From a virus, in the IMG/VR virus record IMGVR_UViG_3300000115_005958, positions 2,063-37,241 of that record: a DNA stretch of 35,179 nt, one strand, 5' to 3'. How positions within the stretch are numbered: the first letter of the stretch is position 1; every line of letters begins with the position of its first letter. Shown here piece after piece: positions 1 to 35,179 of this stretch. Made by a program: the position numbers and the translations under genes. Below the pieces are notes generated by a model, which worked only from the letters and a program-made list of their open reading frames with translations, had not been told where the DNA came from and made no database searches.

Positions 1-340
1 TTTCAGGATCAATAATATCATCTTCAGTACCTAAAATAATTGTACGTTCATATGTGTTACCATAATATTCATATTCAGGATCTATTACTCTACTATGTAA
101 AGCAGGATTAAATAATAAAACATCAACCCCTAATCTTGAACCAATAATATCAGCGACATAACCACCCATACTAGAGCCAATAATTAGATCAGGCATACCT
201 AATGTATAAATAAATTCATCTAAATCTAGGGTTTCATAATTCATTTCAGGAGCATAAACAGCACCTTTTGTTGACAGGAAAGACACTTTTGGACCTCCTG
301 CTTCACTTTCTAAACCGTGTAAATATACTATTTTTTTCAT
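1..340 (-). CDS. YqiA-like alpha/beta-hydrolase esterase (C-terminus beyond window)
   Basis: Partial gene: 113 codons from ATG 340 run to the window edge without a stop. The product starts MKKIVYLHGLES, a first strand followed by an oxyanion-type HG loop. It has the nucleophile elbow GSSMGGY near residues 55-61, an FNPAL stretch near 78, and GTEDDIIDP near the cut end, which would carry the acidic residue of the triad. The catalytic His would lie outside the window. This layout and the short spacing match the UPF0227/YqiA esterase family, in which Ser-Asp-His cleaves short acyl esters. The start is supported by the leader AATAAAGGTTATG. It is last in a run of small minus-strand genes (985, 823, 464, 340) behind the promoter at 1024-1055. 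The family is my recognition of motifs; the substrate is unknown. Confidence 0.72.
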   Translation of the reverse strand, partial: MKKIVYLHGLESEAGGPKVSFLSTKGAVYAPEMNYETLDLDEFIYTLGMPDLIIGSSMGGYVADIIGSRLGVDVLLFNPALHSRVIDPEYEYYGNTYERTIILGTEDDIIDPE

Positions 341-350
341 AACCTTTATT

Positions 351-464
351 TTATTGATATTCATATTCTGTTTTAATTAACACACTCACATACTCTGCTA
401 ATTCAGGTTCTGTTATTGCACATACCTTTTTTTGTAATAATAATAATTTTTCTAAATTACTCAT
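351..464 (-). CDS. 37-residue small protein
   Basis: Short open frame from ATG 464 to TAA 351, starting MSNLEKLLLLQKK and ending TEYEYQ. It is supported by the leader AAATAAAGGTTATG, which also precedes its neighbours, and by exact packing: its stop lies 10 bases before the esterase start and its own start lies just after the end of the upstream gene at 470. It is predicted helical, with a leucine-rich first half and an acidic second half. The first three residues (MSN) match the next gene upstream, which is probably not meaningful. No function can be assigned. Confidence 0.6.
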   Translation of the reverse strand: MSNLEKLLLLQKKVCAITEPELAEYVSVLIKTEYEYQ

Positions 465-469
465 AACCT

Positions 470-823
470 TTATTTTAAAATTGTAATTTCATTTAATGCT
501 TCTAACGTTCCTTCAAAACCTGGAATATCATTGGTTTCTTTTAAGAATGTAATATCTTTATAATTGATTTTACCTACTGTTTTTTTACCTAACATATTGT
601 AATCATATAATGTAATACAAGTAGGACCTAATTTATTGATATTCATTCCTCTACCAAATAAACCTGAATCTTCAAAAATAGCATCACCCTCATCATTAAC
701 TCTAAATATCTTTGGGAAATCACCATACTCATTATCTTCACCACCTCTTCGGTACTCGGTAATTCCTTTTACAGTGAACTTAACATTTCCATTTTCAATA
801 ATCTCTTTTCTAAAATTTGACAT
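470..823 (-). CDS. Hypothetical early-type protein (117 aa)
   Basis: A 117-codon gene starting MSNFRKEIIENGNVKF. The start at 823 is fixed by the leader AAATAAAGGTTATG directly after the stop of the gene ending at 833. The product is mixed alpha/beta, mildly acidic, with several Gly-Asp and Gly-Arg turns, and has no signal peptide or membrane segment. I do not recognise the family. By position it is an early gene in the small operon read from the promoter at 1024-1055, together with the 50-codon, 37-codon and esterase genes. Such short early genes in large phages often encode host-takeover factors, but nothing in the sequence shows that here. Confidence 0.8.
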   Translation of the reverse strand: MSNFRKEIIENGNVKFTVKGITEYRRGGEDNEYGDFPKIFRVNDEGDAIFEDSGLFGRGMNINKLGPTCITLYDYNMLGKKTVGKINYKDITFLKETNDIPGFEGTLEALNEITILK

Positions 824-832
824 AACCTTTAT

Positions 833-985
833 TTATTTTAAATTAATTTTATTATATTCAACTTTTTTTGTTGTTTTAATACAAGTGATTAAATCATCAA
901 CAACACAAGGATCAACAATAGCGCCTTTTTCTTGTAATTTATAAACAATTGATTCTAATAATGTGTAAGAGTGTAATGTTGACAT
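833..985 (-). CDS. 50-residue small protein, first gene after promoter A
   Basis: Open frame from ATG 985 to TAA 833, starting MSTLHSYTLLESIVYKLQ and ending NKINLK. It is the first start codon downstream of the composite promoter at 1024-1055, giving a leader of roughly 30-38 nt. Its leader TTAAAATCAAAATTATG is identical to that of the GIY-YIG gene starting at 4588, which supports the start. Two cysteines (DPCVV, LITCI) are present. It is predicted mostly helical. Function unknown. The TAA overlaps the region supplying the AAAGG site of the next gene, so the two are probably translated in turn. Confidence 0.6.
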   Translation of the reverse strand: MSTLHSYTLLESIVYKLQEKGAIVDPCVVDDLITCIKTTKKVEYNKINLK

Positions 986-1023
986 AATTTTGATTTTAAT
1001 GTTGTGCTTAACTGCTCAACGTG

Positions 1024-1063
1024 GTAAATATACGAAAGATAGCCCGGGTAGCCAAGCCTCCCG
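1024..1063 (-). promoter_or_regulatory. Composite hairpin-promoter A (early type)
   Basis: On the minus strand, TTG at 1055-1053 is followed after exactly 20 nt by TATATTTAC at 1032-1024, close to the Bacteroidota -33 TTG/-7 TAnnTTTG promoter. The TTG is the three-base loop of a hairpin: arms 1045-1052 and 1056-1063 pair with one A-A mismatch and one G-U. The hairpin lies ten bases past the stop of the gene at 1074-1304, so it can also act as its terminator. It drives the gene starting at 985 and those after it. Confidence 0.7.
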
Positions 1064-1073
1064 TGCATTGTTT

Positions 1074-1304
1074 TTACCAGTTGTTAACATCATCTTCTCC
1101 ACGTTTTTCGTGGTCATGTTCACTATAAACCCTTAGGTTTAAATACTCACCATCTCCTATATAAGAGGTATCTTCTCTAATATCTTTGTCATATGCAAAA
1201 CAAAAATCATACTCCTCTTTTGTAAGGATTTCTTTTGTATTCATAATCTCTTCAAACCTGTTGAACTCTTGTTCTGCAATGTAAAGACTTTCTGGACTCA
1301 TCAT
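1074..1304 (-). CDS. Acidic hypothetical protein (76 aa)
   Basis: A 76-codon gene, MMSPESLYIAEQ to DDVNNW, rich in Asp and Glu. The first of two adjacent ATGs (1304) fits the leader AATTAAGGTTATG. The gene is monocistronic by layout: promoter B with its hairpin lies upstream at 1347-1392, and hairpin A lies directly after its stop. Its strong negative charge and small size resemble the DNA-mimic or enzyme-inhibitor proteins that some phages make early, but there is no recognisable family, so this is only a possibility. No cysteine motif beyond a single Cys, and no membrane segment. Confidence 0.75.
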   Translation of the reverse strand: MMSPESLYIAEQEFNRFEEIMNTKEILTKEEYDFCFAYDKDIREDTSYIGDGEYLNLRVYSEHDHEKRGEDDVNNW

Positions 1305-1346
1305 AACCTTAATTATTTAATGTATTGACTTAACTATCAATACATG

Positions 1347-1379
1347 GTAAATATACGAAAAATAATGCGCGTCTCCAAA
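1347..1379 (-). promoter_or_regulatory. Early-type promoter B
   Basis: Minus strand TTTG at 1379-1376, then 20 nt, then TATATTTAC at 1355-1347. The spacing and -7 box are the same as in the other four elements, although the surrounding hairpin sequence is unrelated. It lies 42 nt before the start of the 76-residue gene at 1304. The TTTG falls in the apex of the terminator hairpin at 1364-1392. Confidence 0.72.
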
Positions 1380-1392
1380 TGGGACGCGCATT
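1358..1392 (-). terminator. Intrinsic terminator overlapping promoter B
   Basis: A perfect 10-bp GC-rich stem, AATGCGCGTC paired with GACGCGCATT (1364-1373 with 1383-1392), has a 9-nt loop and is followed on the minus strand by ATTTTT. It starts 26 bases after the stop of the virion-type gene ending at 1418. Terminator and promoter B share the same bases. Confidence 0.8.
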
Positions 1393-1417
1393 GTCTTTTA
1401 TTTATTTTAATTTATTC

Positions 1418-2332
1418 TTAACTTGATGTTGTCGCTACTGCAGTTTTTGTTGATGTAGAAGTATAAGATAAGTTTAATTGAACTTCTGGACTGTTAGCTG
1501 CACTATAAATTTCACCTCCATTTTCTGCAATAGTAGATCCTACCATTGTTAAAATATCTCCAGTTAAATCTCCTGTTGCAATTGTTACTGTAATAGTACC
1601 TGTACCTCCACTTCCTAAAGCAGCGGCATCAATTGTTAATTGATCTCCTGGTTTAAAAGCATAAGCTGCTGATGCTTGTGATACAAATGAAATTTCAGAT
1701 AATACTCCTCCTCCATCTAAAATACAATTTGCAACTATATCAGAAACACCTGCTACACCTGTAAATGGAACTCCATTATAAGTTGCTGCTGCTCCTCCTG
1801 AAATTGTTCCTGATGCTGAACCTGCTAAATTAGCTCCAACTGTAATTACATGAGCTGCAATTCCTCCATCATTAGTTGCTGTTGCAGGATGGGTATGAGA
1901 AAATCTTACTAATTTAGATTGGCTATTATTATCCACATAAGTATAAACTACTGGTGAAACTGATCCACCACCTTGTTTTCCATTTGTAACACTAATTGTT
2001 GGTACACCACCCTTATCATCTACTAATACTGCTTTTTGGAATACAATATCAATAAAAGTAGTATTTTCTACAATAGAGGATAAAGCTGGGGTTGCATTAA
2101 ACACAGCATTTATTATTTTATTTTCAATATCTCCTTTAACATTATTCATAGCAGATAAAGAATTAAAAGCTAATTGCCTTGAAATCAACTGTTGTGCAAC
2201 AAAATCATCATATTGTAATTGTTCAGTTAAGTATTTTTTCTTTTGTTCTTGAAGAGATAAATTTCTAATATCATTTCTTTTGATAAAAGATTGCCATTCT
2301 CCAGGACTTTCTGCGTTGTGGTATAAAGCCAT
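1418..2332 (-). CDS. Putative virion structural protein (304 aa)
   Basis: A 304-codon gene starting MALYHNAESPGEWQS. The first 70 or so residues are helical and charged. Residues 80-300 are rich in Gly, Ala, Ser and Thr with alternating beta strands (for example GGGSVSPVVYTY and GSGGTGTITVTI), as in phage head-decoration or fibre proteins. There is one Cys and no signal peptide. It is a single-gene unit: the late-type box ATATTTATAA lies 25 nt upstream at 2358-2367 and an intrinsic terminator follows at 1364-1392. A strong dedicated promoter and terminator suit an abundant virion protein. I cannot name the family, and the structural role is inferred from composition and promoter class. Confidence 0.7.
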   Translation of the reverse strand: MALYHNAESPGEWQSFIKRNDIRNLSLQEQKKKYLTEQLQYDDFVAQQLISRQLAFNSLSAMNNVKGDIENKIINAVFNATPALSSIVENTTFIDIVFQKAVLVDDKGGVPTISVTNGKQGGGSVSPVVYTYVDNNSQSKLVRFSHTHPATATNDGGIAAHVITVGANLAGSASGTISGGAAATYNGVPFTGVAGVSDIVANCILDGGGVLSEISFVSQASAAYAFKPGDQLTIDAAALGSGGTGTITVTIATGDLTGDILTMVGSTIAENGGEIYSAANSPEVQLNLSYTSTSTKTAVATTSS

Positions 2333-2357
2333 AATTATTTATTATTGTTAAATTTTA

Positions 2358-2367
2358 TTATAAATAT
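2358..2367 (-). promoter_or_regulatory. Late-type promoter box before the 304-aa gene
   Basis: Exact 10-mer ATATTTATAA on the minus strand within ACATATTTATAATAAAA, ending 25 nt before ATG 2332. It matches six other copies placed just before late or structural operons. Role inferred from this placement and from the gp55-like sigma gene at 28317-29027. Confidence 0.6.
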
Positions 2368-2378
2368 GTAAAAAAATA

Positions 2379-3161
2379 TTAATATGCATTCCTCTTGGAA
2401 GTTGTTTGAAATGTTGATGTATAAGGTGTTGGTTTTGGGTTTTCAATATCGAACAAAGCTTTAACATGAGTAAATATTTCTATATTTTGTTCTTGTGTAC
2501 GAGGTGACTCATATATCTCCCAATTTTTACCTTTTATTTTTTTACCATTTTTATCTGGTCCTCGTGATTTAGATTTTAACCATAATACTGCTACTCTATC
2601 AATATCTTTTCCAAAACATTCTTCATAACATTGAGCATATATAGCCCCTTGTAAATCATAGGTAGTTTGGAGATGGTTTGATGTTTTAAAATCTATTATC
2701 CAACGTTCCATTTTACCATCTATTTCAATTTCACATACTAAATCACAGGTACCCGCTACCTCAATTTTATCTGAGAATAAATGTACTTCTGCTTCTATTA
2801 ATGTTGGATTATAAGTTTCCCAAAAATCCACAAATCTAAGGAACATTTGCCATACATGAGCAGGCATTTTAGGGTTACCATCTTTGTATAAAAATGTAAT
2901 TTCTTCACCGTTTAACCAGTCTTCAATCATTTCATGTACTAATGTTCCTTCTTCTGCTGCTTTTTTAACAATCCATTCCGCACTATAACCTACTTTTTTA
3001 AGCCAGTCTTCAAAGTATTTACCTTTTGGATAAGAGCTTAAAACATGGGTTACTGATGGATAATATTTACCATTTCGTCTATAATACCTTGAATCAGGCA
3101 TTGTAACTTGTTGATAATCATCTGAAATTTCTAATAGTCTTTTGTATGATTTTTTGATCAT
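2379..3161 (-). CDS. RecB/Cas4-like PD-(D/E)XK nuclease
   Basis: A 260-residue protein with the ordered motifs of the PDDEXK exonuclease family: GTLVHEMIEDW (His76), a GTCD motif (Asp140), IIDFKT (Asp157 and Lys159, the catalytic D-x-K), and QGAIYAQCY (Gln171 and Tyr175), the QxxxY motif typical of RecB-like enzymes. No iron-sulphur cysteine cluster of the Cas4 type is visible. Its start overlaps the end of the primase gene by four bases (ATGA), so the two are translationally coupled. The likely role is DNA processing in replication or recombination, or degradation of host DNA. In some phages this class substitutes for other recombination exonucleases. Family confident; precise role inferred. 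Confidence 0.85.
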   Translation of the reverse strand: MIKKSYKRLLEISDDYQQVTMPDSRYYRRNGKYYPSVTHVLSSYPKGKYFEDWLKKVGYSAEWIVKKAAEEGTLVHEMIEDWLNGEEITFLYKDGNPKMPAHVWQMFLRFVDFWETYNPTLIEAEVHLFSDKIEVAGTCDLVCEIEIDGKMERWIIDFKTSNHLQTTYDLQGAIYAQCYEECFGKDIDRVAVLWLKSKSRGPDKNGKKIKGKNWEIYESPRTQEQNIEIFTHVKALFDIENPKPTPYTSTFQTTSKRNAY

Positions 3162-4087
3162 ATAGCTAGTTTTTGTTCCATTAAATCATAGTAGGTTAAT
3201 GGTAACGTTGTTTGTATAAGTTTAGTGAAATTTTCGAAACCCATTTCACTCGGATCCTTATCTTGCATATCCACAAGATAGACTTCTTTACCTTCTGCCA
3301 TTAATCGTTCACAGAATTTTAAAGCTTGTTTAATTGCATCCCTATCTAATGCAATATAAATTTTATCTACTACAGAAGTAACTATTTTTTTCATTAAGCT
3401 ACTTTGTATGTTTTTCCCTAATAAAGGGATTGCGTTTCTTTTTATAGCCATAGCATCAAATAGTCCTTCACATAAAATAACTGGTACATTCCAATTTATT
3501 AAATGTTCATTTGGTACTATATCTCTACTTGCTGATGGATTACGATATTTAACATATGGTTCTTTTTCAAATGAACGAGCAGTAAAGTAATTTAGTCTAC
3601 CATCTACATCATATGTTGGAATTATAATCATATTTTTATATAAACCTTCTTTACAGTAACCTATATCATATTTAATAATATCGTATTTACTCACATGCCT
3701 ATTTTTTAGGTACGCAGTAGCGTGTCTAGCCATTATATCGCTTAAGTCAACGTTATCCAGGCTAATAAACTCGGATGGTAATACAACACTAGATACAACT
3801 TGGGTTTCCTTAATTGATTTTGAAGATTTAACTAAACTTCCTAATTCTACAAATTTATCTGCTGCTGCTTTAACCTGTCTAAATAAATTATATACTGTAG
3901 TTCCTCTAGCATCACATGCCCAACAATGCCAAGGATTTTTACCTTCGCGATTTTCAGTTAAGTTTACTTCTAATTTAGGTTTATGGTGATTACATAAAGG
4001 GCAATGGTAAGCATAGTTATTTCGAGCAGTAGCCTTGCCCGAACCCAATACTGAATTTACTAATGTAACTAATAATTGGTTTACCAT
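3158..4087 (-). CDS. DNA primase, zinc finger plus TOPRIM
   Basis: A 309-residue primase-type protein. A four-cysteine zinc finger is at the N-terminus (C29-x2-C32 ... C55-x2-C58, as HCPLC and HCWAC), used by DnaG-like primases to select template sites. A TOPRIM core follows, with VILCEGLFDAMAI near residues 203-215 (catalytic Glu) and YIALDRDA near 245-251 (metal-binding D-x-D), then DKDPSEMG. T4 gp61 is of similar length (about 340 residues). No helicase domain is fused, so a separate helicase is expected elsewhere. The gene is followed by the coupled nuclease. A TTCGTATATTACC box ends four bases before the ATG, suggesting its own promoter with almost no leader. No alternative Met lies before the zinc finger. 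Confidence 0.88.
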   Translation of the reverse strand: MVNQLLVTLVNSVLGSGKATARNNYAYHCPLCNHHKPKLEVNLTENREGKNPWHCWACDARGTTVYNLFRQVKAAADKFVELGSLVKSSKSIKETQVVSSVVLPSEFISLDNVDLSDIMARHATAYLKNRHVSKYDIIKYDIGYCKEGLYKNMIIIPTYDVDGRLNYFTARSFEKEPYVKYRNPSASRDIVPNEHLINWNVPVILCEGLFDAMAIKRNAIPLLGKNIQSSLMKKIVTSVVDKIYIALDRDAIKQALKFCERLMAEGKEVYLVDMQDKDPSEMGFENFTKLIQTTLPLTYYDLMEQKLAI

Positions 4088-4091
4088 ATAT

Positions 4092-4119
4092 GGTAATATA
4101 CGAAACTAGATTTTATCAA
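4092..4119 (-). promoter_or_regulatory. Possible primase promoter with near-leaderless start
   Basis: Minus strand TTCGTATATTACC (4104-4092) shares TTCGTATATT with the five composite early promoters. The best upstream TTG (4119-4117) is only 16 nt away rather than 20, and there is no hairpin. The box ends four bases before ATG 4087, so a transcript would begin at or next to the start codon. Tentative. Confidence 0.4.
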
Positions 4120-4588
4120 CCACGAAATCCTCAAATTCAATTTCATTTAAATCTTTTGTAAAAAATTTACCTAAAATGTTGTCATTAAAAAATTCATCTG
4201 GTTTTTCTAATACTTGATATATCATTTGGTATTTTATTTCAAAATATGTTAATGATTTTTTACTAGGACACATTTTTAATATGGTACGTTCAAATTCATC
4301 TTTTTTACCTTCTAATAATAGTTGTTTAATATCTGATTGAGACCCATAATATTTAAGCCAATCTGATTCTTTAACTACTAATTTATATGAAGGTCTTCTA
4401 CCAACTACTCCTGTTAAAGCTGCTAGTTCTTTTTTACCTAATTTTTTCTTTTGATTGTGAAATAATACTTTCTTCCCAATATACGATTTACCCGAAGGTT
4501 TGTGTGTTGTTATGTAAACAAAACCGAATGTATTTTCTGGGAATTGGGTAATATCTCCTATTTCATGCTGTTTATAGGTCCAACTCAT
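4106..4588 (-). CDS. GIY-YIG family nuclease-like protein
   Basis: A 160-residue protein with a GIY-YIG-type core at the N-terminus: FGFVYI at 21-26 and SYIGKK at 35-40, followed by a basic linker (QKKKLGKKE) and the conserved-looking ESDWLKYYGS segment, where GIY-YIG enzymes place further active-site residues. A helical tail (TYFEIKYQMIYQVL) follows. Stand-alone GIY-YIG proteins in T4-like phages are often homing (Seg-type) endonucleases or DNA repair/degradation enzymes. I see no intron or insertion signature beside it. The start at 4588 has the leader TTAAAATCAAAATTATG, the same as the gene at 985. Family confidence good; activity and role unproven. Confidence 0.72.
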   Translation of the reverse strand: MSWTYKQHEIGDITQFPENTFGFVYITTHKPSGKSYIGKKVLFHNQKKKLGKKELAALTGVVGRRPSYKLVVKESDWLKYYGSQSDIKQLLLEGKKDEFERTILKMCPSKKSLTYFEIKYQMIYQVLEKPDEFFNDNILGKFFTKDLNEIEFEDFVVDKI

Positions 4589-4598
4589 AATTTTGATT

Positions 4599-5144
4599 TT
4601 AAATTACTACCCACTTTTGATAAATAGGTGCATATATTACACCTCCGGGATTTACATTATTAGTAAATTTTGTTACTAAGGATTGCCATTGATCTTCAGT
4701 CATTTCATTTGGTAACCATATTGTATCTATTATAATTAAATCATATAATTCAGTAGTAGTATACGAATAAACATCTCCTTGAATTAAATTTATATTTTCA
4801 TTTAATTGCCCATGAGAATTAGTGTAATCAATAATTTCTTGAGATATTTCTAATACGTCAACTGTACTACAGTTTTTTTCTTCATATAAAGAAAGTGGAA
4901 ATAAACCCATCCCTAATCCTACTACTAATACAGAATCGCATGTTTCCCAATTAAAACTATTAAAATTATCCCTCCACCATTTACAATTTTCACAATCACC
5001 TAAAAATATTTCAGAGTAATTTGAAAAATTTCCTAAAGCATGGTTTGTATCTTTATATGTCATTATTGTATGACCATGTTCATCTTTATTTATTTCAAGT
5101 TTAGGACTTGTATAATCTGGTAAATTATTATCTATAAATTTCAT
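4599..5144 (-). CDS. SAM-dependent methyltransferase-like protein (spermidine-synthase fold)
   Basis: A 181-residue Rossmann-type protein. The glycine-rich nucleotide loop is VLVVGLGMG (residues 73-80). Acidic Glu99 ends the second strand (VDVLEIS), where SAM or decarboxy-SAM ribose is normally bound. INLIQGDV (Asp124) and YDLIIIDTIW (Asp140) supply motifs III and IV. This pattern fits spermidine synthase-like methyltransferases. The N-terminal part contains a Cys-x2-Cys (CENCKWW) and a region with LGNFSNYSEIF. The domain is short for a polyamine synthase, so a small-molecule or protein methyltransferase is more likely. It sits between fibre genes and the primase block, which gives no clear clue to substrate. 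Reaction not established. Confidence 0.7.
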   Translation of the reverse strand: MKFIDNNLPDYTSPKLEINKDEHGHTIMTYKDTNHALGNFSNYSEIFLGDCENCKWWRDNFNSFNWETCDSVLVVGLGMGLFPLSLYEEKNCSTVDVLEISQEIIDYTNSHGQLNENINLIQGDVYSYTTTELYDLIIIDTIWLPNEMTEDQWQSLVTKFTNNVNPGGVIYAPIYQKWVVI

Positions 5145-5161
5145 ATTTTTTAATGTTTATA

Positions 5162-5629
5162 TTATGGGGTACATTGATATACGGAAGTAATAACTCCTAA
5201 AGCATTAGTTTGAATAACTATATTTTCAGCTAAACCACTAGGAGGAGGACCAAAAGTTGATATATTTGTAGGGAGATATAAAGCTCCAGTAGAAATTATA
5301 GCTCCAACATTATCTTTAAAAGTATCACCTACTTCTGGGAAATTGTTGGTAGATGTATTTCCTGAACCTTTAACAAGTTTTCCGTTAGCATTATCAGTAT
5401 CACCTTGAGTACCATTACAAGCTTGTGCTGCCTTAACATTACCCGTGGTTTCTCCATATGCCTTAGGATATTCAGTAACATTTGAATAACCATAAAAATC
5501 TGATATAGCATCTGGGGCTGCAAATCCTGCAGTATCACTAAAGGTACCTAAAGATTGATTAGTAGCTGATTCCCCTAATTCAACCCTAATATCATTTATA
5601 CTTAAAGGTCCTGTAGTTGGTAAAGTCAT
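5162..5629 (-). CDS. Putative tail-fibre-associated protein (155 aa)
   Basis: The N-terminus, LPTTGPLSINDIRVELGES, matches a short module common in phage virion proteins in which P-x-x-G-x-(I/L)-S-x-x-D-I precedes E-(L/F)-G, followed by an aromatic ISDFYGYSN segment. The remainder is Gly/Thr/Asn-rich and beta-like with two cysteines. The stop of the 957-residue fibre gene and this start share base 5629 (TAATG), so translation is coupled. That places it as a fibre cap, connector or second fibre protein. The structural role is inferred from the N-terminal module and the neighbour. Confidence 0.62.
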   Translation of the reverse strand: MTLPTTGPLSINDIRVELGESATNQSLGTFSDTAGFAAPDAISDFYGYSNVTEYPKAYGETTGNVKAAQACNGTQGDTDNANGKLVKGSGNTSTNNFPEVGDTFKDNVGAIISTGALYLPTNISTFGPPPSGLAENIVIQTNALGVITSVYQCTP

Positions 5630-8502
5630 TATACTTTAGATTTAAGTTCGTCGATTTGTTTTTGTTGTTCCTTAATTGCTTCAATTAATAGTGGAACAAT
5701 TTTTTCATAATTAACGGCCTTATATCCATTATCTCTTGTAGTAACAGCTTCTGGTAGTATTTCTTCAATTTCTTGGGCTATTACACCTACATCTCTACCT
5801 GTATTACCATGTATAGTTTTTATTTCTTCTTGGTTTAATTCTTTCCAATCAAATGTATTACCACTTACACCAATTACTTTACATAAAGCATCATTAATTG
5901 GTTGGATATTTTCTTTTAATCTTCTATCTGATGTTGAAAATGCTACAACATCATTTGTTGCATCAATTCTACCTACTGTTGAACTTAAAGAAAGACTGTC
6001 TTTTCCTACTGTTAATGAACCTGTTATAATAGTATTATTCATGTAAGTAGTGTTGGTTTGACCTGCTGAAATGCAACTACCTATAATATGACTATTACTA
6101 AAATCTTCAACTGTATTACAAATACCTCCTAAAATACTTGAATTACAGGATGTATTAATAAGATTACCACAACCTCCTCCTATAAAATTAGTACAAGTTA
6201 TTCCTTCAGCTGTAGTGGATTTAATTCCATTACAACAACCTCCTGCTATAGAACTATATGATTGTGATATTATACAATGATCTTGTCCTCCTCCTATACT
6301 AGATGCATTTGATGAAAAAATTTCTAAATCATTACCACCTCCTATAAAGCTAAAAGTTGAATAGCAAATCTGTGATGCTCCACCAGTATTAACTATAGTA
6401 TTAACATTCCCTTTATATATTCCTCCACCTTTAGTATTACCTATTCCCACAAATGAGAAATTTGCACCTTCTATTACATTACCATATCCACCACCGATGA
6501 AACCACCACAAGAGGAAGAAATTATATTTTCTCTCCCACCTACTATAGAATTCATGCTATTAAGAGATCCTGTGATAATATTAGTAAATCCACCTCCAAT
6601 AAAAGAACCAGTAGCTCCAGCTCCAGAAGAATTATTAGAACCAAATTTAATTATATTACCTTTACCTCCAGCAATAGTACTGTGACAAGAATTAGCTGCC
6701 ATAATGTGATCCTCACCAAAGGTTGATATTCTATTATTTAATCCTTGAAATCCAACTCTATCATTACATATTTTAGATTCTATACTACCAAAATTTGATG
6801 AACCATTAACTCTTAAATGTGAATCAGCGGTTGCAGTTGTAGATCCACCTGATATAACATCGATAATACCATTATCATCTGCTAAATCTCCTATTAATAA
6901 ACTTGCTCCATTACTTTGAATACCACTTTTAGCTTGAAATTGTAATGCACAAGTTGTTGGGTTAAATGTTAAATCAGCTTTGGCACATGCTGTATCTGTT
7001 GATGTACCATCTGCTGTTAGTATTCTATTAGTATCTGGTGTGAAAACTGTATCAAATCCCGTTCCTGATGTCCCCGAAGAACCACTTGATCCTGATGAAC
7101 CTGAAGAACCACCTGCACCTGAAGATCCTGATGAACCTGAGCTACCTGATGAACCTGATGATCCTGATGAACCACCTGCACCTGATGAACCACTTGATCC
7201 TGATGAACCTGAGCTACCTGATGAACCTGATGATCCTGATGAACCACCTGCACCTGATGAACCACTTGATCCTGATGAACCTGATGAACCTGATGAACCT
7301 GAAGATCCCGAAGAACCACTAGAACCTGAAGATCCACTTGAACCTGATGAACCTGATGAACCACTTGAACCTGATGAACCTGATGAACCACTTGAACCTG
7401 AAGATCCTGAAGAACCACCTCCTCCACCTGCAGGTAAAGTTACTGTCTTAACATTCACTGCTGTAGGGTGACCTGTTGCATTTTGTGTAATAGAATCTAT
7501 TACTGTAAAAGTACCGCCTGCAACAGGAGAATCTGTAGATGTTGTGTCTGTTCTTGTTGTATCCTCATGATCATATGTTACCTCAAAGTTATTAGCGGTG
7601 GGATTGGTAACGGCAACATCTATATAGGTCCCATTATTAAAAGTAACCCTATCATCATCAACTACATCAAATTGACCTTCTCCCGGACCATTTATAATCC
7701 ATGAAGACATAGTACCAGAACCTGATGAACCACTTGAACCTGAAGATCCCGAAGAACCACTAGAACCTGAAGATCCACTTGAACCTGATGAACCTGATGA
7801 ACCACTTGAACCTGAAGATCCCGAAGAACCACTAGAACCTGAAGATCCTGAAGATCCTGAAGAACCTGATGAACCTGAGCTACCACCTCCTCCACCAGTA
7901 ATAGTTACTGTTATATTATCTGGTGTAGGTTCTGTAACAGTAGCACCTACAAAATTGATAGATTCTACATCTACAGTTAGTGAAGATCCATCATCTAAGA
8001 TTTCAACAGCTTGTCCACTACCTGATGAACCACTTGATCCTGATGAACCTGAGGATCCTGATGATCCTGATGAACCTGAAGAACCACCTGCACCTGATGA
8101 ACCTGAAGATCCACTTGAACCTGATGATCCTGAAGATCCTGAAGAACCTGAAGAACCACCTGCGCCTGATGAACCTGATGATCCTGATGAACCTGAAGAA
8201 CCACCTGCACCTGATGAACCACTTGAACCTGATGAACCCGAAGAACCACTTGAGCCTGCAGCTCCAATAGTTGTTTTAAAAACTTGACCTGTAGTGTTAT
8301 TATATGATAAATAATGGGTTTGTGCTGTTGATAATAACTTACTAGGGTCAATATACATTGAACCTGTTAAAGTTGAAGAACCTGATATTGTTATATCGTA
8401 AGGTTCTGCTCCTGTAAAAGCATCAACAGATTGAGAGACATGCCATGATTGGATTATCTTACCTTGTTGTATTTCTGATTGGTATTTAAATAGTTTTGCC
8501 AT
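5629..8502 (-). CDS. Collagen-like tail fibre with YadA-like head and S74 chaperone domain
   Basis: A 957-residue protein with clear modular order. Residues 1-80 are a probable attachment domain. Three Gly-Ser-Ser triplet tracts (coded by 8017-8260, 7713-7899 and 7066-7430) alternate with two small beta domains and are interrupted by GAGG. Residues about 600-825 carry repeats of the type S-x-I-x-GGG-x-x-N-x-I (FIGGGFTNII, FIGGGYGNVI, SIAGGCCNGI), resembling the left-handed beta-roll heads of YadA-type trimeric adhesins. From about 855, DRRLKENIQPI through GVIAQEIEEILPEAV and a helical tail is the peptidase S74 intramolecular chaperone, which trimerises fibres and then cleaves itself off. The likely role is a trimeric host-binding fibre. 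A late-type box lies 18 nt before the start. Confidence 0.88.
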   Translation of the reverse strand: MAKLFKYQSEIQQGKIIQSWHVSQSVDAFTGAEPYDITISGSSTLTGSMYIDPSKLLSTAQTHYLSYNNTTGQVFKTTIGAAGSSGSSGSSGSSGSSGAGGSSGSSGSSGSSGAGGSSGSSGSSGSSGSSGSSGSSGAGGSSGSSGSSGSSGSSGSSGSSGSGQAVEILDDGSSLTVDVESINFVGATVTEPTPDNITVTITGGGGGSSGSSGSSGSSGSSGSSGSSGSSGSSGSSGSSGSSGSSGSSGSSGSSGSSGSSGSGTMSSWIINGPGEGQFDVVDDDRVTFNNGTYIDVAVTNPTANNFEVTYDHEDTTRTDTTSTDSPVAGGTFTVIDSITQNATGHPTAVNVKTVTLPAGGGGGSSGSSGSSGSSGSSGSSGSSGSSGSSGSSGSSGSSGSSGSSGSSGSSGSSGSSGAGGSSGSSGSSGSSGSSGSSGSSGAGGSSGSSGSSGSSGSSGSSGAGGSSGSSGSSGSSGTSGTGFDTVFTPDTNRILTADGTSTDTACAKADLTFNPTTCALQFQAKSGIQSNGASLLIGDLADDNGIIDVISGGSTTATADSHLRVNGSSNFGSIESKICNDRVGFQGLNNRISTFGEDHIMAANSCHSTIAGGKGNIIKFGSNNSSGAGATGSFIGGGFTNIITGSLNSMNSIVGGRENIISSSCGGFIGGGYGNVIEGANFSFVGIGNTKGGGIYKGNVNTIVNTGGASQICYSTFSFIGGGNDLEIFSSNASSIGGGQDHCIISQSYSSIAGGCCNGIKSTTAEGITCTNFIGGGCGNLINTSCNSSILGGICNTVEDFSNSHIIGSCISAGQTNTTYMNNTIITGSLTVGKDSLSLSSTVGRIDATNDVVAFSTSDRRLKENIQPINDALCKVIGVSGNTFDWKELNQEEIKTIHGNTGRDVGVIAQEIEEILPEAVTTRDNGYKAVNYEKIVPLLIEAIKEQQKQIDELKSKV
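7066..7430. repeat. Gly-Ser-Ser triplet tract 3 of the fibre
   Basis: About 365 bases of degenerate 9-base units (plus-strand form cctgatgaa/cctgaagat/ccacttgat) encode GSS collagen-type triplets with GAGG breaks. It is the longest of three tracts. Synonymous serine codons vary between units, and blocks are duplicated exactly. Confidence 0.85.
7124..7267. repeat. Exact 72-bp tandem duplication in the fibre gene
   Basis: Bases 7124-7195 and 7196-7267 read identically by eye, including the rare gagctacc and cacctgcacc variants. The unit is 24 codons, so the frame and triplet register are kept. This points to recent slippage or unequal recombination. Confidence 0.85.
7713..7899. repeat. Gly-Ser-Ser triplet tract 2 of the fibre
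   Basis: About 187 bases of the same 9-base units as the other tracts. Bases 7736-7815 are identical over 80 bases to 7295-7374 in tract 3, so sequence has been copied between tracts. Confidence 0.85.
8017..8260. repeat. Gly-Ser-Ser triplet tract 1 of the fibre
   Basis: About 244 bases of 9-base units encoding GSS triplets, interrupted by GAGG (cacctgcacc and cacctgcgcc on the plus strand). This tract is nearest the N-terminus of the fibre. Confidence 0.85.
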
Positions 8503-8520
8503 GGATTAAAAATGGGTTTA

Positions 8521-8530
8521 TTATAAATAT
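8521..8530 (-). promoter_or_regulatory. Late-type promoter box before the fibre gene
   Basis: Exact ATATTTATAA on the minus strand in TTATATTTATAATAAACC, ending 18 nt before ATG 8502, in the 31-base gap after the gene ending at 8534. Same orientation relative to the gene as all the other copies. Confidence 0.6.
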
Positions 8531-8533
8531 AAC

Positions 8534-9628
8534 CTATCTATCAATATTCACCAGAATAGTTGTATCTGTTGTTTGAGATGATTGAATTGGTTTTGCTAAT
8601 TTACCTATTGCTAATAATTGAAAATCTTCATCATATAAACCTACAGTTGTTATATATGGTGAAAAGTATGATCCTGTAATTGTACTTAAACGTACACCCG
8701 AGGATGCTGTATTTTCCCAATTTATACTACTACTTGGAAATACTGTAGGTATTTGACTACCAGTAATAGAACTAGGGTTTAAAGTATAGTTAAATTCATT
8801 TTCTGATATTGTAGCTTTATATTGAGTTTCATATAAAGTATAAGAACTAGAAAAAGACATAGTAACATTATTACTTATTATCCAAGCATTTATCCATTCT
8901 TCAGTATTAGTTGAGGCAACAGGAGAAACACCATATTTACTTACTCCATAAACTGCTGTACCATAAAATTCTCCTTCTATACCATCAGCATCTACTAGAT
9001 GTGAATCAAAAAGTGTTACTATTCCATGTTCATATATTATATTACCTGCCATGTAATGATAATTAGCATTACTAGCAGTTGTTTTATACAATAACCTACC
9101 TTCTCCATCATCTTTAATAGAACCTGTAGGCCCTTCTAATAAAAAAGAATTAGGTTGTATATAATCACCCCATAATTTTGAAGGGATGGAAATTACACCA
9201 ATAGGAACTGATGCTGTTGTTGGGGAAGGAGTAGGGAAATTTTTACTAGGCCATAAACTAGTTTGTGGATAGTCATAATAATTAGTATTTTGTACTTGAC
9301 CTATTCTTCTATCCCCTTCAGGAGATGCTCCTATAACAATACTAGAAGTAATTGCATCTTGAGTAAACCCATTACTACTAGATATATAGTTTTGGTAATA
9401 TAATTGTTGAATTGAATCATATACCAATACTTGTGGTACTTGATATGCAGAAATTGAACCTGCCATAACACTACCAGATAATAAAAAATCACCATTTCGG
9501 CCTAAAAATCTATTTATTTCAACGTTAGATTGAGTTAAAGCTAACCCACCTTTATAATAGAAAGATTTATTTACCTCAAATGGAGATATTATTAAGTCCT
9601 GTGAATTTAATTGTTTGTAAGCGCTCAT
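8534..9628 (-). CDS. Phage structural protein, paralogue of the next gene upstream (364 aa)
   Basis: A 364-residue, Ser/Thr/Tyr-rich beta protein without cysteine motifs. The N-terminal YKQLNSQDLIISPFEV and C-terminal ISENEFNYTLNPS ... TTVGLYDEDFQLLAIGKLAKPIQ correspond position by position to FKRLDPEDFIVSSDSV and RNSEYNYTENPS ... TTVGLYNDSNDLLAVAKLSRPIQ in the 353-residue protein encoded at 9634-10695. The two are therefore paralogues from a tandem duplication with diverged centres. The C-terminal motif is one I associate with virion proteins of marine T4-like phages. It lies third in the run 11370-9628 and just before the fibre operon. Likely a baseplate or fibre-attachment component; exact role unknown. 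Confidence 0.75.
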   Translation of the reverse strand: MSAYKQLNSQDLIISPFEVNKSFYYKGGLALTQSNVEINRFLGRNGDFLLSGSVMAGSISAYQVPQVLVYDSIQQLYYQNYISSSNGFTQDAITSSIVIGASPEGDRRIGQVQNTNYYDYPQTSLWPSKNFPTPSPTTASVPIGVISIPSKLWGDYIQPNSFLLEGPTGSIKDDGEGRLLYKTTASNANYHYMAGNIIYEHGIVTLFDSHLVDADGIEGEFYGTAVYGVSKYGVSPVASTNTEEWINAWIISNNVTMSFSSSYTLYETQYKATISENEFNYTLNPSSITGSQIPTVFPSSSINWENTASSGVRLSTITGSYFSPYITTVGLYDEDFQLLAIGKLAKPIQSSQTTDTTILVNIDR

Positions 9629-9633
9629 TCATT

Positions 9634-10695
9634 TTAGAAATCTAATTTCACTCTTACTAGAGCTTCTTTTGTAAAGTCTTTTTGTATTGGTCTTGATAAT
9701 TTAGCTACTGCTAATAAATCATTTGAATCATTATATAAACCAACTGTTGTTGGGAAAGTTTGTGGGTTGTTAATAAAGTATGGATATACTACTTCACCTG
9801 TTGATCCTGATATAAATGATGGATTCTCTGTGTAATTATATTCTGAATTTCTTGCTCTAATAAAAACATAATCTGATGTTAGTGTTTCTTGGGAATTTAA
9901 TTCAAATATATTATCAACTCCTGAAAGACCTACTGATCCAGATATAACATCATATAACTTAGTTGGATTATCTCCAAAAGTATCTGCAGTAGTATTTGTT
10001 CCAATATTTATACCACCACCAGTTGCTGTATTATTATTTAATGCTGTTGCATTTAATAAAATGGTAGAAATATCAGGTAGTACTATACCATAAGATCCAC
10101 TAGCAGGTGTATATCCATTACCTCCATCCCAAGAAGTACCATTTGATCCTGATATTAGTTGGTAAGCTCTTTGTGTACCATAAAAAGTTGGTAAAGTTAC
10201 TTGGTTTGAATCATCTGTTAAATGGATTGCAGTATAATTACTATTATTACTTTTTAAAGCTAAATTTAAAGAACCAGGTAATAAAGATTGTTTATATCTT
10301 GCTCTTTCAATACTAATAACATAAAAATCATTATCTGCACCACTACCTGTAAATGTTGGTCCAAAAGTAAATTTTGAATTTTCATCTTCTAGTACTAATG
10401 TTCTATATTGACCGTAAATAGTTGTTGTTGGAGATATAAAAGGTACTGAGGAATCAAAATTTACACCTCCACCACCATTTTTATTAGCATAAGCAATTTG
10501 AAATTGTACCGCTGCTGTTATATCTGATGAAGATGTTTGATAAACACTTAAATAATAAGGACCCGACGTTCCTTCTTTTTGTGTTGAAGATGAAAAATAG
10601 GTATTAAGTGATGGGGAATTATTACTCCATACTGTTGAAGTTACCGAATCGGAACTTACTATAAAATCTTCAGGATCTAATCTTTTAAATGCCAT
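9634..10695 (-). CDS. Phage structural protein, paralogue of the next gene downstream (353 aa)
   Basis: A 353-residue beta-rich protein starting MAFKRLDPEDFIVSSDSVTS. Its ends match those of the 364-residue neighbour (see 8534-9628), notably NYTENPSFISGS and TTVGLYNDSNDLLAVAKLSRP, while the middle differs in length and sequence. Five bases separate the two genes and six separate it from the 222-residue gene before it, so all three share the transcript from the late-type box at 11401-11410. The repeated C-terminal module probably docks both proteins to the same partner. No signal peptide, membrane segment or enzyme motif is visible. Structural role inferred from neighbourhood and motif. Confidence 0.75.
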   Translation of the reverse strand: MAFKRLDPEDFIVSSDSVTSTVWSNNSPSLNTYFSSSTQKEGTSGPYYLSVYQTSSSDITAAVQFQIAYANKNGGGGVNFDSSVPFISPTTTIYGQYRTLVLEDENSKFTFGPTFTGSGADNDFYVISIERARYKQSLLPGSLNLALKSNNSNYTAIHLTDDSNQVTLPTFYGTQRAYQLISGSNGTSWDGGNGYTPASGSYGIVLPDISTILLNATALNNNTATGGGINIGTNTTADTFGDNPTKLYDVISGSVGLSGVDNIFELNSQETLTSDYVFIRARNSEYNYTENPSFISGSTGEVVYPYFINNPQTFPTTVGLYNDSNDLLAVAKLSRPIQKDFTKEALVRVKLDF

Positions 10696-10701
10696 ATCTT
10701 A

Positions 10702-11370
10702 TTATGTTAAGGATTGTTGAGTTACTGTTACTGGGATTGTTATTCTTGCGCCACTATCTAATCCTGTTACTGTTAATGTTGTTCTTAATAATTTGTTTGA
10801 ACCAAATAAAGTATTAACTGTAGTTGAAGTTAAGTTAAATTGAGTACCTATAATTGTTTTAGTTACATTAGTACCAAGTGTTTGTGTAGCGGTTGAATTT
10901 GCTGATGTTGCTGCTGCTGTTTGGATACCTTGTCCTGTAAATGTATTCATTAATCTTACATCTCCAATAGTTGCACTATATCCTGATGTTTCGAATACTT
11001 GTTCATTACCTAAATAATTTAATGTTTGAGGTGTTACAGCTAACTGAGCACCTTGTTTTAAAGTAATAGCGGCAAAACCTAAATCCAATACTGGTAGTTT
11101 TGCTGTACCTCTAGGTAAAGTAGTTAACTTATATTTCATTATCTGCAATTCACTTGGAAATGCTTCTAGTAAAGGCATGTTATCAATTGCCTCTCCATAA
11201 TAAGCTGAACCCGAAGGGTGATTTGGATTGTATAATGTATAATCAATTTCATCATCTCCTAATGCAAATTGTGTAATTTGAAACGAAGAATCATTTCTAG
11301 CTAACAATTCTCTACCTTTGGTTGTTAAGATAGCATCAACTGTTATTACTGCGTTATTTAAATATCCCAT
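10702..11370 (-). CDS. Phage structural protein, ITKKGRELLA-type (222 aa)
   Basis: A 222-residue protein starting MGYLNNAVITVDAILTTKGRELL. The first 70 residues contain a pattern familiar from virion proteins of marine T4-like phages: T-x-K-G-R-E-L-L-A, then FQITQFALGDDEIDY and a Tyr/Pro-rich loop ending in MPLLEAFPS. The remainder is Thr/Gly/Ala-rich and predicted beta. It is first in its operon, with two late-type boxes upstream (11401-11410 and a variant at 11382-11391). The family is recognised by motif only. It has no enzymatic signature and is probably a baseplate or tail-associated adaptor. Confidence 0.72.
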   Translation of the reverse strand: MGYLNNAVITVDAILTTKGRELLARNDSSFQITQFALGDDEIDYTLYNPNHPSGSAYYGEAIDNMPLLEAFPSELQIMKYKLTTLPRGTAKLPVLDLGFAAITLKQGAQLAVTPQTLNYLGNEQVFETSGYSATIGDVRLMNTFTGQGIQTAAATSANSTATQTLGTNVTKTIIGTQFNLTSTTVNTLFGSNKLLRTTLTVTGLDSGARITIPVTVTQQSLT

Positions 11371-11400
11371 GTTGTGTTTTTATATAAATATTGTTATATG

Positions 11401-11410
11401 TTATAAATAT
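11401..11410 (-). promoter_or_regulatory. Late-type promoter box before the 222-aa gene
   Basis: Exact ATATTTATAA in ATACATATTTATAACATATA on the minus strand, 30 nt before ATG 11370. A second near-copy, ATATTTATAT at 11391-11382, lies 11 nt before the ATG, so either or both may be used. Confidence 0.55.
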
Positions 11411-11419
11411 GTATTCTTT

Positions 11420-14400
11420 TTAAGATTCTATTACTCCTTTAGAAATTAAATCATTTACTATTACAGAAGCACTTTTTGTTAAATACTCTGTTGGAAAATC
11501 AGGGAATAAAATACCTGGTGTTGTTTGTAATTCTAAAATACTTAATGAACCTGTATATAATCCTTCACTATCCGCTTCTGGTGAAGAACCTGTAAGATAA
11601 CCTCCTTGTAATGCAAATGATCCAGTTGATAGTATTGCTTGACCAACACTTCCACTTGATAATGTACCATAAGGGAATGGCGTATCCAAGTAAAGTGAAT
11701 TAGGATTTACAACTTTTCTTCTTACTAGGAAAAAATCTTTTTGTATTGATTTATCTACTGGTCTATCTAATCTAAGTTTTACTTTACCAAAAGTACCTGC
11801 TGCACTTGAACTAATATTTTCTTGTGGTGCAAATACCTCTAAAACTCTATATGTAAAGTTTTCATTATTAGCAAATCTAATTTCATCATTTTCTTGAAAT
11901 TCTATTGGGTTCTCTATTGTATCAAAAGCCGTGGTACTTGGTTCTACATTACCCGGAAAATATTGTGATGTGCCTGGTTCATAAGGTAAATCACCTTGAT
12001 AAAATCCAGTACCATATGCTTCATTAAAGTTAGAAGATGACATTTCTATAATTGAATAGTCTATTCCAGTTGATCCTGAGAATGTCCAAAAGGGGGCTAA
12101 TGCTATATTTGCTCCTGCTAGTAAATGATCTTGAACCCCTATACCTTGTATTTTAGTTGGGGTATAAGCTCCATTATATGCTATTGGGAAGAACATTCCT
12201 TGAACATAATCTCCTCCTCTAGAATCTTTAAATCTACCAGAAATTGACCAGTTAAGTTCATTACCTGCTTTAATACTTTGTCTACCAGAATTAGCTGAGA
12301 ATATCCATTCTAAAGCTATAACACCAGATCCATTTTTAGGATGTCTTTCTCGCATTAAACCTAAATCAAATAATGTTTCAAACATTTCCCATTCGGCATA
12401 AACAATAAGACCTTCTTCAGGTACTTTAACTCTAGAAGTTGTCCATCTATCTAAATTTGAATTATATCTAGGACCTAAATTTTGATTACTTTCTAAATTT
12501 CCATATTGGAACCAACCATACTCATCTACATTCTTTAATAGAAAAACATCCCCTGTTTGAGTATAAACTTTACAATCAATATATTCTAAATTGAATGGTT
12601 CTGATTTTAAAGTACTAGGTTCAGTAATATTACCATAATGCATTTTTAAGTGGATTTTTAATTCCTCCCTTGTTCTATTTGTTTCACTAACAAAAGTAGT
12701 AACTACAGATGTTTGCATTGATATTATCTGTTCATTATTTAAATCATCTCCAGCATTTACACCCCATGGTGATGTATTTATAGGAACATTATCGTCTGAT
12801 GGGTAACTTGCAGCACCAGCTTTTACATCACCTACTCCTGTTCCTGCTACATATGGAAGAGCATAACCAGTAGATGGAAGAGATGGAAATACAGAAGGTT
12901 GTGTAATTGCTTCAGAAGGATCTAAAAAGTAATCAACTGATTGTAAAGGTGTATTTTGATCAATAGAAGCTGTACCTACAGCTGAAAATTGAGCAAATGT
13001 AATAAGATTAGCATTATCGTCATCATATCTTGAAATATAACCTGAACCTGATAATGGGATAGTTGGTGAGTAATTTTCTCCAGAATTTTGAGAGTAACAT
13101 ATTGGTGTTACATATTCCATTGTACGGCTAATAGGAGATGGAGAACCTAAAGATTGATATTTACTATTAATATCTTTTACAGCTAATTTACCTACAGTTG
13201 TGTTTGGGAAAACAGCTTTAAAAGTATCTATAGTTATAGGTTCTAATGATGGTGGTAAAGCATTACCTTGTTCATCAATTAAATAACTTAAATTTACTCT
13301 GGTTAAACCATTAATGTTTGGGTATGGATCATCTAAATCATTAAAATATCCAAAGTAGGCATCTCTTAATTCTACAGTTGGGTTTTTACCATATGTTCCA
13401 AAATCTCCAACAGACCATACGTTTAATTTAGCACTAGTAGATTTTACCCCATCATATCGTGGATTAATTGAACGTAATGTTGTGTAGTTAGAATCTGGTA
13501 CTGCAGCTTTAACTGCTTTATTATCTAATATTTGTTCTTGATTTATTGGAATTATTGGACCCGATTCATTATTATAGTCCACATCCATTAAATATTCACT
13601 TGGTCTTTGTAATATAAAGTTATTTAACATAGGTTGGCAATCCAAAGCTAAGTTAAATGGTAAGGCACCAGCATAGTAAGTTGGAACTATAAAATTAGTA
13701 TTTTGAGGTTGTCTATAATTACTAAAAGCAGGTACAAAAGGAGTTGTTAAGGGAGAAAAAAGTGACTGTGATGGGTAAATACTAGCTGAGAATTCTTGTA
13801 TTACTAAACCAGTTCCTGGTCCCTCTTTTTCTACTTCTATAGAAAACCTATGAATATCATTAGCATTAAATTGACCTGGGTATCTACCAGTTACAGTTGC
13901 TGTTCCTGTAGAAGAATATGTATTTGTTCGTAAAAATTCTAAACTTAACATTTCTTCACCTGTATTTTGTGGTTCAGGTATAAGATTAGATCTTCTTAAA
14001 AGTATACTACTTGTAATACCAAAATTTGCTGAACCTCCTTCTCCAGAAGCTGTTATTTCTACTTTAGGTGAATTTGTTAGTGATCCATCTGATGTTTTAA
14101 AATCAAACTGTTGTCCCGTTAAAGTACTTCCATTAATTTGTCCTGCTTTTAAATCTTTAAATTCATATTCAATATAATATATATCTCCAGGGTTGGCATA
14201 AGTAGAAGTAGTATCCGTACTAAAATTAACGTCTTTAAATGCTCTTATAGGGGTATCTGTAAAAGTAACTGTTGACCCTGAATATATTGAACCTGAAAAA
14301 CCGCCAAGCCCTGTTGCGGGATCGAAAATTGAAGAGGTTATAATAAAATCACCTTGTGAGCCTGTTCTTTTTAAATAAGCGTTAACAACACATTCATTAT

Positions 14401-17400
14401 AAAAATCTGGTGTTGCCGATGATAATGATTCATTAGTTGTTCCATTTTGAAATCCATCAGATGGGGTAGTATAATTTCCTTCAGCAAATAGTTGGGGGAC
14501 ACTAGTTGCAGGGTATAAACCTAAGGCACCACCACTTGTTTTATTATAATAAAGTAATGCTCTCATGGAACTTAATTGAAATGAATAATCAAACGTTGAT
14601 CCTTCATTATTTTTTATTAAAAAGTAAAGTCTAGAATTATACGCATCTCCAGATGGTGGTTGGGTTTGTCCAGCCATTCCATTACAAAAAATTACTTCAT
14701 TTGATAATTCAGCTTTTCCATTAGAATCAGAACTAAAAGTATGAAGTATGCTAATTGTTCGAGGGGTTGGGAAAAATGGTCCTCCATCTCCAGCTGGGTA
14801 AAATCTTTCTTCTACTAATTGAACATCAAATTCTGCACTTACTCCTTGAGATTGGATAATACAAGATACAGTAAAATCTACATGACTCCAAGATGCAAAA
14901 TTATTTACACCTGAATCTCCCAATGATCTTGCAACACTATCAGTTGCTCCAGTCCATCTTATTCTTATAGAACCATCATAAGTTTCCCCCATATTAGGGA
15001 TGCCTAATGCTGGTATTGCTGTTTGGTTTAAAAATTCAGGAGTGTATGTTACTATTGAAAAAAATTGGAGATCAAAATCAGTATTATTTGTGTTTGCACC
15101 ACTACCTGAAAAAGGAATAAAGGATCCTCCTCCACCTCCACCAAATGTTGGGGGTACACCACCTAACTGTAAATCTAAATTAGTTATTAACATAGAATTA
15201 GTAGTTGGCACCTTTATTTTTGGATGACCCGCAAAAGGTGCAATATCTGTTACTGGAGTAACTGAACCTGAATTACCCGGAATTTGAGTGTTAAAATTAT
15301 TACCATTAAATAAAACAGTACCTAAACCAGTTGTACTTTTAGGAGCGGGTCTATAAAAACCAGAATCTATGTTAAGTAGTACTATAGTTGCAGTTTTTCC
15401 ACTTATTGGGTTTCTATTACCTGTTACTAAAGACCCTATAGGTTGTAAAGCATTATTAGTAGAAACAAAAACAACAAAATAATCTTGCCCTGTTCCAGTT
15501 ACATCTAAATTTGAAAACTTATAATATCTACCACTCTGAAGAGAAGTAGCTAATGTTGATAAAGTTGGGTCAGAATAAAGTACTGGGGTATCTGGTGATA
15601 CTGGGAAGAAACCACTAGCATTTGAGTAATATATAATATTATCACCTGAAGTAAGGTCAGCTGATGCTGCTGCTGCTGCCGCAGAAGTATATCCTGATAC
15701 ATCTGATTTTACATAAAATCCTCTTGTTGGGTTTGCATTTAAAAGGAAAGTTTGACTTGTTAGAGTTGCTGCACCTTCATATTTATTACCTTGATGGTAT
15801 ATTCCTTCATTTTCAACTATTCCTGTTGCATTAGTATTTAAGGAGGCACTATATTTAACATCAAATTTTAAATACCATGGAATATTAGGTGTATATGGTA
15901 TAGTATAAGCACCATTTTCATATCTTGTATTTAAATCAAACATTCTGAATGTAGTAAAACTAGTTGAACCAGAATTAAAGAAACCTAATGCATCTTGTGC
16001 GGTAGTTGCAGAAAAGTTATTCCAATAGTAGAAATTTTGTTCTTGGGAAAGTGTATTAGGGTTTAAAAATACACCTTGTTGTACATCATCTATACTTTCA
16101 GATATACTTAATTGTGTTATATAATCTGTTTTTGTATCTAAACTCCATTTCATTGAACCACCTTGGGTTGAGCTTGTAATTGGGTAATATTGGGTTGTAG
16201 TTACACCATCATCAATAACTTGATATATATTATTACCTTTTGTTTGGGATACTTGTAATATAATATGATCGGCGTATACTGTCCTACCAGTTATAAAATA
16301 TTCAGTTGCCCCAACACCATAAGGTAAAGTAGCATCTAAGAATAATATTCTTAAATTATCAAAATCATCTAAATAATTAATTACCTCTGCTCCACTAATA
16401 TCATTTTGACTTAATTTAATAGCTTGTACTTGTTGTATTCCTACTTGACCTTGATCTGTTTGTTTAGATGAAATCCATGCATATCCTTCTGGGGGGACAT
16501 TGGATTGATTGTTAAAACTACCTTCATTTACTACACCATCAAATTGAAAATCTAATGGAAAAAATATAGGTTTGTATACTACAGGTGTATCATTAGCATT
16601 TAAATACGGATCGCAACCAGGATTTAAAGACTGTGTTGCTACTATTATCATAGAACCACTAAATATACCATCATAAAATTCTGATTGGTTATCTTTAGGG
16701 AATTTTCTAGGACCTAAATATGATCCACTAATAAATTGTGAGCTACTTTGATTAAAATTTGTTGAATTTAATACGGACCCATCATTTCCATCTTGCCAAC
16801 TTTGTGTTACACCAAATCTATTATAGGGTACAGTAGCATTCCAATCTGGTGCTGGGGTTATTTGGGTCTCTACTAACTGAGCTACAAGTTTTCCTACAAT
16901 ATTTATGCCTATATCACTAGCGAGTAATGTAACTTTATTACCAATACTAAGAGATATATTATTAGAAGTTGTAGCAAAAACAGAAAAGGTTGTTGGTTTA
17001 GATGCTACAAATCTAGCATCTACACCTATATTAGTTAAAATAAAATCAGATTGTTCATCTCTAGGATAAAACCCATCTGCTTTTGTAATTGTAGCAGAAA
17101 GGTTACTAAGTTCTGCTGTATTTATTGGATCACCATTATCATCTCTAAGTGTATTTGTTATTATTTTAAGTTTTAAGTTTGTTCCTGTCCCAAAACCACC
17201 ATCTCTACCTAATAATTGACCTCGTAATGGAATACCATATGTTTGAATACCATTAAATCTTTCAAATGAACCACCCGTTCCACCACTAAATTTATATATA
17301 GAAGAACCTTCAGTGGAATATTGTGGGAAATCAGTTGAACCTGAACTATAATCTTTAGGTAAATTTACTACTAAACCTTCATAGTCATGTAACGAGGATG

Positions 17401-20400
17401 TAGCTTGTGCTGGTCTTTGTCTATTTCTTTCTAATATATGTTGTTTTACTACCACACCAGAAGATAAACTAGTTCTAGCAGGTGTAAAATCTTTAATCAT
17501 TTTAAATAATGAATTGTCAAAGAATTTAATTAATCTAACAAAATCCACTACATCATAGCTATCCATATATTTTTCAAAATATGAATTTCTTAATCTATCC
17601 AGATCTGGGTATGTATGTAGTGATGAAGAAACAAATCTTGGGTCTCCAATAAATTCTCCTAAATTAAAATACCCCAATTGTGCATTAATATCATCATTAA
17701 TTTGATTTGATGGAGAAAATGCTACCTCTAAATAATTAACATTAGGTGTATAACTTTGACTAGTGAAAGATGTTACTTGCATTGACTCCATTGGAGAAAT
17801 TGTTTGGGTATCATTGTTTTCACTTGAAATTACAGGTAATGAAGAAGTGGGGTTGGTAAAACCATATGGAGCTTCAGCTAATATTATTTTTTCTGTTTGA
17901 ATTTTATCTGTAATTCTATTTTTAATACCTACTGGTACTTGGTCTTGAAATATATCTTCTACATTTGTAATAAAATTAGGTGTATTAATATAAAAATTAC
18001 TATTAGTTGCAAAGGATTGTGTAATTTGTACAGCAGAACCTGTTACTCTAGGGTGAATTGATGTTCTACTACTAGTATTTAATTGAGTACCTAAATCTGC
18101 CCTAAAAAACTGTTGATTAGGTAAATCATTAGAAAAAATAGTTGATGATCCTACTATATCTGTTGGATGGGTACTATTTCCTTCACTAGAATATGGATTA
18201 ACTACATAGTCTAGGAAATAACTTTGACTAATTTCTTGAACATAATATCTTAATTCTTGAAAAGATCCAGAAAAAGGTGTATATACAGTTCCATCAGTAA
18301 ATACTACGTTTGTATCTTTATTTAAAAATCCTATAGATGCATCATAGTAATAGGAATCATCAAAACCTCCAACACTACTAGATTCATTAAATCCTATTTT
18401 ACCATCTATTTCATTTGCAGCATATAAGCTAGCAGTAGGGGTAGAACCATTAACATTCATTTGAACTGACCACCAATCTCCATTAAAGAAAGGTAAATAT
18501 ACACTAGCACTTAAATCAGGATTATCTCCTTCTGCTGGGATCCATTTTAATGTACCATAAGTATCATAAGGATCTGGAATAGAACCTGAATAAGAACCAC
18601 TTATTAAACCTGAACCTGTGTATTCTAATACTAAATTACCACCACTATCATCGGTAGAAAATAATGATTGTGAATATCTAATATTACTATTAGCAATATT
18701 ATTCACTGGTAGTGGTATTGTGGGGGATTTAAATCTTAATTGTATAGTTCGGGCCTTATTATTACCATTTTGAACAGGAAATTTATTATTTGCTTCTAAA
18801 GAAGATGATACAAAATTTGTAGCACTTACTCCCGTATCAAAAGCATAATTAAATACATCTTGTTTTAAATCGTAATCTTGAGATTCATTTCTATCTTTCC
18901 CTCCAAATTCACTTATTCGTAAAATTGTATCCGGGATTCCATAAGATGTAATTAATGCTCTTAACCCAGCTATTGTACCTTTAGTTTTAAGTAAATATGG
19001 TATATTGTGGTATATTCGTTTATATACACTCTTATTGACATCGTCTAATGGGACTATATCATTTGAAGCAGATATTTTAGTATCTACGTACTCATACCCA
19101 GAAGGTGTTGGTAAACTACCAGTTATATTTGGGAATGGGAAAGCACTACCCGAAGGGGTTAATCCTAGAAAAGCAGTAAATAAATCATCAGTATTAAAAT
19201 TATTTGAATATAATTTAACTGCGAAATCTTTAATAGCATCTGAAACTAAATCTTTAGATATACCATAATCTAATCTATTATCAGCATCAAATTTATTTGT
19301 AATATCTTTAGTATAAGTCCAAACATTGTCATAATACTGACCAACCATATCAACAAATAATTCGTAGTTTCTATTTGCTGGATCATCTCTTAAATATTCT
19401 GGTATAGAGTTGTATAACCAATCTCGGTTATTATCATCATAATCTATAGCAAGTGCTACAGATGATGTTATCCATGTCTGTACTTCAGAATTTGAAGTTG
19501 GATATAAAATAAAAGGTGGTTCTGTATTAGATTTGGGGTATGAAGTAGATGAACCACTATTAAAATATAAAAAATACTCATAACCATCAAAATTCTTAAT
19601 TATAGTATCTATAGCACCGGTTAATGAAGCAGCACTTGAACTATATGCTAAAGTAGTTGTTGTATCTGTTGTTATTTGATTTAAAAAAGTTGATAACTGA
19701 TTGCTAGAGGATTGGATTAAATCTACTTTGTAAAAGAAATTTTCTAAACGTGTTTTAGCAGAACTAAAATTAATAAAATTAGCAAATTTTTCATAATCAA
19801 TATTTATATTAATTTCTTTTTCGTTTAATAAACTTTGTATTTGATTAATCGAACTAGTTACATCAGAATTAATTAAAGTATTATATGAAAATTGTTCTCC
19901 GGGAGATGCTGTTTCTCCTATAATATTTAAATTATAATTTGGCCCAGCAATATATGTAAAATCATCTTCTATAGTAGGTTCAAAAGGGAAATCTACTTTA
20001 TAAGCTTGTGGAGAAGAAAGTAATTCAACTACCCATAATTCAGATTTATTATTAAACTCTAAAGGTAAGGGTTCATATAATTTAATTAGTACTGTTGGAT
20101 CTACTCCTTCTTCAGTTTCTAATTTTATATTATTAGCAATTATTGTTTGATTTTGACCAAAGTTAAGATAAAAATCAACAAAATAAGTTGATGTTTCTCT
20201 ATATTGAACAAAATCATTTACTGATGATATAATATTACTATTTTCAATAACATTACTATCTAATCTGATTTCCGTTCTATCTGATGATATATCAGATATA
20301 AAATATTTTTCAGTAATAGATGATGCTGCTCTTTTTCTATAGAATGAATAAGATATATTATATACCCCGATATCAAAACCTAAAGATTCTAAATTAGAAC

Positions 20401-20635
20401 TAGGATTTAATAATACATCTCCTTTTCTTACATCATATTCAAGTAAGGGAACTGTTTGACTAGGATATATTAAATCTTTATTTTGATCATATATATAATA
20501 TTCTATATAATCAGTAGAGGAGGAAAAAACTGTATCTAATTCAGATTGAACAATTAAGTTTTCATCAGAATTAGAATAAGTTTGATACTCAAATGTATCT
20601 GGGATTATAGGTGTTATTGTTGGTTCTAATATCAT
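11420..20635 (-). CDS. Giant tail/baseplate-associated structural protein (3071 aa)
   Basis: One uninterrupted 3071-codon frame, over a quarter of the window. The N-terminal 250 residues are beta-rich (SDISSDRTEIRL, NQTIIANNIKLETEEG, LIKLYEPLPLEF). Near residues 535-585 is YKRIYHNIPYLLKTKGT followed by GLRALITSYGIP, and near 1040-1075 is FDNSLFKMIKDFTPARTSL followed by VVKQHILERN. I recall both segments from large virion proteins of marine T4-like phages. The remaining two thirds are Ser/Thr/Asn/Gly-rich beta domains with no collagen tract, peptidase motif or membrane segment. It follows the 165-residue coiled-coil gene by 29 bases in the gp6/gp25 operon, so a baseplate-proximal or long-fibre role is likely. 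Function inferred. Confidence 0.78.
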   Translation of the reverse strand: MILEPTITPIIPDTFEYQTYSNSDENLIVQSELDTVFSSSTDYIEYYIYDQNKDLIYPSQTVPLLEYDVRKGDVLLNPSSNLESLGFDIGVYNISYSFYRKRAASSITEKYFISDISSDRTEIRLDSNVIENSNIISSVNDFVQYRETSTYFVDFYLNFGQNQTIIANNIKLETEEGVDPTVLIKLYEPLPLEFNNKSELWVVELLSSPQAYKVDFPFEPTIEDDFTYIAGPNYNLNIIGETASPGEQFSYNTLINSDVTSSINQIQSLLNEKEININIDYEKFANFINFSSAKTRLENFFYKVDLIQSSSNQLSTFLNQITTDTTTTLAYSSSAASLTGAIDTIIKNFDGYEYFLYFNSGSSTSYPKSNTEPPFILYPTSNSEVQTWITSSVALAIDYDDNNRDWLYNSIPEYLRDDPANRNYELFVDMVGQYYDNVWTYTKDITNKFDADNRLDYGISKDLVSDAIKDFAVKLYSNNFNTDDLFTAFLGLTPSGSAFPFPNITGSLPTPSGYEYVDTKISASNDIVPLDDVNKSVYKRIYHNIPYLLKTKGTIAGLRALITSYGIPDTILRISEFGGKDRNESQDYDLKQDVFNYAFDTGVSATNFVSSSLEANNKFPVQNGNNKARTIQLRFKSPTIPLPVNNIANSNIRYSQSLFSTDDSGGNLVLEYTGSGLISGSYSGSIPDPYDTYGTLKWIPAEGDNPDLSASVYLPFFNGDWWSVQMNVNGSTPTASLYAANEIDGKIGFNESSSVGGFDDSYYYDASIGFLNKDTNVVFTDGTVYTPFSGSFQELRYYVQEISQSYFLDYVVNPYSSEGNSTHPTDIVGSSTIFSNDLPNQQFFRADLGTQLNTSSRTSIHPRVTGSAVQITQSFATNSNFYINTPNFITNVEDIFQDQVPVGIKNRITDKIQTEKIILAEAPYGFTNPTSSLPVISSENNDTQTISPMESMQVTSFTSQSYTPNVNYLEVAFSPSNQINDDINAQLGYFNLGEFIGDPRFVSSSLHTYPDLDRLRNSYFEKYMDSYDVVDFVRLIKFFDNSLFKMIKDFTPARTSLSSGVVVKQHILERNRQRPAQATSSLHDYEGLVVNLPKDYSSGSTDFPQYSTEGSSIYKFSGGTGGSFERFNGIQTYGIPLRGQLLGRDGGFGTGTNLKLKIITNTLRDDNGDPINTAELSNLSATITKADGFYPRDEQSDFILTNIGVDARFVASKPTTFSVFATTSNNISLSIGNKVTLLASDIGINIVGKLVAQLVETQITPAPDWNATVPYNRFGVTQSWQDGNDGSVLNSTNFNQSSSQFISGSYLGPRKFPKDNQSEFYDGIFSGSMIIVATQSLNPGCDPYLNANDTPVVYKPIFFPLDFQFDGVVNEGSFNNQSNVPPEGYAWISSKQTDQGQVGIQQVQAIKLSQNDISGAEVINYLDDFDNLRILFLDATLPYGVGATEYFITGRTVYADHIILQVSQTKGNNIYQVIDDGVTTTQYYPITSSTQGGSMKWSLDTKTDYITQLSISESIDDVQQGVFLNPNTLSQEQNFYYWNNFSATTAQDALGFFNSGSTSFTTFRMFDLNTRYENGAYTIPYTPNIPWYLKFDVKYSASLNTNATGIVENEGIYHQGNKYEGAATLTSQTFLLNANPTRGFYVKSDVSGYTSAAAAAASADLTSGDNIIYYSNASGFFPVSPDTPVLYSDPTLSTLATSLQSGRYYKFSNLDVTGTGQDYFVVFVSTNNALQPIGSLVTGNRNPISGKTATIVLLNIDSGFYRPAPKSTTGLGTVLFNGNNFNTQIPGNSGSVTPVTDIAPFAGHPKIKVPTTNSMLITNLDLQLGGVPPTFGGGGGGSFIPFSGSGANTNNTDFDLQFFSIVTYTPEFLNQTAIPALGIPNMGETYDGSIRIRWTGATDSVARSLGDSGVNNFASWSHVDFTVSCIIQSQGVSAEFDVQLVEERFYPAGDGGPFFPTPRTISILHTFSSDSNGKAELSNEVIFCNGMAGQTQPPSGDAYNSRLYFLIKNNEGSTFDYSFQLSSMRALLYYNKTSGGALGLYPATSVPQLFAEGNYTTPSDGFQNGTTNESLSSATPDFYNECVVNAYLKRTGSQGDFIITSSIFDPATGLGGFSGSIYSGSTVTFTDTPIRAFKDVNFSTDTTSTYANPGDIYYIEYEFKDLKAGQINGSTLTGQQFDFKTSDGSLTNSPKVEITASGEGGSANFGITSSILLRRSNLIPEPQNTGEEMLSLEFLRTNTYSSTGTATVTGRYPGQFNANDIHRFSIEVEKEGPGTGLVIQEFSASIYPSQSLFSPLTTPFVPAFSNYRQPQNTNFIVPTYYAGALPFNLALDCQPMLNNFILQRPSEYLMDVDYNNESGPIIPINQEQILDNKAVKAAVPDSNYTTLRSINPRYDGVKSTSAKLNVWSVGDFGTYGKNPTVELRDAYFGYFNDLDDPYPNINGLTRVNLSYLIDEQGNALPPSLEPITIDTFKAVFPNTTVGKLAVKDINSKYQSLGSPSPISRTMEYVTPICYSQNSGENYSPTIPLSGSGYISRYDDDNANLITFAQFSAVGTASIDQNTPLQSVDYFLDPSEAITQPSVFPSLPSTGYALPYVAGTGVGDVKAGAASYPSDDNVPINTSPWGVNAGDDLNNEQIISMQTSVVTTFVSETNRTREELKIHLKMHYGNITEPSTLKSEPFNLEYIDCKVYTQTGDVFLLKNVDEYGWFQYGNLESNQNLGPRYNSNLDRWTTSRVKVPEEGLIVYAEWEMFETLFDLGLMRERHPKNGSGVIALEWIFSANSGRQSIKAGNELNWSISGRFKDSRGGDYVQGMFFPIAYNGAYTPTKIQGIGVQDHLLAGANIALAPFWTFSGSTGIDYSIIEMSSSNFNEAYGTGFYQGDLPYEPGTSQYFPGNVEPSTTAFDTIENPIEFQENDEIRFANNENFTYRVLEVFAPQENISSSAAGTFGKVKLRLDRPVDKSIQKDFFLVRRKVVNPNSLYLDTPFPYGTLSSGSVGQAILSTGSFALQGGYLTGSSPEADSEGLYTGSLSILELQTTPGILFPDFPTEYLTKSASVIVNDLISKGVIES

Positions 20636-20664
20636 AGATTTTTACTCTTATTTTTTCTAAATAC

Positions 20665-21162
20665 TTAATAATTACTTGATGTTCCTGTATTAGTACCACC
20701 AGTTGATGTTTGTGTATTTTCTGATAGTGTTGTATTTGTATTTACTAATTGAGCATTTGCTTCTTGTATTTCTTTAGTTGCGGCTGCCATTATTGTATTA
20801 CTTTCTTCATTTCCTGATTGGGCAACTTGAGCAGATATTAAATCCATTTGGGCTTTAAGTAAATCTTCTCGTAGTTGAGCTATTTCTGCTTGTAGCGCTT
20901 GTACCTCAGCACTTATATCATCAAAATTAATATATTCACCACTAGTTTGAACTAAATATTGATGTGAATTAGTTTCACCTAGGGCTTGTATATCATAAAA
21001 AAGAGAATTGTATAATCCAAAGAATTCTTCAACAGTTGGTTGAACAATTAAATCTTCAGTAAGAGAAGTATTACCAAATTCATCAAAACTAGTATTTATA
21101 GTTTTAATATATTGGGCTTTGTTGAATATTTCTTTCCTAAGATCTAAAGTTTCTTCTGCCAT
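20665..21162 (-). CDS. Coiled-coil structural protein (165 aa)
   Basis: A 165-residue protein. Residues 1-75 are mixed and end in a YNSLFYDIQAL helix. Residues about 80-135 (ISAEVQALQAEIAQLREDL and onward) form a clear heptad coiled coil. The last 30 residues are a flexible Thr/Asn/Ser/Gly tail. No cysteine or enzyme motif. Its start shares base 21162 with the stop of the 390-residue gene (TAATG), so the two are coupled. Lying between gp6-linked genes and the giant protein, it is plausibly a small trimeric connector or chaperone for fibre assembly. That role is inference; I do not recognise the family. Confidence 0.7.
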   Translation of the reverse strand: MAEETLDLRKEIFNKAQYIKTINTSFDEFGNTSLTEDLIVQPTVEEFFGLYNSLFYDIQALGETNSHQYLVQTSGEYINFDDISAEVQALQAEIAQLREDLLKAQMDLISAQVAQSGNEESNTIMAAATKEIQEANAQLVNTNTTLSENTQTSTGGTNTGTSSNY

Positions 21163-22334
21163 TATCCATTAACTATTTTAAAATAATAATTATCATCTTT
21201 AACTAATGTACTTCCACTTATTGTTGTTTGGATTAAGATTTTATAATATCTTTCTGGTTGTAAACCTGTCATATATACATCGAAATAATTACCTACAGAA
21301 TCACAACTGATTTTAGTATAATTACTATCAAATTGAATTACAAATTCATTAGTATCTAAATCTTTAATGGCCCATAATGAACCATTTGGTAAATAATGAT
21401 TTACGGTATCTATAGAAGAAGTTTGGAATATCCTTACGGGGTAATCAGGTCTACAATTTAGCCTAAATCTATTAATACTTTCACTATAAAACACTCCTGG
21501 GTTATTATCTAAAGCTACAAAAATGTCTGCAGTTGTTAAGGGGGGGAGTGAACCTGTTTCAAAACTAGAATCATCCCATTGGATTTCTAGTACTGGTGGA
21601 TAAATAGTATTTGTATCAACTGAATAGAATTGCATTATAGGTTGGATTGCATCCGCTGAGTTAAATTCTATTGAATCTTCCCATTTTACTATAAAACCAT
21701 TATTTTGTATGTCTGTAAATCCTCCAATATTATTAGAACTTGAATACCAAACATTTACTATGTCTGAAACATCTGCTTTTAAATCTTTATCTGATCTTAA
21801 TTTAAAGGATTGAGTAATTTCAATATTAGGATTATTTGGGTCTGTAGAACCTGTAAACCATGTTCCACCACCTGGTGTACCTGTTTGCCAAGATGCAGTA
21901 ACAAAAGTTGATAATACAGGAATATCTATGTCCCAATATTTTGCTCCTGAAGATGAAGATCCTGAGAAGTTCTGAGCTTTCCAACTAACACCATTTGTAG
22001 TAAAAGGTGAATCTAAATATGTACCACTACCATTATTCCAAGAACCAGAAACGGGGTATATTTCCATTTCAGTATCAAATATAACACCTTGAGCATTAGC
22101 TACATATGCTTTTAAAATACTTGAAAAAGGAATACCACTTCCAACTGTATTTTGTATAACACTATTAATTTGATTTTGATCAAATTCTATTAGATATCTA
22201 AATACTTGAGGGACTGGGTTTATATTAACATTTAAGTTACCCACTTCGATTATAGGGTCTATCCCTGTATTCATAAAGGGATAAAATGCATATATTGATG
22301 CGTCTTGTAAGGGAAATAATTTATATACTGCCAT
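21162..22334 (-). CDS. DNRLRE-like phage structural protein (390 aa)
   Basis: A 390-residue protein starting MAVYKLFPLQDASIYAFYP and then NTGIDPIIEVGN. This resembles the start of DNRLRE-type beta domains (D-x-(T/S)-I-x-x-x-x-P-x-x-N-x-G), which are found in surface proteins and in tail proteins of marine T4-like phages. A jelly-roll-like region continues to about residue 250 (FIVKWEDSIEF, PPVLEIQWDDSSF). A separate C-terminal domain contains INRFRLNCRPDYPVR and a fibronectin-like GLQPERYYKILIQT. It lies ten bases after the gp6 gene and is coupled to the coiled-coil gene that follows. It is probably attached to the baseplate periphery; function inferred from context. Confidence 0.75.
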   Translation of the reverse strand: MAVYKLFPLQDASIYAFYPFMNTGIDPIIEVGNLNVNINPVPQVFRYLIEFDQNQINSVIQNTVGSGIPFSSILKAYVANAQGVIFDTEMEIYPVSGSWNNGSGTYLDSPFTTNGVSWKAQNFSGSSSSGAKYWDIDIPVLSTFVTASWQTGTPGGGTWFTGSTDPNNPNIEITQSFKLRSDKDLKADVSDIVNVWYSSSNNIGGFTDIQNNGFIVKWEDSIEFNSADAIQPIMQFYSVDTNTIYPPVLEIQWDDSSFETGSLPPLTTADIFVALDNNPGVFYSESINRFRLNCRPDYPVRIFQTSSIDTVNHYLPNGSLWAIKDLDTNEFVIQFDSNYTKISCDSVGNYFDVYMTGLQPERYYKILIQTTISGSTLVKDDNYYFKIVNG

Positions 22335-22344
22335 TTTTTATTTT

Positions 22345-24216
22345 TTAATATCCTCCATAACTAAAAGTTCCTGTACCTAAAGATACTATTCTTCCTTTTA
22401 TATCATCATTAGGAAATTTAATTTCAAATATACTAGGGTCTAATGAAGGAAAAATTACTCCCCCTTGTGTAGCTCCAGAAATACTATAAGCATATTCTGA
22501 ATAATTACTATTGGTTCCTGCTTTATTTATTATTTGTATATTAGCAACTGTTTGTATCCCTGGTACTGCATCTAATAAAATAGTTAATTCTCTTAATATA
22601 ATTGGTTGGTTTATTTGCCATTTACGAGTTAGAAAATAGTTTTGTACTACTCCTATACATTGTGTTAATACTTCATTATTATTATAATTAGGTAAAGTTA
22701 TAATATCAAAATCACAACCTATATTAACTATAAATGCATCTTTAATATTAACTGAATCTCCTATCATTCTATATTGATTAATATAGGTTTTTAGATTACT
22801 TTTCATAGCATCAGAAGATTTTGCTAAATTACCATTAATATCTTGTGTTAAGATATATAAATCTAAAATAGTATCTGGGTCTTTTATTGATGCCTTTGTG
22901 GTAAATGCTTTTGATATTACACCATATTTAGAAGGCATACTTAAAGCTCTAATTAAATAATCATCAGCAGTTACATTTCTTTGTTGAGTATTAAAATTAG
23001 ACAATGAATTTTGTCTAATTTCTTCTATTGTGTCCCCACCACCTCCTCCACTAGCTGCTATAGGGTTGTTTGTTGCTAAAGAATTAAAAACAAAATCTGC
23101 TGTAGAAGAATTATTTAAACTTGGGTTTAAAAATTTAATAGCTGTAGAATCTATTGTGTTTAGAGTATTTGCATCTATATTAGAAATAACCCCTCCTCCC
23201 GTTAAATATCTTACGGTTAAAGTTGTATTAGAAGGGGCAATACCATAAGTATTTGTAAATATAAAATTGGTTGGACTATAAGCTGTTGTTAATTTATTTT
23301 GTTCAAAAGGTAAACCTAAACCTACATTATCGGGATTTGGGGTAATTTCTTCATCATTTTGAAGAGGTTTTCCGGATCCAAATTGGATTTGTAAAGTGTT
23401 TTCATTTAAAAATCTAGTTACAAATCTTCTATTTACTGATTTGGTTTTTAATATATAGGGTGTATCAGAATCTGTATAATTATTAGGATCATTTATATTA
23501 GTATTTTTAATACTATCATAAACTAAATCTTGAGCCAAGTAATCTACTTCATAATATTGATTACCATCAGAATCTATTATATCAATTATATTAGATATAT
23601 TAGATACATTAAGTTCTATAGTTGGGTATTCAATATAACTACCTAAAGAAAAAGTTGAAGAAATTATAGTACCTGAAACTGCTTTTCGTGTCTTTTTCAG
23701 GAGATAATAAGTTGGTTCTCCTAAAGATATTTGAGAAATTGTAATTATTGTAGGATCTATTGAAGAAGAAACTGAAAAATCAATTGATTCCTGTATTGTA
23801 AACTGGGATCCATTTTGAGATGAAACTGATGTATTTTCGGGTACTTCTAAAGCATAATTAAAATCGGGAACTGTTTTTGATCCTTCTACTTTAGAAGGGA
23901 TTTGTTGAAATACATCAACATCTACAACCGCTAAACCTGTTACTTTAGGTTTATAACTAAACATATAAGCAAGATCATATAAATTATCAAATTGTCTTGC
24001 ATATTGTAAATATGTTTCTTGAATTTGATTGTCTAAATAGAAAGATAATACATCTGAAACATATGATGCTTGTTCTATAAACATCATTCCAGGTGAAGCA
24101 GGACTAAAATCTGTATAAGTATTAGGAAAATACGTTTGTGAGAAATTAATAAGTTGAGATCTAATATCGTTAAAATCCTTATTAATATATGTTATGTCTT
24201 TATTCTGTAAGGCCAT
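22345..24216 (-). CDS. gp6: Baseplate wedge subunit gp6 (baseplate J-like)
   Basis: A 623-residue protein, close to T4 gp6 (660). The N-terminal segment INKDFNDIRSQLINF, TYFPNTYTDFSPASPGMMF and ASYVSDVLSFYLDNQ (residues 11-72) is the characteristic gp6 start in T4-like phages. A central baseplate_J-type region has GGGGGDTIEEIRQN, then TADDYLIRALSMPSKYG, followed by C-terminal strands. gp6 dimers tie the wedges into a ring around the hub and undergo the main rearrangement when the sheath contracts. The start shares base 24216 with the end of the gp25 gene, the order and coupling expected for wedge genes. Identification confident from motifs and neighbour, although no alignment was run. Confidence 0.9.
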   Translation of the reverse strand: MALQNKDITYINKDFNDIRSQLINFSQTYFPNTYTDFSPASPGMMFIEQASYVSDVLSFYLDNQIQETYLQYARQFDNLYDLAYMFSYKPKVTGLAVVDVDVFQQIPSKVEGSKTVPDFNYALEVPENTSVSSQNGSQFTIQESIDFSVSSSIDPTIITISQISLGEPTYYLLKKTRKAVSGTIISSTFSLGSYIEYPTIELNVSNISNIIDIIDSDGNQYYEVDYLAQDLVYDSIKNTNINDPNNYTDSDTPYILKTKSVNRRFVTRFLNENTLQIQFGSGKPLQNDEEITPNPDNVGLGLPFEQNKLTTAYSPTNFIFTNTYGIAPSNTTLTVRYLTGGGVISNIDANTLNTIDSTAIKFLNPSLNNSSTADFVFNSLATNNPIAASGGGGGDTIEEIRQNSLSNFNTQQRNVTADDYLIRALSMPSKYGVISKAFTTKASIKDPDTILDLYILTQDINGNLAKSSDAMKSNLKTYINQYRMIGDSVNIKDAFIVNIGCDFDIITLPNYNNNEVLTQCIGVVQNYFLTRKWQINQPIILRELTILLDAVPGIQTVANIQIINKAGTNSNYSEYAYSISGATQGGVIFPSLDPSIFEIKFPNDDIKGRIVSLGTGTFSYGGY

Positions 24217-24623
24217 TAGTTAAAATTTAATTCTAAAGTATCATTTATTCCTGTATTAGGTATGCTATAGTTTATATTTACTTGTATTGTATTTGAGTTT
24301 ACATTTTGTAATACCTCTACAGAATCAAGATTAATTTCTGGAAAGTTCTTTTTTATCTTTTCTTGTAAATCTTCTTGAATATACTCAAGATTACCACTTG
24401 ATATTTGAGAAAATATGTAAATCCTTAAACCAGCACCAAATTGGGGATTTTCTATCCTTTCACCCGGGTTTGTTAATAAATAATTAATTAAATTATTTTT
24501 TATAGCATCTTTAGTTTGGTAATTTGGAGTAAAAGCAGTAGGTCCACTAAATGGTAAATCAACACCAATACCGACACTAGGTCGTAAATCATTAGGGTAT
24601 ATTTGTCTTGCTCCAAATGCCAT
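24216..24623 (-). CDS. gp25: Baseplate wedge subunit gp25
   Basis: A 135-residue protein, almost the same length as T4 gp25 (132). It has the hallmark loop of the GPW/gp25 family, TNPGERIENPQFGAGLRIYIF (split here as TNPGERIENP at 51-60 then QFGAGLRIYIF at 61-71), preceded by AIKNNLINYLL. gp25 starts sheath polymerisation and binds gp6 and gp53 in the wedge. Despite an old label as a lysozyme, the family is structural. It is coupled to gp6 through a shared base, and an AAAGGATAATTATG leader gives it a ribosome site, which is unusual among the late genes here. Confidence 0.92.
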   Translation of the reverse strand: MAFGARQIYPNDLRPSVGIGVDLPFSGPTAFTPNYQTKDAIKNNLINYLLTNPGERIENPQFGAGLRIYIFSQISSGNLEYIQEDLQEKIKKNFPEINLDSVEVLQNVNSNTIQVNINYSIPNTGINDTLELNFN

Positions 24624-24625
24624 AA

Positions 24626-25000
24626 TTATCCTTTACTATTCATTAAACCCATTATTTGATCCATACTAACATTTCCTTGTGGTAAACTACCATTTGGGGA
24701 TGTTGTATCTCCACTTCCCATTTGGAGTGGTAAATTTGATGTTGTTGCTGATAAGGTTCCATTTGCCCCAGGCATCATACCACCTAAAACATTCTGAATG
24801 TTTTCTTTCATTGCCATTCTTTTATCTTCTGGCATTTTTTGTTGTGTTACAGAGTTTACTGAGGTTGGTGTAGTTGTGTTATTTTCATATACTACAGATT
24901 TAGGAGCACGAACTGCTTCTATAAGAATGTCTTTCATCTCCTCTTGTATTGCCTCTTTTACGGCCTCTTTTACAATAGTTTTTAATTGACTTAATTTCAT
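24626..25000 (-). CDS. Small protein with helical N-terminus (124 aa)
   Basis: A 124-residue protein, MKLSQLKTIVKEAVKEAIQEEM onward: about 35 residues of strongly amphipathic helix, then a charged linker, then a Gly/Met/Ser/Thr-rich, probably disordered tail ending MDQIMGLMNSKG. Two cysteine-free halves and no signal peptide. It is the first gene of the long baseplate operon, with a late-type box 14 nt before the ATG and gp25 starting three bases after its stop. Helix-plus-tail proteins at this place may be assembly chaperones or adaptors. I do not recognise the family, so that is a guess from layout. Confidence 0.68.
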   Translation of the reverse strand: MKLSQLKTIVKEAVKEAIQEEMKDILIEAVRAPKSVVYENNTTTPTSVNSVTQQKMPEDKRMAMKENIQNVLGGMMPGANGTLSATTSNLPLQMGSGDTTSPNGSLPQGNVSMDQIMGLMNSKG

Positions 25001-25014
25001 ATTATGTTGATTTA

Positions 25015-25024
25015 TTATAAATAT
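25015..25024 (-). promoter_or_regulatory. Late-type promoter box before the gp25-gp6 operon
   Basis: Exact ATATTTATAA in TTTAATATTTATAATAAATC on the minus strand, 14 nt before ATG 25000, in the 28-base gap after the gene ending at 25029. It would drive gp25, gp6 and the genes down to the giant protein. Confidence 0.62.
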
Positions 25025-25028
25025 TAAA

Positions 25029-26675
25029 CTAGAATGCTTTTAAATCGTTTTGTTGTATATAAAATACAAGTTCATCGATTAGTATTTGATCACTTGCACT
25101 AAATGAAGGTTCACCTTTTAATTGAACAACCCCTTGATTGTTTTTAGCAATAGCATATCTTCTTTTTAAACTTCCTACTGGATTTTTATCATCTGTTACT
25201 ACAGCCATAGTAAAACCATTAATATTTTTTATAACAGGATTACCATCTTCTTCTTGCTCTGCAGATAAATCTAATAATTCCTGGTTAATTAATTCTAATT
25301 CTACATTGTTACTAATATTAGATTCTTCAGCACATTCTTGTGATAAATTATCAATACCTTGTAATAAAAGAACACACGTAGCAGTTCCAGCTATTAATAT
25401 TACTAAAGCAACTAAAGTTGCTCTATTCATACCATCAAATTGTTCTTCTAGTTTTTCTAACTCATCATTAATGTGTTGTAGTTTAGCTGTAAAAGAGTAT
25501 GGTTGAGCAAATATTAAACCACCAAAATCCTTAGCTGGGGGTACACCTACAGCTTGGGGTGCAGGTATAGCATCCAGTGATAATCTTATTCCCTTTAATG
25601 ATTTGGATAATGCTAAAAAGGCAACTGCTAAAGCAGAATTAATAACAATAGTAGCATACATTTGATTAAGTTGTCTAACTATTCTATTTCTTCTTCTAAT
25701 TAATTCAGCTAATTCTTCAGGGGTAGGACATGTTTTTCTATTAGCTTGTGATAATTTGGATATTCCAAAGGCTAATAATATACCAACGGCCAATGGGATT
25801 AATTTTGACTTAATAACATTTACTAATTTAGCTATACTAAATTTTCTAACTGAGATTAATTTATTGGGGAGGGTTAAACCTAAATTTTCAATAAATTGTT
25901 GAGCTATATCAATTTTATCATTAAATTCTTGTGATACTGCTTCTGCCGCTTTGTCAATATTTATTAAACTAGAAGCCGATAAATTTGTTTTAATTGTTTT
26001 ATCACCATTTATTATAGGTGCTCCAGATGGAACATATTTACCTTTTGAATATAATACTCCAAGATTAAGTGGGGTTTTTTGATTTTGCGGTATAATAGGT
26101 ACCTTAATTTCCAAACTAAATTCTCCTTTTTTATCTGTTTTTGTTTTATATAATGGTATGGGAATATAGACTAAATCAGGGAAATCTAAGTCAGGTAAAT
26201 TACTTATTAAGTTAGAATCTACAGGTAAATTTACATCTGGTGTAGGTGATATATCGGTATTTACCCCTAAAGTTACAGATGCTCCTTTTAATACATTACC
26301 CGTTTGTTGGTCAAATAATCTTCCTGTTATTGTATAGGTTTCAAGTTTTGGAATTTGACTTTTTAATTTTGTTAATAGTAATTGTATTTCTTCTTTAACT
26401 TTATTAACTATATTTTTTTTATCTTCACTAACTTGTGATGATTTTGCTTTAATTCTTTCTTTAGCCGTTAAAGTTTTATCTACTTTTTTGGATTGAGTTA
26501 AGGCATCAGTTTTTTCTTCTAATGTTGATATTGCTAATTCTTCTAAATCAATGTTATAAGTTGTAGATAATTCTTGAATTCTTGAAGTTATCCCAGCAAT
26601 ATTTATTTCTTCACCTAAAAGTAATTTACCTTTTGGTGTTTTTAAGAAATCTGTTGCTAATGATATTAAATCCAT
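25029..26675 (-). CDS. Putative tail protein with beta-sandwich and three hydrophobic segments (548 aa)
   Basis: Residues 1-105 are helical and charged (coiled-coil-like, TLTAKERIKAKSSQVSEDKK). Residues about 110-205 form a carboxypeptidase-regulatory-like or transthyretin-like beta sandwich (TITGRLFDQQTGNVLKGAS, then KKGEFSLEIKV). Three hydrophobic stretches follow: PLAVGILLAFGI near 293-306, INSALAVAFLAL near 342-355 and ATLVALVILIAGTATCVLLL near 415-437, separated by amphipathic helices. The C-terminal 90 residues are soluble. Tape-measure proteins and membrane-piercing hub components both have such hydrophobic helices, but 548 residues is short for a tape measure. It lies between the spike-like gene (one base apart) and the gp25 operon, so a hub or injection role is the leading idea. 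Confidence 0.68.
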   Translation of the reverse strand: MDLISLATDFLKTPKGKLLLGEEINIAGITSRIQELSTTYNIDLEELAISTLEEKTDALTQSKKVDKTLTAKERIKAKSSQVSEDKKNIVNKVKEEIQLLLTKLKSQIPKLETYTITGRLFDQQTGNVLKGASVTLGVNTDISPTPDVNLPVDSNLISNLPDLDFPDLVYIPIPLYKTKTDKKGEFSLEIKVPIIPQNQKTPLNLGVLYSKGKYVPSGAPIINGDKTIKTNLSASSLINIDKAAEAVSQEFNDKIDIAQQFIENLGLTLPNKLISVRKFSIAKLVNVIKSKLIPLAVGILLAFGISKLSQANRKTCPTPEELAELIRRRNRIVRQLNQMYATIVINSALAVAFLALSKSLKGIRLSLDAIPAPQAVGVPPAKDFGGLIFAQPYSFTAKLQHINDELEKLEEQFDGMNRATLVALVILIAGTATCVLLLQGIDNLSQECAEESNISNNVELELINQELLDLSAEQEEDGNPVIKNINGFTMAVVTDDKNPVGSLKRRYAIAKNNQGVVQLKGEPSFSASDQILIDELVFYIQQNDLKAF

Positions 26676-26676
26676 T

Positions 26677-27933
26677 TTATAATGTTTTTACAATTTTAGA
26701 AGTATAATTATTAATGTTATTTAACATTTGTGAAATTTGATTTTGAGCAGAGGTAGCTGCGGGGCCACTAATATATATTTTAGGTTCTTTTGAAAGTGTT
26801 GAACATAATGTTTGGAGTTTTTTTATTAGGTCCGAAAAATCTTTCATAAAATTATCACCTAATACAACAGATTGATTAGCATTAACATCTCCTAATCTTA
26901 CATTTCCTTTACCTGATTGTAGGGTTACATCTCCATCTTGGGAATATAAACCTACAGATTGAATAGAAGTAAGGGATATTGTTTTTTGTGAATTAAATAT
27001 AATACTATCTGCCTTAGAATTAAACACTAATCTATCAGAATTAATCATTACTTGACTACCTTTATATGCTGTAATAGCTTCTGGTGGGGTAGATAATGTG
27101 GGATTTGAAGTTATGTTTGTATTTAAAGGTATTGTCTGATTGGAAGTTAAATATATAGAACTTAAATCTTTATTTATATCTTCAACCACAGGAATCCATC
27201 CTTCATCACTTGACTCTGGGGATTGACCATTCCTAATAATAGTAATAGGATTACCATTTTCTCCATTACCTGACCAATTATTGCTATCTTTTTTTACAGT
27301 ACTACCAAATCTAATAGAATTACCCCATCTACCTTCCATTATTATATCCCCAGCATAAGATAAAAGAGGATGAATATTACTTCTTTCTGAAAAGGTACCT
27401 CCAACTAGAGGTGAATTAAAATCATAATCAACTTCTTCATCAGTAGATTTGGAAGTTTGACCATCAGACATTTCTTGATATGATTTATTTTGTGTGGATT
27501 GAGTTTGGGATTTTTTTAATAAATTAGGATAACCATTCATGTGTTGGTTATTCCAAATTGCAATTGGGTTTAAATAGTAATATTTTTTAGTATTATTGTT
27601 AGATCCTATATTTGTATCTGGAAGTTGGAATAGAAGTACTAATTCATTTACTAAAGGATAATTTTTTAAATAAGGTAATAAAGGTAAAGCTATATTATTA
27701 GAATTAGAATTTAAAGGTGCCCCACCAACAGATTCAAAAAATATAGTACCTACAGCATTCCAACCCCCTAATTCAAAAAAATTGGGATATTTACTATCAA
27801 GGATAATATCAGTAACCCTTGCAGATATCACATTCTGAGAAAGTAATTCTACTTGATTTTTTAGATTAGAATCAGGTAGACTACTAACATTTAACTGTTG
27901 ATTTATACTAGAAAAGCCATATTTATTTGCCAT
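26677..27933 (-). CDS. Baseplate central-spike-like protein (gp5-related layout)
   Basis: A 418-residue protein. Residues about 35-110 look like an OB-type beta barrel (ISARVTDIILDSKYPNFF, PLVNELVLLFQLP), as at the start of T4 gp5. The middle contains GDIIMEGRWGNSIRFGST and NPITIIRNG. Residues about 290-355 form short repeated strands (VMINSDRLVFNSKADSIIF, SLTSIQSVGLYSQDGDVTL, NVRLGDVNANQSVVLGD) typical of a trimeric beta-helix needle. A helical tail ends the protein. No lysozyme domain is inserted, unlike T4 gp5. Its start overlaps the 118-residue gene by 11 bases. The spike role is inferred from fold-like patterns and position; a hub or baseplate tail-tip protein is the alternative. Confidence 0.68.
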   Translation of the reverse strand: MANKYGFSSINQQLNVSSLPDSNLKNQVELLSQNVISARVTDIILDSKYPNFFELGGWNAVGTIFFESVGGAPLNSNSNNIALPLLPYLKNYPLVNELVLLFQLPDTNIGSNNNTKKYYYLNPIAIWNNQHMNGYPNLLKKSQTQSTQNKSYQEMSDGQTSKSTDEEVDYDFNSPLVGGTFSERSNIHPLLSYAGDIIMEGRWGNSIRFGSTVKKDSNNWSGNGENGNPITIIRNGQSPESSDEGWIPVVEDINKDLSSIYLTSNQTIPLNTNITSNPTLSTPPEAITAYKGSQVMINSDRLVFNSKADSIIFNSQKTISLTSIQSVGLYSQDGDVTLQSGKGNVRLGDVNANQSVVLGDNFMKDFSDLIKKLQTLCSTLSKEPKIYISGPAATSAQNQISQMLNNINNYTSKIVKTL

Positions 27934-28279
27934 CTTTTTTTTCTTCGAAATTTGTATTAAGCTTATCTAACTCTTCCATCAATTGTGTTTTTTCTTCTTC
28001 TGTTATACCTAACGCATCTTCGCTAGAACTATTATTAAGCGCACGCTGTACTATAGTAGCCATTTTAATTAATTGTTCATCGTTACGAACGCCAATATCC
28101 ATGTATTCTTTAATAAGTGGTACAATTAAAGTTGCATCACCAATATCATTAATTAATGGTTTAAGCTCAGATATTAAACCTGATATTTGTTTTTCTTTTT
28201 TCTTTTGATTGTTGTATATCTCTTCTAAGATATTAGAGAATTTTTTCTTCCCGAATACAACACTATCTAATGATCCCAT
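27923..28279 (-). CDS. Small helical conserved-type phage protein (118 aa)
   Basis: A 118-residue, almost wholly helical protein: FSNILEEIYNNQKKKEKQI, then ATLIVPLIKEYMDIGVRND and LIKMATIVQRALNN. I recall similar small proteins next to baseplate genes in marine T4-like phages, but cannot name a function. It is the first gene of the operon after the late-type boxes and overlaps the spike-like gene by 11 bases, which suggests coupled translation and possibly a dedicated assembly partner. No cysteines, no membrane segment. The C-terminal ENFEEKKDGK-type tail is highly charged. Confidence 0.7.
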   Translation of the reverse strand: MGSLDSVVFGKKKFSNILEEIYNNQKKKEKQISGLISELKPLINDIGDATLIVPLIKEYMDIGVRNDEQLIKMATIVQRALNNSSSEDALGITEEEKTQLMEELDKLNTNFEEKKDGK

Positions 28280-28291
28280 AATATAATTTTG

Positions 28292-28301
28292 TTATAAATA
28301 T
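28292..28301 (-). promoter_or_regulatory. Late-type promoter box before the spike operon
   Basis: Exact ATATTTATAA in TTCATATTTATAACAAAATT on the minus strand, 12 nt before ATG 28279, in the 37-base gap after the sigma-factor gene. A partial copy, CCTATTTATATT, lies a few bases further upstream (28304-28314). Confidence 0.62.
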
Positions 28302-28316
28302 GAATATAAATAGGAT

Positions 28317-29027
28317 TTAAAATCGGGCGTAACCATTTTCTAAGAAAAATATATATTGTTGTTTAAATATATCATAAAGTTTATCAGCAATTTTAGTAAT
28401 TTTAGGAGTCTTAACATCTACCATTTCACGAATATAGATATAAAGTGCCTTTTTATTAAATACTTCTAATGTTTCTCTTTTACGAAATAATTCTAAAATA
28501 GCATCGGCTATTTGTGCATCATTTTTCTTTGGAAATAATTCATATATGTTTTCTGAGACATGGTCCACAAATATATCAACATATCTATCTAAATCACTTT
28601 TAATTTTTTCATCTCCTTGAGAATAAGTGTGAGTAGAATTTTCTCCTGTAAGTATATCAACATCTACCTTTTTTATTTTTTTATTATAATTTTTAGTATT
28701 GTATAATATTAACCAACGTTTGACTATAGTACCAAAATAAGAATATGCTTTAGCACCTCTACCTGGGTCAAATAAGTGTATTTTAGATAATAAAAAGGTA
28801 ATTATTTCATGTTGGAGGTGTTCTAAATTTTCAACATCAGTATGATAAAATTTAAAAGTATGAATAATATTTTGTGTAAGCTTAAAAAACGCGAAATGTA
28901 TTTCACGTTCATATATTTTAGATCTAATTTCGGAACATTTAGTATTATTATATAATACTATAGCATCTTCTGTATCTTGAGTAAAATAATTTTTACTTTT
29001 TTTTCTTCTTTTTCTGACTTCGGCCAT
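28317..29027 (-). CDS. gp55: Late-transcription sigma factor, gp55-like
   Basis: A 236-residue protein with the T4 gp55 pattern: a basic start (RKRRKKSKNYFTQDTEDAI), helices with REIHFAFFKLTQNIIHTFKF, a sigma region-2-like core (HEIITFLLSKIHLFDP, then KAYSYFGTIVKRWLI) at about residues 70-112, and a longer C-terminal part than T4 gp55 (185 residues). gp55 directs host RNA polymerase to late promoters together with the sliding clamp. Seven exact late-type boxes before virion genes here fit such a factor. Its start is coupled to the membrane-anchored gene before it (shared base 29027). Identification from motifs; DNA specificity inferred. Confidence 0.85.
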   Translation of the reverse strand: MAEVRKRRKKSKNYFTQDTEDAIVLYNNTKCSEIRSKIYEREIHFAFFKLTQNIIHTFKFYHTDVENLEHLQHEIITFLLSKIHLFDPGRGAKAYSYFGTIVKRWLILYNTKNYNKKIKKVDVDILTGENSTHTYSQGDEKIKSDLDRYVDIFVDHVSENIYELFPKKNDAQIADAILELFRKRETLEVFNKKALYIYIREMVDVKTPKITKIADKLYDIFKQQYIFFLENGYARF

Positions 29028-29305
29028 TAATTATTATTTTTTTTAAATTGGGATAAATCATTTTGGATTATTTTTATTTCATTAAAAAACCATCCTATTT
29101 CATCATCACTTTTAAAGGCACCTCTGGTGTCAATTTCTTTTAATTTTTGATTTGAAAAAGTAATGTGTTCATCTATTTTATTAATAAATTCTTGATGTGA
29201 AACTAATATATCTTCTGCTTTTTCATTTTTTCGTAAAAGGTTAAAGGTCGTATATCCTAAGATAACGACCAAAATTCCTAATATAATTGTAAAAGTTAAT
29301 ATCAT
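29027..29305 (-). CDS. Membrane-anchored small protein (92 aa)
   Basis: A 92-residue protein. Residues 2-22 (LTFTIILGILVVILGYTTF) form one N-terminal membrane helix. A basic stop-transfer stretch (LLRKNEKAED) and a soluble coiled-coil-like tail (INKIDEHITFSNQKLKEID ... WFFNEIKIIQNDL) follow, probably in the cytoplasm. There is no cleavage site and no lipobox. It overlaps the HD-domain gene by four bases and shares a base with the gp55-like gene. I recall similar proteins next to gp55-type genes in marine T4-like phages, function unknown. An inner-membrane role in lysis timing or host takeover is possible but not shown. Confidence 0.75.
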   Translation of the reverse strand: MILTFTIILGILVVILGYTTFNLLRKNEKAEDILVSHQEFINKIDEHITFSNQKLKEIDTRGAFKSDDEIGWFFNEIKIIQNDLSQFKKNNN

Positions 29306-30078
29306 AAATTATCTAACATATTCTTTAATCCCGAACTTTTTATAGAACTAAGTGCTTTGGATTGGGTATTGGTTTTTTTATTATTACCCAATGTATAATT
29401 CTTCTTTGACGTAGCCACGCTATTCTTAGTAAATTTTGGGAGCCATTCAATTTCAAATTCAATACGTGCCGCCATCATGTCAGCTTGATGTAAAATAAAT
29501 GGAAGTGATGTGCGAGGTTTTTGTTCTGGCATAAAGGCTTTTAAATATTTCTCATTTGCTGAGTCATATAAACCATCATGTGTCTGGATAGCAATCATTT
29601 CATTAAAAGTATATTTAATATCATGTTGTTGAAGTAGAAATAATCCACGATCTGGAACGGCGGCGAAAGGTAATGCCTTATTAAACATATAATCTTCACC
29701 TAATTTATCACGTCTCCAATTATCTGTTTGAGGTACATATGCTTCTTCAGTATCAGATCCCATTTTACCTAGGTCATGGTTAATCGCCGAAAATACCAAT
29801 TCTTCCTGGGTAAATGTCGTCATATCGCAACCAAACCCTTCCCATACAGCGGACATGGATAATGCTGCTTTTACCACTCTATTAACGTGATCTACATACC
29901 CACCTGGGAATGCTGAGTGGTATTCTTTCTTATGTGCCGCTGGCATTAGAATAATACGATTTTCATATTTTTGATAGAAATCAAGTAATTTTTGTTTACG
30001 ATCTCCAGTAATATATGTTTCGATGTTAGTGTTAAACTCAATCCAATTAGATTGGATTTTTTCTGCTGATAATTTCAT
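29302..30078 (-). CDS. HD-domain phosphohydrolase-like protein (258 aa)
   Basis: A 258-residue protein with an HD-superfamily metal site: His54 or His64 (EYHSAFPGGYVDHVNRV), the adjacent His101-Asp102 pair in AINHDLGKMG, further histidines (LLQQHDI, QTHDGLY) and a closing Asp in LHQADMMAARIE. HD proteins hydrolyse nucleotides, (p)ppGpp-type alarmones or cyclic dinucleotides. The sequence does not show which; the GGYVDHVNRVV block is typical of the phage versions. The last 40 residues are basic, Ser/Asn-rich and probably disordered. It has the leader AAATAAAAGTTATG, similar to the early genes. It lies directly before the membrane protein and gp55-like genes. Confidence 0.82.
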   Translation of the reverse strand: MKLSAEKIQSNWIEFNTNIETYITGDRKQKLLDFYQKYENRIILMPAAHKKEYHSAFPGGYVDHVNRVVKAALSMSAVWEGFGCDMTTFTQEELVFSAINHDLGKMGSDTEEAYVPQTDNWRRDKLGEDYMFNKALPFAAVPDRGLFLLQQHDIKYTFNEMIAIQTHDGLYDSANEKYLKAFMPEQKPRTSLPFILHQADMMAARIEFEIEWLPKFTKNSVATSKKNYTLGNNKKTNTQSKALSSIKSSGLKNMLDNL

Positions 30079-30083
30079 AACTT

Positions 30084-30422
30084 TTATTTTAAATTTTTAA
30101 TTAATTCGTCTGCTGTTTCTTTATCATCTATAAATCTTGCCCATTTTCCATCGGGACAAGATGATATTAAAGAACGTGTTTTACTTGCCATAGAACAACC
30201 ACATAAAGAACAACAAGGTTGGGTACCTGGTATGGTACATTTCCTTCCTTTTTTATCTAGGTAAGTACATTGTTGGCAAATCGACCATCTAATAGCAGCT
30301 ATTTGTTCAACATCCTCCTTTACAAATATTCGGTTTTTAATTCCCTCATATATAGCAGGCATGTTTCCAAAAGCGTTTATTAGTTGATTAAATCTATTCA
30401 TTAACCATTGGTTCTCTTTCAA
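30084..30422 (-). CDS. Cysteine-rich zinc-binding protein (112 aa)
   Basis: A 112-residue protein with eight cysteines concentrated at 49-89: C49-x2-C52, C62, C70-C71-x2-C74-x-C76 and C89. This is enough for two zinc sites, and the final half (CSLCGCSMASKTR, then SSCPDGKW) resembles small zinc-ribbon proteins found beside T4-like replication and transcription genes. Residues 1-45 are helical. The gene's start lies inside the end of the 60-residue gene (29-base overlap) and its stop precedes the HD gene by five bases. A nucleic-acid or protein-binding adaptor is likely; the exact role is unknown. Confidence 0.78.
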   Translation of the reverse strand: MKENQWLMNRFNQLINAFGNMPAIYEGIKNRIFVKEDVEQIAAIRWSICQQCTYLDKKGRKCTIPGTQPCCSLCGCSMASKTRSLISSCPDGKWARFIDDKETADELIKNLK

Positions 30423-30576
30423 TCATAGATCTAATATCTTCTACAATATCTTGACCTTTTTCAATCCCTTTTTTATAGGTTTGAACTGGTTCGTTAGTAT
30501 TTATAATCCTTTGTAAATTTATTAAAACATGATCCAACGTTTCTAGTTTTCTATTAATACTTTCTCTATTTCTCAT
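30394..30576 (-). CDS. Small helical protein (60 aa)
   Basis: A 60-residue protein, MRNRESINRKLETLDHVL to IEREPMVNE, forming two amphipathic helices and probably a coiled-coil dimer. I recall similar short proteins (starting MRNRESI, ending IEREP) near gp55-type genes of marine T4-like phages, with no known function. It overlaps the cysteine-rich gene by 29 bases in another frame, an unusually long overlap for this compact region. Its start lies six bases after the stop of the tentative 37-codon gene at 30582-30695. Confidence 0.7.
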   Translation of the reverse strand: MRNRESINRKLETLDHVLINLQRIINTNEPVQTYKKGIEKGQDIVEDIRSMIEREPMVNE

Positions 30577-30581
30577 ATGTG

Positions 30582-30695
30582 TTATTTTTTATTAGGAATA
30601 ATCTTATCCCCTTTTTTTAAACCTTTATTTTCTATTCTCTTTTTTCCCCAAAACCTGTATTTCAAATGTACGAATGGGTTTTTGGGTAACCTAAT
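30582..30695 (-). CDS. Tentative 37-residue basic protein with ATT start
   Basis: Open frame ending at TAA 30582 that encodes a highly basic, protein-like stretch (LPKNPFVHLKYRFWGKK, then GLKKGDKIIPNKK). No ATG or GTG lies in frame. The best start is ATT at 30695, which shares its first base with the stop of the previous gene (TAATT), just like the TAATG overlaps elsewhere in the window. A TTG in the same frame, at codon 11, would give a 27-residue product. Without this gene the 118-base gap would be the longest inside the late clusters. Real existence and start uncertain. Confidence 0.4.
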   Translation of the reverse strand: MRLPKNPFVHLKYRFWGKKRIENKGLKKGDKIIPNKK

Positions 30696-31126
30696 TATTC
30701 TGCAAATTCTTTTAATATTTCTTTAATTTTATAAATATGTGCACATTTTTCATATTCTTCATAACTTTCAAAGAAATTAAGAGCGCCATTTAAAGTTTTA
30801 TTAAATGTTAAAGGGTTAAAATTAATAATAGCATCTACATCACTACTTTTATCTACATTTATATTTTTAATATAAAACCAAGCTCTATGATATACAGTAT
30901 ATTCAGATGCTTCCTTAGTAGATTCCACATTATAATCAGGTTGTTCTTGTTTAAGGAATTTTTCTAATTTTTTATGAAATATTTCATGATTTTGAATAAG
31001 TTTAACAAACATTCCTATTTTAGCATATGGTCCATTCATAAATTCTTGAATTTCTTCATTGGTTTTATTACCATTGATTTCTTTTCCATCTACAAATAAC
31101 TTGAATATTTTATCTTTATCTATCAT
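30695..31126 (-). CDS. Hypothetical protein (143 aa), first of the gp55 operon
   Basis: A 143-residue acidic, helical protein, MIDKDKIFKLFVDGKE onward. Its second half, YTVYHRAWFYIKNINVDKS ... ALNFFESYEEYEKCAHI, follows a pattern I recall in small proteins of T4-like phages (a helix with an AW motif, then an E-E-Y-E-x-C-A helix). Function unknown. A late-type box lies 13 nt before ATG 31126. A further exact copy of the 10-mer lies inside its 3' end at 30738-30729, where it encodes HIYK and could serve the small genes that follow or be chance. Confidence 0.7.
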   Translation of the reverse strand: MIDKDKIFKLFVDGKEINGNKTNEEIQEFMNGPYAKIGMFVKLIQNHEIFHKKLEKFLKQEQPDYNVESTKEASEYTVYHRAWFYIKNINVDKSSDVDAIINFNPLTFNKTLNGALNFFESYEEYEKCAHIYKIKEILKEFAE

Positions 31127-31139
31127 TAATATTATTTAA

Positions 31140-31149
31140 TTATAAATAT
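31140..31149 (-). promoter_or_regulatory. Late-type promoter box before the gp55-containing operon
   Basis: Exact ATATTTATAA in TACATATTTATAATTAAATA on the minus strand, 13 nt before ATG 31126. It separates the early-type genes on the right from the late cluster. No hairpin lies between them, so early transcripts may also run through. Confidence 0.6.
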
Positions 31150-31152
31150 GTA

Positions 31153-31356
31153 CTACTTATCTAGATTTGCTAATTCAGACTCAATATCGCTCTGAATTTG
31201 TTTTAAAATATTGTATTCTTTTACTATATCTTTCTTTTTTGGGTTATCTGGGTGGTATCTCCACATTTCATCCATTACTGTTGAAGTTGCTACCAAATCA
31301 TTAATTAATTCTGATTTTATATTATCCTGATCCATTTGTTCTTGTGTTATATTCAT
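31153..31356 (-). CDS. Small acidic helical protein (67 aa)
   Basis: A 67-residue protein with two helices separated by the loop MWRYHPDNPKKKDIV, a motif I recall in short proteins of marine T4-like phages, function unknown. It is strongly acidic at both ends. It is the last gene of the early-type operon that starts at 33255, three bases after the T5orf172 gene, and lies just before the late-type box at 31140. No membrane segment, no cysteine. Start chosen as the only ATG at this spacing. Confidence 0.7.
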   Translation of the reverse strand: MNITQEQMDQDNIKSELINDLVATSTVMDEMWRYHPDNPKKKDIVKEYNILKQIQSDIESELANLDK

Positions 31357-31359
31357 TTT

Positions 31360-31833
31360 TTATTTAAATTTATTACCAATTAATATAATATTATCTTTTG
31401 CTTCTTCCAAACTAATATGGAAAAATTCTTTTCTGTTATTAACTCTAAAAGCTTTTAATTTTTCATGAGTCATTCTTTCTACCATTTCACCATTAAAACA
31501 TTTATAAGCCCATTCCACTTTATAAGGTGTAGGAACACCAGTAGCAGATGATATTTGGGTTGCTCTTTCTTCAGGTTTTAATTTAGTATATCCAATTTTT
31601 AGATATTCTTTGGGTAATGAAGGATTCGATAATACATATACCCATTGATCTCCTTCACCTTGATCGGCATAAAGCCCATATTTTTTTTCGGTATAATACG
31701 TTACATCTTCCCATCCCTCACCTCGTTCACTTGGGGTGATGGTAAAGAAAGCTGCGTTTTCAATACCGGTATTTCCATAATTTTCTTTTAACGGAATAAA
31801 CTTTTTAGCTTCTGTATTTGTTAATCTTTTCAT
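31360..31833 (-). CDS. T5orf172 (GIY-YIG superfamily) domain protein
   Basis: A 157-residue protein. Residues 66-140 follow the T5orf172/MUG113 pattern: WVYVLSNPSLPKEYLKIGYTK, then RATQISSATGVPTPYKVEW, YKCFNGEMVERMTHEKL (a Glu and His in the active-site region) and the closing NRKEFFHISLEEA. This family is a divergent branch of the GIY-YIG nucleases and includes phage DNA-binding or nicking proteins. The first 60 residues form an extra acidic domain. Its start overlaps the lipoprotein stop by four bases (ATGA). It is expressed with the early-type genes, which suits a nuclease acting on host or competing DNA. Activity not shown. Confidence 0.8.
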   Translation of the reverse strand: MKRLTNTEAKKFIPLKENYGNTGIENAAFFTITPSERGEGWEDVTYYTEKKYGLYADQGEGDQWVYVLSNPSLPKEYLKIGYTKLKPEERATQISSATGVPTPYKVEWAYKCFNGEMVERMTHEKLKAFRVNNRKEFFHISLEEAKDNIILIGNKFK

Positions 31834-32447
31834 TCGAATATAATTTTAAATTCATTTTCTATTTCTATATTATTTGGAAATATTGTTTTAATAAGTACTT
31901 TAGCAGTATCTCCTACCATTTGGTTATCAAAAAATAATTGCTGTTGAGGTTTATAATTATATTTACTATAAGTTCCTAAACTTTGAATGTCTGAATTAGG
32001 GTTATATGAATATCCTGCTATATTTAAAGGGGGAAAATTTTGGGCCATATCTTCAATAGTATAAGTAGTATTACCAATGGGAATGGGATTAATATACCCA
32101 CCACCTGTAAAATATCCTAATACACTATATAAGGGTACAGTAAATGTTATACTATCAATCCAAACCCAGTAATCAGAATCAAATATAGTTTCAATTAAAG
32201 GTACATCATTTACCACATAATCAGGATGTAATTCACTAATATTACCTTTTAAAGTAAAATATTGAATACCTTGATGTGAAATATGCCAATATTCATTAAT
32301 ATCTTGGTATATTCCTGGTGATACTAATGGATCTATTGCAAATTCTACATTACAATCCCCATTTAAGCAAGGGTAAGGTGAAATAAGCTCCTCTGGGCTA
32401 CACGCCCAAAGGAAACTTATTAAGGTTATGTATAATAACTTTTTCAT
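31830..32447 (-). CDS. Phage-encoded lipoprotein with Bacteroidota-type surface signal
   Basis: A 205-residue protein with a clear type II signal peptide: MKK, a hydrophobic core and the lipobox LWAC, with lipidated Cys16. The next residues, SPEE, place two acids at +3 and +4, similar to the short acidic export signals that send Bacteroidota lipoproteins to the cell surface. The mature part is beta-rich and aromatic, with no enzyme motif. Two more cysteines are close together (PCLNGDC) and may form a disulphide. It lies in the early-type operon and is coupled to the DUF932 fragment by TAATG. Early expression plus a surface location would fit superinfection exclusion or receptor masking; this is inferred. 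Confidence 0.82.
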   Translation of the reverse strand: MKKLLYITLISFLWACSPEELISPYPCLNGDCNVEFAIDPLVSPGIYQDINEYWHISHQGIQYFTLKGNISELHPDYVVNDVPLIETIFDSDYWVWIDSITFTVPLYSVLGYFTGGGYINPIPIGNTTYTIEDMAQNFPPLNIAGYSYNPNSDIQSLGTYSKYNYKPQQQLFFDNQMVGDTAKVLIKTIFPNNIEIENEFKIIFE

Positions 32448-32908
32448 TATGCTACAAATTCTAATGCTTTACTAAACATTTTTTTATTTACGTCTTGGTC
32501 TTGTTTGAAATTTTTAATAACTCGAGCTTGACGTTTTTTCCCTGTTTTTGTAATATATTCGAAATTACCTTCAATAATATTCTCCTGAACACGATTAAAT
32601 ACTTCCCAAAGCATATTTCCTTCATCTGCTTTTCGTTGAGCTTCTAAAACTTCCTCAATTGCTTGATCATCAAAGGTATTTTCCGTACCTTCTACTCTAA
32701 TATCTAGAAACGATTTAGCAAGATCAAACATTTGCTCTTCTTGTAATTCAACTTCTTTCATCTTATTCATTGCTTCAACAGTTAAAGGTAATCTTTCAAC
32801 CATCTCTTTAATAGTATCTTGTAAAGTTGAAAAATCATAACCCATATGACGGATTTTTACATCTTCAAATGTATCTGTAGCTATAACTAAACCATTTTCA
32901 CAAATCAT
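32447..32908 (-). CDS. DUF932-like protein, C-terminal fragment after a frameshift
   Basis: A 153-codon frame starting MICENGLVIATDTFE, the conserved middle of DUF932 proteins (RxxCxNGL). It is the direct continuation, in a different frame, of the 116-codon gene before it: upstream in this frame the DNA still encodes NSHDGKNSFQ and TAGLFR, which belong to the same domain. The apparent ATG is therefore an internal Met, although its ATGA overlap with the previous stop could allow reinitiation. DUF932 proteins are widespread in phages and plasmids, with unproven function. The rest is helical and acidic with a basic end (TGKKRQARVIKNFK). Confidence 0.7.
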   Translation of the reverse strand: MICENGLVIATDTFEDVKIRHMGYDFSTLQDTIKEMVERLPLTVEAMNKMKEVELQEEQMFDLAKSFLDIRVEGTENTFDDQAIEEVLEAQRKADEGNMLWEVFNRVQENIIEGNFEYITKTGKKRQARVIKNFKQDQDVNKKMFSKALEFVA

Positions 32909-33255
32909 TCTAAATAATCCAGCTGTAAATTGGAATGAATTTTTACCATCGTGAGAATTGTAAGTAATACTTGTGGATAAACAGTATCACCATCTTCACC
33001 ATTAATAACAACATCATTATTTCTAAAAACAACTAAATGCTTTTGAAAACCATTTGTTGACTCTTTTCTTGATTGAACTTCTTTAGCATCAACAACTCCC
33101 CAACCTAATAATTCCATATCTTTGATCACTTGATCAGTTGGAATGTGGGTGTACTTATCACTTGTATTTTCTGAACCAACTTGGGTAAAAATACTTGGAG
33201 CGATTTCTCTTAACTCTTCTAAACTCTTAAACTCTTGACTTTCGTAATTTAACAT
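32905..33255 (-). CDS. DUF932-like protein, N-terminal fragment before a frameshift
   Basis: A 116-codon frame starting MLNYESQEFKSLEELRE with the leader AAATAAAGGTATG. It contains the DUF932 N-terminal region (IPTDQVIKDMELLGW, FQKHLVVFRNND) and reaches GDTVYPQVLLT. After this it departs into about 17 unrelated residues and stops, whereas a one-base shift back at about 32959 continues the domain as NSHDGKNSFQ in the next frame. One base appears to be missing. It is the first gene after composite promoter C and leads the operon with the lipoprotein. Whether the break is real or an assembly error cannot be told from sequence alone. Confidence 0.72.
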   Translation of the reverse strand: MLNYESQEFKSLEELREIAPSIFTQVGSENTSDKYTHIPTDQVIKDMELLGWGVVDAKEVQSRKESTNGFQKHLVVFRNNDVVINGEDGDTVYPQVLLTILTMVKIHSNLQLDYLE

Positions 33256-33301
33256 ACCTTTATTTTTAAATTAATTAATTGTTGCTAATTATTAACAACA
33301 C

Positions 33302-33341
33302 GTGAATATACGAACCCTATCCCGGGAAGCCAAGCCTCCCG
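33302..33341 (-). promoter_or_regulatory. Composite hairpin-promoter C (early type)
   Basis: Minus strand TTG 33333-33331, 20 nt, then TATATTCAC 33310-33302. The TTG is the triloop of an 8-bp hairpin (33323-33330 with 33334-33341, one G-U pair) of sequence CGGGAGGCTTGGCTTCCCG. It lies 46 nt before the DUF932 start and about 15 bases after the stop of the gene at 33356. Confidence 0.72.
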
Positions 33342-33355
33342 TACATTACTTTCGA

Positions 33356-33706
33356 TTACTTTTTAAACAATAAACTTGGTGAAACTCTCATTTGTGCTCC
33401 TACTCTCCCATTACCTGGATTAAGTTTTTCAACACCAATATTTTTAGAATTAATTTTGTAAATTCTAAATTGATCTTTAGGATTAATTTTTTTATGGTTA
33501 ATTCCAACCACATCCCCAATTTGGAAATCATCTTTAGTTACTTTTACTACCTTTTCACCTTTTCGAGCTGTCATTTTAGATCTTAACTCACTTCCATCAA
33601 AACTGATAGTACCTAATGAAATATTACAACCATACTGCTCTTCTAATTTAGCAACTGCTAATTGAAAATCACTTCTAAACTCTTTAACATTTTGTCTATT
33701 AAACAT
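33356..33706 (-). CDS. Small phage protein with SH3-like tail (116 aa)
   Basis: A 116-residue basic protein. FNRQNVKEFRSDFQLAVAK through QYGCNISLGTISFDGSELR resembles a family of short phage proteins that I recall only as hypothetical. The second half (FQIGDVVGINHKKINPKDQF, then YKINSKNIGVEKL) looks like a small SH3 or KOW-type barrel, often used to bind nucleic acid or protein. It is monocistronic, between composite elements D upstream (33754-33785) and C downstream. Leader AAATAAAGGTTATG supports the start. Confidence 0.75.
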   Translation of the reverse strand: MFNRQNVKEFRSDFQLAVAKLEEQYGCNISLGTISFDGSELRSKMTARKGEKVVKVTKDDFQIGDVVGINHKKINPKDQFRIYKINSKNIGVEKLNPGNGRVGAQMRVSPSLLFKK

Positions 33707-33753
33707 AACCTTTATTTTAAATTAATTAATGAAACTTCGTGTCCCACTTATGT

Positions 33754-33793
33754 GTAAATATACGAACTCTATCCCGGGAAGCCAAGCCTCCCG
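33754..33793 (-). promoter_or_regulatory. Composite hairpin-promoter D (early type)
   Basis: Minus strand TTG 33785-33783, 20 nt, then TATATTTAC 33762-33754. The hairpin 33775-33782/33786-33793 is identical in sequence to that in element C, with TTG as its loop. It starts nine bases after the stop of the papain-like gene (33803) and lies 47 nt before ATG 33706. Confidence 0.74.
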
Positions 33794-33802
33794 TGCATTA
33801 CT

Positions 33803-34336
33803 TTAACTTACTTTATAAGCACTATTTACTTTACGTGTTAGACGCTTATCATCTCTCCAATTACCTTTTATTACACCATCTATAAGAGCAAATGCATGTC
33901 CTTTTACTGTAATAATATAATTACCTTCACTATGTGCTTTAACAAATTCATTTACTTTATAAGGCACTTGTATTACCTCACGTTTAGTTACCCATTTACC
34001 CTTAGCATTGCTCCATTTTTCAACCTTAGATTTCTGATCGCGGGTGAGATATCTGTAATCACTATTATATTTACCTCGCTTACCCAATTGCTTAATCTTG
34101 CAACCGAACGCTTGTTTAACCTTAGGCAGGTAACGGTGAGTATAAGTACCATCACCAGATTTACGGTGCAATTTCATCTCACAAAAATGGTGTGCTTTAA
34201 TATAATCAATATCAAATGCATGTGATACAGCTCTTACTACACAATCATTTTCTTCTTTATCAGATAACATTGAAGATGCTTCAGGAATACCATATTTTGT
34301 AATTAATCGTTGTGCTTCTGTTCTCTTGTAACTCAT
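33803..34336 (-). CDS. Papain-like fold cysteine-peptidase candidate (177 aa)
   Basis: A 177-residue basic protein. The start is set at 34336 (MSYKRTEAQR), preceded by AAATAAAGGTTATATG; the 26 codons before it in frame overlap promoter E and are not expected to be translated. ENDCVVRAVSHAFDI places Cys32 at the start of a helix. GHAFALIDGVIKGNW places His147 before two strands and Asn159 after them. The order Cys-helix ... His-strand ... Asn is the papain-like arrangement (compare C39 or transglutaminase-like domains). It might cleave or deaminate a host protein early in infection. Catalysis not shown; the fold is inferred from pattern alone. Confidence 0.65.
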   Translation of the reverse strand: MSYKRTEAQRLITKYGIPEASSMLSDKEENDCVVRAVSHAFDIDYIKAHHFCEMKLHRKSGDGTYTHRYLPKVKQAFGCKIKQLGKRGKYNSDYRYLTRDQKSKVEKWSNAKGKWVTKREVIQVPYKVNEFVKAHSEGNYIITVKGHAFALIDGVIKGNWRDDKRLTRKVNSAYKVS

Positions 34337-34373
34337 ATAACCTTTATTTAATATTAGCAACCTCACTAACATT

Positions 34374-34405
34374 GTAAATATACGAAAGATATCTCCGGTA
34401 GCCAA
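34374..34405 (-). promoter_or_regulatory. Composite promoter E (early type) with weakened hairpin
   Basis: Minus strand TTG 34405-34403, 20 nt, then TATATTTAC 34382-34374, 37 nt before ATG 34336. The loop sequence AGGCTTGGCTACC is kept, but the two outer stem pairs seen in A, C and D are lost (34395-34396 against 34412-34413). No minus-strand gene lies directly upstream that would need a terminator. Confidence 0.7.
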
Positions 34406-34438
34406 GCCTCCCATACATTACTTTATTTTTTCTTTTAT

Positions 34439-34448
34439 ATATTTATAA
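34439..34448 (+). promoter_or_regulatory. Late-type promoter box on the plus strand
   Basis: Exact ATATTTATAA on the plus strand, in TATATATTTATAATAAAATA, 15 nt before ATG 34464. It is the only copy pointing right and precedes the only plus-strand gene, so the box keeps its orientation relative to the gene. Confidence 0.62.
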
Positions 34449-34463
34449 TAAAATATATTTACA

Positions 34464-35179
34464 ATGCAATATACAGCACAAGAGTTAAACCAAGCAGGCC
34501 AATACATAAAAAATCCTTTAATAGCAGGAACTCCCTATACTTTTTCCTTATTTAGAGTACCAAATTCAACTGGGGCATCTCCTACTCTTAGTGGGTCAGG
34601 ATATTTTACATATGAAACTGTGAGAGATGCTAATGGTTTTTATGCTTCTCCAATTCCTCTTCGTGCTTTAGGAACCCATGAAAATGCTGATGGTGCAAAT
34701 ACTTTAATTTCATCATCTTATATATTTTCTTATGAATTAAATACTAATGGTAGTACACCACAAACTTCATCTTTTACATTTACTCCAGATATAGATATAC
34801 CAATTAGTGGAGTTATGTTTAGAGCAACTGGAGATTATGATATGATGGCAATGCCTATAGAAGATTCATGTGGCACACCACAAAATTTCCCAGGGGGTCA
34901 ATCATACCCAACAACATTAAATATCTCATTAGGTGCTAGTACAGGTACTGTTGGTTGTTTATTAGACCCATTAGGTATTCCCGATAGATTTATTGTTACT
35001 TGGGATGGAGGTATTGTAATTGATACAGGGTATATATCTCAAACTCCAACTTTATATAGTTTAGGAGGTGGTGCAAGATCTACATTTATAAATTCACTTA
35101 CAGGAAAAATAGCTCCAGAAGGGGGTGGTACTTATCCTTTACCACCAGGTGGAAGTGGTAATAATATAATTCAAGCAGA
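34464..35179 (+). CDS. Putative virion or fibre protein, runs off the right edge
   Basis: Open frame of 238 codons with no stop before the window ends, starting MQYTAQELNQAGQYIKNP. It is rich in Thr, Ser, Gly and Pro with repeated beta strands (YFTYETVRDANGFY, SYIFSYELNTNG). Near residues 170-190 it has PDRFIVTWDGGIVIDTGYIS, a P-D-R-F-x-V-x-W/Y ... D-T-G motif that I associate with beta-sandwich domains of phage and bacterial surface proteins. The end is Gly/Pro-rich (PEGGGTYPLPPGGSG), as in collagen-like or glycine-loop fibres. The plus-strand late-type box lies 15 nt upstream. Structural role inferred; the missing C-terminus may hold the decisive domain. Confidence 0.72.
   Translation, partial: MQYTAQELNQAGQYIKNPLIAGTPYTFSLFRVPNSTGASPTLSGSGYFTYETVRDANGFYASPIPLRALGTHENADGANTLISSSYIFSYELNTNGSTPQTSSFTFTPDIDIPISGVMFRATGDYDMMAMPIEDSCGTPQNFPGGQSYPTTLNISLGASTGTVGCLLDPLGIPDRFIVTWDGGIVIDTGYISQTPTLYSLGGGARSTFINSLTGKIAPEGGGTYPLPPGGSGNNIIQA

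What the first reader, a model, noticed from the sequence alone, without database searches (positions are those of the whole stretch)
31830..32447. Early-expressed lipoprotein with a surface-export-like CSPEE start
Lipobox LWAC is followed by SPEE, similar to the acidic signals that place Bacteroidota lipoproteins on the outside of the cell. A small beta-rich surface lipoprotein made from an early-type operon is a good candidate for superinfection exclusion, blocking the receptor or DNA entry of a second phage. No homologous exclusion protein is recognisable by eye.
Basis: inference. Interest (0 to 1): 0.55.

Follow-up and report, generated by a model that had tools for sequence, protein, structure and literature searches.

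The report
Phage lipoprotein gene hiding RNA hairpin
A bacterial virus carries a gene for a small fat-anchored surface-type protein, possibly one that keeps rival viruses out, and the letters that spell its membrane-anchor signal also form a strongly conserved RNA hairpin that appears to belong to the gene before it.

Summary
The lipoprotein is real: a 205-aa minus-strand ORF with lipobox LWAC-16, then SPEE. Homologues occur in many IMG/VR phage contigs, in the cultured Flavobacterium phage immuto and, rarely, in Bacteroidota chromosomes. It is accessory (25 of 46 informative loci chosen by another gene). Family libraries and PDB sequences give no match above noise; the model is mostly beta and Ig-like, with no convincing enzyme or virion match. 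Superinfection exclusion remains a reasonable but untested guess (about 0.35).

In relatives the stem survives while amino acids change on both sides of the lipid Cys (W/P, L/K, L/Q). One relative lacks the acidic motif but keeps the hairpin. The hairpin goes with the upstream DUF932 gene rather than with the lipoprotein: it follows DUF932 whatever gene comes next, and lipoprotein copies that do not overlap DUF932 mostly lack it. Best reading: a 3'-end hairpin of DUF932 written into the next gene's signal-peptide codons, like protective operon hairpins of E. coli. So SPEE cannot be read simply as an export signal.

The parts
31830..32447 (-). lipoprotein gene, 205 aa; accessory phage gene with rare chromosomal homologues
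32403..32447 (-). signal peptide codons 1-15, ending in lipobox L-W-A
   Evidence: translation; residues -3..-1 in homologues: FWA 32, VFS 23, LWA 17 of 114
32400..32402 (-). codon of the lipid-type Cys16
   Evidence: present in 114 of 114 scorable distinct homologues
32388..32399 (-).
32383..32420 (-). hairpin inside the coding sequence: up to 16 pairs (9 inner pairs best supported), 5-nt loop GTGTA at 32399-32403; read here as the 3'-end hairpin of the upstream DUF932 gene
32352..32369 (-). CxxGxC motif (Cys27, Cys32), a likely disulfide
   Evidence: 111 of 114 distinct homologues have it near the lipid Cys
32447..33255 (-). DUF932 gene (Pfam PF06067), broken by a frameshift in this record into ORFs 33255-32905 and 32908-32447; its stop overlaps the lipoprotein start (TAATG)
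31360..31833 (-). T5orf172/MUG113 GIY-YIG nuclease gene overlapping the lipoprotein stop by 4 nt
   Evidence: E 2.2e-16; optional neighbour
33302..33372 (-). 71-nt repeat (hairpin plus TTCGTATATT) before DUF932; promoter-like; further copies at 33754-33824 and 34374-34444

Best explanation
The gene encodes an accessory phage lipoprotein, by its type an outer-membrane one, that comes and goes behind the DUF932 gene and is shared with bacterial chromosomes. Shown: lipobox in all scorable homologues, accessory distribution; predicted: beta sandwich. Inferred: it sits in the outer membrane and binds a host surface protein, most likely to limit superinfection (about 0.35 by itself). Its lipobox and SPEE codons double as a stem-loop that serves the preceding gene: when DUF932 and the next gene overlap, a hairpin starting about 25 nt after the DUF932 stop is written into that next gene by codon choice and, where needed, by amino-acid choice. 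Shown: selection on the hairpin and its tie to DUF932 in these phages. Inferred: in mRNA it blocks 3'-5' exonucleases, so that DUF932 message outlasts the lipoprotein and nuclease part of the transcript.
For: Hairpin: most stable 45-nt window on the coding strand, windows every 2 nt (-24.0; mean -4.2, sd 2.9); z -6.1 against dinucleotide shuffles. Covariation on 31 distinct sequences: 93.8% of cells paired against 38-57% when slid by 1-3 columns; 28 cells changed on both sides, 0 of 500 shuffles as high. Synonymous recoding reached native stability in 0 of 1000 (window) and 0 of 500 for each of L034, L103, L108, L112, L077, L078, L267; four immuto-clade controls gave 43, 132, 22 and 115 of 300. 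Tie to DUF932: a hairpin of -15 kcal/mol or better near the DUF932 stop in 43 of 44 distinct lipoprotein-bearing loci of the window clade and 18 of 19 loci without the lipoprotein, where other genes or intergenic DNA carry it. Behind LP, T5orf172, p67, p143, p60, HD, p92, p118 and the gp55-like gene in the same clade it is 0-7%, at random positions 4%. In cultured phage immuto the lipoprotein lies 12 kb from DUF932 and lacks the hairpin, while the gene overlapping DUF932 has one (-18.1; 0 of 500 recodings). L267 keeps the hairpin (-24.9) with SWMGIDD in place of SPEE. Lipoprotein.
Against: No expression, 3'-end, localisation or infection data. Two of the five covariation measures do not exceed shuffles (pairs with changes on both sides 128 of 500, pair types 159 of 500), and RNAalifold alone keeps 9 of the 16 pairs. 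L246 lacks a strong hairpin behind DUF932 (-10.0). Of 8 annotated-phage DUF932 genes tried (of 23 records found), immuto and CRP-235 stand clearly and XbC2 barely above local background; five do not. p116 ends also carry hairpins in 84% (the repeat element) and in the immuto clade p92 67% and p60 38%, so hairpins are not unique to DUF932. L236, whose lipoprotein lies away from DUF932, still folds at -16.5 at its lipobox, and L082, whose DUF932 ORF ends 776 nt before the lipoprotein, has the lipobox hairpin. Nothing links the protein directly to exclusion.
Confidence: 0.6

Rival explanations
1. The hairpin is an intrinsic terminator or attenuator that lowers transcription of the lipoprotein and nuclease genes.
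For: The consensus scan lists it as terminator-like when 11 inner pairs are counted (3 such sites in the region against 2.2 expected). L237, L243 and L268 have T runs inside comparable hairpins.
Against: With the whole stem counted, 1 of 44 lipoprotein-bearing loci and 3 of 19 loci without it have 5 or more T in the 8 bases behind it.
Confidence: 0.2
2. The hairpin acts in DNA, as a recombination, replication or homing-nuclease site at the junction where genes are swapped in and out.
For: The place behind DUF932 gains and loses genes, with a T5orf172 nuclease often near; such nucleases are reported at boundaries of genetic exchange (passages of PMC10448857).
Against: The hairpins differ in sequence between loci, and loci without the nuclease (L216, L218, L222) carry them as well as loci with it (L212, L217, L225).
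Confidence: 0.12
3. The lipoprotein is not an exclusion factor but a ligand-binding or envelope lipoprotein that helps the infected cell or the bacterium carrying it.
For: Chromosomal copies exist in stretches where I saw no phage structural genes by eye; Ig-like sandwiches are common binding domains.
Against: Such copies are rare: 2 of 397 genomes of the family and 5 of 398 of the genus after dropping one marginal hit; at most 7 first-look candidates per genome were scored.
Confidence: 0.3
4. It is the outer-membrane half of a lysis spanin, partnered by the nearby 92-aa protein with an N-terminal hydrophobic segment (29027-29305).
For: That protein lies about 2.5 kb downstream in the same co-directional block.
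Against: Size and predicted fold differ from the outer-membrane spanins I recall; the lipoprotein was not found in 21 of 46 informative loci chosen by the HD gene of that block; chromosomal copies.
Confidence: 0.06
5. It is a virion component attached to tail or baseplate.
For: It lies upstream of the structural block on the same strand; the second BFVD row is a baseplate hub (E 8e-4, but TM 0.28).
Against: Signal peptide and lipobox in every scorable copy; accessory distribution; the fold match is weak.
Confidence: 0.04

Closest known systems
Protective 3' hairpins embedded in the downstream coding sequence of E. coli operons (PMC5927463; galE hairpin in galT, PMC11925234; passages read)
   Same: Stable hairpin, mostly without a T tract, shortly after the upstream stop, inside the next gene, conserved in relatives, with constraint on synonymous sites
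   Different: Here in phages; starts about 25 nt after the stop (107 +/- 56 nt into the gene in E. coli); goes with one upstream gene while hairpin sequence and downstream gene change; overlaps a lipobox and couples amino acids. No RNA ends mapped
Superinfection-exclusion lipoproteins Llp (T5) and Rtp45 (Rtp) (PMC9586334, PMC12685063; passages read)
   Same: Small phage-encoded lipoproteins of the outer membrane; a disulfide is mentioned for Llp and Cor
   Different: About 190 residues mature against about 61 (Llp) or about 6 kDa (Rtp45); no PDB sequence match below E 0.6; no receptor known; other host phylum
Bacteroidota lipoprotein export signal (PMC5080379; passages read)
   Same: Acidic residues at +4/+5 behind a polar residue
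   Different: Pro, not Lys, at +3 and Ser, not Gln, at +2; the same codons are under selection for the hairpin
Flavobacterium phage immuto gp122 (NC_055915, annotated hypothetical protein)
   Same: Homologous lipoprotein (41.7% over 172 residues), next to a T5orf172 gene and upstream of an HD gene and the baseplate genes
   Different: Nuclease gene upstream instead of downstream; DUF932 12 kb away; no lipobox hairpin (L163)

Membership tests
Bacterial lipoprotein | Signal peptide ending in a lipobox with Cys at +1 | tested here: met
   LWAC in the window; Cys kept in 114 of 114 scorable distinct homologues; lipidation itself not testable here
Bacteroidota surface lipoprotein (export signal) | K-(D/E)2 or Q-A-(D/E)2 just behind the Cys | tested here: inconclusive
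   Window CSPEE is near but not exact; 9 of 114 exact K-(D/E)2; confounded by the hairpin
Superinfection-exclusion lipoprotein (Llp/Cor/Rtp45) | Sequence or fold relation to a known member | tested here: inconclusive
   No PDB sequence hit; none seen among the fold rows listed, which does not exclude it
Superinfection-exclusion lipoprotein (Llp/Cor/Rtp45) | Blocks a phage receptor when expressed in the host | not testable with these tools
   needs an infection assay
Protective operon hairpin in downstream coding sequence | Hairpin more stable than background, inside the downstream gene near the upstream stop | tested here: met
Protective operon hairpin in downstream coding sequence | No uridine tract behind it | tested here: met
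   5 or more T of 8 in only 1 of 44 lipoprotein-bearing loci; the looser scan, which counts T of the outer stem, disagrees
Protective operon hairpin in downstream coding sequence | Conserved structure and constraint on synonymous sites | tested here: met
Protective operon hairpin in downstream coding sequence | Mapped RNA 3' end at the stem and excess of upstream mRNA | not testable with these tools
   needs term-seq or 3' RACE
Intrinsic terminator | Stem followed by a U tract | tested here: not met
   on relatives of the window clade; but
Known Rfam family | Match at gathering score | tested here: not met
   0 matches in the window; three sub-threshold rows over the stretch

The most novel reading that the evidence does not exclude
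A protein sorting signal is shaped by an RNA element of another gene: in these phages whatever gene overlaps the end of DUF932 must write a DUF932 3'-end hairpin into its first codons. In the lipoprotein this couples amino acids on both sides of the lipid Cys (W with P, L with K, L with Q), so that the apparent export signal is partly an RNA by-product, with the hairpin setting the DUF932 to lipoprotein ratio.
Probability: 0.5. Interest if true: 0.65.

Novelty: new variant of a known kind. Interest (0 to 1): 0.5.

Why it matters
If true, short sorting motifs behind the lipid Cys of phage (and perhaps bacterial) lipoproteins cannot be read as export signals without checking for overlapping RNA structure, and amino-acid covariation may report mRNA pairing. 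It also offers a natural test of operon hairpins: one upstream gene, several unrelated downstream genes, different hairpins at the same place. The lipoprotein itself is a testable exclusion candidate in a cultured phage-host pair (immuto and Flavobacterium sp. LMO8).

Tried and rejected
Led nowhere: family scans of the lipoprotein (Pfam, PHROGs, NCBIfam, PADLOC: only sub-threshold rows); PDB by sequence; fold searches, which give generic Ig-like sandwiches (best Foldseek PDB row E 6.9e-4, TM 0.40, a p53-like domain; enzyme rows such as a mannanase at E 3.4e-3, TM 0.29; best VIA Z 8.0 over 98 residues; best BFVD E 5.4e-4, TM 0.26), so no family is claimed or excluded from them. Promoter patterns of sigma-70, Bacteroidota and T4-late type were not enriched.

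Considered and weakened: a functional pair of lipoprotein and GIY-YIG nuclease. A T5orf172 gene lies within 5 kb in 62 of 80 window-clade loci (49 of the 62 start within 3 nt of the lipoprotein stop) and in 55 of 62 immuto-clade loci (44 upstream, 11 downstream; 5 of the 7 misses begin within 200 nt of a contig end). Weak GIY-YIG-like ORFs lie near four chromosomal copies: L120 E 0.015, L119 E 0.15, L133 E 0.017, L136 E 1.7e-4, all below Pfam's cut-off. But in loci chosen by the HD gene the two do not co-occur more than chance: both 15, lipoprotein only 10, nuclease only 9, neither 12 of 46 (Fisher p 0.37).

Dropped rows: G556 (E 7.7e-4) as a different, 334-aa protein. L103 is the one failure of 44 because its DUF932 ORF is split; its hairpin is in the usual place. 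The covariation alignment took the window and 30 of the 41 distinct sequences: six in a shifted register were aligned apart and five near-copies left out. L078 scored only z -1.2 because the piece given ended inside the stem. The 19 lipoprotein-less loci are the 21 minus two without a found DUF932.

Rejected: that the hairpin is a chance product of the protein sequence; that it belongs to the lipoprotein as such (immuto-clade and chromosomal copies lack it; model R1 found no strong copy away from the lipoprotein in the window, in 74 loci chosen by HD, or in 50 immuto-clade, chromosomal and immuto loci, best other row E 0.1).

Paper searches for prior reports; in the listings and passages I saw, none describes this protein family or this hairpin. 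Only open-licence PMC papers are held.

Full report
Names. 'Window clade' is the set of 80 IMG/VR loci; 'immuto clade' is the 62 further loci (L137-L198), one of which (L163) is immuto itself. I did not look up habitats. p67, p143, p60, HD, p92, p118 and 'gp55-like' are my labels for window ORFs 31153, 30695, 30394, 29302, 29027, 27923 and 28317.

Observation. ORF 31830-32447 (minus strand) encodes a 205-aa protein starting MKKLLYITLISFLWAC-SPEEL. Relatives: 49 IMG/VR loci from the single sequence, 187 stretches from a profile of 19 sequences, best 80 kept, 189 from a profile of chromosomal and immuto copies, best 80 kept. In the annotated phage collection only the four immuto records match at E 1 or better (41.7% over 172 residues). 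In bacterial genomes it is rare: 5 loci in the GTDB collection, of which L117 carries the phage block and L118 lies among housekeeping-type genes; 2 of 397 genomes of the family of L120 and, after dropping one marginal hit, 5 of 398 of its genus, one genome being in both (at most 7 candidates per genome were scored).

Protein. All 114 distinct sequences with a complete start carry a lipid-type Cys, 111 carry a CxxGxC motif close behind it, and 102 of 114 have two or four further Cys, which fits an oxidising, extracytoplasmic place. The AlphaFold2 model on 38 sequences is mostly beta (mean pLDDT 84, pTM 0.70; the five models range from 65 to 84). Fold searches give generic Ig-like sandwiches. 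Pfam, PHROGs, NCBIfam, PADLOC and PDB sequences give nothing above noise.

Genome context. In the window clade the order is DUF932, lipoprotein, often a T5orf172 nuclease, then p67, p143, p60, HD, p92 and a gp55-like gene; in 70 of the 75 loci with a found DUF932 its last base is the first base of the lipoprotein ORF. In the immuto clade the nuclease is upstream in 44 of 62 loci and downstream in 11. Sampling by HD instead shows that the lipoprotein is accessory: 25 of 46 informative loci. Loci without it join DUF932 to the nuclease with the same one-base overlap (L200, L203, L246) or hold other genes. The immuto protein is 73% identical to a chromosomal copy (L131) but 41% to the window's, so phages and chromosomes appear to exchange it. 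Chromosomal neighbours vary: divergent WYL-type regulators (L136; L132 below cut-off), transposase-like genes (L134, by eye), a TerB-like ORF (L133, below cut-off) and weak GIY-YIG-like ORFs.

The hairpin. A terminator scan pointed to a stem inside the gene. It covers the codons of the lipobox and SPEE: AAGTTTCCTTTGGGC-GTGTA-GCCCAGAGGAGCTT. It is the lowest-energy 45-nt window of the coding strand. In the window clade the stem persists through protein change: TGGGC-GCCCA (W..P), CTTGC-GYAAG (L..K), CTGGC-GCCAG (L..Q), and a shifted register in LASC-SKEE and LASC-TSEE. On 31 distinct sequences 93.8% of cells pair and 28 cells change on both sides; slides of 1-3 columns drop to 38-57%; three of five measures beat all 500 shuffles, two do not. 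Synonymous recoding with the window's codon usage never reached the native energy for the window (1000 draws) or seven relatives (500 each), whereas four immuto-clade lipoproteins look ordinary. L267 has SWMGIDD behind the Cys yet folds at -24.9.

Whose hairpin? In the immuto clade and in chromosomal copies the 39 nt around the Cys fold at 0 to -12.1 kcal/mol; the one genome-collection record with the hairpin, L117 (-21.3), is a phage contig. In ten lipoprotein-bearing loci of the HD sample, copies overlapping DUF932-type junctions give -20 to -25 (L204, L206, L213, L244, L267), while copies separated from DUF932 (L214 -6.4, L251 -10.2, L236 -16.5) or with a hairpin in the space before them (L254 -10.6, L220 -13.3) give less. 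A strong hairpin follows the DUF932 stop in 43 of 44 distinct lipoprotein-bearing loci (median start +25) and in 18 of 19 lipoprotein-less loci (median start +13, range -22 to +90), inside T5orf172 (L200), inside a nucleotidyltransferase-like gene (L216, L222) or between genes (L256, L258, L259); recoding tests give 0 of 500 for L200, L222 and L216. Nine other gene ends in the window clade show it in 0-7%; p116, whose end is the repeat element, in 84%. In immuto the gene overlapping DUF932 (gp158) carries one (-18.1, 0 of 500). Of seven remoter phages tried, CRP-235 is clearly and XbC2 barely above its surroundings, five are not. Few loci have a T tract behind the stem, and no Rfam family matches.

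Reading. This fits the protective hairpins described for E. coli operons, of which 17 of 26 lay within the downstream gene and which lacked a U tract (passages of PMC5927463), and the galE hairpin in galT (passages of PMC11925234). The probable consequence is a DUF932 message more stable than the lipoprotein and nuclease part. That step is inference.

Back to the finding. SPEE is encoded by the 3' arm of this stem, so its constancy in the window clade is not independent evidence for an export signal. Still, 35 of 44 immuto-clade and 10 of 10 bacterial-genome copies have two or more acidic residues at +2..+7 against 6% and 12% of six-residue stretches elsewhere in the same proteins, so surface export stays plausible. 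Exclusion is a fair guess because the protein is accessory, exchanged and envelope-directed, and because of the precedent of Llp and Rtp45, but nothing here tests it. I put it at about 0.35.

Noticed in passing
window 32447-33255: The DUF932 gene is broken by a frameshift in this record; the close relative L053 (94.5% identical DNA over 831 columns) has it intact. Sequencing error or recent inactivation cannot be told apart.
   Followed up: partly
window 33302-33372, 33754-33824, 34374-34444; also near 1027, 1350, 4095: Repeated 71-nt element (hairpin plus TTCGTATATT) in front of genes; the exact 13-mer TTCGTATATTTAC is in 61 of 280 fetched loci, many of them overlapping copies: a likely phage promoter family.
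   Followed up: partly
window 31360-31833: T5orf172 nuclease matches PADLOC PDC-S57 (3.8e-23) and, more weakly, PD-Lambda-1 (1.9e-9), alias SNIPE, a nuclease that cuts phage DNA during injection (PMC13190303, passages); T5orf172 genes are also described as homing endonucleases. Role here open.
   Followed up: partly
slot between DUF932 and p67/p143 in L216, L218, L222, L237, L243, L265, L268: Variable slot: nucleotidyltransferase-like, glycosyltransferase-like and other genes (by eye); L265 has an unrelated 186-aa lipoprotein-like ORF (SCNKIDDDG) there.
   Followed up: no
L133 1534-3291: 585-aa ORF divergent from a chromosomal lipoprotein copy: weak N-terminal GIY-YIG (E 0.017) plus a region matching PADLOC DpdC (5.5e-8), recalled as part of a DNA-modification system.
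   Followed up: no
L082 around 680-1560: DUF932 ORF ends 776 nt before the lipoprotein, yet the lipobox hairpin is kept; whether the ORF is broken was not examined.
   Followed up: no
window 29027-29305: 92-aa protein with an N-terminal hydrophobic segment and charged rest, conserved in the block; possible inner-membrane spanin.
   Followed up: no
window 5629-8502: 957-aa protein with long Gly-Ser-Ser repeats and a C-terminal part that looks, by eye, like a tail-fibre autoprocessing domain.
   Followed up: no
immuto-clade loci, ends of p92 and p60: Strong hairpins also follow p92 (67% of 39) and p60 (38% of 29) in the immuto clade but hardly in the window clade.
   Followed up: no
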